A stretch of 40,067 bases of DNA, taken from Candidatus Methylomirabilota bacterium (GTDB taxonomy: Bacteria > Methylomirabilota > Methylomirabilia > Methylomirabilales > 2-02-FULL-66-22). This document shows positions 1-40,067 of this stretch, piece after piece. Every line of letters starts with the position of its first letter. Within the stretch, counting starts at the first letter, position 1. The DNA is taken from positions 1 through 40,067 of the forward strand of contig JACPAT010000026.1 in assembly GCA_016180655.1 (NCBI GenBank), written 5' to 3'. The notes beneath the pieces are model-generated. The model searched no databases. It was given only the letters and a program-made list of their open reading frames with translations, and was not told the DNA's origin. Made by a program: the position numbers and the translations under genes.

Positions 1-35
1 CTCTGGCATCAGTCGTTCGGAAAGAACCATGAACC

Positions 36-91
36 GCCAAGGCGCCAACAACGCCGCAATTTCGAATTTCGAACTTCGAATTTCGAAACTG
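36..91. repeat. Short-unit interspersed repeats downstream of the first lyase gene
   Basis: This non-coding stretch begins with a ccgccaaggcgccaa-type unit and continues into tandem ttcgaatt/ttcgaact units at about 58-90. Similar AT-rich ttcgaaat units recur at 14649-14717, 29386-29447 and 30716-30787, and similar ggcgcc/ccaagg units near 9100 and 28575. The base composition contrasts sharply with the GC-rich genes around it. No ORF with coding character is seen in 1-113. The origin is unknown, and the grouping into a family rests on visual comparison. Confidence 0.55.
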
Positions 92-113
92 TCGCGGCAT
101 CATGGCGGTTCAT

Positions 114-1004
114 CTAGGCGCGGAGCAGTCCCAGGTCGCGCAGGGCCACGCGGACCGCGGCGCGTTGTCCCTCGTCCATGGGGGCAAGCGGCGGGCGCGC
201 CGGCCCGACGGGCATCCCGGCGGCCGCCATGGCCTCCTTGAGCGGGAACGGGTGGTTCCTGGTGTAGATGGCCAGGATGAGGGGCATCATCCGGTGGTGG
301 AGTTCCACGGCCTTGGCGACCTCGCCCCGCTCCACGAGGTGGAAGATGTCCAGGAACAGCGTGGGCAGGATGTTGCCGCCCGTCAGGATGGCGCCCTGCC
401 CCCCCAGGGCGAAGGTGGCCAGGGCCAGGTCGTCCTCGCCCGACAGCACGGCGAACCCGGGCCGGGCCCGCCGGATCTGCTCCGAGACGATCGCCAGGTC
501 CCGCCGGCACTCCTTGACCCCGACGATGCGGGGCAGGCGGGAAAGCTCTGTCTGGAGGGCGAGATCCATGTCAATCCCCGTCCGCCCGGGGTTGTTGTAG
601 AGCAAAATCGGCAAGGCTGTCGCGTCGTGGACGGTCCGGAAGTGGTTCAGGACCCCCGCGGGCGTGGGCAGGTTGTGGTACGGCGTGAGGAGGAGGAGCG
701 CCTGGACGCCCAGCGCCTCGAAGTCCTTTGCCGCGGCCAGCGCCTGGCCCGTATTCGGCTCGAGGATGCCGGCGATGACCGGCACCCGACCCGCGACCGC
801 ATCCACGGCCGTCCGGACCACCTGCCGGCGTTCCTCGGGCGAGAGATTCACGTACTCGCCGCTGACCCCGCCTACCAGCAGGCCGTGGATCCCCCGGTCC
901 AGTTGCCAGGCGATCCGGGTCCGCAGGGTGTCAAGGTCCAGGGCCCCGTCCTCGCAAAACGGGGTCAGCAGGGCGGTGGTGATCCCGCGCGGCACCCACG
1001 ACAT
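114..1004 (-). CDS. Dihydrodipicolinate synthase (DapA) family lyase/aldolase
   Basis: This 296-residue TIM-barrel protein belongs to the class I pyruvate-dependent aldolase family of DapA, N-acetylneuraminate lyase and KDG aldolase, and matches the usual length of about 290. The Schiff-base lysine is K164 (IVGVKE), the catalytic tyrosine is Y136 (LLYNNPGR), and R141 corresponds to the carboxylate-binding Arg of DapA. The GTTGE motif of true DapA reads GVSGE (46-50), so one of the two threonines is replaced by Val and the other by Ser. This makes a different aldehyde partner likely, and the true substrate cannot be read from sequence. The ATG at 1004 is preceded by AAGGAG at good spacing. The gene follows the M48 peptidase gene on the same strand after a palindromic repeat, so co-transcription is uncertain. 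Cytoplasmic. Confidence 0.9.
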   Translation of the reverse strand: MSWVPRGITTALLTPFCEDGALDLDTLRTRIAWQLDRGIHGLLVGGVSGEYVNLSPEERRQVVRTAVDAVAGRVPVIAGILEPNTGQALAAAKDFEALGVQALLLLTPYHNLPTPAGVLNHFRTVHDATALPILLYNNPGRTGIDMDLALQTELSRLPRIVGVKECRRDLAIVSEQIRRARPGFAVLSGEDDLALATFALGGQGAILTGGNILPTLFLDIFHLVERGEVAKAVELHHRMMPLILAIYTRNHPFPLKEAMAAAGMPVGPARPPLAPMDEGQRAAVRVALRDLGLLRA

Positions 1005-1043
1005 GACCAGCGACTCCTTGTTCCCAGGCGAACACGCCTACAT

Positions 1044-1148
1044 GCAACCGCAAATGAACGCAGATGGACGCAGATGACGATGCTTTGTTTCCCCCTGAAT
1101 CTGCGAAATCTGCGTAATCTGTGGATAAAGTAAGCCCTGGCGGTTTGC
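1044..1148. repeat. Palindromic interspersed repeat, aaccgcagat family, copy 1
   Basis: The element has inverted ends (gcaaccgc at 1044-1051 and gcggtttgc at 1140-1148). The left half holds tandem gaacgcagat-type units and the right half the complementary aatctgcg-type units. Copies with the same design lie at about 8985-9089 and 20181-20258. It fills most of the 164-bp gap between two minus-strand genes. It contains no gene, and it could fold into a long imperfect hairpin in RNA. The family assignment is by eye. Confidence 0.65.
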
Positions 1149-1168
1149 AGTTTTCTTCAGATTCCGGG

Positions 1169-2206
1169 CTACTGCTTGACGATCAGCTTCAGGCGGGAGC
1201 CGGGCGTGAGGGCGGCGTCGTCCCGGAGGCCGTTCAGGGTGGCCAGCTCGAACCGTCGGCCCTCGTCCCCCATCTCGTCCCGGGCGATGCTGCCCAGCGT
1301 GTCGCCGGCCTTCACCGTGTACACCCTGAGGCGCTGCTGATTTTTGGCCTCGCCGTATCGCAGCCGATCGAGGTGGGCCTTGTAGTTGTCGGCCTTGACC
1401 TCCAGCGCGCCTCCCTCGGCGACCAGCAGGGTCGCCATGGTGTCCGCCTTGGCGATCCGGAGGGCGGTGTCGGGGTGGGTGGCCTCGAAGCCGTGATAGG
1501 TGGACTGCCCGCGCAGGATCTCCGTGCGGCGCAGGGCCCGGAGGAACGTCACCATGCGCCGGGGATCATAGCCCGCCCGGTGGGCGTAGCGCAGGCCGAC
1601 CTCATCCGCCTCCAGCTCGTAGTCGCGCCCGTAGCCCAGCAGCATGTAATTGGTCACGTGGCTGGAGATCATGACGAGGCCGGTGGCGGCGGCACCCGAG
1701 CCGCTGGCCGCGGCCGCCCCCACGCCAAGGAGGGTGGCCAACTGGGCGCCGAAGGCCTTGGTGAGCAGCTTGGCGGCGTGACGCGAGTTGACGTGGGTCA
1801 TCTCGTGGCCGAGGATGCCGGCGAGCTGCGCCTCGTCGTTCAGCTCCGCCAGCATCCCCCGGGTGAGGTAGATGAAGCCGCCCGGCAGCGCCATGGCGTT
1901 GATGGCGGCCTGGTCCACCACCTTGAACTGGAAGCTGAACCGGGTGTCGGACGTGGCCGCCACCCGCTGGCCGATCTGGGCGATGTAGTTCTGGAGATCG
2001 GGGCCGTCGTAGTAGCCGAATCGCTTGAGGATCTCGGGATCGGCCTCGCGACCGATCTTCACATCGCCCGCCTCGTCCATGATGGTGTAGGCTTGGCCGG
2101 CGCGGGGCAGGAGGCCGGCGGCCAGGGAGGCCTGCCCCAGCGCGAGGAGAAACTGGCGGCGGCTCCAACCTCCGGAGCCGGTGGCACAGGTTGCACACCA
2201 CTGCAT
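1169..2206 (-). CDS. M48-family zinc metalloprotease with Tat signal and C-terminal LysM domain
   Basis: This 345-residue protein has a zinc-peptidase HEMTH motif (H134, E135, H138) and a downstream ELEADEVG segment that supplies the third ligand, as in M48 (BepA/HtpX-like) peptidases. The N-terminus reads SRRQFLLALG before a hydrophobic stretch, a twin-arginine signal, so export of a folded enzyme to the periplasm is likely. The last 50 or so residues (VYTVKAGDTLGSIA onward) form a LysM domain, suggesting peptidoglycan binding. The likely role is cell-envelope quality control. The ATG at 2206 is chosen because AGGTGAGG lies just upstream; a GTG at 2215 is the alternative. The TPR gene ends 28 bp upstream, so the two probably form an operon; BepA itself pairs a peptidase with TPRs in one chain. 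Confidence 0.9.
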   Translation of the reverse strand: MQWCATCATGSGGWSRRQFLLALGQASLAAGLLPRAGQAYTIMDEAGDVKIGREADPEILKRFGYYDGPDLQNYIAQIGQRVAATSDTRFSFQFKVVDQAAINAMALPGGFIYLTRGMLAELNDEAQLAGILGHEMTHVNSRHAAKLLTKAFGAQLATLLGVGAAAASGSGAAATGLVMISSHVTNYMLLGYGRDYELEADEVGLRYAHRAGYDPRRMVTFLRALRRTEILRGQSTYHGFEATHPDTALRIAKADTMATLLVAEGGALEVKADNYKAHLDRLRYGEAKNQQRLRVYTVKAGDTLGSIARDEMGDEGRRFELATLNGLRDDAALTPGSRLKLIVKQ

Positions 2207-2234
2207 GATCCTCACCTGCCCTCGCCGGGACCGC

Positions 2235-2642
2235 TCACTGGCGCAGTCGCGCCTCCACGGCCCGGATGTTCTGCTTGGCCTTGGCGGCCAGGTCCCCCTG
2301 GGGGCTGTATTTCAGGTAGAGTTTGTACTCGGCCAGGGCCTTCCGGTAGAGCGTTCGGTCATCCGTCCCCAGCTTGGCCTTGGTGTGGTAGGAGAGCGCG
2401 AGGTTGTAGTGCGCCTCGGCGTAATCCGACTTCAACTTGACGGCCTGCTCGTATTCGGCGATCGCCTGGTCCAGGGATTCGAAGACCCGCTCGTGGTACA
2501 TGACGCCCAGTTCGTAATGGGCCTCCGCCTGCATCCGGCGATCCGGGGCCTTGGCCCCATCCGGCGCCTGGGCGGCAAGCGCTGAGGTCACGAGCGCCGC
2601 CGCGGCGAGCCCCCCGGCCAGCCAGGTTCCCCACTTCCTCAC
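2235..2642 (-). CDS. Exported TPR-repeat protein
   Basis: This 135-residue protein has a cleavable signal peptide (basic start MRKW, hydrophobic core, cleavage near ALAAQA). Two tetratricopeptide-like helical repeats follow: HYELGVMYHE through AIAEYEQAVKL, and AEAHYNLALSYH through ALAEYKLYLKY. TPRs mediate protein-protein contacts, and this one would act in the periplasm. The start is a GTG at 2642 preceded by AGGAGGA. The M48 peptidase begins 28 bp downstream on the same strand, so the pair may work together as peptidase and adaptor. That partnership is inferred from gene order only. Confidence 0.85.
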   Translation of the reverse strand: MRKWGTWLAGGLAAAALVTSALAAQAPDGAKAPDRRMQAEAHYELGVMYHERVFESLDQAIAEYEQAVKLKSDYAEAHYNLALSYHTKAKLGTDDRTLYRKALAEYKLYLKYSPQGDLAAKAKQNIRAVEARLRQ

Positions 2643-2702
2643 CGTCCGCGTCCTCCTCTTTGCTGTCGCCTTCTCCGGGTTTCTCTCGGTTTCGTGTGGG
2701 CG

Positions 2703-2719
2703 GGTGAGCCTCGCTCACC
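2703..2719. other. Short perfect hairpin between tRNA-Thr and the TPR gene
   Basis: Seven-bp arms ggtgagc and gctcacc surround a 3-nt loop. It lies about 30 bp downstream of the tRNA 3' end on the minus strand and upstream of the TPR gene. It could end the tRNA transcript or sit in the TPR leader. No T-run follows the stem in the minus direction, so a classical intrinsic terminator is not supported. Confidence 0.35.
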
Positions 2720-2749
2720 GGGCCGTCCCGGTGTGGTGGGAAAACGTGC

Positions 2750-2825
2750 TGGAGCCGGCGCTCGGACTTGAACCGAGGACCTGCGGTTTACGAAACCGCT
2801 GCTCTGCCAACTGAGCTACGCCGGC
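2750..2825 (-). tRNA. tRNA-Thr (anticodon CGT)
   Basis: Read on the minus strand, the sequence folds into a complete cloverleaf. The acceptor stem GCCGGCG pairs with CGCCGGC, the D-arm is GCTC...GAGC, the anticodon stem is GCGGT/ACCGC with loop TTCGTAA, and the T-arm is CTCGG-TTCAAGT-CCGAG. The anticodon CGT (plus-strand positions 2790-2792) reads threonine ACG codons. The discriminator base is at 2753 and the CCA end is encoded at 2750-2752. A promoter with good spacing lies directly upstream. Confidence 0.97.
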
Positions 2826-2835
2826 GCTCGGGCGT

Positions 2836-2864
2836 AGTCTAGTCAACTGACCGGGGGATGGCAA
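2836..2864 (-). promoter_or_regulatory. Sigma-70-type promoter of tRNA-Thr
   Basis: On the minus strand TTGCCA and TAGACT are separated by exactly 17 bp, and the -10 box ends 10 bp before the mature tRNA 5' end. The fit to consensus and the spacing to a certain RNA gene make this one of the best-supported promoters in the window. Confidence 0.7.
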
Positions 2865-2924
2865 GCCATTTCAGGGCCTGTCCTGATCGGATGACCGGGC
2901 CGGGCCCGATGGGGGCGCCGGCTA

Positions 2925-2953
2925 TTGACCCCGCCCCCAGGCGGGGATAAGCT
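2925..2953 (+). promoter_or_regulatory. Possible promoter of the nitrilase gene, with an overlapping inverted repeat
   Basis: TTGACC at 2925-2930 is followed after 17 bp by TAAGCT, 34 bp before the start codon at 2988. The spacer is almost entirely an inverted repeat (ccccgcc and ggcgggg around a short loop), which could be an operator. The -10 match is weak. Confidence 0.4.
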
Positions 2954-2987
2954 GTCATTCCACACCGCTGATGGGGAGGAGGCTGCC

Positions 2988-4076
2988 ATGCAGGAGCGGG
3001 TACGGGTCGGCGCGGCGCAGGTGGCGCCGCACTTCTTCGACAAGCGCAAGACGCTGGAGAAGACCGTGCGATTCATCGAGGAGGGCGGGCGGCTGGGCCT
3101 CGACCTCCTGGTCTTTCCCGAGACCTACTTCGCCGCCTACCCGTATTGGCGGGGGGCGGTGTCGGTCCGCCGGTCCACGGAACTCGTCGTGGAGATGCAG
3201 CGGCACGCCATCCGGGCGGATGGGGAGGAGGCGGCCGTCATCGCCGATGCGGCGCGACGCGCCCGGGTCCACTGCGTCGTCGGCTGCAACGAGCTGGACG
3301 ACCGCCCGGGGAGCCTGACCTTGTACAACACCCTGCTCTTCGTGGGGCGGGGCGGGACGATCCTGGGCCGCCACCGCAAGCTCATGCCCACCCACTCGGA
3401 ACGGGTGTACTGGGGGATGGGGGATGCCGCCGACATCCGGGTCTTCGACCTGGACATCGGGGTCGTGGGCGGCCTCATCTGTTACGAGCACCACATGACG
3501 CTCCTCCGGGCGGCCATGGCCATCAAGGGGGAGGAGATCCATTGCGCGGTCTGGCCCGGCTGGTGGAAGGTGGACAGGCACCTGGGGGGAAAGAGCCCGG
3601 AGCCGGCGGCGGAGACCTGCGACATCGAGCCGGCCATCCGCGAGTACGCCATCGAGAACCAGGCCTTCGTGGTCAGCTCGAGCTGGTTCCTGCGGCCGGA
3701 CGACGTGCCGGCCGACCTCCGGGACGAGATGCGCTACAACCTGGCCGTGGGGGGCAGTTGCATCGTGAACCCGGCCGGGCTGTTCCTGGCGGGCCCCGTC
3801 TTCAACGAGGAGACCATCGTCTGGACGGAGATCGCCGCCGAGGAGCGGCGGCTGGCCAAGGCGTACTTCGATTGCCTGGGGCACTACGCGCGGTTCGACC
3901 TGCTGTCCCTGAACATCCGGGAGGAGGCGTGGTCGCCGAGCGGCCCCCGCGCACTGATGCCAGAGGCGGGGGAGCCCCGACGCGACCCGGACCTCCGGCG
4001 GGTGGCCTCCCGGTACGGGGTGCAGGTCGAGGACCTGGAGGCCTATCTCGCCCGTAGGGCGGACCGTGCAGACTAG
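2988..4076 (+). CDS. Nitrilase (carbon-nitrogen hydrolase superfamily)
   Basis: This 362-residue cytoplasmic enzyme has the Glu-Lys-Cys triad of nitrilases: E45 in VFPETYF, K131 in HRKLMPTHSER and C165 in GGLICYEHHM. The context after the cysteine and the length of about 360 fit true nitrilases (nitrile to carboxylic acid plus ammonia, EC 3.5.5.1) better than amidases or ureidopropionases; a cyanide-hydratase-like activity is a less likely alternative. Substrate class (aliphatic or aryl) cannot be read. The ATG at 2988 is chosen over an in-frame codon at 2925 because GGGGAGGAGG lies 5 bp upstream and the family fold begins at VRVGAAQ. The next gene overlaps its end by 11 bp. Confidence 0.92.
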   Translation: MQERVRVGAAQVAPHFFDKRKTLEKTVRFIEEGGRLGLDLLVFPETYFAAYPYWRGAVSVRRSTELVVEMQRHAIRADGEEAAVIADAARRARVHCVVGCNELDDRPGSLTLYNTLLFVGRGGTILGRHRKLMPTHSERVYWGMGDAADIRVFDLDIGVVGGLICYEHHMTLLRAAMAIKGEEIHCAVWPGWWKVDRHLGGKSPEPAAETCDIEPAIREYAIENQAFVVSSSWFLRPDDVPADLRDEMRYNLAVGGSCIVNPAGLFLAGPVFNEETIVWTEIAAEERRLAKAYFDCLGHYARFDLLSLNIREEAWSPSGPRALMPEAGEPRRDPDLRRVASRYGVQVEDLEAYLARRADRAD

Positions 4077-4326
4077 GCCGCTGATGCGGGAGGCCGCCAG
4101 GCTCCGGCGCTGGATCGGGGTCGCTGTCCTCCTGATAGCGGTGGGGATCGCCTGGGTGGTGATCCCTCGCCTGGGATCGGGGGCGCGTTCGCCCGTCGCC
4201 ATCGTCCTGGTGTGCGGGGTGGCGGTCCTCGTCATGAAGCTGGTGGAGCGGCAGGTCCACCAGTGGTTCCGGCGCTGGGCGGAGCGACAGGCAGCCCGCA
4301 CGGGCGGACGCGGAGCAAAGCCTTAG
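4066..4326 (+). CDS. Small two-TM membrane protein of unknown function
   Basis: This 86-residue protein has two predicted transmembrane segments (about residues 16-34 and 43-60) and an Arg-rich C-terminal tail. No family is recognised. The GTG start at 4066 overlaps the nitrilase stop codon by 11 bp, with a weak GGGCGG ahead of it; an ATG at 4084 is an equally possible start. The overlap suggests translational coupling to the nitrilase, but there is no functional evidence for a link. Confidence 0.6.
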   Translation: MQTRPLMREAARLRRWIGVAVLLIAVGIAWVVIPRLGSGARSPVAIVLVCGVAVLVMKLVERQVHQWFRRWAERQAARTGGRGAKP

Positions 4327-4408
4327 CGCACCTCATTCCAGCGATGCCTCCCTGGCGCATCGCGGATGTGACCCCCGCTTTCCGTATTTCCATTCCGCAT
4401 TCCGCAAC

Positions 4409-4468
4409 CCTGCCTGCGCCGCGGCCTGCCTGTGCGTTGCCGCACGCAGACAGGGCGCGGCAGGCAGG
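4409..4468. repeat. Imperfect GC-rich inverted repeat before the macro-domain gene
   Basis: Two roughly 28-nt arms built from cctgcc/tgcgcc/gtgcg blocks face each other around a ttgc centre and would form a long interrupted hairpin. A short run of degenerate attccgcattccgc units precedes it at about 4380-4406. The 172-bp gap otherwise holds only the macro gene's ribosome binding site. The structure resembles a REP-type palindrome. No terminator T-run is present. Confidence 0.45.
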
Positions 4469-4498
4469 CGCGCTCCGAAATGTGGTGGGAGGCAGGTC

Positions 4499-5056
4499 AT
4501 GCGTAAGGTGCAACTCGGCGCATCGGTTCTGGAACTCGTCGAGGGGGACATCACCCAGCAGGACACCGAGGCCATCGTCAACGCGGCCAACACCAGCCTG
4601 CTGGGTGGGGGTGGGGTGGATGGGGCGATTCACCGGGCCGGCGGGCCGCAGATCCTGGAGGAATGCAGGAAGATCGGCGGCTGTCCCACGGGCGAGGCGC
4701 GGATCACGACGGGAGGCCGGCTGCGGGCCCGGTGGGTGATCCACACCGTGGGCCCGGTCTACCGCGACGGGAAGCACGGGGAGGCGGAGCTGCTGGCCAG
4801 TGCGTACCGGAACAGCCTGCGCCTCGCCTCGGAGCAAGGCATCCAGAGCCTGGCCTTTCCCTCCATCAGCACCGGGGCCTATGGCTATCCCATGGCCGAC
4901 GCCGCCCGCATCGCGCTGCGCACCGCCATCGAGTACCTGAAGGACCATCCAGAGGTCACGCGGGTGCGATTCGTGCTGTTCGGGTCAGCGGCGCTCCGAG
5001 CCTACGAGACGGTCCTGGACGAACTGCTCCCGCCTGAAGGCCGGAGGCCAGCCTGA
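4499..5056 (+). CDS. Macro-domain protein, probable O-acetyl-ADP-ribose deacetylase
   Basis: This 185-residue protein spans a single macro domain. EGDITQQDTEAIVNAAN (15-31) carries the adenine-contacting Asp and the NAAN signature. LLGGGGVDGAIHRAGG (34-49) is the GGGVDxAIH loop that binds the distal ribose and phosphates, and STGAYGYP is the second phosphate loop. These match the MacroD/YmdB type that removes acetyl or ADP-ribosyl groups from ADP-ribose derivatives or proteins. Cytoplasmic. The ATG at 4499 follows GTGGGAGG. It is convergent with the tctCBA operon, and the two are separated by a perfect hairpin. Confidence 0.93.
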   Translation: MRKVQLGASVLELVEGDITQQDTEAIVNAANTSLLGGGGVDGAIHRAGGPQILEECRKIGGCPTGEARITTGGRLRARWVIHTVGPVYRDGKHGEAELLASAYRNSLRLASEQGIQSLAFPSISTGAYGYPMADAARIALRTAIEYLKDHPEVTRVRFVLFGSAALRAYETVLDELLPPEGRRPA

Positions 5057-5082
5057 TCCTCACGTAGCTGCCTCACTCATCT

Positions 5083-5128
5083 TCAAAAGTGTAAGGCCTG
5101 ACCCTGGGGTCAGGCCTTACACTTTTGA
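5083..5128. repeat. Perfect 22-bp-arm palindrome, REP-like and bidirectional terminator-like
   Basis: The left arm (5083-5104) and right arm (5107-5128) are perfectly complementary over 22 bp around a 2-nt centre. The outer parts read tcaaaagtg and cacttttga, so both strands end the stem in a run of T. It lies between the convergent macro-domain and tctA genes and should stop transcription in both directions. Palindromes with a gtaaggcctgacccc-type core are common as scattered REP-like elements mobilised by Y1 (RAYT) transposases. No such transposase is in this window, so that link is inference. Confidence 0.75.
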
Positions 5129-5135
5129 TACTCGG

Positions 5136-6638
5136 TCAGGCGCGGGAGGGGGCCCGGCTGAACCGGCGGAACAGGATGGGGTAGACGGGAGTCAGCCAGG
5201 TGAGGATGGTGAGGACCGCCAGGATGGCTGCCGTCGGGCGCGTGAAGAACTGCGTGAGGTCCCACTCACTCTTGATCATGCTCACCATGAAGTTCTGCTC
5301 GACGATGGGGCCCAGGACCATCCCCAGGACGATGGGGGCCACGGGGATGCCGTTGGCCTCGAAGAAGTAGCCCAGGATCCCCATGGCCAGCATGGTCCCG
5401 ACGTCGAACAGACTGTTGTTGATGGCGAAGGAGCCCACGATGCAGAACATCAGGATGGCCGACATGAGAATATTGCGCGGTACCCGCAGCATGGTGCTGC
5501 TGACCTTGATGGCCAGATAGCCGAAGGGAACCATCAGGATGTTGGCGATGATGAAGGACACATAGACCGCATAGACGAGCTGGGGCTGTTCCTGGAAGAT
5601 CATGGGACCGGGCCGCAAGCCCTTCATATAGAGGACGCCGATGACGATAGCCGTGATGGAGTCGCCGGGGATCCCGAAGACCAGGGCAGGAACCCAGTCC
5701 CCCGCCAGGCAGGAATTGTTGGCGGTCCCGGCGTCCACGATGGACTCGATGGAGCCCTTGCCGAACTTCTCCGGCTCCTTGGAGAACCGCCGGGAAACGG
5801 CGTAGGCGATCCAGGCGGCGATGTCGGCGCCCGCGCCCGGCAGGACCCCGATGAACGTGCCCAGGAGTCCCGATCGGCCGATGTTGACCTTGTACTTCCA
5901 CAGCGTTTCGGCCACGCCGCGAAAGATGTTCTCGGCCTTGACGGCCGTGATCGGAAACTTCAGGTGGGCGCTGGCCATGTTTCGCAGGATCTCGGAGACA
6001 CCGAAGAGGCCGATCATGGCGGGGATGAAGTCCACGCCGTTCAAGAGCTCGGTGATGCCGAAGGTGAAGCGGGGGTACCCCAGGGTGATATCAACCCCCA
6101 CCGTGGAAAAGAACAGCCCCACCAAGAGGGCCAGGCCGGCCTTGAGGGGGGAGATGCTGGCGATCATCACCGTGGCGGAGAGCCCCAGGGCCGCCAGCCA
6201 GAAGTACTCGAAGGACGTGAACGTGAGCGCCACCTCGGCCAGCAGGGGGGCGGCCGTCATCAGGATCACTGCCCCCATCAGGCCACCCATGGCCGACGTG
6301 ATGACATCCACTCCCAGGACCAGCTCCGCCTTCCCCTGCTTCGTCAGCTCGTAGGAGTCATCGGTGTAGGCGGCGGACGAGGGCGTCCCCGGGATGCGCA
6401 CCAGCGCCGCCGGGATGTCGCCGGCGAAGATGGCCATGGCCGACATGGTCACGATGGAGACCAGGGCCGCCAGCGGCTCCATGAAAAAGGTGAAAGGCAC
6501 CAGCAGGGCCGCGGCCATGGTGGCGGTCAGGCCCGGGACGGCGCCGACGAACAGCCCGAAGATGCTGCAGAGGGTAATGGTCAGCAAGAGCTTCCAACTG
6601 GTGAGCATGACCAGGGCGGCCTGGATGTTCTCGATCAT
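5136..6638 (-). CDS. tctA: Tripartite tricarboxylate transporter large permease TctA
   Basis: This roughly 500-residue polytopic inner-membrane protein (DUF112/TctA family) has about ten to twelve hydrophobic segments. It shows the family's conserved VGAVPGLTATM near the N-terminus and the VLPGAGADIAAWIAY and FGIPGDSITAIVIGVL loops, the Gly/Pro-rich motifs thought to form the transport path. Together with TctB and TctC it imports a small carboxylate using an ion gradient. The ATG at 6638 (MIENIQAALV) lies 4 bp after the tctB stop and is chosen over an upstream in-frame start that would overlap tctB. It is the last gene of the operon, followed by the 5083-5128 hairpin. Confidence 0.95.
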   Translation of the reverse strand: MIENIQAALVMLTSWKLLLTITLCSIFGLFVGAVPGLTATMAAALLVPFTFFMEPLAALVSIVTMSAMAIFAGDIPAALVRIPGTPSSAAYTDDSYELTKQGKAELVLGVDVITSAMGGLMGAVILMTAAPLLAEVALTFTSFEYFWLAALGLSATVMIASISPLKAGLALLVGLFFSTVGVDITLGYPRFTFGITELLNGVDFIPAMIGLFGVSEILRNMASAHLKFPITAVKAENIFRGVAETLWKYKVNIGRSGLLGTFIGVLPGAGADIAAWIAYAVSRRFSKEPEKFGKGSIESIVDAGTANNSCLAGDWVPALVFGIPGDSITAIVIGVLYMKGLRPGPMIFQEQPQLVYAVYVSFIIANILMVPFGYLAIKVSSTMLRVPRNILMSAILMFCIVGSFAINNSLFDVGTMLAMGILGYFFEANGIPVAPIVLGMVLGPIVEQNFMVSMIKSEWDLTQFFTRPTAAILAVLTILTWLTPVYPILFRRFSRAPSRA

Positions 6639-6642
6639 CGCC

Positions 6643-7104
6643 TTACCACCAGAGGATGCCCAGGGGCAGCGGCACACGCAAGACCTTGGCGAAGAGGAAG
6701 TGGACCAAGGTGTTGAAGACGATGGCCACCACGGCCGCCTTCACGGGGCGGACCTGAAGCCGCCACATCAGGGTGAAGATGACCAGGGCCCCCATGATGA
6801 GGAAACCCAGATGTTCCACGAGGAAGATGTAGGCGAGCACCCCCGCCAGGACAACCAGGGCGTTGATGAAGGCGGGGTTCTTGTGGAGGCGGAGCCAGGC
6901 GACCTCGTCGGTCACGTCACGCGCCCGCAGGCCCAGGAGGCTCACCAGGCCCCCGAAGACGGCCATCAGGCCGCCGAGGATCCGGGGGAAGAGGGACGGT
7001 CCCGGATGCCCGGCCTCCAGGGTGGGGTAGTTGAGGGTCCCGGCGAAAATAAGGGCGCCGGCTGCGACGAAGCCGGCGCCCACCACGGTGTCGCTGATCT
7101 TCAT
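6643..7104 (-). CDS. tctB: Tripartite tricarboxylate transporter small permease TctB
   Basis: This 153-residue membrane protein has four hydrophobic segments (about 7-25, 40-60, 80-110 and 118-145), the usual topology and size of TctB. The family is poorly conserved, so position between tctC and tctA is the main support. The FPRILGGLMAVFGGL segment matches the FPxxxxxxLxxxG pattern typical of TctB. It starts 19 bp after tctC and ends 4 bp before tctA, so the three genes are one transcript. Confidence 0.9.
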   Translation of the reverse strand: MKISDTVVGAGFVAAGALIFAGTLNYPTLEAGHPGPSLFPRILGGLMAVFGGLVSLLGLRARDVTDEVAWLRLHKNPAFINALVVLAGVLAYIFLVEHLGFLIMGALVIFTLMWRLQVRPVKAAVVAIVFNTLVHFLFAKVLRVPLPLGILWW

Positions 7105-7123
7105 GTCCGGAGCCGCGGAAACC

Positions 7124-8107
7124 CTACCTGGTGAGTCCCGCCTCTTTCATCAGGACGCCCATCGTCTCATCCTGCTCCGCCAGGAACTTCCCGAATTCGG
7201 CTGCGGGCTTGTACAGGATGCCAAACGGTCCCTTGTTCATGAAGTCAACGAACTCTTTGCTCTTCACCACCTTGTCCAGGGCCTTCTCCATCACGGCCAC
7301 GATCTCGGGAGGTGTGCCCTTGGGCAAGGCGATGCCCCGCCACGCGCCCATGGTCCAGTTGATCCCCTGCTCTTTCAGGGTGGGCACATCGGGGAAGGCC
7401 GGGTCCCGCTTGTCCGCCATGTGGGCCAGCGGCCGCACCTTGCCGGCGTCAATGAGGGGACGGCCCTCCACCAGGCTGGCCGTGACCACCTGCACGCCGC
7501 CCGCCACCAGCTCCTGCAGCCCGGTGGCCGCGCCGGTGCTGGGGACCCAGGGCATAGCGTCAATCGGAATGCCGGCCGTCTTCAGCATGCCCGCCCGGGC
7601 CAGATCCCAGATCCCGCCCTTGCCCGTGCCGGAGGCCTTGGGCTTCCCGGGGTTCGCCTTGACGTAGTCCAGCAGTTGCTTCAGGGTCTTCCACTCCGAG
7701 GTGGCAGCGACCTGCACCCCCGCCGGGTCAATGTTGAGGAGGACCGCCGGCGTGAACTCCCGATATGTCAAGGGGGTGAGGCCCATCCAGTGCATCATGG
7801 CCAGTTCCACGGTGACGATGGTGATGGTGTAGCCGTCCGGGGCGGCCGTGGCGCCGGCCGTGTGACCCACGGCGCCGCTGCCGCCGGTCCGATTGACGAC
7901 GGTCACCGGCTGGCCCAGCTCCTTCTCCAGGAGGACGGCCACCATGCGGGCGATGCGGTCCGTGCCGCCGCCGGCCGCCCACGGGCAGATGAGCTGGATC
8001 GGCCGGCTGGGATACTTGGCCTGGGCCGCGGCGGGCGCAGGCAAGGTCGTCACCAATACCAGTGCGGAGAGGAAGAGGATGAGTCCCGAACTGATCCAGC
8101 GTCGCAT
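7124..8107 (-). CDS. tctC: Tripartite tricarboxylate transporter substrate-binding protein TctC (Bug family)
   Basis: This 327-residue periplasmic protein has a signal peptide that is probably cleaved at AAAQA-KYPSRPI. The mature start YPSRPIQLICPWAAGGGTDRIAR is the hallmark of the Bug/TctC family; the GGGTD loop contacts the substrate carboxylate. NRTGGSGAVGH is the second conserved binding loop. The ligand is likely a small organic acid, but the Bug family also binds aromatic acids, amino acids and nicotinate, so it cannot be named. The ATG at 8107 follows AAGGAGGTGG. A small GC hairpin at 8128-8144 lies just before this ribosome binding site. It is the first gene of tctCBA. Confidence 0.95.
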   Translation of the reverse strand: MRRWISSGLILFLSALVLVTTLPAPAAAQAKYPSRPIQLICPWAAGGGTDRIARMVAVLLEKELGQPVTVVNRTGGSGAVGHTAGATAAPDGYTITIVTVELAMMHWMGLTPLTYREFTPAVLLNIDPAGVQVAATSEWKTLKQLLDYVKANPGKPKASGTGKGGIWDLARAGMLKTAGIPIDAMPWVPSTGAATGLQELVAGGVQVVTASLVEGRPLIDAGKVRPLAHMADKRDPAFPDVPTLKEQGINWTMGAWRGIALPKGTPPEIVAVMEKALDKVVKSKEFVDFMNKGPFGILYKPAAEFGKFLAEQDETMGVLMKEAGLTR

Positions 8108-8176
8108 GAGGCCACCTCCTTGGGATGGGCCGCCTCCGGCGGCCTACCTCTGCCAAAATGCTCCCACAGCCCTGCA

Positions 8177-8204
8177 CGTATCACAGGCGACGCCCGGCTG
8201 TCAA
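8177..8204 (-). promoter_or_regulatory. Promoter of the tctCBA operon
   Basis: On the minus strand a perfect TTGACA (plus positions 8199-8204) is followed after 16 bp by GATACG, about 70 bp before the tctC start. The leader includes the perfect 7-bp-arm hairpin at 8128-8144 immediately upstream of the Shine-Dalgarno sequence. The -35 match is strong and the -10 match moderate. Confidence 0.55.
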
Positions 8205-8330
8205 GGCGACGATGGCGAGGGTTCACCGCGGGATACATTGCCTGGTGGCGTGAGATTCGAGGGGCGAGGATGCATCCGGGGAGGGGCTCGCCACTGGAAA
8301 ATTTCGGAGTCCTGTGCTACGGTCCCTCGC

Positions 8331-8918
8331 ATGGAGAGCACGCGGCGCGGGCGATCGGAGGCCGCGGCGAGAACCGGGCGAGGCGTCACAGCCGGGCGCG
8401 GGGGCGGCTCCCGGCGGGCGGACCCCCGGAGGTATGTCACCCGGGGGCGCCTCGGGTTTCTCACGGTGGCGGACGGCGGGCGGTCGGCGACGCTCATGGT
8501 GGGGCCGGTTCGAGGGCCCGAGCATCTGGAGCTGATCCATCGCGCCGGGTTCTACCATGTCCCGGTTTCCGCCATCGCCGCCTTCCGAACCGCCGTGGCC
8601 TACATCGCCTTCTACGAGAGCGCCTCCCGTTTCCACCGCCGGACAGGGCTGATCCGGGAGTACGCCGCGGTCCTCGGCATCTCGCGCGTGCGCCGCTGCG
8701 ACCTGCCCGGCTTGACCTGGCCGGCACGCGGCGCCCGGGACGCCCCCTACTACCGCTTTGACCTGGGGCCGATGCAGGCGCTTCCCCGGCCCATCACGAA
8801 TCCGGACCGGCTTCGCGTCGCGTTCCGGTTCCCCGACTTCGAGCGGTTCCGCGCCGCCGCGACGCTCCGGGATCTGGGACCGCGTGGGCCCCGGGATCCG
8901 AAGGCGGGAGACCGCTGA
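8331..8918 (+). CDS. Protein of unknown function
   Basis: This 195-residue, Arg-rich, probably cytoplasmic protein has no family I can name. The first 35 or so residues are low-complexity (Arg, Gly, Ala), and the folded part probably begins near YVTRGRLGFLTV. Distinct blocks are FYHVPVSAIAAFRTAVAYIAFYESASRF, PYYRFDLGPMQALPRPI and LRVAFRFPDFERF, which look like a conserved alpha/beta domain rather than chance coding. The ATG at 8331 has no clear Shine-Dalgarno, so the start is uncertain. It is divergent from tctC across a 223-bp gap and followed by a repeat-rich gap before the PPOX gene. Confidence 0.65.
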   Translation: MESTRRGRSEAAARTGRGVTAGRGGGSRRADPRRYVTRGRLGFLTVADGGRSATLMVGPVRGPEHLELIHRAGFYHVPVSAIAAFRTAVAYIAFYESASRFHRRTGLIREYAAVLGISRVRRCDLPGLTWPARGARDAPYYRFDLGPMQALPRPITNPDRLRVAFRFPDFERFRAAATLRDLGPRGPRDPKAGDR

Positions 8919-8984
8919 GGAGCGCCCCCGGTGGGATACTACCAGAACAGATGAGGGGCCAGATGAGTCAGCGCGGACTAGGCC

Positions 8985-9130
8985 GCAACCACAGATGAAC
9001 ACAGATGAACACAGATGTTTATGGCATGTTTTCTCCGTGAATCTGCGTAATCTGTCCGCCTGTGGCGGACCAGGGCTCCATCTGCGGTTAGAGCCGGCCT
9101 TGGCGCCTTGGCGGTTGGGAATTTCGGATC
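8985..9130. repeat. Palindromic interspersed repeat, copy 2, with adjoining short-unit repeats
   Basis: The left part has three tandem acagatgaac-type units (8985-9018). The right part has aatctgcgtaatctgt and ends in atctgcggtta near 9089, giving inverted ends as in copy 1. It runs into gccttggcgccttggcggtt at about 9096-9116 and aatttcggat at 9120-9130, the same two short-unit families seen at 36-91. It occupies most of the gap before the PPOX gene and lies just upstream of that gene's ribosome binding site. Confidence 0.6.
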
Positions 9131-9147
9131 GGGGTGAGGAGCAACCG

Positions 9148-9552
9148 ATGCGCCTAAAGAAGGTCGAGCGGGAGTTCATCGCGTTCCAGCGGGTCTGCCG
9201 CGTGGCCACGGCCAGGCGGGACGGGACGCCCCACAACGTTCCGGTCTGCCCGATCCTGGACGGGGATCGGATCTACTTTGCCTCGGCCGCCGACGGGGTC
9301 AAGGTGCGGAACGTCCAGGCCACCGGCCGGGTGGCACTGGCCTTCGACGAGTACACGGAAATCTGGTCGGGCCTGAAGGGCGTCCTGGTCTGGGGAACGG
9401 CCCGGGTGATCCAGGCCGGCCCGGCCTTCCGGCGGATCCGGAAGCTCCTCTACCAGCGGTACCCGCAGTACGAGGGCTACGCCGCGCTGGAGGAGCGGGC
9501 ATCGGTCATCGTCGAGGTGACCCCGACCCGGACGTTCCACTGGGGGCTGTAA
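9148..9552 (+). CDS. Pyridoxamine 5'-phosphate oxidase-fold (FMN-binding) protein
   Basis: This 134-residue protein has the split-barrel fold of PPOX-family proteins. The opening CRVATARRDGTPHNVPVCPI strand pair, the DRIYFASAADGVKVRNVQ turn and the GRVALAFDEY strand are typical of the small PNPOx-like group that binds FMN or F420. Such proteins reduce or oxidise small molecules, and the substrate is not predictable. The ATG at 9148 follows GGTGAGGAG at about 6 bp; upstream in-frame sequence is repeat-derived and not used. It is followed by a hairpin repeat and the uracil-DNA glycosylase gene. Confidence 0.85.
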   Translation: MRLKKVEREFIAFQRVCRVATARRDGTPHNVPVCPILDGDRIYFASAADGVKVRNVQATGRVALAFDEYTEIWSGLKGVLVWGTARVIQAGPAFRRIRKLLYQRYPQYEGYAALEERASVIVEVTPTRTFHWGL

Positions 9553-9560
9553 CCTTCGAC

Positions 9561-9630
9561 CCCTCACCCACAGCCCTCTCCCACTCCACCCAGAGGGTAC
9601 CCGGGAGAGGGGGCGGGAGAGAGGGGTGGA
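9561..9630. repeat. GC-rich imperfect hairpin repeat (ccctctccc type)
   Basis: The block runs from cccctcacccacagccctct at the left to the gggagag/gagagggg units at the right, forming an imperfect inverted repeat between the PPOX and uracil-DNA glycosylase genes. A related element with near-identical logic is at 28504-28561. The right end supplies the purine-rich ggtggagcggg that serves as ribosome binding region for the next gene. Confidence 0.55.
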
Positions 9631-9635
9631 GCGGG

Positions 9636-10358
9636 ATGGATGCGCTGCAGATCCTCCAAGGGGAGGTGGTGGCGTGCCGCAAGTGCCCTCGCCTGGTGGC
9701 GAACCGGGAGCGCGTGGCGCGAGAGAAGGTGCGGCGGTACCGCGATGAGGAATACTGGGGGAAGCCGATCCCGGGCTTCGGTGACCCCGATGCCCGGTTG
9801 CTGATCGTCGGCCTCGCCCCCGCGGCCCACGGGGGCAATCGCACGGGCCGGATCTTCACGGGAGATCGGAGCGGCGACTTCCTCACCCGCGCCCTACATC
9901 GCGCGGGGTTCGCCAATCAGCCCTGGTCCCGCCATAGACGGGACGGCCTCGGGCTTCGGGACTGCTACATCACCGCGGCAATCCGCTGCGCCCCGCCGGA
10001 GAACACGCCCACCCGAGAGGAGCTTCTTGCCTGCCGACCGTACCTGGTGGAAGAGCTTCGGCTGCTCCGCCGGGTGCGGGTCGTCGTGGTGCTTGGCCGG
10101 ATCGCTTTCGAGGCGTTCCTGAGGGCCTGGGTCCAGGCCGGACGCTCCCTGCCGTCCCGGCGACCGGGATTCGCCCACGGCGCCATGGCCGAGCTGCCGG
10201 GTGGGATGATGCTCGTCGCGTCCTATCACCCCAGCCAGCAGAACACGCAGACCGGACGGCTCACCCCCGCCATGTTCCAGCGCATCTTTGCCCGGGCGCG
10301 CCGCGCATTGTCCGCCCCGGCGAACCGCCCGCGGAGCAGCGGGAGCCAAAAGGGATGA
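9636..10358 (+). CDS. Family 5 (UdgB-type) uracil-DNA glycosylase
   Basis: This 240-residue protein excises uracil, and in this family also other deaminated bases, from DNA to start base-excision repair. Motif 1, GLAPAAHGGNRTGR (59-72), is the form seen in UdgB enzymes: it lacks the Asp/Asn/Glu of families 1-4. The downstream ASYHPSQQNTQTGRLT holds the HPSxxN motif 2. Cysteines C14, C17, C118 and C133 are placed to bind the [4Fe-4S] cluster shared by families 4 and 5. The ATG at 9636 is preceded by a purine-rich stretch from the neighbouring repeat. Cytoplasmic. A family 4 assignment is less likely because of motif 1. Confidence 0.93.
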   Translation: MDALQILQGEVVACRKCPRLVANRERVAREKVRRYRDEEYWGKPIPGFGDPDARLLIVGLAPAAHGGNRTGRIFTGDRSGDFLTRALHRAGFANQPWSRHRRDGLGLRDCYITAAIRCAPPENTPTREELLACRPYLVEELRLLRRVRVVVVLGRIAFEAFLRAWVQAGRSLPSRRPGFAHGAMAELPGGMMLVASYHPSQQNTQTGRLTPAMFQRIFARARRALSAPANRPRSSGSQKG

Positions 10359-10385
10359 ACTGGGGCCCCGATCCACACAGGCGGC

Positions 10386-10414
10386 TTGCCAGGCGCCGAT
10401 TCGTCTGCTATATG
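10386..10414 (+). promoter_or_regulatory. Promoter upstream of the small protein gene at 10455
   Basis: TTGCCA at 10386-10391 and TATATG at 10409-10414 are separated by 17 bp. A strong GGAGG lies at 10444-10448 and the GTG start at 10455, giving a short leader. This is a good sigma-70 match and argues against starting the downstream gene at the in-frame codon at 10386, which overlaps the promoter. Confidence 0.6.
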
Positions 10415-10454
10415 TATCGTGTGTTCGGTCGGATCTGAAGCCGAGGAGGGTTCC

Positions 10455-10700
10455 GTGGACGAACCGTTGTCCCAGCGCATCCTGGACATCATCTTCCAAG
10501 ACCCCGACGTGCGGCGCCTGTACAAGGAGTCGCTCACGGACTGGATCCTGGATACGCAGCCCCGCACGGCGCCCCTGGATGCGGCGGCCCTGGTGCAGTA
10601 CCTGACGGCGCACCAACCGGACCTCTTGAATCGGCTGAAGATCAACGTGCGGATCAAGGAGGACTTGGCCCGCGCGCTGGAGTCCATCGAGCGGAACTGA
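10455..10700 (+). CDS. Small protein of unknown function
   Basis: This 81-residue acidic, soluble, mostly helical protein contains RILDIIFQDPDVRRLYKES and, near the end, NRLKINVRIKEDLARALESI. I recognise no domain. The GTG at 10455 follows GAGGAGGG, which is preferred over the longer in-frame start at 10386 because that codon sits in the promoter. No membrane segment or signal is seen. It lies between the uracil-DNA glycosylase and nucleoside hydrolase genes with no obvious functional connection and appears to have its own promoter. Confidence 0.65.
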   Translation: MDEPLSQRILDIIFQDPDVRRLYKESLTDWILDTQPRTAPLDAAALVQYLTAHQPDLLNRLKINVRIKEDLARALESIERN

Positions 10701-10931
10701 TCTCCCGTACGGCTCCCACCTCCTCGCCCGGCATTCCCCTCGCGCTCTCGTGGTCTGGATCGCACTTCCTCTTCCCAGGTGTCGTTGGTCCGCTGATGTT
10801 AGACCCGTCGTCGTGGCGTGCGCCAGCCCCCGGAAGCACCGGAGAGCCGATGGGCGGGAATCCTGTGGGAATCCCGTTGGATCGTGCGGATGCCCGTGGC
10901 CTCCGAGGCGGGGGCAGGGGCTGAGGGCCTC

Positions 10932-11864
10932 ATGGGCCGGCGGCGGGTGCTTCTGGACGTGGACACGGGTGTGGACGACGGCCTGGCCCTCATGCTGGCG
11001 ATCCGTTCGCCGGAACTGGAGGTCCTGGGGATCACCACGGTGAGCGGGAACGTCCCGGTCGCCCGGTCCACGGCCAACACGCTCCTGGTGCTGGAGATGC
11101 TCGGGGCGTCCACGATCCCCGTCGTGGCGGGCGCGGCCGCGCCGCTCGCGCGAGAACCCTTCACGGCGGCCGAGGTGCACGGCAGCGACGGGCTGGGCGG
11201 CGTGACCCAGCAGTACCCGGCGCCGTCGAGCCGGGCCGGACAGGGTGCCGCCGAATTCCTGCTGGAGACGATCCGGCGGTTTCCGGGGGAGCTGACGCTG
11301 ATCGCCACGGGACCCCTGACCAATGTGGCAACGGCGATCCAGCGGGATGCCGAGGCCATGCACCGCCTTCGGGGTGTCACGGTCATGGGAGGCGCCATCC
11401 GCGTGCCGGGAAACGTGGGGCCCACGACGGAGTTCAACTTCGCCGTGGATCCGGAGGCGGCGGCGATCGTCCTCGGGGCGGGACTCCTGCTCACGCTGGT
11501 GCCCCTGGATGTGACGGAGCAGGTGATCCTTTCCCGGCAGGATGTCGACGAGGCGGGGGACGGCGGACCGCTCCAGGGATTCATCCGGGGGATGACGGCC
11601 GCGACCATGGCCTTCCACCGGGACCACGAGGGCTTCGACGGGATGTTCCTCCACGATCCGCTGGCCGTGGGGGTCATTGTGGATCCCTCCCTGGTCCGGG
11701 GGCAGGCGATGGCCGTGGCGATCGAGTGCCGGGGGGAGCTGACCGCGGGCATGGCGGTGGCGGACCTAAGGCGGCGGAGCCGGACCGCTCCCACGGCCAC
11801 GGTGTGCGTCGAGGTGGAAGCGGCCCGATTCCTGCACCTTTTCACACAGCGAGTCCTGCGCTAG
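10932..11864 (+). CDS. Nucleoside hydrolase (inosine-uridine-preferring family)
   Basis: This 310-residue protein cleaves ribonucleosides to base and ribose in purine/pyrimidine salvage. The N-terminal DVDTGVDD (9-16) is the Ca2+-binding DxDxGxDD signature. EFNFAVDPEAA and FLHDPLAVG carry the Asn and the second Asp that complete the metal and ribose site. The length is typical for the family. The ATG at 10932 is chosen because the protein fold begins at once (MGRRRVLLDVDTG); upstream in-frame sequence back to 10818 is Arg/Glu-rich and not family-like. The 231-bp gap before it holds no recognisable feature beyond a direct repeat of gggaatcc at about 10858 and 10869. Confidence 0.93.
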   Translation: MGRRRVLLDVDTGVDDGLALMLAIRSPELEVLGITTVSGNVPVARSTANTLLVLEMLGASTIPVVAGAAAPLAREPFTAAEVHGSDGLGGVTQQYPAPSSRAGQGAAEFLLETIRRFPGELTLIATGPLTNVATAIQRDAEAMHRLRGVTVMGGAIRVPGNVGPTTEFNFAVDPEAAAIVLGAGLLLTLVPLDVTEQVILSRQDVDEAGDGGPLQGFIRGMTAATMAFHRDHEGFDGMFLHDPLAVGVIVDPSLVRGQAMAVAIECRGELTAGMAVADLRRRSRTAPTATVCVEVEAARFLHLFTQRVLR

Positions 11865-11987
11865 GCCCCGGGACGGCTTCCCGCCGGGTTCGGCCGCCCG
11901 TAGGCACCGGAGTTCGAGCAGCGGAATCGGGGGGCAGCCGGTCCGACTGACCGGAAGGCAGGCAGATTCTTTCTCCAGAGGTCTGAA

Positions 11988-13070
11988 GTGGATCAGGCAG
12001 GCAACGTTGGTCTTCCTCCCCTGGCGCCGTCCGGGAACGGAGAGGTCGGGGAGCTGATTGACCGGCTGGTGAATGCGGCGGGAGGATCCCCGCACGCCGA
12101 ATTCCTGCACGAGATGGTGCAGACGGTCCTCCGGCTGATCGAGGACCAGGCGGATCGCGGGGATATCAAGATCGTGAACGCCGCCCTCCGGGAGCTCATC
12201 CACGCCTTCCGCGTGTTCGCCCCGTACCGGGGCATCCGAAAGGTGACGATGTTCGGCTCCGCCCGCACGACGGAGGATCAGCCGGAATACCAGCAGGCCC
12301 TGGCCTTCGCCCACGAGGTCAGCCGGCTGGGCTGGATGGTGATCACGGGGGCCGGCGACGGCATCATGAAGGCGGGCCAGGGTGGGGCCGGCCGGGGGCG
12401 GAGCTTCGGCGTGAACATCCGGCTCCCCTTCGACCAGCCGGCCAACGAGTTCATCCAGAACGATTCCAAGCTGATCACGTTCAAGTACTTCTTCACCCGG
12501 AAGCTCATCTTCGTGAAGGAGACCGACGCCATCGCCCTCTTTCCCGGCGGCTTCGGCACCCTGGACGAGGCCTTCGAGATCCTGACACTGGTCCAGACGG
12601 GGAAAAGCAATCCGCTGCCGGTGGTGTGCGTGGATCGGCCGGGCGGCGATTACTGGAAGACCTGGGAGGGCTACGTGCGCAACGTCCTGCTGGCGCGCGG
12701 CCTGATTGCGCCCGAGGATCTCTGCCTGTACCGGGTCACCGACAGGCTCGACGTGGCCGTCGCCGAGGTCACCGGGTTCTACCGCAACTACCACAGCAGC
12801 CGCTACGTGGGGGACCGGCTGGTGATCCGCCTCCAGCACGCCCCGAGCGGCGAAGACCTGGAACGCCTCAATCGGGAGTTCCCGGACATCCTGGTGGACG
12901 GCGCAATCACGGCGAGCCCTGCCTTGCCTGAAGAGGGCAACGACCCCGCCTTGGCGGGGCTCGCCCATCTGCCCCGCCTCACGCTGCACTTCAACCGGCG
13001 CGATGTCGGCAGGCTCCGCCAGCTCATTGACGCCCTGAACCAGCTTCTCGCCGTCTCGCCGGCCGCCTGA
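11988..13070 (+). CDS. LOG-family (TIGR00730-like) Rossmann-fold nucleotide hydrolase
   Basis: This 360-residue protein has a central LOG domain with FGSARTTEDQPEY at the first strand and the PGGFGTLDE signature at about residues 186-194. The ARKLIFV-like TRKLIFVKETDAI segment supplies the conserved Arg. Members cleave nucleoside 5'-monophosphates, including cytokinin nucleotides, to ribose-5-phosphate and free base. It is longer than the core enzymes (about 190): an N-terminal helical region of roughly 80 residues and a C-terminal extension of about 90 are added. The GTG at 11988 follows CAGAGG. Placement next to a nucleoside hydrolase suggests a nucleotide/nucleoside breakdown pair, which is inference. 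Confidence 0.9.
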   Translation: MDQAGNVGLPPLAPSGNGEVGELIDRLVNAAGGSPHAEFLHEMVQTVLRLIEDQADRGDIKIVNAALRELIHAFRVFAPYRGIRKVTMFGSARTTEDQPEYQQALAFAHEVSRLGWMVITGAGDGIMKAGQGGAGRGRSFGVNIRLPFDQPANEFIQNDSKLITFKYFFTRKLIFVKETDAIALFPGGFGTLDEAFEILTLVQTGKSNPLPVVCVDRPGGDYWKTWEGYVRNVLLARGLIAPEDLCLYRVTDRLDVAVAEVTGFYRNYHSSRYVGDRLVIRLQHAPSGEDLERLNREFPDILVDGAITASPALPEEGNDPALAGLAHLPRLTLHFNRRDVGRLRQLIDALNQLLAVSPAA

Positions 13071-13173
13071 CCGGCGGTCCGCGCCAGGGCGCCATCCACC
13101 GGGCCATTCCTCTCCGATTCCCCGGTCGTGTAAGTCCCCTCACAGTCCCGTCCCGGTCCAAGGGACATCATGC

Positions 13174-13202
13174 TTGAGGAAACCCAGCCACCATTGTAGA
13201 GT
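13174..13202 (+). promoter_or_regulatory. Promoter of the cytochrome/ACIII region
   Basis: TTGAGG at 13174-13179 and TAGAGT at 13197-13202 are separated by 17 bp, 35 bp before the start of the first cytochrome gene. A second TAGAGT occurs at 14812-14817 upstream of actA but without a convincing -35, so the long act transcript may begin here, at that second site, or at both. Confidence 0.55.
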
Positions 13203-13236
13203 CGCTCCACCACGGGGCCGAACGCGGAGGGACTGC

Positions 13237-14214
13237 ATGCGCCGGAGCAATCTGGTCGCGAGCATCATCGTATCGGGTGCGTTACTCTGGGGGGCCGAGG
13301 CGAAGGGCGAGGCCACGCTCGCCGGCACGGTGAAGAACGCGGCGGGACAGCCGCTGCCGGGCCTGGCCCTGATGGAGATCGGCGAACTACATGGGAACGT
13401 GTGGGGGCCGGGCACCCTGGTGGACGAGCGGGGCGAGTTCAAGATCGAGGTCCCCAAGGGCGGGCAGTACGGCCTGCACGTCTACTCCGGCGGGTACCTC
13501 TACCATCCCGAGGCGGTGCTGCTGGAGGAGGGCAAGACGGTCCGGGTGACGGTGACCCTGATTCCCGAGGGGACGCGGGCCAACGATCCGATCATCAAGC
13601 GGCTGGGCTTCTTCCCCTGGGAGGGGAACCAGGGGAAGACGACCTACGTCAAGCTGGACGTGGCGGACCCCAACGACGATCTGGGCCCCCAGGTCCTGGC
13701 GTTCAATGCCAGGACGGGTCGCGGCTACGCCCTGGATCCGCCCAGGCAGGTCCGGAACCTGAAGGAGGATTTCCCCCAGGGCGTCTACCAGCTTCCAGTG
13801 GATACCTCCAAGGCACCGATCGAGCCCAAGGACTGGTACTTCGTCATCGCCGACCACCAGTGCAACACCACGGACATTTTGAGCTACCCCCACCAGCCCC
13901 AGCCTCCACGGGTAGTCCGGGTGATCATGGGGGCCCGGCCGGTCTCGGCCGACACGGGGCGGGACCTGTTCCAGCTCTACTGTACCCGATGTCATTACTC
14001 CGATCGGACGGACACGAAGACAGGGCCGGGGCTGCGCGGCCTGTTCGGCCGGGAGACCCTCCCCAGCAGCAACACGCCGGTAAGCGAGGACAATGTCAAG
14101 CACCAGATCTTCACGGGATCGAGGCCCGAGGTCAAGGGAGACCGGATGCCTCCCTTCGGTCACCTGCCCCCAGGGGACATCCAGAGCCTCCTCCTGTTCC
14201 TGAGGACCTTGTGA
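13237..14214 (+). CDS. Exported protein with carboxypeptidase-regulatory-like domain and C-terminal monoheme cytochrome c
   Basis: This 325-residue protein has a signal peptide (MRRSNLVASIIVSGALLWG). A beta-sandwich of the carboxypeptidase-regulatory type follows (ATLAGTVKNAAGQPLPGLAL through YPEAV-like strands, about 25-110), then a middle region of unknown fold, then a class I cytochrome c domain. The haem site is CTRCH near residue 249, with a Met-containing DRMPPFG segment as probable axial ligand. It likely acts in the periplasm as an electron carrier or docking protein near complex III. The ATG at 13237 follows GGAGGG. The domain combination is unusual. It is followed 28 bp later by a second cytochrome gene. 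Confidence 0.85.
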   Translation: MRRSNLVASIIVSGALLWGAEAKGEATLAGTVKNAAGQPLPGLALMEIGELHGNVWGPGTLVDERGEFKIEVPKGGQYGLHVYSGGYLYHPEAVLLEEGKTVRVTVTLIPEGTRANDPIIKRLGFFPWEGNQGKTTYVKLDVADPNDDLGPQVLAFNARTGRGYALDPPRQVRNLKEDFPQGVYQLPVDTSKAPIEPKDWYFVIADHQCNTTDILSYPHQPQPPRVVRVIMGARPVSADTGRDLFQLYCTRCHYSDRTDTKTGPGLRGLFGRETLPSSNTPVSEDNVKHQIFTGSRPEVKGDRMPPFGHLPPGDIQSLLLFLRTL

Positions 14215-14242
14215 CGGGCATCACGCAGAGAGGGGACCACGC

Positions 14243-14632
14243 ATGGTGAGGACGAGCCGTCTCGGATCCATCCTGCTTGCCGGGCTGGTAGGGGCGGGAG
14301 TCGTGGCCCTCGCCGCCGCGCAGCAGGCGAACATCGCCAACGGGAAGGAAAAGTACCTGGAGCACTGCGCCTCCTGCCACGGCAAGGAGGGGAAGGGGGA
14401 CGGTCCGGACGCCAAAGACCTCAACCCCAAGCCGCGCAACCACACCGATGGCAACGTCATGAACCGCCTGCGGGACAACTACCTCTTCACCGTCGTCAAG
14501 AACGGCGGACAGGCGGTGGGCAAATCCGACCAGATGCCCGGCTGGGGGAACATCCTCTCGGACCAGGACATCACCGATGTGATCGCCTTCGTCCGCACCC
14601 TGGCCAAGCCCCCGTACAAGCCGACGAGATAG
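14243..14632 (+). CDS. Periplasmic monoheme cytochrome c
   Basis: This 129-residue protein has a signal peptide (hydrophobic stretch about 8-25) and a class I cytochrome c domain. CASCHGKEGKGDGP binds the haem, and SDQMPGWGNILSDQDITDVIAFVRTL provides the distal Met and the C-terminal helix. Small cytochromes of this kind accept electrons from alternative complex III and pass them to an oxidase. It starts 28 bp after the previous cytochrome gene and is followed by a palindromic repeat and then actA. The acceptor role is inferred from position. Confidence 0.92.
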   Translation: MVRTSRLGSILLAGLVGAGVVALAAAQQANIANGKEKYLEHCASCHGKEGKGDGPDAKDLNPKPRNHTDGNVMNRLRDNYLFTVVKNGGQAVGKSDQMPGWGNILSDQDITDVIAFVRTLAKPPYKPTR

Positions 14633-14648
14633 CCGGCGACCCCCTGAT

Positions 14649-14717
14649 GCATTTCGGATGGCGAATTTCGGATGGCGAATTTTCAATCCGAAATTCGAAA
14701 TCCGACATTCGAAATGC
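14649..14717. repeat. Palindromic attcgaaat-family repeat between cytochrome c and actA
   Basis: The 69-bp element begins gcatttcg and ends cgaaatgc. The left half has two gcgaatttcggatg-like units and the right half complementary aatccgaaattcgaaa units, so the whole can fold on itself. It is much more AT-rich than its surroundings. A 7-bp direct repeat, gccggcg, flanks it at 14632 and 14727, but this could be chance in GC-rich DNA. It splits the cytochrome pair from the act genes. Confidence 0.65.
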
Positions 14718-14880
14718 CCGTGGCATGCCGGCGCCCCGGCCGTCCTTCCGGCGTGGCGTCCTTGTCTCCTCGACGTGTAACGTCGCCGACTGCCGCATGC
14801 GGGTAAGCGGATAGAGTCGAGGGGCCGGATCGGGAGGCCGGGCTCCATGCCCGTCTGAATGGGTCACAGTAAAGAGGAAG

Positions 14881-15396
14881 ATGCTGGTTCCCCCCGGGTT
14901 GCGGCGAGGTCTCGCGGTGGCTGCGCTCCTGGTGCTGGCCGGGGGCGGTGCGGCCGCGACCCTCTGGACGCGGCCGCGGGGTGACCCGGCGCAACCGATC
15001 ACCTTCAGCCACCGGGTTCACGCCGAGCAGTTCCAGATCCCTTGCCTGTATTGCCACACGGCCGCCACGCGATCTCCGGTGGCGGGTATCCCATCGGTGG
15101 AGCGGTGCATGGGGTGCCACAAGCTCACCGCCACCACGCGTCCCGAGGTCATCAAGCTGAAAGGGTACTTCTCTCGCGGGGAACCCATTCCCTGGATCCG
15201 GATCCATTCCCTCCCGCGGTTTGTGTATTTCTCCCACAGGCGACACGTCCTCCGTGACATCCCCTGCCAGGCCTGTCACGGCGAGGTGGAGAAGATGGAC
15301 ACCGTCCGTCAGGTCGGGCCGCTCACCATGGGTTGGTGCGTGGAGTGCCATCGGAAGGAACAGGCGAGCCTGGATTGCCTGACGTGTCATCAGTGA
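14881..15396 (+). CDS. actA: Alternative complex III pentaheme cytochrome subunit ActA
   Basis: This 171-residue protein has an N-terminal membrane anchor (about 9-27) and five CxxCH haem sites: CLYCH 55, CMGCH 76, CQACH 129, CVECH 153 and CLTCH 166. Scattered SHR/HSL histidines are available as second ligands. In alternative complex III (quinol:cytochrome c oxidoreductase) ActA carries electrons on the periplasmic side from the FeS subunit toward the monohaem ActE. The ATG at 14881 has GAGGAAG directly before it, a rather short spacing. It is the first gene of actABCDEF, 24 bp before actB. Confidence 0.95.
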   Translation: MLVPPGLRRGLAVAALLVLAGGGAAATLWTRPRGDPAQPITFSHRVHAEQFQIPCLYCHTAATRSPVAGIPSVERCMGCHKLTATTRPEVIKLKGYFSRGEPIPWIRIHSLPRFVYFSHRRHVLRDIPCQACHGEVEKMDTVRQVGPLTMGWCVECHRKEQASLDCLTCHQ

Positions 15397-15420
15397 TGGC
15401 TGAAGGCTGCCGGAGGCGAG

Positions 15421-18348
15421 ATGGACCGCCGTGATTTCCTGAAGATCCTTGGGGGCAGTGGGGCGGCCGCAGCCCTCTCGGGCTGCGCCCAGCCGGTGGA
15501 GAAGATTCTCCCCTATGTGATCCCGGACGAGGACATCGTCCCGGGCGTAGCCACCTGGTATGCCACGGTGTGCCGCGAGTGTCCGGCCGGCTGCGGGATG
15601 TTGGTTCGGACGCGCGAGGGCCGGGCCGTCAAGGTGGAGGGCAATCCGGCCCACCCCGTGAATGCCGGCGCCCTGTGCGCCCGGGGGCAGGCCTCGCTTC
15701 AGGGCCTCTACAATCCCGACCGAATCCCCCACCCGCTCCGTCGGGATGCCTCCGGCAAGACGCACCCGATGTCGTGGGCAGAGGCCGAGGCGCTGCTGGC
15801 AGAGCGGTTCGCGGCGCTCCGGGCGCGCGGCGCCGGCGACCGGGTGGCCTTCGTCGGCCGGCTCGAGACGGGAAGCCTGCGCCGGCTGGTCGGGGAATTC
15901 CTCGCGGCGATCGGATCAATGCAGTATCTGACCTACGAGCCCTTCGCCTACGAACCGCTCCGGGCGGCCAACCACATCGCCTTCGGCCGCGCGGCCATCC
16001 CCTTCTACGATATCGAGGCCGCGGAGTTCCTGCTCTCCTTCGATGCGGACTTCCTTGAGACATGGATCTCGCCGGTCGCATTCGCGCGGGCCTTCGCCCG
16101 CTTCCGGACCGTCCGCGAGGGGACGCGCCCGGGATTCGCGTACGTGGGCCCTCGCTTGAACCTGACCGCCGCGAACGCGGATGCGTGGTTGCCCATCCGT
16201 CCCGGGACAGAGGGGATCCTGGCCCTCGGGATGATTCAGGTGATCCTCCAAGAGAAACTGGTCCCGGTCTCGGGACCGGAGCGAGATCGCGTGTGGACGC
16301 TGGTGCAGGGGTATGATCCGCCGGCGGTGGCCAAAGCCACGGACCTTCCCGCGGAGACGGTGCAGCAATTGGCGCGGGCCTTTGTCCTTCCACGGCCAAG
16401 CCTGGCGCTGGGCGGAGGGATCGCCGCGAGCGCGAATAATGCCACCGCCACCCTGGTGGCCATCAATACTCTGAACGCCATCGTGGGGAATCTCGGCCGG
16501 ACGGTCCGCTTCGGCCCCAATGCGAGCATCGCGGAGGCCAGCCCGTATGCCGACCTCCAGCGGCTGATCCAGGCGATGGCCCAAGGGGACGTGGAGGTCC
16601 TGCTCCTGCACGACGTGAACCCACTCTTCACGCTCCCAGCGGCGACGGGATTCGCCGAGGCGCTGGCCAAGGTCCCCCTGGTGGTCAGCTTCTCCAGTTT
16701 CCCCGACGAGACGACGATGCGGGCCCATCTCGTCCTTCCCGATCACACGCCGCTGGAGTCGTGGGGCGATTACGCGCCGCGAGCGGGTGTCGCCGGCCTG
16801 GTGCAACCGACGATGCGGCCCGTCTTCGCCAGCAAGGGCCTTGGGGATGTCCTCCTGGCGGTGGCCCGCCAGATGGGGGGGGAGGTCGCGAAGGCGTTGC
16901 CGGCCGAGAGCTTCCAGGCCTATCTCCAAGAGGTCTGGCGGGGCCATCACCGGCGCTTGGCGCCGACGATCCCCTTCGAGGAGTTCTGGGAGGCAGCCCT
17001 CAAGCGGGGCGGGGTGTGGGAAGAGGTGCCGGACGAGCGGGTGCGGCTCACACTTGGGGGCATCGCAGCCGTGGAGCCGGAGGTGGCGGGATCAAGCGAG
17101 GGGCTCACCCTGCTTACGGTCCCCTCGTTGCAGCACTTTGATGGGCGCGGGGCCAATCGTCCCTGGCTGCAGGAGCTGCCCGATCCGCTGAGCCAGATCG
17201 TCTGGGATGCCTGGGTCGAGATCCACCCCGAGACCGCCCGGCAGCGGGGGATCGGCGAGGGCGACATCGTCCGGTTGACCTCGCCCTTCGGGCAGATCGA
17301 GCTGCCGGCGCATCTTTCGGCCGGCCTGCGAAAAGATGTGGTCGCAGTTCCGATCGGGCAGGGGCATACGGCCTTCGGCCGGTACGCGGAGCGGCGCGGG
17401 GCGAATCCGCTCCTCCTCCTGGCGCCCCGGGCCGAGGAGGCCTCCGGCGCGCTGCCGCGGCTCTCCGTGCGGGTCGCGCTGGCCCGGACGGGCGCGCGAT
17501 CCCTGCTGGCCAGCCCCGCGGGGTCCTCCCAACAGGTCGGGGAGGGCGTTGCCCGGACGATCACTCTCACGGAGCTGAACCGGTCGGAGGCCGAGCCGGG
17601 TCCGCGCCACGAAGCCGGCAGCCTCTACCCTGCCCACGTCCACCCTGACCATCGCTGGGGCATGGCCATTGACCTGAACGCCTGCATCGGGTGCAGCGCC
17701 TGCGTCGTGGCCTGCGCGGCCGAGAACAACGTCCCGGTGGTGGGCAAGGAGCGCGTGAGCCAGGGGCGGATCATGTCGTGGATCCGGATCGAGCGGTACC
17801 TCGAGGAGGGGCCTTCCTTCCCCCGGCCGCGCTTCGTCCCCATGCTGTGCCAGCACTGCGACAATGCGCCGTGCGAGTCGGTCTGCCCGGTCTTTGCCAC
17901 ATACCACAACCCCGAGGGGTTGAACGCCATGGTCTACAACCGCTGCGTGGGGACGCGCTACTGCGCCAACAACTGTCCCTACAAGGTCCGGCGCTTCAAT
18001 TGGCAGACCTACCCCTGGCCATCCCCGCTCCACCTCCAGCTCAACCCGGACGTGTCGGTGCGGGAGATGGGGGTGATGGAGAAGTGCACCTTCTGCGTCC
18101 AGCGTATCCGGGAGGCCAAGGAGAACGCCAAGGACGAGGGCCGGGGCGTCCGCGACGGGGAGATCACCCCCGCCTGCGCCCAGACCTGTCCCACGTCGGC
18201 GATCGTGTTCGGCGACCTCAAAGACCCGCAGAGCCGGGTGGTCCGCCTCGCCCGGGATCCGCGCGGGTATCATGTCCTCGGCGAGCTGAACACCCGTCCG
18301 GCCATTACCTATCTGAAACGCGTCGTCCTGGGCCGGAGTCCCATCTGA
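15421..18348 (+). CDS. actB: Alternative complex III molybdopterin-like/FeS fusion subunit ActB
   Basis: This 975-residue subunit starts with a Tat signal (MDRRDFLKILGGSG). A molybdopterin-oxidoreductase-like domain (about 40-690) is followed by a four-cluster ferredoxin domain (about 740-960) with CIGCSACVVAC, CQHCDNAPC, CVGTRYCANNC and CTFC...CAQTC motifs. In characterised ACIII the first domain has no Mo cofactor and the second relays electrons to the haems. Here the first domain has four cysteines (C51, C54, C58, C86) in the spacing of a catalytic-subunit [4Fe-4S] site, CxxCxxxC then C. SGC at 20-22 could also be a lipidation site. It ends 13 bp before actC. Confidence 0.95.
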   Translation: MDRRDFLKILGGSGAAAALSGCAQPVEKILPYVIPDEDIVPGVATWYATVCRECPAGCGMLVRTREGRAVKVEGNPAHPVNAGALCARGQASLQGLYNPDRIPHPLRRDASGKTHPMSWAEAEALLAERFAALRARGAGDRVAFVGRLETGSLRRLVGEFLAAIGSMQYLTYEPFAYEPLRAANHIAFGRAAIPFYDIEAAEFLLSFDADFLETWISPVAFARAFARFRTVREGTRPGFAYVGPRLNLTAANADAWLPIRPGTEGILALGMIQVILQEKLVPVSGPERDRVWTLVQGYDPPAVAKATDLPAETVQQLARAFVLPRPSLALGGGIAASANNATATLVAINTLNAIVGNLGRTVRFGPNASIAEASPYADLQRLIQAMAQGDVEVLLLHDVNPLFTLPAATGFAEALAKVPLVVSFSSFPDETTMRAHLVLPDHTPLESWGDYAPRAGVAGLVQPTMRPVFASKGLGDVLLAVARQMGGEVAKALPAESFQAYLQEVWRGHHRRLAPTIPFEEFWEAALKRGGVWEEVPDERVRLTLGGIAAVEPEVAGSSEGLTLLTVPSLQHFDGRGANRPWLQELPDPLSQIVWDAWVEIHPETARQRGIGEGDIVRLTSPFGQIELPAHLSAGLRKDVVAVPIGQGHTAFGRYAERRGANPLLLLAPRAEEASGALPRLSVRVALARTGARSLLASPAGSSQQVGEGVARTITLTELNRSEAEPGPRHEAGSLYPAHVHPDHRWGMAIDLNACIGCSACVVACAAENNVPVVGKERVSQGRIMSWIRIERYLEEGPSFPRPRFVPMLCQHCDNAPCESVCPVFATYHNPEGLNAMVYNRCVGTRYCANNCPYKVRRFNWQTYPWPSPLHLQLNPDVSVREMGVMEKCTFCVQRIREAKENAKDEGRGVRDGEITPACAQTCPTSAIVFGDLKDPQSRVVRLARDPRGYHVLGELNTRPAITYLKRVVLGRSPI

Positions 18349-18361
18349 GAAGCGACCCGCC

Positions 18362-19669
18362 ATGCAGCCTCTGACCTTCCGCCAAGTGGATCGTGACATC
18401 CTGCGGACCATGGAGCCGCCGGGGCGGCTCTACTATGGCCTGCTCGCCCTGGTCCTGGCTGTCATCCTCTGGGGCGTGTACGCCTGGTGGTACCAGATCC
18501 AGACCGGCTTGGCGGTCGCGGGCCTCAACAACCCCGTCGGCTGGGGCGCCTACATCACCAACTTTGTCTTCTGGGTGGGGATCGCCCACTCGGGAACGCT
18601 GATTTCGGCCATCCTGTACCTCTTTCGGGCGCGCTGGCGGACCGCGGTCTACCGCAGCGCCGAGGCCATGACGGTCTTCGCCATCATGACGGCGGGCCTG
18701 TTTCCCCTGATCCATCTGGGCCGGCCCTGGTACTTCTACTGGTTGCTGCCCTATCCCAACCAGCGGAACCTCTGGCCCAATTTCCAGTCGCCCCTCCTCT
18801 GGGACGTCGTCGCCATCGGCACCTACATGACGGTGAGCGTGACGTTCTTCTTTATTGGGCTCATCCCGGACCTGGCCACGGCGAGGGACCAGGCCACCGG
18901 CTGGCGCCGCCTCTTCTACGGCATCCTCTCGCTGGGATGGCGCGGCTCGGACCGGGAATGGCGGCACTACCGGAGCGGCTACTTGTTCTTCGCCGCCCTG
19001 GCCACCCCGCTGGTCGTCTCGGTTCACAGCGTCGTGTCGTGGGATTTCGCCATGTCCATCGTCCCCGGATGGCACAGCACCATCTTCGCCCCCTATTTCG
19101 TCGCCGGGGCGATCCACTCCGGCCTGGCCATGGTCATCACCATCCTCCTCCCGCTCCGCCGGATCTTCCGGCTGGAGGCCTACCTGCTTCCGCGCCACTT
19201 CGAGAACCTGGCCAAGCTGATCATCGTCACCGGCCTCATTGTCGGGTATGCCTACCTGGTGGAGTTCTTCCTGGCCTGGTACAGCGGCAATGTCTACGAG
19301 CATGCGGTCTTCCTGGATCGGGCCACCGGCCACTACGCCCCCGAGTTCTGGATCATGGTGACCTTCAACGCGGTGCTCCCGTTGCTCTTTTTCATCCGCA
19401 GGGTCCGGACGAGCCCCGCGTGGCTCGTCGGCATCTCTCTCGGGATCACTATCGGCATGTGGTTCGAGCGGTTCGTCATCATCGTGGCCTCGCTGGCCCA
19501 TTCCTACATCCCCTTCTCGTGGGGCCTGTACCGCCCCACCTGGGTGGAGCTCTCCATCACCGCGGGCAGCTTCGCCTGGTTCCTGTTCTGGTTCCTGCTC
19601 TTCGCGAAGTTCCTCCCCTCGGTCTCGATGACCGAGGTGAAGGAACAGATCCCGGAGGAGGCAGGATGA
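18362..19669 (+). CDS. actC: Alternative complex III NrfD-like membrane subunit ActC
   Basis: This 435-residue integral membrane protein has about ten transmembrane helices and belongs to the NrfD/PsrC family. ActC oxidises menaquinol or ubiquinol near the periplasmic face, next to the ActB FeS chain, and may move protons. Family features include the GWGAYITNFVFWVGIAHSG segment, the HLGRPWYFYWLLPYPNQR loop and the VVSWDFAMSIVPGWHSTIFAPYF segment that is shared in form with ActF. It starts 13 bp after actB. Its stop overlaps the actD start (ATGA), so translation is probably coupled. Confidence 0.95.
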   Translation: MQPLTFRQVDRDILRTMEPPGRLYYGLLALVLAVILWGVYAWWYQIQTGLAVAGLNNPVGWGAYITNFVFWVGIAHSGTLISAILYLFRARWRTAVYRSAEAMTVFAIMTAGLFPLIHLGRPWYFYWLLPYPNQRNLWPNFQSPLLWDVVAIGTYMTVSVTFFFIGLIPDLATARDQATGWRRLFYGILSLGWRGSDREWRHYRSGYLFFAALATPLVVSVHSVVSWDFAMSIVPGWHSTIFAPYFVAGAIHSGLAMVITILLPLRRIFRLEAYLLPRHFENLAKLIIVTGLIVGYAYLVEFFLAWYSGNVYEHAVFLDRATGHYAPEFWIMVTFNAVLPLLFFIRRVRTSPAWLVGISLGITIGMWFERFVIIVASLAHSYIPFSWGLYRPTWVELSITAGSFAWFLFWFLLFAKFLPSVSMTEVKEQIPEEAG

Positions 19670-20169
19670 TCCGGCCCGGCCTCGTGGGGATCTTCGCCGA
19701 CGGAGCGCAGGCCGCCCGGGCGATCGCCGCCCTCCGGCGCGAAGGTTTCGAGGGCTTCGAGGTCTATGGACCGGTCCCGCACCCGGCCGTCGAGGCGGCC
19801 CTGGAGGCGGGCGTGAGCCCGGTGCGACGGTATACCCTGGCGGGGGGCATCCTCGGCTGCGCGAGCGGATTCGCCCTCACGATCTGGACGGCGCTCCAGT
19901 GGAACCTGGTCGTGAGCGGCAAGCCCGTGGTGGCCCTCGTCCCCTTCGTGGTGATCGCCTTCGAGCTCACGGTCCTGTTCGGGGCGCTCGCCACGCTGCT
20001 GGGCGTCCTCGTCCACGCCCGGTTGCCGCGCCTTCGGCCGGAGGTCGGGCAGGATCCGCGTTTCACCGGGGATCGGTTCGGGATCCTGGTGTGGTGCGAG
20101 GGGGATCGCGCCGCGGCGGCCGAGGTGGGGCTCCGCCGGGCGGGGGCCGAGGAAGTGCGAAGTGTCTAG
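19666..20169 (+). CDS. actD: Alternative complex III subunit ActD (DUF3341)
   Basis: This 167-residue protein has an N-terminal soluble region with the family's GIFADGAQAARAIAALRREGFEGFEVYGP pattern, two transmembrane helices (about 60-80 and 93-118) and a short C-terminal alpha/beta tail (RFGILVWCEGDRAAAAEVGLRRAGA). ActD anchors and stabilises the complex on the cytoplasmic side, and no cofactor is expected. The ATG at 19666 overlaps the actC stop by 4 bp. The GTG start of actE falls inside its last codons. Confidence 0.93.
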   Translation: MIRPGLVGIFADGAQAARAIAALRREGFEGFEVYGPVPHPAVEAALEAGVSPVRRYTLAGGILGCASGFALTIWTALQWNLVVSGKPVVALVPFVVIAFELTVLFGALATLLGVLVHARLPRLRPEVGQDPRFTGDRFGILVWCEGDRAAAAEVGLRRAGAEEVRSV

Positions 20170-20728
20170 AGATTCACTGCAACCGCAGATGAACGCAAAT
20201 AAACGCAAATTCAAATTTGAGGAATCAATTTGCGTGGATTTGCGTTTATTGGCGGTTTCGTTTGGTTTGGTCGTCGCGCTCTGGTGGGTGCCGTCGGCGT
20301 CCAGCATGCCCTGGAGCCAGGACATGGTCCGGCAGCCGTCGGTGAGGCCGCAGCAGGAACCGCGGCCGGCAGCCCCGGGGGCGCTGCCGACCACCGCGCC
20401 ACGCCGGACAGGATCTCGGGGAGAGGCCAGGGAGATCCTGCGGAATCCGGTGGAGGCCTCCCCGGCTTCGGTGGAACGGGGCCTCAAGCTCTACCGGATC
20501 CACTGTGCCGCCTGCCATGGTCCAGGAGGCCAGGGGGATGGCCCGGTGGTGGCGAGATTCCTCAAGCCGCCCTCGCTGACCTCGGAGCGGGCGAAGAAGT
20601 ACCCGGATGGGTTCCTGTACGGGACGATCCGCCACGGCGGGCCCAAGATGCCGAGTTACCGGGAGGGCCTGAGCGACCGGGAGCGGTGGGACGTGGTCAA
20701 CTACCTGCGGAGCTTGCAGGGGCGATGA
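20162..20728 (+). CDS. actE: Alternative complex III monoheme cytochrome c subunit ActE
   Basis: This protein of up to 188 residues has a single haem motif, CAACH (115-119), and a likely Met ligand in GPKMPSYREGL. The signal peptide has its hydrophobic core at about 29-48 (LRLLAVSFGLVVALWW). ActE hands electrons from complex III to soluble cytochrome c or an oxidase. The start may be the GTG at 20162, overlapping actD, or the ATG at 20189. Either way, codons from about residue 7 to 32 lie in a palindromic repeat (20181-20258) of the type found between genes elsewhere in this window, so the N-terminus looks rebuilt by an insertion. It overlaps actF by 4 bp. Confidence 0.9.
   Translation: MSRDSLQPQMNANKRKFKFEESICVDLRLLAVSFGLVVALWWVPSASSMPWSQDMVRQPSVRPQQEPRPAAPGALPTTAPRRTGSRGEAREILRNPVEASPASVERGLKLYRIHCAACHGPGGQGDGPVVARFLKPPSLTSERAKKYPDGFLYGTIRHGGPKMPSYREGLSDRERWDVVNYLRSLQGR
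20181..20258. repeat. Palindromic aaccgcagat repeat, copy 3, inside the 5' end of actE
   Basis: Inverted ends aaccgcagat and the tattggcggttt region enclose tandem gaacgcaaat/aaacgcaaat units on the left and atttgcgtggatttgcg units on the right, matching the design of the copies at 1044-1148 and 8985-9089. Unlike those, it is translated: it lies in frame in the signal-peptide region of actE and contains one of the two possible start codons. Confidence 0.65.
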
Positions 20729-21975
20729 GCGCGACCGAGTTTCATCCCGTCCCTATCTCGGCCCTCACCCGCCCGCTGCCGCGCTGGATCATCACCGGGC
20801 TGGGTCTGCTGGTGTTGGTGGGAGCGGGGACGTTCCTGCTGGGGGCCAGCGGGCGGAATCCGCTCCGGGCCTGGCAGGCCTACCTGGTCAACTTCCTCTT
20901 CTGGTCCGGGATCGGCCAGGCCGGCCTGGTCTTCGCCAGCATCCAGGAGATGACCGGGGCGCGGTGGGGCCACCCCATTCGGCGGATCGCAGAGGCGATG
21001 GCGGCGTTCCTGCCCATCTCGTTCCTGCTCTTCCTTGCCCTGTTCTTCGGCCGGGGAACCATCTTCCCCTGGGTCCGGAACCCGATCCCCCAGAAGCAAG
21101 CCTGGCTCAACGTCCCCTTCCTCTTCACGCGGGACGCCGTCGCGTTGCTCTTGCTGGGGGGCCTGAGCGTCCTCTTCCTCTACTTCACCCTGCGGCCCGA
21201 CGCGCAGGCTGCGGAAGCAGTGGGCCCCCGCTGGGCATGGCCCCTGTATGTCCTCCTCCGGAGGGGCTGGCGCGGGCGCACAGCGGAGCTGGATCGGAGC
21301 CGGCGAACTCTGGCGATCCTGTCGCCCATCCTGGCGATCCTGTATTGCCTGGGCCTCACCCTGATCGCCTTCGACCTCGTGATGTCCCTGGACCCCGGCT
21401 GGTCCAGCACCCTCTTCGGCGCCTACTTCTTCATCGGCAACCTCTACGTCGGCCTGGCCTGCCTCGCCCTCCTGGCCGCGGCGGCCCGCCGCCTGTTCCG
21501 GCTGGAGGCCCTGATCACCTCGGCACAGTTCCACGACCTCGGGAAGCTGCTCTTCGCGTTCTGCATGCTCAGTGGGGACTTCTTCTGGTCACAGTTCCTG
21601 GTCGTCTGGTACGGGAACCTTCCCGAGGAGACGGGCTTCATCCTCGTCCGCGCACGGCAACTGCCGTGGGCGCCGATCTCCTGGATCGTGCTGCTGGTGT
21701 GTTTCCTGGGCGCCTTTCTCGTCCTGCTCAGTCGGCGGCTCAAAGAGCATCCGGCCGGGCTCTCCGCCGTGGCCACCTGCATTCTCCTCGGCATGTGGCT
21801 GGAGCGGTTCCTGCTGGTGGTCCCTTCGGTCTGGCGTGGGTCGAGTCTGCCCCTCGGCCTGCCCGAGCTCCTCATCACCGGGGGATTCGCCGGCCTGTTC
21901 CTCCTGGCCCTCCTGGCCTTCGGCCGGGCCTTTCCCTTCCTGCCAGCGGTGACCGGGTTTGAGAACCCCTCCTGA
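20725..21975 (+). CDS. actF: Alternative complex III NrfD-like membrane subunit ActF
   Basis: This 416-residue membrane protein has about ten transmembrane helices and is the shorter NrfD-like partner of ActC. Shared features are the AWQAYLVNFLFWSGIGQAG helix, the FDLVMSLDPGWSSTLFGAYFF segment and WLERFLLVVPS near the end. ActF helps form the membrane part and has been proposed to take part in proton movement. The ATG at 20725 overlaps the actE stop by 4 bp. It is the last act gene; the next gene on this strand is not an oxidase. The 213-bp gap that follows shows no terminator I can support. Confidence 0.94.
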   Translation: MSATEFHPVPISALTRPLPRWIITGLGLLVLVGAGTFLLGASGRNPLRAWQAYLVNFLFWSGIGQAGLVFASIQEMTGARWGHPIRRIAEAMAAFLPISFLLFLALFFGRGTIFPWVRNPIPQKQAWLNVPFLFTRDAVALLLLGGLSVLFLYFTLRPDAQAAEAVGPRWAWPLYVLLRRGWRGRTAELDRSRRTLAILSPILAILYCLGLTLIAFDLVMSLDPGWSSTLFGAYFFIGNLYVGLACLALLAAAARRLFRLEALITSAQFHDLGKLLFAFCMLSGDFFWSQFLVVWYGNLPEETGFILVRARQLPWAPISWIVLLVCFLGAFLVLLSRRLKEHPAGLSAVATCILLGMWLERFLLVVPSVWRGSSLPLGLPELLITGGFAGLFLLALLAFGRAFPFLPAVTGFENPS

Positions 21976-22188
21976 CCGTCGGCGAATGCCGTGCGCGGCC
22001 GGTTTTCCCGCTCTCGGGCGTTGCGCGCATATTCCCGCAGCAACCGGTGCGGCAGACCAGTGTCATTGTCGTTACTGTCCCCCCGTTCCTCTTTGTGTAG
22101 TGTCGACCACCGAGCGGAGACGGCGACTGGCGCACCCTTCCTGCCGGAGAGACCCCCGGCCGGTTGGGGTGCGCCACTGGTGGGCTCG

Positions 22189-24894
22189 ATGGCTTCTCTC
22201 TTGCGGGCAATCACCTGCTCCGGGTGGGTGACACCATCATGGCTCCTGTGCATCATCCCCTGGCTCCAACTTTCTGGCGGTCTCCTGGCCTTCCTGCTCA
22301 TCGCCCTCTTCGGCACCATCCATAGCGAGCTCGGCCACCAGATCTCCGCGGGGGAGAGTCCGGCCCTGGCGTGGGCTAGGATCCATGTCGCCGGAGTCCT
22401 TGGGGGTGGCCTCGCATATCTCGCCGTGGCCTCGGCGCTGCAGGCCCTGGCCCTGCGGCAGGCTGGCCGTCCCGCGGCCCGAGGAATGAACCTCCTGGCG
22501 GCAATGGAACTGGTGGCGGTGGCGTCACTGGGCCTGGCGTTTCTGCGCCAGTGGGATGGCGTGGTCCCCTGGGGGCACACCCTGCTTCAACTCTCCTTGC
22601 TGCTACAGGCCCTCGTGCTCCTCTGCCGCTCGGGGCCCCATGAGATCACCTTCCCCGCGGGCCTGCGCGGAGGGGGCCACGGCCTGTTCCTCACGTTGGT
22701 CTTCCTGCTGGCCGCAGTCCCGGGGTACCTGGATCCCTCCTGGCACCGGCTGCGTGAGCACGTGCAGCTCGATTCCGGGCGGGACATCTTTTGGAGTCGC
22801 GTCCTGCCCATGCTGTTCTCCGGGGTGACTGGCCTGTGGCTCGGCAGCGGGGTCCTGGCAATCCTGGCCGGGTGCCGGCGTCTCGCGATGAGGCCGGGCA
22901 TCTCGCCACGGGCGGCGGGGACGATCTCGTTCCTGCCGTTCCTCTCCATCGCGGTCCTCTTCGGGGCGGTGGGGCTGCTCCCTCTGTTTCAGTCCATGGA
23001 GTGGGAGCTCGGCGCCCTCCGGCTCGGGGGCGCCGTGCCGCCACTTTTCCTCCTCCTTTCCGGAGGTGGCGGAGCCTTGTGTTGGCTGGCCTTTCGCCGG
23101 TTGGTGCCGCACGCACCTGGGGCCCGGGGAGAGCTCGTCATCGGCATGGCGGCGCTGGCGATGGGAGGAATGCTGCTTCTGCCGATCACGTGGCTTCTCA
23201 TCCGCCCGGGCTCCGGCTGGCGCTCCCGGCGGTGGCTCCAGGTGTTCTCTCTGCTGGGGAGCCTCGGCCTGGCATACGTCGTCTTGTACGGGAACCTCTT
23301 CGATCCCTGGTTCACCGTCTTCTCCTACCTGAAAGGGGGGATCCTGAAGTTCGTGGCCGTGGTGGTGGCGGGGATCCTGACCATGCTGATCAGGGAGAGC
23401 CAGACCAACGGAACGCGTCCGTCAGAGGCGAAGACCAGGTGGATGCCCGTCGCCGCCGCGTGCCTGGCGGGGGTTATCCCGTTCGCGGCCCTGGAGAGAG
23501 GCCGGGATACCAAGGTCGCCGTTTTGCAGTTCAACGAGCTCAGCATGGTGGACGCCACCTATGCAAGGCTGGCAGCCAGGGTCCTGGGCCTGGAAGGCTG
23601 GATTCGCCTGGGGCAGAACCCCGCGCCCAGGGGTCGGCCGGAACCCTGGCCCCACCCCTGGTCCCTGCAGAGGAACGGCCTCTTGCGCCTCCCACGGGAC
23701 TTCAATCTCCTGGTGATCGTGGTGGACGCCCTGCGGGGGGATGCTTTTGGCTCGGCAGGGTACCATCGGGACCTCACCCCTTTCCTGGACCGGTGGGCCC
23801 GGGAGGAAGCCGTGTCCTTCCGACGGGCCTACAGCCAGGGAGGGGGAACCTTCGCCGCGTATCCCTTCCTGGTCGGCGGCCGGAGCCGGTTCACTCTGTA
23901 TGGGGCTGAGCTCCACCGGGAGAATCTCTACTTCAAGCTTTCCCAGGCCGAGGGGATCCGGCACGTCATGGTGGTCAAGGAGTTCGGGCCCAGGGAAATC
24001 TTCCCTCCCGATTTCCCCGTCATCGAACTGGGCGGTCCGGGTGCGCGTGCCGCCGGGCGGTCTGTTCCGGCGGAGACGGTCTTCGGCCGGGTCCGCGAGG
24101 CCATCGGCGCGCTCTCCAAAGGGGAGAGGTTCTTCGCCTTCCTCCACCTGATGGATGTGCACAGTGTGCTGTGGAAGAAGCCGGAGTGCGTGGACTTCGG
24201 CGACACGCCGAGGGACCTGTACGACAACAACCTGGCCTGTCTGGACAAGGCCTTGGAACGTTTCGTGACCTGGCTCAAAGCGCAGGGAATCTATCAGCGA
24301 ACCGTCATCGTCTTCACTGCGGATCATGGTGAGCAGTTCTGGGAGCACGGGGCCAGTTTGCACGGCCACACCCTGTACGAGGAAGAGATCCACATCCCCC
24401 TGATCCTCCTGGCTCACGGCGTGCGCGGGCGGGTGGAGGACGTGCCGGTGCTGGCGGCGGATATGGCGCCTACCGTGGCGGAGCTGGCGGGCTACTCGGT
24501 CCGCCCTCCCTACGACGATCCCCGAATGGGAATCTCCCTCGTCCCGCTCCTGCTGGGGGAGGAGAGGGAAAGGTATCGGAAGCGGGATGTTGTAGGACGG
24601 GCCTCCTTCAAACGGCGGTACTTCCTCTACCGGGACTGGGAGTGGAAGCTGGTCTATTCCGCCGACTTCGATCTCTTACAGCTCTTCAATACGGCCCGGG
24701 ACCCGTGGGAGAGGAGGAATCTCCTCCGGGAGGAACCGACTCTGGCGGCGGAACTGGAACGGGAGCTCCTGGGATACCTGGAGAGGATCGAGGGGAAGTC
24801 CTACCGGCCCCTGCTTTCCCAGGCGACGAACGGGGGCGGGCTATCGGGCAGGGCACAGCGGCAGCCCCGGTTCGCGGGCGTCCGGGAGCGATGA
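22189..24894 (+). CDS. Polytopic membrane protein with C-terminal sulfatase/alkaline-phosphatase-superfamily domain
   Basis: This protein of about 901 residues has two parts. Residues 1-440 or so contain roughly ten to twelve hydrophobic helices. From about residue 505 a metal-dependent sulfatase/phosphotransferase domain begins with VIVVDALRGDAFGSAGY (metal-binding Asp). The nucleophile region GGGTFAAYPFLVGG places a Thr where sulfatases have formylglycine Cys/Ser, and TADHGEQFWEHG carries the second metal site. A Thr nucleophile is typical of phosphoethanolamine or phosphoglycerol transferases such as EptA and LtaS, so envelope modification is more likely than sulfate-ester hydrolysis. The ATG at 22189 is the likely start but lacks a strong ribosome binding site. 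The frame stays open back to 21991, where the sequence does not look protein-like. Confidence 0.85.
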   Translation: MASLLRAITCSGWVTPSWLLCIIPWLQLSGGLLAFLLIALFGTIHSELGHQISAGESPALAWARIHVAGVLGGGLAYLAVASALQALALRQAGRPAARGMNLLAAMELVAVASLGLAFLRQWDGVVPWGHTLLQLSLLLQALVLLCRSGPHEITFPAGLRGGGHGLFLTLVFLLAAVPGYLDPSWHRLREHVQLDSGRDIFWSRVLPMLFSGVTGLWLGSGVLAILAGCRRLAMRPGISPRAAGTISFLPFLSIAVLFGAVGLLPLFQSMEWELGALRLGGAVPPLFLLLSGGGGALCWLAFRRLVPHAPGARGELVIGMAALAMGGMLLLPITWLLIRPGSGWRSRRWLQVFSLLGSLGLAYVVLYGNLFDPWFTVFSYLKGGILKFVAVVVAGILTMLIRESQTNGTRPSEAKTRWMPVAAACLAGVIPFAALERGRDTKVAVLQFNELSMVDATYARLAARVLGLEGWIRLGQNPAPRGRPEPWPHPWSLQRNGLLRLPRDFNLLVIVVDALRGDAFGSAGYHRDLTPFLDRWAREEAVSFRRAYSQGGGTFAAYPFLVGGRSRFTLYGAELHRENLYFKLSQAEGIRHVMVVKEFGPREIFPPDFPVIELGGPGARAAGRSVPAETVFGRVREAIGALSKGERFFAFLHLMDVHSVLWKKPECVDFGDTPRDLYDNNLACLDKALERFVTWLKAQGIYQRTVIVFTADHGEQFWEHGASLHGHTLYEEEIHIPLILLAHGVRGRVEDVPVLAADMAPTVAELAGYSVRPPYDDPRMGISLVPLLLGEERERYRKRDVVGRASFKRRYFLYRDWEWKLVYSADFDLLQLFNTARDPWERRNLLREEPTLAAELERELLGYLERIEGKSYRPLLSQATNGGGLSGRAQRQPRFAGVRER

Positions 24895-24905
24895 AGGAGC
24901 TTCCC

Positions 24906-25865
24906 ATGCGTGGCCGGTGGCAGGCGATGGGGGGCCTGGTTCTGCTCCTGGCGGGGTGCGCCGGGACCGCAGGGATGGAGGGCGTGGTGGCCCTCATCCC
25001 CACGGGACAGTGGCCGGAGGATGTGGTCTTCGACGCGGAGACCCAGACCATCTTCGTCGCCGACGAGGGCAGCGCCACGGTCACGGCCATTGACGCCGGG
25101 AGCCGCACGGTCCGCGGGACGATTCGCCTCCAGACCCGCGCGCGGCACCTCGCCGTTGCGGCTGGACGACTCTACGCGCCGAATGAACACAGCCAGTTCG
25201 TCGGGGTCTATGATGCCAGGACCCTGGGCGAGATCGGCCGCTTGGCCGTGGGAGGACAGCCGCACGGCCTGGCGGTGGACGCCTCGCGAGGACGGCTCCT
25301 GGTGGGCAACGAGGAGGACGGGACGGCGACCCTGGTGGACACGACGACGCTCCGGCCGATCGCCGTGATCCCCGTCGGCCGGGGGCCGGGAGGCGTGACC
25401 GCCGATGTCGGAAGCGGCCGGGGGTTTGTGGTCAGCGTGAAGGAGGACCGGGTGACCGCGGTGGACCTCACCACAGGAACCATCCTGGGAAGCCTGCCCG
25501 TCGGGGCCGGGCCCACGCATCTCCGGGCCAATTCCCGGACGGGGCTGGTGTACGTCTGCAACACGGAGGCGGACAGCCTCACCGTCCTGGATGGTCGGGC
25601 GCTCGCGGTCCGGGCCACCATCCCGGTGGGCCGCTATCCGTTTCCCATCACGATTGAGGAGGCGCGCGGGCGTGCCTTCGTGGTGAACAGCCGGGACGCA
25701 ACGCTCTCCGTGATCGCGGAGGAGAGTCTCCGGGTGATGGAGACCCGCCCCATCCCCCGCAATGTCTCCAGCTTGGCCGTGGATCCCGCCCGCGGGGTTC
25801 TGTACCTTGCCCTGAAGAGCGACAATCGCCTGGCCATCCTTCCCGCGCCAGGGACTCGACCCTAG
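24906..25865 (+). CDS. YVTN-family beta-propeller lipoprotein
   Basis: This 319-residue exported lipoprotein has a signal with the lipobox LLAGC at about residues 14-18. Six or seven repeated blades follow, each with a pattern such as FVADEGSATVTAID, LYAPNEHSQFVGVYD, LLVGNEEDGTATLVD and VYVCNTEADSLTVLD, which are YVTN/NHL-like propeller repeats. Such proteins act as periplasmic or surface scaffolds; no catalytic residues are evident. The ATG at 24906 is chosen because AAGGAG lies 7 bp upstream. It starts 11 bp after the sulfatase-domain gene, so the two are probably co-transcribed. Confidence 0.9.
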   Translation: MRGRWQAMGGLVLLLAGCAGTAGMEGVVALIPTGQWPEDVVFDAETQTIFVADEGSATVTAIDAGSRTVRGTIRLQTRARHLAVAAGRLYAPNEHSQFVGVYDARTLGEIGRLAVGGQPHGLAVDASRGRLLVGNEEDGTATLVDTTTLRPIAVIPVGRGPGGVTADVGSGRGFVVSVKEDRVTAVDLTTGTILGSLPVGAGPTHLRANSRTGLVYVCNTEADSLTVLDGRALAVRATIPVGRYPFPITIEEARGRAFVVNSRDATLSVIAEESLRVMETRPIPRNVSSLAVDPARGVLYLALKSDNRLAILPAPGTRP

Positions 25866-25878
25866 CCCGAGGCGGGCT
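25864..25878 (+). terminator. Weak hairpin at the end of the propeller gene
   Basis: Six-bp perfect arms agcccg and cgggct surround a 3-nt loop and begin on the stop codon. No T-run follows, so it is at best a weak or factor-dependent stop signal between the propeller gene and the ArsA-like operon. Confidence 0.25.
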
Positions 25879-25944
25879 CCATCACCCAATGCCAGCCAGC
25901 GCCCGTCCGATGGTTGGAGAGTTCGGACAGGCCGGACAGGAGGC

Positions 25945-25972
25945 TTGACGGAGGCCGGGCGAACGCGATACC
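25945..25972 (+). promoter_or_regulatory. Promoter of the small protein/ArsA-like operon
   Basis: TTGACG at 25945-25950 is followed after 16 bp by GATACC at 25967-25972, 50 bp before the start codon at 26023. A related GATAC -10 box is found upstream of the paralogous small gene on the other strand (29768-29796). Confidence 0.5.
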
Positions 25973-26022
25973 CTCCACCCCGGTAGCAGAGCGTCCACCG
26001 TGCGCTTGGAGGGATACCCACC

Positions 26023-26301
26023 ATGGGTGACGAAGAGAAGCGCGGCATTTTCGGCTCGCTGAAGGACAAGTTCAAGGACTACATCTACGGCATGGCGGCG
26101 CACGAGATGACCCGCCAGGCCCTGAAGACCCGCGGGAGCATGGAGCACCTCTTCATCCTCATCACCATGGGCGACCTCTTGGGGGTGCCCATCCTGCCGC
26201 CGTACTACTCCCTGCGGCTGCTCCCCTACGTGGTGCCGCAGATCTCCACGTGGAAGCGGCGCATGCTCCGCGAAAAGGACCTGACCGACGCCTTGGCCTA
26301 G
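26023..26301 (+). CDS. Small membrane-associated protein A of the ArsA-pair locus
   Basis: This 92-residue protein has no named family that I know. An amphipathic, Lys/Phe-rich start (FGSLKDKFKDYIYGMAAHE) is followed by a hydrophobic block at about 42-76 (HLFILITMG, then LGVPILPPYYSLRLLPYVVP) and a charged tail, WKRRMLREKDLTD. A hydrophobic segment close to a basic C-terminus resembles tail-anchored proteins. A paralogue is encoded at 29453-29728, and about 37 of 50 aligned residues in the C-terminal part are identical by hand count. The ATG at 26023 follows TTGGAGGGA. It is first in an operon with two ArsA/Get3-like ATPases, starting 52 bp before the next gene, so it is probably a client or partner of them. 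That role is inference. Confidence 0.85.
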   Translation: MGDEEKRGIFGSLKDKFKDYIYGMAAHEMTRQALKTRGSMEHLFILITMGDLLGVPILPPYYSLRLLPYVVPQISTWKRRMLREKDLTDALA

Positions 26302-26353
26302 CGCCTGACCGGCAGCGCATCCCTCTCGATCCTTCCGACGGAAAGGACCAGGC

Positions 26354-27340
26354 ATGAACGGGGGACTCGGCCGCATCTTCAAGGAGCACCCGGACCGACG
26401 CTACATCATGTTCGGCGGCAAGGGCGGCCTGGGCAAGACGACCTTTTCGGCCGCCACGGCCTACTACCTGGCCCAGCAGGGACACCGGGTCCTGGTCTTC
26501 TCCGTGGACCCCCAGGCCTCCCTCTCGGACATCTTCCAGCGGGACATCTTCGGCAAGGGCCCCGTGGAGATCCTGCCCAACCTTTACGCGCAGGAGATCG
26601 ACGCCGACAAGCGCATCAAGGCCTACCAGGAGGAGATCCGCAAGAAGATCTTCGACATGTACGGCTTCGACAAGATCCCCGACGAGATCGAGAGCTACAT
26701 CCAGGCCGCCGCGGCCGAGCCGGCCATGGAGGAGAGCGCCATCTTCGACGAGGTGGTGGACATCGTGGTTGCCGGGAACTACGACTATTACATCTACGAT
26801 CTGGTGCCGCTGGGCCACGCCCTCTACTACCTCTCCATGGCCAGCGTCTACGACGAGTGGATCGAGCGGATCACCAAGCTCCGCGAGGACATGCGCCAGT
26901 ACGAGGAGATGGCCGCCGCCATCGGCAAGGACAAGGAGCTGGAAGAGGACATGATCCTCAAGGAGCTCCAGTACATCAAGCACCGGATCAGCACCTCCTC
27001 CGGCATCCTCACGGACCGGGAGAAGACCGCCTTCTTCTTCGTGATCATCCCCGAGGAGATGATCCTCATAGACACCCAGAAGGCGGCCCAGCTCTTCGCC
27101 AAGTTCAACGTGCCACTCAGCGGGTATGTCGTCAACCGCGTCATCCCCGAGAGCCTGGCGAGCCAGGACATCCCCGAGTACCTGCGCAACCGGCTCCAGA
27201 TGCAGAAGGGCTACCTGAAGAAGATCCAGGAGCTGTTCGGAAACGAGGTGCTGGCCCAGGTCCCGGAGTTCGAGCGCGACATCACCGGCCTTCCCATGAT
27301 CCAGAAGATGGCCGAGGCCATGTTCGGGACGGGCCGCTGA
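26354..27340 (+). CDS. ArsA/Get3-like ATPase 1 (degenerate switch II)
   Basis: This 328-residue member of the deviant-Walker (MinD/ArsA/Get3) P-loop family has GGKGGLGKTT at 21-30. Switch I, SVDPQASLSD, keeps the Asp (D52). The switch II position, DTAPTGHT in Get3, reads DLVPLGHA (149-156), so the Thr-Ala and final Thr positions are lost. AEPAMEESAIFDE (121-133) lies where Get3 has its client-groove helices. No CxxC zinc motif or arsenite-site cysteines are present, and there is no arsB or arsR nearby, so arsenite efflux is unlikely. A role in handling a hydrophobic or membrane protein is inferred. The ATG follows AAGGA. The second ATPase gene starts 33 bp downstream. Confidence 0.9.
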   Translation: MNGGLGRIFKEHPDRRYIMFGGKGGLGKTTFSAATAYYLAQQGHRVLVFSVDPQASLSDIFQRDIFGKGPVEILPNLYAQEIDADKRIKAYQEEIRKKIFDMYGFDKIPDEIESYIQAAAAEPAMEESAIFDEVVDIVVAGNYDYYIYDLVPLGHALYYLSMASVYDEWIERITKLREDMRQYEEMAAAIGKDKELEEDMILKELQYIKHRISTSSGILTDREKTAFFFVIIPEEMILIDTQKAAQLFAKFNVPLSGYVVNRVIPESLASQDIPEYLRNRLQMQKGYLKKIQELFGNEVLAQVPEFERDITGLPMIQKMAEAMFGTGR

Positions 27341-27373
27341 GGCCCCCGCACCTTCGCCCGGGAGTGTGATCCC

Positions 27374-28378
27374 ATGACTCAGCAGACAGGGCTGCATCCG
27401 CTGGTCCAGGAGAACATGCGAGGCTTCCTGGAGAAGCATCCGCACCTGAAGTACAACTTCTTCGGCGGAAAGGGCGGCGTGGGCAAGACAGTGCTAGCCG
27501 GCGCTTCGGCCCTGGCCTTCGCCCGACTGGGGAAGCGGACCCTGCTGGCCTCCACCAACCCGGTTCACAGCCTCAGCGGCCTCTTGAGCCAGAACGTCTT
27601 CGGGCAGGTGGTCCAGGTGACCGGGGTGCCGAACCTTTTTGCGTACGAGATCGATACCAAGGATACCATCGAGAAGTCCAAGCAGGAGATCAAGGAGAAG
27701 GTGAGCTGGTTCCTCAAGTTCGCCGAGATCCGGACGCAGGCGGACGCCTTCGTCGAGTCGGCCACCATGAACCCGGCCTTCGAGGAATCGGCCATGTTCG
27801 AGAACATGATTGACATCATGTTCAAGGACGAGTACGAGGTCTACGTCTTCGACACCGCCCCCACCGCCAACGCCCGCCGCCTGCTGGGCATGTCCTCGGT
27901 CTACTCTCTCTGGGTCGGCAAGATGATGAAGAGCCGGGAGGAGGCCCAGTCCCTCCGGCAGGTCCTCTCCTACAGCAAGAAGAAGGAGGAGAAGGACCCG
28001 CTCATGGACTACCTCCTCTCTTTCCAGCAGCGCATGGCCCACGCCAAGGAGCTGCTCACCGACGCCCAGAAGACGGCCTTCTTCTTCGTGACGCTCCCGG
28101 AGGCGCTGCCGATCGCGGTGATCACGCGCTTCATCGCCTGGTTCAAGGAGTTCGGGATTCCCGTGGGCGGCGTCGTGGTCAACATGCTGATCGACAAGGC
28201 CCAGGTGCGCGCCGACTCACCCGAGTTCGTGCGCAACCGCGTGGCCATGCAGGAAGCCTACATGGAAGAGATCAAGTCGGACTTCCCGGGGATGGTGCGC
28301 GCCGTCCTGCCCCTCTTCGAGACCGAAATCCGGGGCGTGGAGATGCTCAAGCGGACGGCCGATGCCCTCTATTGCTAG
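27374..28378 (+). CDS. ArsA/Get3-like ATPase 2 (switch I Asp replaced by Asn)
   Basis: This 334-residue homologue of the preceding gene has P-loop GGKGGVGKTV (31-40). Switch I reads STNPVHSLS with N62 where Get3 has the catalytic Asp (D57 in yeast Get3, whose D57N change blocks hydrolysis). Switch II, DTAPTANA (160-167), is nearer to consensus than in ATPase 1. MNPAFEESAMFEN (132-144) matches the groove-region block of ATPase 1. The pattern suggests that the two proteins form a heterodimer with one altered catalytic set each. No zinc CxxC is present. The ATG at 27374 has a weak GGGAG upstream. A strong terminator follows at 28403-28434. Confidence 0.9.
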   Translation: MTQQTGLHPLVQENMRGFLEKHPHLKYNFFGGKGGVGKTVLAGASALAFARLGKRTLLASTNPVHSLSGLLSQNVFGQVVQVTGVPNLFAYEIDTKDTIEKSKQEIKEKVSWFLKFAEIRTQADAFVESATMNPAFEESAMFENMIDIMFKDEYEVYVFDTAPTANARRLLGMSSVYSLWVGKMMKSREEAQSLRQVLSYSKKKEEKDPLMDYLLSFQQRMAHAKELLTDAQKTAFFFVTLPEALPIAVITRFIAWFKEFGIPVGGVVVNMLIDKAQVRADSPEFVRNRVAMQEAYMEEIKSDFPGMVRAVLPLFETEIRGVEMLKRTADALYC

Positions 28379-28402
28379 CCGTCAACCGCCAGCTCAGGCA
28401 CG

Positions 28403-28434
28403 ACGAGCGGCCCCGTGTGGGCCGCTCGTTTTTT
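28403..28434 (+). terminator. Intrinsic terminator of the ArsA-like operon
   Basis: A perfect 11-bp stem (acgagcggccc with gggccgctcgt) and 5-nt loop are followed by a run of six T. It begins 25 bp after the second ATPase stop codon. Confidence 0.9.
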
Positions 28435-28503
28435 CAGTGAACCGCCGAGTGGTCATGTAACGAGTTGCACCACGATGGATGAAGACCCGGGCACATTGCC
28501 CAG

Positions 28504-28561
28504 GTTCAGGCGCCCCCACCCCACCCCTCCCCCCAGCGCGGGGGAGGGGTGGGCGGGGGGG
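28504..28561. repeat. GC-rich inverted repeat with a G-run block between convergent genes
   Basis: The left arm contains cccacccctccccc and the right arm gggggaggggtggg, around a short centre, so a strong hairpin is possible in RNA from either strand. The right side, from 28540, has G-runs of 5, 4, 3 and 7 separated by single bases, a G-quadruplex-capable pattern. The element resembles the one at 9561-9630. It lies in the 240-bp gap between the convergent ATPase 2 and 222-residue-protein genes; the rest of the gap holds the terminator and a short ccaagg-type repeat. Confidence 0.65.
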
Positions 28562-28618
28562 ATTTTCGTGACAGGCGCCAGGAACGCCAAGGAAGGCTGG
28601 GTCGAGGGGCGTCAAAGA

Positions 28619-29287
28619 TCAGCGCCCGGGTCCGCGGGGCAGGACGGTCTGGGCGAGCTGTGACAGGGTGGCGAAGATCGGGAGGGGGGTTCGGGTCTCG
28701 GTCGCCGGGACCGGAAGACTGAGGATCAGGTGCGGGGCCTCGAGTTGCAGGCCGACGCGCCAGACATCCATCCCCCCGATGGCGCTCATGACCGCCCGCG
28801 CCAGCGCTCGCCCGTCGGCGTCCGGGCCGGCGCAGAGCAGGGGCGGCCGCCCGGCCAGCGGCTCCTCACGCCAGCCCTTTTCCCGGATGTCATGAGCGAC
28901 CTGGGTCGCGCCGCGCCTCCTGGGGTGGTACACCTCGAAGCTGGCGCCGACGCGGCCGTTCAGGGTCACGCCGATCACCAGCCAGTCGCGTCGTCCACCC
29001 AGCCGGCCAAAGGCCCAGAGGAAGAAGGTCTCCCGGGGCTCCAGCAGGACGCTGATGCCCAGCCGGACGAAGGGGGGCGTCAGTTGCTCCGCCTCGATCC
29101 GGAAGGCGCTCCGCCCGATCCAGCGGATGGTGGCGGTCCCGCCGAAGGGCTGGATGGAGTCGCGCACCTGCCGCACCAGCGTCACGGCCCGCCGGCGGTT
29201 GACCTGGATCCCCGCGACGTACCACATCAGCAGGAAAGCTGCGAGGCCGATGGCCAGGTCGGTGCCGGTGAGTCCGCGATCGAACAT
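28619..29287 (-). CDS. Membrane-anchored protein of unknown function
   Basis: This 222-residue protein has one N-terminal transmembrane helix (about 8-27, DLAIGLAAFLLMWYVAGIQ) and a soluble domain of mixed alpha/beta character. That domain includes ATIRWIGRSAFRIEAEQL, FVRLGISVLLEPRE and WLVIGVTLNGRVGASFEVYHP. I do not recognise the family. It lies downstream of small protein B on the same strand, separated by 165 bp of repeats including a G-quadruplex motif, and is convergent with ATPase 2. Grouping with the ArsA-like locus is plausible from position. The ATG at 29287 has AGGGGA about 10 bp upstream. Confidence 0.75.
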   Translation of the reverse strand: MFDRGLTGTDLAIGLAAFLLMWYVAGIQVNRRRAVTLVRQVRDSIQPFGGTATIRWIGRSAFRIEAEQLTPPFVRLGISVLLEPRETFFLWAFGRLGGRRDWLVIGVTLNGRVGASFEVYHPRRRGATQVAHDIREKGWREEPLAGRPPLLCAGPDADGRALARAVMSAIGGMDVWRVGLQLEAPHLILSLPVPATETRTPLPIFATLSQLAQTVLPRGPGR

Positions 29288-29309
29288 CAGCGTGGGTCCC
29301 CTATGAATT

Positions 29310-29334
29310 GGGGGTCAGGGGCCAGGGGCTGGGG
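29310..29334 (+). other. G-quadruplex-capable motif in the leader of the 222-residue protein gene
   Basis: Four runs of 4-5 G (29310-29314, 29318-29321, 29325-29328, 29331-29334) are separated by loops of 3, 3 and 2 bases. The G-rich strand is the template strand of the downstream minus-strand gene, whose start codon is 23 bp away. The wider ggggtcaggggccagg unit is also a common type of scattered repeat, so the motif may be incidental. Confidence 0.5.
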
Positions 29335-29385
29335 ATCAAGGGTCAGGGAAACGACACGAGGCAGCGCCAGGTGCCTACCGGCGTC

Positions 29386-29447
29386 AAATCCGCAATCGGA
29401 AACCCTCCGGGTGATCGAACATCCGCAATCCGAAATCCGAAATTCCG
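29386..29447. repeat. aatccgaaat-family short-unit repeat
   Basis: Tandem AT-rich units (aatccgcaatcgg; atccgcaatccgaaatccgaaattcc) lie immediately downstream of small protein B. It belongs visually to the same family as the repeats at 58-90, 14649-14717 and 30716-30787. It contains no gene. Confidence 0.55.
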
Positions 29448-29452
29448 GTGGG

Positions 29453-29728
29453 TCATCCGGCGCCCGCGAGGTCGGTGAGGTCCTTTTCCCGCAGCATCCG
29501 GCGCTTCCAGTTGCTGACGGCGGGGACGATGTACGGGAGAAGCCGGAGGGTGTAATAGGGCGGGATCACCGGGACGCCGACGATGTCGCCGAACACGATG
29601 AGCACGAAGAGATGTTCCAGATCCCCGCGCTGCTTCCGGAACATCACGACGGCATCATGCAGGGCCATGCCGAAGAGGAAGCCGCGGAACCACTCCCGCC
29701 AGCCCCCCAGCCACTCCCTGAAGCTCAT
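29453..29728 (-). CDS. Small membrane-associated protein B, paralogue of the ArsA-locus small protein
   Basis: This 91-residue protein is clearly homologous to the product of 26023-26301: LEHLFVLIVFGD, GVPVIPPYYTLRLLPY and WKRRMLREKDLTD align without gaps. The N-terminal part is more divergent and Trp/Phe-rich (WLGGWREWFRGFLFGMALHD). It has the same hydrophobic block followed by a charged tail, so a membrane or lipid-facing location near the C-terminus is likely. The ATG at 29728 follows GAGGAAGGA. It has its own promoter (29768-29796) and is not simply the end of the ABC operon. The function is unknown and probably linked to the two ArsA-like ATPases. Confidence 0.85.
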   Translation of the reverse strand: MSFREWLGGWREWFRGFLFGMALHDAVVMFRKQRGDLEHLFVLIVFGDIVGVPVIPPYYTLRLLPYIVPAVSNWKRRMLREKDLTDLAGAG

Positions 29729-29767
29729 CGCCCGTTATCCTTCCTCACTCGCGGCAACCCCACGAGG

Positions 29768-29796
29768 AGTATCCTCTCCTTCTTTGGACAAATCAA
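29768..29796 (-). promoter_or_regulatory. Promoter of the small protein B gene
   Basis: On the minus strand TTGATT and GATACT are separated by 17 bp, with the -10 box ending 39 bp before the start codon. The rest of the 111-bp gap, next to malG, is a tandem ggctctcggctcgcgactctc-like repeat at about 29801-29837. Confidence 0.55.
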
Positions 29797-29839
29797 GCGC
29801 CTCCACTCGGCTCTCGGCTCGCGACTCTCAACTCTTCCG

Positions 29840-30673
29840 TCATCCCTTGACCGCCCCGAAGGTGAGGCCGGTCACGATGTGCCGCTGCACGATCAGCGTG
29901 AGGATGATGACCGGCAGGGTGATCATCGTGGCGGCGGCGGCCAGGGGCCCCCAATTGATCTCCTCGTAGCCGATCATGTTGAAGACGGCGATGGGCAGGG
30001 TCCGGGTGTTCCGGCCGGCCAGGATCACCGAGAACAGGAAGTTGTTCCAGGAGAAGATGAAGCTCAGGATGGAGGTCGCCACGATCCCCGGCTTCACCAG
30101 GGGCACCGCCACCCGCCAGAAGGCCCCGTAGTGGGAGCAGCCGTCAATCAGCGCCGCGTCCTTCAGCTCCGGCGGGATGTCCTCGAAGAACCCGATCATG
30201 ACCCAGATGATGATGGGCAGGCCCACCACCAGGTGGGTGAGGATGAGCGCCTGGTAGGTGTCCACCATGCGGAGGTTCCGGAACAGGATGTACCAGGGGA
30301 TCAAGTAGCTGATCCCGGGGATGATGCGGGCGACCAGCATGGTGAGGGCCAGGCCGCGCTGCCGCCAGTGGGCGATGCTGTAGGCCGCCGGCAGCCCGAC
30401 CGCCAGGCCCAGTACCGTGCATCCCACGGCCACGACCAGGCTGTTCCAGGTGTAGAGCAGGAACGGATGCTTGGCGAAGACCTCCTGGTACCCCTTGAAG
30501 GTGACGGAGAAGCGGAAGAAGCTCGGGGGGTATCCCGCCGCCTCCACCTGCGGCTTCAGGGAGAGGGTGATCATCCAGTAGAAGACGAAGACCGTGGGCA
30601 GCATGACGGCGATCACCAGGGCGTAGAACCCCGCCGTCCGGAGCCAGTTCCGCAGCCTTTTCCCGGTCACCAT
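29840..30673 (-). CDS. ABC sugar transporter permease, MalG type
   Basis: This 277-residue inner-membrane permease has six hydrophobic segments and the binding-protein-dependent transport domain. The EAA loop that contacts the ATPase reads DAALIDGCSHYGAFWRVAVPLVKPGI (about 168-193). The KGYQEVFAKHP segment before the second helix is typical of the CUT1 MalG group. The ATG at 30673 is preceded by GGAGGG; both lie inside a 19-bp sequence that is repeated at the end of malF, so this start region was duplicated by a repeat insertion. No transporter ATPase gene is found in the window. Confidence 0.95.
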   Translation of the reverse strand: MVTGKRLRNWLRTAGFYALVIAVMLPTVFVFYWMITLSLKPQVEAAGYPPSFFRFSVTFKGYQEVFAKHPFLLYTWNSLVVAVGCTVLGLAVGLPAAYSIAHWRQRGLALTMLVARIIPGISYLIPWYILFRNLRMVDTYQALILTHLVVGLPIIIWVMIGFFEDIPPELKDAALIDGCSHYGAFWRVAVPLVKPGIVATSILSFIFSWNNFLFSVILAGRNTRTLPIAVFNMIGYEEINWGPLAAAATMITLPVIILTLIVQRHIVTGLTFGAVKG

Positions 30674-30826
30674 CCGACCCTCCGGGTATCCATTATTCGG
30701 GGCCCATCCCCCGGGATTTTCGATTTTGGATTGCGGATTTCCGATTGCTCAAAATCGACAATCGAAAATCGACAATCGAAAATTGGATCGGGTCCCTCCC
30801 CCTGGCATCACCATCCGACCCTCCGG
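30667..30826. repeat. Palindromic repeat inserted between malF and malG with 19-bp direct repeats
   Basis: tcaccatccgaccctccgg occurs perfectly at 30667-30685 and again at 30808-30826, flanking 122 bp. The inner part (about 30716-30787) is an AT-rich palindromic array of gattttcg and aaaatcga units, the same family as at 14649-14717. One copy of the 19-mer carries the malG ribosome binding site and start codon and the other the last codons and stop of malF. Removing one copy plus the insert restores an ATGGTGA overlap of malF stop and malG start, as usual in such operons. This is strong evidence for insertion with target duplication. Confidence 0.8.
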
Positions 30827-31632
30827 ACCTTCATGAGGATGAGGGAGGCCCCCATGACGATGGCGAACAGGGCCACCGCCATGGACGAGGCGTAGCCCAT
30901 GTTGAAATACGAGAAGGCCTGGTTGAACAGCAGGATGTTGATGGTCTCGGAGGAGTTCGATGGCCCTCCCTGCGTCATGACGAAGATGATGTCGAAGGTC
31001 TTCAGGGCGTCAATGGCGCGGAACAGGATGGCCACGATGATCGTCGGTCGCAGGAGGGGGAGCGTGATGTACCAGAATGACTGCAGGCCCGTGGCCCCGT
31101 CAATGAGGGCGGATTCGTACGGCTCCCTCGGCAGGGCCGCCAGACCCGCCAGGGCGATGAGCATGATGAGCGGGGTCCACTCCCACACGTCCACCAGCGC
31201 CAGGGCGTACAGGGCCGTCCGGCTGCTGTAGGTCCACTTGAACGGGGCCAGGCCGGTCAGGCTCACCAGGTAGTTCATCACCCCCAGCGTCGGGTGGTAC
31301 ATCATGACGAAGACCTCCACCGACACCGCCAGAAAGGTGAAGTAGAGCGTCCGGAAGAACGCCTCCCGGAACCTGGGGTCTCCCGTCAGGATCTGCTGAT
31401 AGTTGGCGAGGGCGATGAACTTGGGCAGGGTCAGGCTCGAGGCGAACCATTCCTGGAGGCTCATCCAGCCGGTGTACAAGACCGGGTAGATGATGATGAG
31501 CGCCACCGTGATGGCGGCCGGGGCGGGAAAGAGAAAGCGCGCGTTCCGGTGGGCGAACCGCGACAGGCGGACGCCGACGCCCAGGGCCGGCTCGGGGGCG
31601 GACAGTCGAACGGCGTCAGTGGAATTGGGCAT
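30808..31632 (-). CDS. ABC sugar transporter permease, MalF type
   Basis: This 274-residue inner-membrane permease has about six transmembrane helices and the EAA loop ESALIDGATGLQSFWYITLPLLRP. It pairs with the MalG-type permease and the binding protein upstream to form a CUT1-type carbohydrate importer; the sugar is unknown. The ATG at 31632 (MPNSTDAV) is preferred over an in-frame start at 31686, because the longer form would begin inside the intercistronic hairpin at 31661-31717. The C-terminal codons lie in the 19-bp duplicated sequence. Confidence 0.93.
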   Translation of the reverse strand: MPNSTDAVRLSAPEPALGVGVRLSRFAHRNARFLFPAPAAITVALIIIYPVLYTGWMSLQEWFASSLTLPKFIALANYQQILTGDPRFREAFFRTLYFTFLAVSVEVFVMMYHPTLGVMNYLVSLTGLAPFKWTYSSRTALYALALVDVWEWTPLIMLIALAGLAALPREPYESALIDGATGLQSFWYITLPLLRPTIIVAILFRAIDALKTFDIIFVMTQGGPSNSSETINILLFNQAFSYFNMGYASSMAVALFAIVMGASLILMKVRRVGW

Positions 31633-31660
31633 CTGTCGGGCCGCCTCGTCTCCTCCCGCG

Positions 31661-31717
31661 AAAAGAGCCCGGCCCTCCCGCCACATCGAGGACGATGGGG
31701 GGGAAGGCCAGGCTCTT
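31661..31717 (-). terminator. Intercistronic hairpin between the sugar-binding protein and permease genes
   Basis: Read on the minus strand, a 12-bp stem (aagagcctggcc with ggccgggctctt, one G-U pair) with a roughly 31-nt loop is followed by TTTT. It lies 16 bp after the binding-protein stop and before malF. Such partial terminators or RNase barriers let the binding protein be made in excess over the permeases. Confidence 0.65.
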
Positions 31718-31733
31718 CCGCGTGGCAGGTGGG

Positions 31734-33089
31734 CTATTTCTCGGTCTTGTCCAAGAGTTCCTGGAATTCCTTGTGGGCCTGGGCGATGACCGTCTCGGAC
31801 TTGGCCCCTTCGATGGCCTTCTGGATCGCGACGCCGATGATGTCGCGATACTGCGTGACGTCAATGATCTCCGGGAGGCCGGCGCGGCCGACCTTCAGGC
31901 TCTCCAGGTACGCGGCGTACCAGTCGGCCGGCATCTTCGGCTTGGCCTTCACCTCGGGGTTGTTCCAGGGCGTGACGCGGCCGACGCCCACGCCCGCCAG
32001 CAGCTCGCGGGCCGCATTCTGCTTGTTGGTGGCCCACTGGATGAACAGGAAGGCCGCCTCCTTGTTCCGGCTCTGGGAGGTGATGGACATGGCATTGGTG
32101 AAGGTCGGGGCGACGTGGGCGGCCGGACCCGCGGGAAGCACCGCATACCCGACCTTGCCCGCGATCTTGGACTTGCCGGGGTCCTCGAACTGGTTGGCGA
32201 AGTTCACCCCGTCGTAGTAGATCCCCACCTGGCCCTGCATGAAGGCGGCGCTGCTTTCGTACCAGTTGAAGTTGACCACGCCGGGGGGGCCGAAGCGCCG
32301 GAGCATCCCGGCGTACCAGTCCATGGCCTTGACCCACTGGGAGGCGTTGAGGGCGGACTTCCCGTCCTTGGTCAGGTACTCCCCGCCCATCGAGTAGATC
32401 ACCCAGGCCCAGGGCGTGGCATTGGCGTTCTTCAACCCGCGCGACACGAAGCCGTACATGCCGGGCGGGTTGTGGAGCTTCTGGGCCTGCTCCTCCAGCT
32501 CCGCCATGGTCTTCGGCGGTTTCCATCCCTTCTGCTGATACAGGTCCTTGCGGTAGAAGAGCACGAAGGGGTCCACGAAGGTGGGGAGCCCGCTGATGGT
32601 CCTGTCGGGCTGGGTCACGTCTGCCCGAGCCCCGGTCGTGAAGTCGTTCCAGTCATAGTCCGGAGCCGTCAGGCTCTTGTCCTCCAAGAATTTGTTCAGC
32701 GGCTGGAACCAGCCCGACTTCCAGGCCCGCCGCTTCTCCACATGCATGCTGGCGTGCCAGGCGTCGATCCCGCCGGCGCCGGCCGTCATCTCCACCGTGA
32801 ACTTCTGGCGCCCCTGCACCTCCGGCAGGACCTCGTACTTGACCTTGATCCCGGTGAGGGATTCAAACTCCGGGATGTGCTTGACCATCTCGTCCACCCA
32901 GGGGTGCTTGTAGAGGAGCAGGAAGAGTTCCTTCCCCTTGAAGCGCTGCCAGTTGAAGGTCTGGCCGTGCCCCGGCGTGGCGATGAAGGGACCGATCGCC
33001 GCTCCGGCGGCGACGGTCGCCCCCAGCCTGAGTACCTCCCGACGGGTCATCCTGTGGGTGCTCGGAACCTTCTGCCGTGGCTTGTTCAT
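31734..33089 (-). CDS. ABC transporter extracellular sugar-binding protein (family 1), Tat-exported
   Basis: This 451-residue periplasmic protein has a twin-arginine signal (TRREVLRLGATVAAGAAIG) and is probably cleaved near GHGQ. The mature part is a family 1 extracellular solute-binding protein, with KHPWVDEMVKHIPEFESLTGIKVKYE at the first lobe and QWATNKQNAARELL-type helices in the second. The ligand is likely an oligosaccharide or sugar derivative. The ATG at 33089 follows GGAGGAGG; sequence upstream in frame is unrelated. It is first in the operon with the two permeases, and a hairpin follows its stop codon. Confidence 0.93.
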   Translation of the reverse strand: MNKPRQKVPSTHRMTRREVLRLGATVAAGAAIGPFIATPGHGQTFNWQRFKGKELFLLLYKHPWVDEMVKHIPEFESLTGIKVKYEVLPEVQGRQKFTVEMTAGAGGIDAWHASMHVEKRRAWKSGWFQPLNKFLEDKSLTAPDYDWNDFTTGARADVTQPDRTISGLPTFVDPFVLFYRKDLYQQKGWKPPKTMAELEEQAQKLHNPPGMYGFVSRGLKNANATPWAWVIYSMGGEYLTKDGKSALNASQWVKAMDWYAGMLRRFGPPGVVNFNWYESSAAFMQGQVGIYYDGVNFANQFEDPGKSKIAGKVGYAVLPAGPAAHVAPTFTNAMSITSQSRNKEAAFLFIQWATNKQNAARELLAGVGVGRVTPWNNPEVKAKPKMPADWYAAYLESLKVGRAGLPEIIDVTQYRDIIGVAIQKAIEGAKSETVIAQAHKEFQELLDKTEK

Positions 33090-33140
33090 ACGGACCTCCT
33101 CCCCTCCCAAATTGGTTTCCAGTGGCGGGATGCCGGGGTG

Positions 33141-33170
33141 AACGTATTCCAGTCCCAATATCCCTGTCAA
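33141..33170 (-). promoter_or_regulatory. Promoter of the ABC sugar transporter operon
   Basis: On the minus strand a perfect TTGACA (plus 33165-33170) is followed after 18 bp by TACGTT, or after 17 bp by ATACGT. It ends about 50 bp before the binding-protein start codon. It shows that the ABC genes are not simply read from the TRAP operon upstream. Confidence 0.6.
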
Positions 33171-33226
33171 GCCTCTCGTGGGGCCGGGTGTCCCGGCCGG
33201 GGCCGCATGGAGAACGTGCCGGCCCA

Positions 33227-34144
33227 TCAGCCCAGGCTCCGCTCCAGTTCCAGGACGCGGCCCACCAGGCTGGTGGCGATTCGCTGCTGCACGTCGTCGA
33301 ACCGCAGGATCGGCTCGCGCACGGCGTGGGTGCGGAAGACGCCCTTGGCCACCAGCACGCGCTTGAAGAACTGGATGGAGATGTCGATGTGCTGGTTGGC
33401 AAAGGCCAGGATGGGCAGCAGCCGTTCGAAGAGGTGCCGGGCGCCCTCCCGGTCCCCCGCCCTATGCCGGGCCATGATCGCCCGGTAGATGGCGACCATG
33501 CTGCCCTCCGGCATGAGGGCGTGGACGCCGCGCTCCAGCCCGTCCAGCATCTGGGTCACGGCCCACCCGCCCGAGACGTGCAGGCGGCCGCCGGTGGCCG
33601 CCAGGATCCGGGAATACTTGGGGCCGGCCGGCGCCGTCTCGACCTTGATGCCGCGAAAGGTGGGCAGCTCCTCGAACAGCTCGCAGATGAGTGCCAGGTC
33701 CATCCCGCCCCCGCGCCAATCCAGGTCCTGGATCATGAGCGGCAAGTCCACGCCGCGGGCCAGGGTTCGGAAATACGCCCGGAGCTGGCCGCTGTCGGTC
33801 CCCATCGCTTCCGGCGCCTGGGCCAGGATTCCGGTGGCCCTCCGGGCCTGGGCGTGGCGGGCCAGGGTCAGGCTTTCCTCGGCACTCCCCGTGCTCACAC
33901 CCACGATAACCGGGACCCGCCCCCGGACGTGATCCAGCACGACTTCGACCGTGTCCTGCCGCTCCGCAGGCGTCAGCTTGTGGACCTCACTCGCCACCGC
34001 CGGATAGATGACGCCCACGGCTCCTGCCTGGATGACGTGGTCCACGAGTCTGTGGAGTGACAAGGGATCCACTCTCCCGTCCTCCCCAAAGGGTGTCTGG
34101 AGGATCGGGACGATACCGTCGAGGACGTAGCGGGTCTTCCCCAT
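33227..34144 (-). CDS. DapA-family protein lacking the catalytic tyrosine
   Basis: This 305-residue TIM-barrel protein is related to dihydrodipicolinate synthase and other pyruvate aldolases. The Schiff-base lysine is kept (K167, FRGIKVE) and an Arg equivalent to the carboxylate-binding Arg is present (R144), but the Tyr of the LYNxP motif is replaced by Gln (Q139, LMIQDLDW). The GTTGE loop reads AVASE. Imine chemistry is still possible, but proton relay must differ, so it is not a true DapA. It starts 5 bp after the TRAP large permease gene and so probably acts on the acid or sugar acid imported by that transporter. The ATG at 34144 is chosen by family alignment. Confidence 0.88.
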   Translation of the reverse strand: MGKTRYVLDGIVPILQTPFGEDGRVDPLSLHRLVDHVIQAGAVGVIYPAVASEVHKLTPAERQDTVEVVLDHVRGRVPVIVGVSTGSAEESLTLARHAQARRATGILAQAPEAMGTDSGQLRAYFRTLARGVDLPLMIQDLDWRGGGMDLALICELFEELPTFRGIKVETAPAGPKYSRILAATGGRLHVSGGWAVTQMLDGLERGVHALMPEGSMVAIYRAIMARHRAGDREGARHLFERLLPILAFANQHIDISIQFFKRVLVAKGVFRTHAVREPILRFDDVQQRIATSLVGRVLELERSLG

Positions 34145-34149
34145 CGCCT

Positions 34150-35436
34150 TCAGCTCTGAAAGCCGACCAGCCGGGGCAGGAAGAGCACCAGGCCCGGCAC
34201 GTAGGTAATGAGGAACAGGACGGTGATCAGCACCCACAGGAAGGGCATGACCTCGCGGATGACCAAGCCCAGGGGGGTCTTGGTAAGGCCGCTCACCGTG
34301 AAGAGCAGCATGCCGTAGGGCGGTGTGCAGAGCCCGATCATCATGTTCAGGACGATGACCACCCCGAAATGCACCAGGTCAATGCCCAGGGCCCGAACAG
34401 CCGGGAGGATCATGGGGATCACAACCAGCATCAGGATCATGGTGTCCAGGAAGCATCCCAGAATGAGAAACAGGATGTTCAGGAGCAGGAGGAGAACGTA
34501 GGGGTTCGTCGTCATGGACACCACGCCCGTGGCGATCCGGTTGGAGATACCCTCCAGGGTCACGACGTAGCTGAAGGCGAAGGCCCCGGCGATAATGAAA
34601 GTCAGGAACCCCACGTTCTCTACGGTGGCCACCATCTCGCGGTACAACCCCCGGAGTCCCATGTCCCGGTACACCAGGACGGCCAGGAGCATGGCGTACA
34701 GGGCGGCGGCCGCGCCGGCCTCCGTCGGCGTAAAGACACCCGAGTAGATCCCCCCCAGGAGGATGACCGGCGTCATCAGCGAGAGGAATGCCTGGGCAAA
34801 GGCCCGGCAGAGGGCCCGAAAGCCCTGCCACGTGCCCACGGGGTAGCTGCGCCGCCTCGCCACGGCCGCGATATACCCCATCATGGCCCCGCCCATGAGC
34901 AGCCCGGGGATCACCCCGCCGAGGAACAGGTTCCCCAGGGAGGCCCCCGAGAGCATGGAGAAGATCACCATGGGGATGGAGGGGGGGATGATGGGTCCGA
35001 TGGTGGCAGTGGCGGCCGACACAGCGCAGGCGAAGGGGCGCTCGTAGCCCCCGTCCTCCATGGACTTGATCTCCATGAGGCCGAGGCCGGAGGCATCCGC
35101 CAGGGCGGATCCCGTCATGCCGGAGAAGATGATGCTGCCCACCACGTTCACGTGGGCCAGCCCGCCCCGAAGGAACCCGACCGAGCTATCGGCGAAGTTG
35201 AAGATCCGCGTGGTGATGCCCCCGATGTTCATGACCCGGGCCGAGAGCACGAAGAGGGGGATCGCCAGGAGCACGAACTGGTTGTCGAAGCCGATCACCA
35301 TGGTCTCTACCACCTCTTGCAGGGTGATCCCCTTGGCGAGGAAGTAGACGCTGGTGGAGACCACCATCCCCAGGGCGATGGAGCCGCGGAACAGGAAGAA
35401 GAGGATGAAGGTAACCACCCACAGGGTGACGGCCAT
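34150..35436 (-). CDS. dctM: TRAP transporter large permease (DctM), second cluster
   Basis: This 428-residue membrane protein has about twelve helices and is the ion-coupled translocating subunit of a TRAP importer. Conserved DctM features include AIPLFVLSARVM, RGGLAHVNVVGSIIFSGMTGSALADASGLG, and IGPIIPPSIPMVIFSM near the centre. The ATG at 35436 is separated from the dctQ stop by a single base. It is followed at 5 bp by the DapA-family gene. Most similar in the window to the other DctM at 37145-38425. Confidence 0.95.
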   Translation of the reverse strand: MAVTLWVVTFILFFLFRGSIALGMVVSTSVYFLAKGITLQEVVETMVIGFDNQFVLLAIPLFVLSARVMNIGGITTRIFNFADSSVGFLRGGLAHVNVVGSIIFSGMTGSALADASGLGLMEIKSMEDGGYERPFACAVSAATATIGPIIPPSIPMVIFSMLSGASLGNLFLGGVIPGLLMGGAMMGYIAAVARRRSYPVGTWQGFRALCRAFAQAFLSLMTPVILLGGIYSGVFTPTEAGAAAALYAMLLAVLVYRDMGLRGLYREMVATVENVGFLTFIIAGAFAFSYVVTLEGISNRIATGVVSMTTNPYVLLLLLNILFLILGCFLDTMILMLVVIPMILPAVRALGIDLVHFGVVIVLNMMIGLCTPPYGMLLFTVSGLTKTPLGLVIREVMPFLWVLITVLFLITYVPGLVLFLPRLVGFQS

Positions 35437-35437
35437 G

Positions 35438-35917
35438 TCACGATTCCCCGGTCCGGGTGCCCCGCCAGTCCCGCACGGCCCCTGCCGCCAAGTGGCCGAT
35501 CATGAGGACGATGCTTACAAGGTACACGAGCACCAGGAAACTCCAGGGGATGTGGAGCGAGGCAGATCGCATGATATGGCTCTGGCGCATGAACTGGATG
35601 CCCGGCACGATCAGCGTGGCCAGGACAGCGGCGCCGAATACCCGGAGACCCGCTGACAGCACCCGCTGGACCGGCACCGGCAGCGCATTGAACAGGACGT
35701 CAAAGGCCACGTGGGAGTCGTGGCGCGCCGCCAGGGCTGCCCCCAAGTAGATGAGGCAGATGTACATATAAATGGACAGCTCGAAGGGCCAGACCAGCGG
35801 CGTGAAGAGATACCGGAAGATGACCTGAACGACGATGGAAACGAACATCACCGCCAAGGCCAGGACACCGCAGGTTTCCTCGAGCAGGCGGATGATCCGA
35901 TCCAGGGCTCCCCCCAC
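35438..35917 (-). CDS. dctQ: TRAP transporter small permease (DctQ), second cluster
   Basis: This membrane protein of about 159 residues has four helices and the DctQ pattern (VQVIFRYLFTPLVWPFELSIYMYICLIYLGAALAARHDSHVAFDVL). It pairs with DctM. The GTG at 35917 is chosen because AGGAG lies upstream and the longer in-frame start at 35959 would fall inside the 35938-35968 hairpin. The start remains a judgement. Confidence 0.9.
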   Translation of the reverse strand: MGGALDRIIRLLEETCGVLALAVMFVSIVVQVIFRYLFTPLVWPFELSIYMYICLIYLGAALAARHDSHVAFDVLFNALPVPVQRVLSAGLRVFGAAVLATLIVPGIQFMRQSHIMRSASLHIPWSFLVLVYLVSIVLMIGHLAAGAVRDWRGTRTGES

Positions 35918-35937
35918 GACGGATTTCTCCTGAAAAG

Positions 35938-35968
35938 AACCGGGGGGTGAGGCAATCACCCCCCGGTT
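35938..35968 (-). terminator. Perfect intercistronic hairpin between dctP and dctQ
   Basis: Thirteen-bp perfect arms (aaccggggggtga and tcaccccccggtt) with a 5-nt loop lie 17 bp after the dctP stop. In the minus direction CTTTT follows the stem. It is placed like the hairpin at 31661-31717, after the binding protein and before the permeases, and probably limits permease expression. Confidence 0.75.
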
Positions 35969-35985
35969 CCGCGCGGCCGATCAGG

Positions 35986-36978
35986 TCACGGGCTTGACTG
36001 GATCTTCTCGTAGACCCCGGCGCCCCACTTGGCCTCGAACTCCTTGTAGGCGGGGCGGGCATTCTGCCGCCAGGGTTCCAGATCGGGATAGATGATCTTG
36101 AGGCCGTACTGCTTCTCGAACTTCTCGAGGAGCGTGGCCTCCCCCTCTAGGACGAGGTAGTTCATGTAGTTGCGCGCCGTCATCAGCGCCGTGTGCATCC
36201 AGACCTTGTACTCGGCCGGCATCCCCTGCCAGAGCGGCTCATGGATGATGGGCCAGAGCTGGCCGATCTGGTGGTTGGTCATGATGATGTACTTCGTGAC
36301 CTCGTAGAACTTAGCCGCCTCGTTGGTCGGCAAGGGGTTGTCCTGCCCGTCCACGGTCCCGGTCTTCAGGGCCAGGTACAGCTCCCCGAAGCCCAGGGGG
36401 GTCGGGTTGGCGCCCAAGGCCTTGCCCATGGCGATCCACATGGGGGCGTTGGGAACCCGGAGCTTGACGTCCTTCATGTCCCCCGGCTTGGTGACCGGCT
36501 TCGTCCGCAGGTTGAGGTTGCGGGTCCCGAGGTACCACACGTCCAGCGGACGGATGCTGGTCTTCTTGGCCAGCGTCTCGAAGTACTGCCGGCCCATGGG
36601 ACCGAGCAGGACCCGGTACATGTGATCCAGGTCCCGGAACAGGTAGGCGGCCGCGAACACGCCCACTTCCGGGTCGAAATCCGACAGCCAGGTGCCATCG
36701 GCAAAGGACATCTCCAGCGTTCCCCGCTGGACCTTGGTCACCTGGGTCTTCTGGTCGCCGAGCTGACCCGAGTGGAACAGGCGGACCTTGATCTTGCCGG
36801 CGCTCAGGGCCTCCACGTTCTTGGCGAAGACCTCCATGGCCTTGTACTCGGGCTGCGTCGGCACCCCCACGGTGTTGAATTTCAGCTCATAGGTGGGCTC
36901 TCCTGCCAGAGCCGGCGCCACGACCCACAAGCCTCCCACGAGGACCAGCACACCCGTCCACATAGCGATGCGTTTCAT
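35986..36978 (-). CDS. dctP: TRAP transporter substrate-binding protein (DctP), second cluster
   Basis: This 330-residue periplasmic protein has a signal peptide cleaved near PALAGEP. DVKLRVPNAPMW contains the conserved Arg that pairs with the substrate carboxylate, followed by ANPTPLGFGELYLALKTGTVDGQDNPLPT, a hallmark of the family. The ligand is probably an organic or sugar acid. The ATG at 36978 follows AAGGAGGAGG. It is first of dctP-dctQ-dctM plus the DapA-family gene. Close in sequence to the DctP at 38918-39901. Confidence 0.95.
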   Translation of the reverse strand: MKRIAMWTGVLVLVGGLWVVAPALAGEPTYELKFNTVGVPTQPEYKAMEVFAKNVEALSAGKIKVRLFHSGQLGDQKTQVTKVQRGTLEMSFADGTWLSDFDPEVGVFAAAYLFRDLDHMYRVLLGPMGRQYFETLAKKTSIRPLDVWYLGTRNLNLRTKPVTKPGDMKDVKLRVPNAPMWIAMGKALGANPTPLGFGELYLALKTGTVDGQDNPLPTNEAAKFYEVTKYIIMTNHQIGQLWPIIHEPLWQGMPAEYKVWMHTALMTARNYMNYLVLEGEATLLEKFEKQYGLKIIYPDLEPWRQNARPAYKEFEAKWGAGVYEKIQSSP

Positions 36979-37050
36979 GACCCTCCTCCTTTCCCCGGCG
37001 GTCCGGCCCGCAGAGCGCCGGCCACCCGGGCTTTCCCTCCTCCGGATAGT

Positions 37051-37079
37051 AACGTATCCCGCCTCTGCCGACTTCGCAA
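37051..37079 (-). promoter_or_regulatory. Probable promoter of the second TRAP operon
   Basis: On the minus strand TTGCGA and TACGTT are separated by 17 bp, about 72 bp before the dctP start. Upstream of it (37085-37140) is a large imperfect GC-rich hairpin that may end the first TRAP operon's transcript, but no clear T-run follows. Confidence 0.4.
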
Positions 37080-37144
37080 GCCATGGTTTCGCGGCCCGGA
37101 CCCTCCTGGGGGATCCGGGGGTCAATCCCGGCCGCAGCGCGCCC

Positions 37145-38425
37145 CTATCGAAACCCCAAGAGCCGGGGGATCACGAGAACCGTCCAGGGGACATAGGTGA
37201 CCATGATCAAGGCCGCCAGCATCGGCCAGATGAAGGGAACGGTTGCCCGCACGACCCGTTCGAAGGAGATCTTTGCCACCTCGGTGGTGGCATACAACAC
37301 CACGCCCACTGGGGGCGTGATGAGCCCGATCACGGTGTTGAGGACGAACAGGACCCCGAAATGCACGCGGTCGATGCCCAGCCGGTCAAGGATCGGCAGG
37401 AAGATGGGCACCATGATAACCATGATCGAGATCCCGTCGAAGAAACAGCCCATGACCAGGCCGAGGATGTTGATGAAGAAGAGGACCGCGGCCGGGCTGG
37501 AGGTCGTCGCGAGGATGAAATCGGCAAACCGCTGGGGCACCTGCTCCCGCGCCAAAATCCAGGAGAAGAGCGAGGCCGTCGTCATGACGAAGACCACCAC
37601 GGCCGTCATGTCCACGGTCTCCCGGAGCATGCGGAGGAGATCGCCGGCTCCCAGGCGACGATAGACTAGCACCCCCAGGAACAGCGTGTAGAAGACGGCG
37701 ACCACGGCCGCCTCGGTGGGGGTGAAGATCCCCAGGCCGATTCCCCCCAGGAGGATCGTCGGGGTGAGCAGGCCCGGGATGGACAGGAGGAAGGCGTGCC
37801 ACAGTGTCCGCAGATTCGCGCGCGGCTGCAATGGATAGTTCCGGCGGATGGCCACGGCGTAGGAGTAGGCCATCATGAACAGGCCCATGAGGACCCCCGG
37901 GATGAAGCCCCCCAGGAACAGCGCCCCGATCGAGGTGCTGGCCAGGACGCCGTACACCACCATGGCGATGCTGGGCGGGATGATGGGGGCGATGGTGGAG
38001 GAGGCCGCGGTCACGGCCGCGCTGAAGTCCACGTCGTAGCCGTTGTCCACCATCGCCTTGATCTCCATGGCGCCCATCCCGCCCACGTCCGCCACCGCGG
38101 CCCCGGACATGCCGGCGAAGATCATGCTGTTCAGGATGTTCACGTGGGCCAGGCCGCCCCGGATGTGCCCCACCAGGCACTGGGCAAAGCCGAAGATCCG
38201 ATCCGTGAGGCCCGCCTCGTTCACCAGCTTGCCCATGAGAATGTAGAACGGGATGGCCAGGAGGGGAAACGAGTCGGCGGCCGCGGACATGCGCTGGGAA
38301 ACGGCCAGCAGGACCTCGCCCCGTCCGATGAGGAACGCCAGGGAGACGATCCCCAGCGAAAAGGCGATGGGGACCCGAAGCGCCAGGAGCAGGAAGAAGC
38401 AGGCGAACAGCAGCAAGATCACCAT
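37145..38425 (-). CDS. dctM: TRAP transporter large permease (DctM), first cluster
   Basis: This 426-residue polytopic membrane protein is the DctM subunit of a TRAP importer. LLAIPFYILMGKLVNEAGLTDRI, RGGLAHVNILNSMIFAGMSGAAVADVGGMG and IAPIIPPSIAMVVYGV are family signatures. The ATG at 38425 (MVILLLFACFF) overlaps the 3' end of dctQ by 7 bp and is chosen over a longer frame that runs antisense-like through dctQ. It is last of its operon. Confidence 0.95.
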   Translation of the reverse strand: MVILLLFACFFLLLALRVPIAFSLGIVSLAFLIGRGEVLLAVSQRMSAAADSFPLLAIPFYILMGKLVNEAGLTDRIFGFAQCLVGHIRGGLAHVNILNSMIFAGMSGAAVADVGGMGAMEIKAMVDNGYDVDFSAAVTAASSTIAPIIPPSIAMVVYGVLASTSIGALFLGGFIPGVLMGLFMMAYSYAVAIRRNYPLQPRANLRTLWHAFLLSIPGLLTPTILLGGIGLGIFTPTEAAVVAVFYTLFLGVLVYRRLGAGDLLRMLRETVDMTAVVVFVMTTASLFSWILAREQVPQRFADFILATTSSPAAVLFFINILGLVMGCFFDGISIMVIMVPIFLPILDRLGIDRVHFGVLFVLNTVIGLITPPVGVVLYATTEVAKISFERVVRATVPFIWPMLAALIMVTYVPWTVLVIPRLLGFR

Positions 38426-38904
38426 GCGCGACCGCCGTCGGTATGGCCCGTGACGTGCCGCCAGAGAGCCCCGAGCATCACCAGGACCATGGCCGCCATT
38501 CCCAGGAGGATGCCCAGGTAGACGAACGTCCACGGGATGAGGAGCGCAGCCGTGGGGACCGTCCAGACCATCCCTGCCAAGCGGATGCTCTGCCAAAAGA
38601 CGATCCCCACGAAGGCCAGCAGCAGGATATCCCCCAGCACGGCCACGCCCCGCCGGGGTCCAGGCGGCAGCTTCTCGACGAAGAAGCTCACCTGGATGTG
38701 TCCCTCACGCCGGAGGACGATGGCGGCGCCGAGGAAGACCAGGTAGATGAACAGGTACCGGGCCAGCTCCTCGGACCAGAACAGGGAATGGTTCAGGACA
38801 TACCGGGCGAAGATCTGCGCCCCGACCACCAAAAGCAGCGCGGTCAGGAGGGCCAGGGTTGCCCCGTCAAGGATGCGGTCCACCGCCCGCAGCAGCCCCG
38901 ACAT
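38419..38904 (-). CDS. dctQ: TRAP transporter small permease (DctQ), first cluster
   Basis: This 161-residue membrane protein has four helices. QIFARYVLNHSLFWSEELARYLFIYLVFLGAAIVLRREGHIQV is the typical DctQ core with the conserved Trp-Ser-Glu-Glu turn. It forms the membrane complex with DctM. It begins 13 bp after dctP and overlaps dctM by 7 bp. Confidence 0.93.
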   Translation of the reverse strand: MSGLLRAVDRILDGATLALLTALLLVVGAQIFARYVLNHSLFWSEELARYLFIYLVFLGAAIVLRREGHIQVSFFVEKLPPGPRRGVAVLGDILLLAFVGIVFWQSIRLAGMVWTVPTAALLIPWTFVYLGILLGMAAMVLVMLGALWRHVTGHTDGGRAW

Positions 38905-38917
38905 CGGACAGGCCCTC

Positions 38918-39901
38918 TCAGCGGATCGCCGCGATCCGCTCGTACAGGCCCTTGCCCCACTTCTCTTCCAGCTTGGGGATGGCCGTCATGGACGCCTTGC
39001 GGAAGGCCTCCACGTCCGGGGTGATGACCGTCATCCCCTTCTTCTTGAACTCATCCACCAGCGACTGCTCCTGCTTGATCAAGAGGTCGTTGCTGAAGGC
39101 GATCCCCTCGTCCACGGCCTCCTGGAGGATCTTCTGGTCGCCCGGCGCCAGGCTCTTCCACAGCTTGTCGCTGATAGCGTGGAACTGGGGGACCATGATG
39201 TGGCCGGTCAGGACGAGGTACTTCTGCACCTCGTAGAATTTTCCCGAGTTGATGGTGGGGATGGGGTTCTCCTGGGCGTCCACCGTCCCCTGCTTCAGCG
39301 CCAGGTACAGTTCGGCAAAGGCCATGGGCGTCGGGTTGGCGCCCCAGGCCCTGGCCATCTCCAGGTACAGCGGCACCTCGGGGACCCGCAGCTTCATCCC
39401 CTTGACGTCCTCGGGCTTGTGCACCGGCTTGTTCGCCGTGAGGTGCCGTACCCCGTAGTACAGGACCCCCAGGGATCGCAGGCCCCGCTTGGCCACCAGC
39501 TCGTCCAGCATCTCTTGCCCGATGGGGCCCCGCATCACCTTGTACATGTGATTCACGTCGCGGAAGAGATAGGGCGCCTCCATGATGGACAGGCGGGGCG
39601 CCCACTGGCTGAACATGGCCGCCCCCTCGGTGGCCATGGCCTGGCTGCCGAAGACCACCGCCTCGATCATGTCCTTGCCCGTGCCGAGCTGGGCCGAGGG
39701 AAACACCTGGATCTGGATCCGGTTGTTGGTCTTCTGGGCGACGGTCTCGGCCGTTTTCTTCATGCCCAGGACGAAGGGGTGCTCCGGTTGCAGGACGATC
39801 CCCCACTTCATGATCAGCGGCTTGTCCTGGGCGAGGGCCAACGGCCCGGCCAGGAGCAGGGCGAACCCCACCAGCAACACGACCAACAGCCGAGATCTCA
39901 T
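38918..39901 (-). CDS. dctP: TRAP transporter substrate-binding protein (DctP), first cluster
   Basis: This 327-residue periplasmic protein has a signal peptide cleaved near LALAQDK. GMKLRVPEVPLYLEM holds the carboxylate-binding Arg, and ANPTPMAFAELYLALKQGTVDAQENPIPT follows. The ligand is probably a C4-type or sugar acid, not identifiable further. The ATG at 39901 follows AAAGGAGG, and the longer in-frame sequence upstream overlaps the promoter. It is first of the operon dctP-dctQ-dctM (39901-37145). Confidence 0.95.
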   Translation of the reverse strand: MRSRLLVVLLVGFALLLAGPLALAQDKPLIMKWGIVLQPEHPFVLGMKKTAETVAQKTNNRIQIQVFPSAQLGTGKDMIEAVVFGSQAMATEGAAMFSQWAPRLSIMEAPYLFRDVNHMYKVMRGPIGQEMLDELVAKRGLRSLGVLYYGVRHLTANKPVHKPEDVKGMKLRVPEVPLYLEMARAWGANPTPMAFAELYLALKQGTVDAQENPIPTINSGKFYEVQKYLVLTGHIMVPQFHAISDKLWKSLAPGDQKILQEAVDEGIAFSNDLLIKQEQSLVDEFKKKGMTVITPDVEAFRKASMTAIPKLEEKWGKGLYERIAAIR

Positions 39902-39965
39902 GACAGCGACCTCCTTTCCCCGTGGACAGATCGTGCGGTGCATTCCTCTCATCGTGGGTGGCGGG

Positions 39966-39993
39966 AGCCTATCACGAAACCATTGCGGCGCAA
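39966..39993 (-). promoter_or_regulatory. Probable promoter of the first TRAP operon
   Basis: On the minus strand TTGCGC and TAGGCT are separated by 16 bp, about 65 bp before the dctP start. The palindromic operator at 40026-40043 lies 33 bp upstream of the -35 box, a position suited to control by a divergently encoded regulator. Confidence 0.4.
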
Positions 39994-40018
39994 ATCGTGA
40001 GGCGCGGGGATTTTTGGC

Positions 40019-40048
40019 TTGACACACCATACGGACGTATGGTAGGCA
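40019..40048 (+). promoter_or_regulatory. Divergent promoter with an 18-bp palindromic operator
   Basis: A perfect TTGACA at 40019-40024 is followed after 18 bp by TAGGCA at 40043-40048. The spacer is almost filled by the perfect palindrome accatacg-ga-cgtatggt (40026-40043). The shape (8-bp arms, 2-bp centre) fits a TetR- or GntR-type dimer site. It reads toward the window end, so a self-regulated repressor gene probably begins just outside and may also control the TRAP operon. Confidence 0.6.
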
Positions 40049-40067
40049 TCTCCGGAAGACGAACGAA

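Follow-up and report, generated by a model that had tools for sequence, protein, structure and literature searches.

The window, the whole stretch of 40,067 nucleotides that was analysed, comes from an 82% complete draft genome (3.87 Mb) of a Candidatus Methylomirabilota bacterium and contains two convergent gene units between positions 26023 and 29728. The plus-strand unit encodes a small protein of 92 amino acids (CC1, 26023..26301) followed by two ATPases of the ArsA/Get3 family, ATPase A (328 amino acids, 26354..27340) and ATPase B (334 amino acids, 27374..28378), with intergenic gaps of 52 and 33 bases. The ATPase B gene is followed on the same strand by a strong terminator-like hairpin (28402..28430) with 12 pairs and a T-run after them. 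On the minus strand, the gene for a second small protein (CC2, 91 amino acids, 29453..29728) lies upstream of that for a protein of 222 amino acids (P222, 28619..29287), which has one N-terminal hydrophobic helix and an alpha/beta domain. All five open reading frames were found where an earlier note on this DNA had placed them. The promoter which that note had attributed to the convergent unit was not recovered, as a sigma-70 scan of the locus gave no sigma-70-like promoter.

ATPases A and B

Both ATPases match PF02374 (1e-72 and 6e-65) and score above the cut-off of TIGR00345, in agreement with the family proposed before. Their closest match in the PDB is the archaeal Get3 3ug6 (215 bits for A and 177 bits for B), ahead of both fungal Get3 and the arsenite pump (112 and 120 bits, respectively). 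The deviant Walker A motif (GKGGxGKT) is intact in A (GKGGLGKTT) and B (GKGGVGKTV). Switch II is unlike in the two proteins (DLVPLGH in A, DTAPTAN in B), and in switch I the aspartate kept in A (SVDPQAS) is replaced by asparagine in B (STNPVHS). After removal of duplicate query rows, the aspartate was present in 85 of 85 A-type rows, and all 82 B-type rows carried the asparagine. A and B are reciprocally monophyletic (SH-like support 0.998 and 1.0) and, as far as can be judged from their sequences, are two ancient sister clades with a fixed asymmetry. In Get3, replacement of the switch-I aspartate (D57N in yeast) blocks hydrolysis, and the asparagine of B occupies this position. B, which would represent a natural version of this trap mutation, has probably lost ATP hydrolysis.

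A contains no cysteine and B a single one, and CxxC was found in none of the A and B rows. The absence of arsenite-binding or zinc cysteines and of arsenic genes near the locus, both claimed in the earlier note, was confirmed. The arsenite pump ArsA, after which PF02374 is named, is a fused double ATPase with arsenite cysteines encoded in an ars operon, features not shared by the single-domain proteins A and B. Since the cysteines and ars genes are missing and Get3 matches better, the pump was ruled out as a model for the locus, and efflux of arsenite or another oxyanion is a hardly credible function. The helical insert of A and B has a composition similar to that of archaeal Get3 and is no more hydrophobic, so that it is uninformative on a tail-anchor groove. 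A role in anti-phage defence was likewise rejected, as a PADLOC scan gave weak P-loop matches only. Elsewhere in the same genome (contig C310, L049:6812-8371), a third single-domain ArsA-like ATPase with the switch-I aspartate is encoded adjacent to an Hsp20-like gene. Pairing of ArsA-like ATPases with Hsp20-like proteins is reported for gas-vesicle clusters.

Small proteins, gene neighborhood and CstA

CC1 and CC2 share 55% identity, which bears out their description as paralogues. Both resemble NF041419 'cory-CC-star' at scores (35 and 39.8 bits) below the curated cut-off of 80 bits, and a weak match to this family was obtained in 45 of 45 relatives tested. In the small proteins a hydrophobic stretch precedes a charged end; the stretch is short and contains invariant glycine and proline. 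The predicted structure was of low confidence and had no PDB match, and a plasmid search for the small protein gave no hit. Identity with Asterix was rejected, as PF03669 was unmatched in Pfam scans and gave no match above cut-off across 17 genomes. CC1 is more similar to Chloroflexota proteins (80–85%) than to those of most of its own class (67–70%), so that the module may have been transferred horizontally.

A species-genome collection scanned with an alignment of the small protein yielded 381 relatives, of which the best 80, mostly from Chloroflexota with some from Desulfobacterota and Acidobacteriota, were used for counting; as these are the closest matches, distant members may differ. Among these best 80, ATPase A adjoins the small protein in 79, while in the remaining one the contig stops approximately 130 bases past the small gene. 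All 68 relatives with at least 1.2 kb downstream have ATPase B, cstA is located upstream in 51 of the 57 whose upstream sequence spans 4 kb or more, and two small paralogues were found in 54 of 79. The pairing of the small-protein family with two ArsA-like neighbors, which the earlier note had named as the test of its proposal, thus holds in almost every relative.

Relatives from the same class show the gene order Trx-like, CstA, CC, CC, A, B. The present genome and that of G006, from the same genus, encode one CstA each on another contig (C315 here), beside Trx-like genes. This separation is not an assembly edge, since in G006 the CC1-A-B unit is flanked by further contig sequence on both sides. 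The Trx-like family beside CstA has no confident Pfam name and carries CxxC in 37 of 60 matched stretches. Together with one catalytic and one probably non-catalytic ATPase site, this motif could point to a sensor regulating the abundance or activity of CstA, in which A/B would read ATP and the Trx-like protein the redox state; with the Trx-like gene missing from some loci, such a sensor is distinctly improbable.

Several other arrangements were observed. Two thioredoxin-like genes lie downstream of CstA in L048:284-985. A distant, compact version of the module in G002, from the same genus, encodes CstA, the small protein, one ATPase (aspartate kept) and a P222 homologue on one strand (L141:3092-6889). 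Upstream of the module in L113:5668-7674, a penicillin-binding-protein-like open reading frame continues in frame into a thioredoxin-like domain, as the possible result of a fusion or an error in assembly. Two more small-protein copies (L040 and L041, both G057) have no ATPase neighbors within these stretches. Homologous genes, from all three families searched, were also detected in Haloferax volcanii.

Get3-like ATPases beside small proteins in which hydrophobic residues precede a charged end might also suggest general targeting of tail-anchored or small membrane proteins, in which an A/B dimer would ferry clients to the membrane, be it the small proteins by their hydrophobic segments or others. 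This is improbable given the short stretch with its invariant residues and the constant partner, which is CstA; the insert, no more hydrophobic than that of archaeal Get3, does not help to decide. Nothing was found in favor of the small proteins as tail-anchored clients, an idea of the earlier note that sits poorly with the glycine and proline and draws no support from the low-confidence model.

CstA of E. coli is proton-driven, needs a small partner, YbdD, and has no such ATPases (PMC5847655, PMC7730263). The YbdD family (PF04328) gave no match above cut-off in 17 genomes, with E. coli and other controls positive, and YbdD was dismissed as an extra partner; the cory-CC-star protein may therefore stand in for it.

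Single-domain ArsA homologues of approximately 330 amino acids were described by Castillo & Saier (2010) in operons with CstA and CstX, in two organisms as adjacent ArsA pairs (PMC2963123). CstX (approximately 90 amino acids, one TMS) adjoins ArsA, while CstY (approximately 210 amino acids, one TMS) is optional and was reported in archaea only (PMC2963123). The CstA-CstX-ArsA(-CstY) module is known from gene context alone; the trees of CstA, CstX and ArsA co-evolve, and ArsA was proposed to energise CstA (PMC2963123). A literature search for this combination gave nothing else of relevance. The system had been called undescribed in the earlier note, which cannot be upheld: the association of these genes has been in print since 2010, and both small proteins resemble 'cory-CC-star'. 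By its gene context, the locus is the detached ATPase-plus-accessory part of this module, separated from cstA in this genus. Size, topology and context indicate that CC1 is probably CstX and P222 possibly CstY.

P222 and its predicted similarity to CCDC47

Homologues of P222 were found in 37 loci, and in 32 of 79 relatives (among the best 80 of 381) within the stretches covered. In a phylum survey P222 was detected in 7 of 95 genomes. Among the 61 genomes covered by both tests, it was present in 6 of 14 with the small protein and in 0 of 47 without it (p 5e-5). P222 is a recurrent member of the module.

An AlphaFold2 model of P222 built with 28 sequences (pLDDT 87.9, pTM 0.83) was compared to the PDB using Foldseek. 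The sole matches below 0.001 were 9i78_4 (E 6.7e-7), 7tm3_4 (1.9e-6) and 6w6l_7 (4.3e-4), all of them CCDC47, with a probability of 1.00 and TM scores by query of 0.68, 0.68 and 0.47, respectively; the fourth match had an E-value of 0.07. In Pfam, PF07946 (CCDC47) was the sole family to which two or more of the 28 P222 members showed a match (best E-value 0.014), none of them above cut-off. Against the P222 profile, a segment of Chaetomium CCDC47 reached 9.6 bits; the human CCDC47 domain (fragment checked against PDB 6w6l) beat 1000 of 1000 shuffles, or 997 of 1000 when its first 20 residues were left in place. The sequence signal is weak and co-linear. An hhalign comparison of P222 with one human CCDC47 sequence was not significant, and a genome search with PF07946 gave nothing significant and five weak matches, of which only that in G057 (E 0.82) was observed within a P222 gene. 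The C-terminal latch helices and the coiled coil of CCDC47 are missing in the P222 model, and a search of 17 genomes for Asterix, the partner of CCDC47, gave nothing above cut-off. The fold match to CCDC47 predicted for P222 is likely and homology probable, short of proof, as the sequence support is slight and neither hhalign nor the genome search was significant. CCDC47 is a subunit of the PAT complex and the multipass translocon, and prokaryotes, or bacteria, are said to lack the PAT complex (PMC9630114, PMC13261788).

Proposed role and comparison with known systems

It is proposed here tentatively, with slightly more doubt than belief, that CstA is assembled, chaperoned or stabilised at the membrane by A/B, the small proteins and P222 in an ATP-driven process. 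A and B are most likely obligate partners in a heterodimer of the archaeal Get3 type, where, to judge from conserved residues, A would hydrolyse ATP and B, without the switch-I aspartate, would bind ATP and hydrolyse it poorly. CC1, CC2 and the CCDC47-like P222 would act at the membrane and couple the ATPase cycle to CstA. Such a minimal GET/PAT-like unit with one client would most likely serve to assemble, chaperone or stabilise this many-helix transporter, which is the simplest common purpose of a Get3-type pair, a CCDC47-like protein, small hydrophobic proteins and a near-constant CstA. Gene context, Get3 affinity, the Asp/Asn asymmetry, the P222 model and the co-occurrence of P222 with the small protein argue for this role. 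Counted against it are that CstA of E. coli works with YbdD and a proton gradient and without such ATPases (PMC5847655, PMC7730263), that the proposed link between P222 and CCDC47 comes from one predicted model and weak sequence evidence, that latch, coiled coil and Asterix are missing, and that P222 occurs in the above-mentioned minority of the best 80 relatives and cstA outside the locus. The membrane-protein assembly hypothesis of the earlier note survives in part: the predicted CCDC47-like fold and archaeal Get3 as closest solved relative speak for it, while the constant partner turned out to be CstA. The CstA link, the switch-I replacement in B and the predicted fold of P222 were absent from that note. 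New here are the A/B clades with their apparently fixed asymmetry, the CCDC47-like predicted fold and the affinity of both ATPases to archaeal Get3.

The main rival is that the A/B pair powers or gates CstA transport, comparable to ArsA, which energises ArsB; heterodimers with one degenerate site are common among transport ATPases. ATP binding or hydrolysis, relayed by CstX, would then drive or switch the uptake of pyruvate or peptides (Castillo & Saier 2010). The constant CstA linkage and the co-evolving trees of CstA, CstX and ArsA (PMC2963123) are consistent with such a coupling, which is nevertheless rather unlikely, as the characterised CstA is a proton-driven secondary transporter without need of an ATPase (PMC7730263), the nearest ATPase relatives are Get3 and not the arsenite pump, and the CCDC47-like protein is left unexplained. 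The locus offers a concrete test of the idea from 2010 that ArsA homologues serve CstA (PMC2963123).

Assembly of CstA might, more specifically, be the task of a dedicated bacterial unit in which a Get3-type heterodimer, catalytic at a single site, is combined with a genuine CCDC47 homologue; this is conceivable and somewhat doubtful. If true, prokaryotes would have an equivalent of the GET and PAT machineries, from which the eukaryotic PAT subunit could have arisen. A bacterial CCDC47-like protein with Get3-like ATPases and one multipass transporter would provide a small, genetically accessible system for multipass assembly and the origin of eukaryotic factors.

Archaeal Get3 (3ug6, 3zq6), the top PDB sequence match of both ATPases, consists of one repeated chain, whereas a heterodimer is expected here; the module also differs by the absence of CxxC and of the switch-I aspartate in B. 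Two different Get3-fold ATPases are found in BagA/BagB (Rv3679/Rv3680), solved in one entry (6bs3), but the NCBIfam equivalog cut-offs of 400 and 521 bits are far from the scores of A (48.4/36.5) and B (47.9/29.2). With CCDC47 (6w6l, 7tm3, 9i78), P222 shares the predicted arrangement of one membrane helix followed by a globular cytosolic domain. CCDC47 is larger (455–483 amino acids), has little sequence similarity to P222, and possesses the C-terminal latch and coiled coil as well as Asterix, none of which was found for P222. The CstA-YbdD pyruvate importer of E. coli likewise combines CstA with a small partner protein, but functions without ATPases. Most similar to the locus are the CstA-CstX-ArsA(-CstY) operons, with single-domain ATPases of about 330 amino acids, some as adjacent pairs, a small protein of about 90 amino acids with one hydrophobic segment beside ArsA, an optional single-TMS protein of about 210 amino acids to which P222 is similar in size and topology, CstA as partner, and no arsR. 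In the present genome, cstA is located off the locus on contig C315, two small paralogues are split over two units, the CstY-like gene is bacterial, and the inferred catalytic asymmetry and predicted CCDC47-like fold are features unreported in 2010.

Follow-up and report, generated by a model that had tools for sequence, protein, structure and literature searches.

Short intergenic repeats in other bacteria

Several kinds of short intergenic repeat have been described in bacteria. The BOX elements of Streptococcus pneumoniae are short composite repeats in which two end modules enclose an optional, exchangeable centre, the whole being predicted to form an RNA stem-loop; they insert into one another, vary in the copy number of boxB, and have both terminal inverted repeats and target duplications (PMC3049150). 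The (GGGANTN)n heptamers of Xanthomonas, often paired in inverted orientation so that stem-loops can form, lie mostly between co-directional genes, near the upstream gene, and are found between the same gene pairs in related species, with length and sequence altered (PMC4692102). In marine Beggiatoaceae, the abundant intergenic 7-bp repeat TAACTGA is almost always direct and is not palindromic (PMC4679880). ERIC, Correia and other prokaryotic MITEs are short hairpin elements found in the intergenic stretches of transcribed operons, and RNase cuts some of them in the mRNA (PMC10969869), and the IS1202 group comprises 1.5-kb elements with a transposase that generate target duplications of 16–28 bp (PMC10132070).

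The locus described here lies in the genome (G000) of an uncultured NC10 (Methylomirabilota) groundwater bacterium, within a stretch of 40,067 nucleotides, the whole of which is called the window. It was compared with the same-genus genomes G001 (NC_groundwater_1518), G002 (JPNA_maxbin.176, JAKPQH01), G003 (NC_groundwater_1465) and G005 (RIFCSPLOWO2_12_FULL_66_18). The spacer between its malF and malG genes is probably a composite hairpin element of low copy number that sits between cistrons and consists of a GC-rich frame with a replaceable centre. It resembles BOX in organisation, namely in its conserved end modules around a variable centre (GC or AT, at malF–malG and at cysM), whereas the frame sequence, as far as known, differs; moreover, unlike in BOX, the hairpin of a given frame is replaced by one of unrelated sequence, and convincing frame target duplications do not extend beyond one locus. 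Like the Xanthomonas arrays, the NC10 spacers contain inverted intergenic 7-bp units in the same gene spacers across species. The Xanthomonas units share one G-rich consensus, whereas the NC10 unit varies by species at one site (ATTnnCG, GAATGCG, GGGGGTT, CAACTGA); as the inverted Xanthomonas heptamers are likewise kept between the same genes, the general phenomenon has a precedent (PMC4692102). The CAACTGA and CAACCGA heptads of G001 resemble the Beggiatoaceae TAACTGA repeat, whose arrays are described, in the abstract of that paper, without a frame. In common with ERIC, Correia and other MITEs, the frame is a short hairpin element within operons; unlike in them, neither terminal inverted repeats nor consistent target duplication are apparent in the copies compared, and its copy number is very low. 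A literature search on repeats of NC10 bacteria returned nothing, and a search of Rfam yielded no family, its hits all falling well short of the gathering score.

The malF–malG junction in the window

A perfect 19-bp direct repeat, TCACCATCCGACCCTCCGG, occupies positions 30667–30685 and 30808–30826, at a spacing of 141; a perfect 19-mer so spaced does not arise by chance. Read on the coding (minus) strand the repeat is CCGGAGGGTCGGATGGTGA and includes GGAGG, ATG, GTG and the stop TGA. The two genes are named malF and malG from their sequence type and gene order, and malF homologues are present in 53 of 60 genomes. Coordinates and translations bear out the initial annotation, which had placed the malF stop in one copy and the malG ribosome-binding site and start in the other. 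The features, in the direction of transcription, are as follows.

30808–31686, minus strand: malF-like ABC sugar-transporter permease gene, the upstream gene (from translation; its TGA stop lies inside copy A)
30808–30826, minus strand: direct-repeat copy A, on the malF stop side, CCGGAGGGTCGGATGGTGA in coding-strand reading
30790–30805, minus strand: 5′ GC-rich frame piece CCAGGGGGAGGGACCC (CCACGGGGAGGGACCC at other loci)
about 30714–30785, no strand assigned: AT-rich imperfect palindrome of 7-bp units (ATTnnCG), the exchangeable centre; arms 30716–30746 and 30753–30783
30686–30712, minus strand: 3′ GC-rich frame piece GGGGGATGGGCCCCGAATAATGGATAC
30667–30685, minus strand: direct-repeat copy B, with GGAGG and the malG start
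29840–30673, minus strand: malG-like permease gene, the downstream gene, starting in copy B

The palindrome had been taken as the whole insert. It does lie between the repeats, but the inserted spacer also comprises the conserved GC-rich pieces on either side (30686–30712 and 30790–30805), which belong to the frame. The GTG within GTGA may be the true start of malG, because G003 reads CTGGTGA at this position.

Two further inverted repeats are found elsewhere in the window, at 14651–14708 (ATTTCGG heptad type) and at 5070–5141. In addition, homology matches to MalF are split in two pieces, which pointed to a 114-bp gap (38 amino acids, in frame) at 31315/31316 in the window; the stretch is present in G001, G002, G003 and G005, and its loss is either a genuine deletion or an assembly fault.

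Empty and filled junctions in relatives

In G002, a single copy of the repeat, GTCCGGAGGGTGGGATGGTAG, is found where malF and malG overlap (junction CCGGAGGGTGGGATGGTAG), and single-copy overlaps GTGGTGAG or ATGGTGAG occur at malF–malG in at least six Rokubacteria-type genomes. The initial annotation had suggested looking for such an empty site and had predicted that dropping one copy would restore the overlap, and these relatives have that same overlap. Because they possess one copy and overlapping genes, the 19-bp direct repeat is a true duplication in evolutionary terms. The duplicated junction is common to G001, G003, G005 and the window. The original duplication was 18 rather than 19 bp long, since the leading C matches in some genomes only, and the duplicated unit spans exactly the stretch from the ribosome-binding site (SD) to the stop codon. 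Although all genomes are metagenome assemblies, it is scarcely credible that an assembly or binning artefact accounts for a structure that is common to four separately assembled genomes and in which the substitutions differ.

The junction of G003 separates the duplication from the palindrome. Its repeat copies are identical at 17 of 18 positions and enclose the outer pieces TGCCACGGGGAGGGACCC and GATGGGGCCCCGAAGAATTGACGCC, as in the window, with a GC hairpin, CGCCGGTCCCGGACGGGAGTCCGGGAGAGGCGGG, between them and no AT palindrome. The AT palindrome stands between the repeats in three genomes (G000, G001 and G005). As G003 has the repeats and the outer spacer without it, the AT palindrome is nested in the GC-rich frame. 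The duplication accompanies the frame, and the AT centre was exchanged separately, as at cysM. What looks like one thing in a single genome is now two: the insertion site bears a duplication, and only some species have a palindrome there. The junction also provides a natural series (empty, GC-centred and AT-centred) suited to the questions of how hairpins between cistrons come to be exchanged and whether selection acts on structure alone.

The initial annotation had regarded the AT-rich palindrome family as the mobile unit that made the 19-bp target-site duplication, and had named repeats without the palindrome in a relative as evidence that would count against it; G003, of the same genus, has exactly this arrangement. 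To keep the AT palindrome as the unit that moved, G003 would have had to lose it later and gain a GC hairpin in its place. The presence of the palindrome between the repeats in three genomes, and the dispersal of its family in tens of copies in each of those three, speak for mobility of the palindrome. Against it, apart from G003, the outer frame is part of a different element, one that occurs without AT palindromes, and the other copies of the family carry no comparable duplications. The annotation had proposed that the copies be checked for flanking duplications of similar length; around 63 AT palindromes in the three genomes, which are not independent because many are orthologous, the longest sequence repeated exactly in both 45-nt flanks is of the length expected from shuffling, malF–malG excepted. 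Furthermore, at one spacer (locus 18) the palindrome is present in G000, G001 and G005, the site is empty in G003 and G006, and the comparison reveals no duplication (...TAGC|CTGATGG... in G003 versus TAGC-insert-CTGATGG). We consider this origin of the malF–malG duplication highly improbable.

Two arrangements of the AT palindrome at other sites are recorded here. In G005 the palindrome and a spacer are repeated about three times in tandem with a period near 87 bp (C245:6677–6920; L078, L221). In G000 (C192, C1) and G005 (C191, C213, C176, C71) the palindrome forms part of a longer repeat, present in multiple copies whose flanks are similar (L007, L008, L074, L080, L082, L215); this repeat may be a larger mobile element that carries the palindrome.

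The GC-rich frame

The frame reads CCACGGGGAGGGACCC ... GGGATGGGGCCCCG ... ATGCC and measures about 75 bp including the GC hairpin. Among 95 genomes of the class, only 4, all of this genus, contain it, at about 12 operon spacers, GC-centred and AT-centred copies taken together. The GC-centred unit of G003 matches other operon spacers of the genus at 89–94% identity. Alignment of 12 GC-centred copies (nine loci) reveals the invariant pieces GGGGA.GG.CCC.G and GGGA..GG.CCCCG and an A.GC end; by inspection of the 12 aligned copies, the frame ends, CCACGGGG and ATGCC, form no terminal inverted repeat. The stem between the invariant pieces has 19 pairs, with 96% of cells paired. Eight of the 19 pairs are changed on both sides, compared with 2.8 ± 1.3 in shuffled alignments (a value reached in 0 of 500), and slid controls have 1–3 such pairs. 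Substitution has thus left the structure of the stem intact.

At all loci examined, the frame lies between co-directional genes and in a single orientation relative to transcription; for 12 loci, treated as independent, a random choice of orientation would give this result with a chance of about 1 in 2000. The stop codon of the upstream gene is often 0–60 nt from the frame. The neighbouring genes, as read from translations, include nuoM–nuoN, secY–adk, rplW–rplB, lpd–lipA, cysM and dapB–dapL.

Most other copies of the frame sit between direct GAGCCGA heptads, and a duplication there would be hidden. No repeat flanks the frame at cysM or at a cyd-like locus, and malF–malG is the only frame locus with a convincing, non-heptad duplication. 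The link between frame insertion and duplication thus rests on a single event. The hallmark of a MITE, namely that its many insertions carry target-site duplications of consistent length, is seen neither at the frame loci nor at the 63 AT palindromes. The setting of these other copies is what would be expected if an 18-bp tandem duplication had come first at malF–malG and a hairpin element had then entered between its copies, either by targeting short tandem repeats or by template switching: at loci 4 and 22 the frame lies within an array that relatives have without the frame. This order of events requires two steps at malF–malG, however, and among the genomes compared at that junction none has the bare 18-bp tandem duplication without a spacer; we regard it as unlikely.

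Small GGGTACCC...GGGTGGCC hairpins are also inserted in GAGCCGA arrays (L111 in G000 C45; L003/L070 in the nuoA spacer), being present in some sister genomes and missing from others.

Origin of the duplication

A duplication of 19 bp had been considered long for known IS families. That statement needs qualifying, as the IS1202 group produces 16–28 bp (PMC10132070); the malF–malG duplication resembles that group in its length, and the malF–malG spacer differs from its 1.5-kb, transposase-bearing elements in being short. The model NF033594 (ISNCY_2), which may not cover IS1202, has no match in G000, G001, G003 and G005 and only weak matches in G002 and G006; an ISNCY_2 transposase as the source of the long duplication was set aside, with no match above the cut-off. 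All six genomes searched have HUH transposase genes, irrespective of whether they contain frames. The frame recalls the REP/RAYT system in that REP sequences are short palindromic intergenic repeats and the host has RAYT-sized Y1 transposases. In contrast to that system, frames do not flank RAYT-type genes: 20 Y1-transposase neighbourhoods in four genomes contain two partial look-alikes and no frame or heptad array. Linkage to RAYT was rejected, as the RAYT-type genes checked are flanked neither by frames nor by ATTnnCG/GAGCCG heptads. These searches found no mobilising enzyme for the frame.

Transposition would not be needed at all if a staggered break at the junction had been filled in, which would account for the 18-bp duplication, and a spacer copied from another place in the genome had been used to close the gap. 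Such a one-off repair accords with the single event, with the lack of terminal inverted repeats behaving like transposon ends, and with the reshuffling of spacer modules at many loci, for example nuoM in G000. It is nonetheless doubtful, because a random patch would not need the conserved frame ends seen in 12 copies.

In our preferred reading, that of a composite hairpin element, the GC-rich frame would have entered the overlapping malF–malG junction before G000, G001, G003 and G005 diverged, in the ancestor that they share. The 18-bp unit of ribosome-binding site, start and stop would have been duplicated along with this entry, leaving both genes working, and we infer that insertion of the frame made the duplication. 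Given the exact extent of the unit, from ribosome-binding site to stop, its length may be a matter of survivorship: where two genes overlap, an insertion may survive only with that stretch doubled, and the length would then reflect selection and not an enzyme. At an overlapping-gene site, survivorship can in this way mimic the signature of a transposase. The proposal that the insertion was neutral, thanks to the duplicated start site, remains plausible in that the copy carries a ribosome-binding site, start and stop; the inserted unit, however, is not the AT palindrome to which it was applied. The hairpin inside the frame would later have been exchanged in place, GC for AT or the reverse. The element would persist because its folding gives a tolerated or useful hairpin in the operon mRNA just after the stop codon, the hairpin presumably acting in RNA.

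Exchange of the hairpin centre

The hairpin centre is swapped in place within the frame at two loci. At malF–malG it is GC-rich in G003 and AT-rich in G000, G001 and G005; at cysM it is GC-rich in G000 and AT-rich in G001, in the same frame and at the same site. At nuoM, the sequence of G000 diverges from that of its sister genomes at the hairpin tip.

The AT centre and its relatives have an autocorrelation peak at lag 7 (mostly 0.44–0.72) and a self-complementarity z of 3–12, and they share the features of Xanthomonas-type inverted heptamers, namely a 7-bp period in both arms, intergenic position and inverted arrangement. At locus 15, near-identical flanks enclose ATTnnCG units in G005, AATTTCG in G000 and GAATGCG in G001; these spacers have z values of 7–10 and 7-bp autocorrelation of 0.59–0.72, and their direct similarity between species is low. 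Four types of heptad palindrome occur at locus 11 across five genomes. The statements on loci 11 and 18 are based on alignments, as the anchors of the autocorrelation and z scan picked up a single genome of the five at locus 11 and little of locus 18. Such differing heptad palindromes, which sister species have in the same spacer at several sites, reflect either rewriting in place or serial replacement by unrelated elements.

We tentatively suggest that, in the operon spacers of this genus, hairpins made of 7-bp units are retained at fixed sites, their sequence being replaced whole, both arms together, between sister species, and that the malF–malG frame is one such site, with ATTnnCG, GAATGCG, GGGGGTT and CAACTGA as types; this joint suggestion is somewhat less likely to hold than to fail. 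If this is true, either some hitherto unknown process would have to rewrite the two palindrome arms simultaneously, or selection would have to act on intercistronic structure irrespective of sequence. In G006, some of the same operon spacers are occupied by another kind of intergenic repeat, the ends of which, caggctgctcaaaaaggtccagatgc and gcagatgggcctttttcagcagcctg, are inverted (e.g., L240, L269, L094 and L105).
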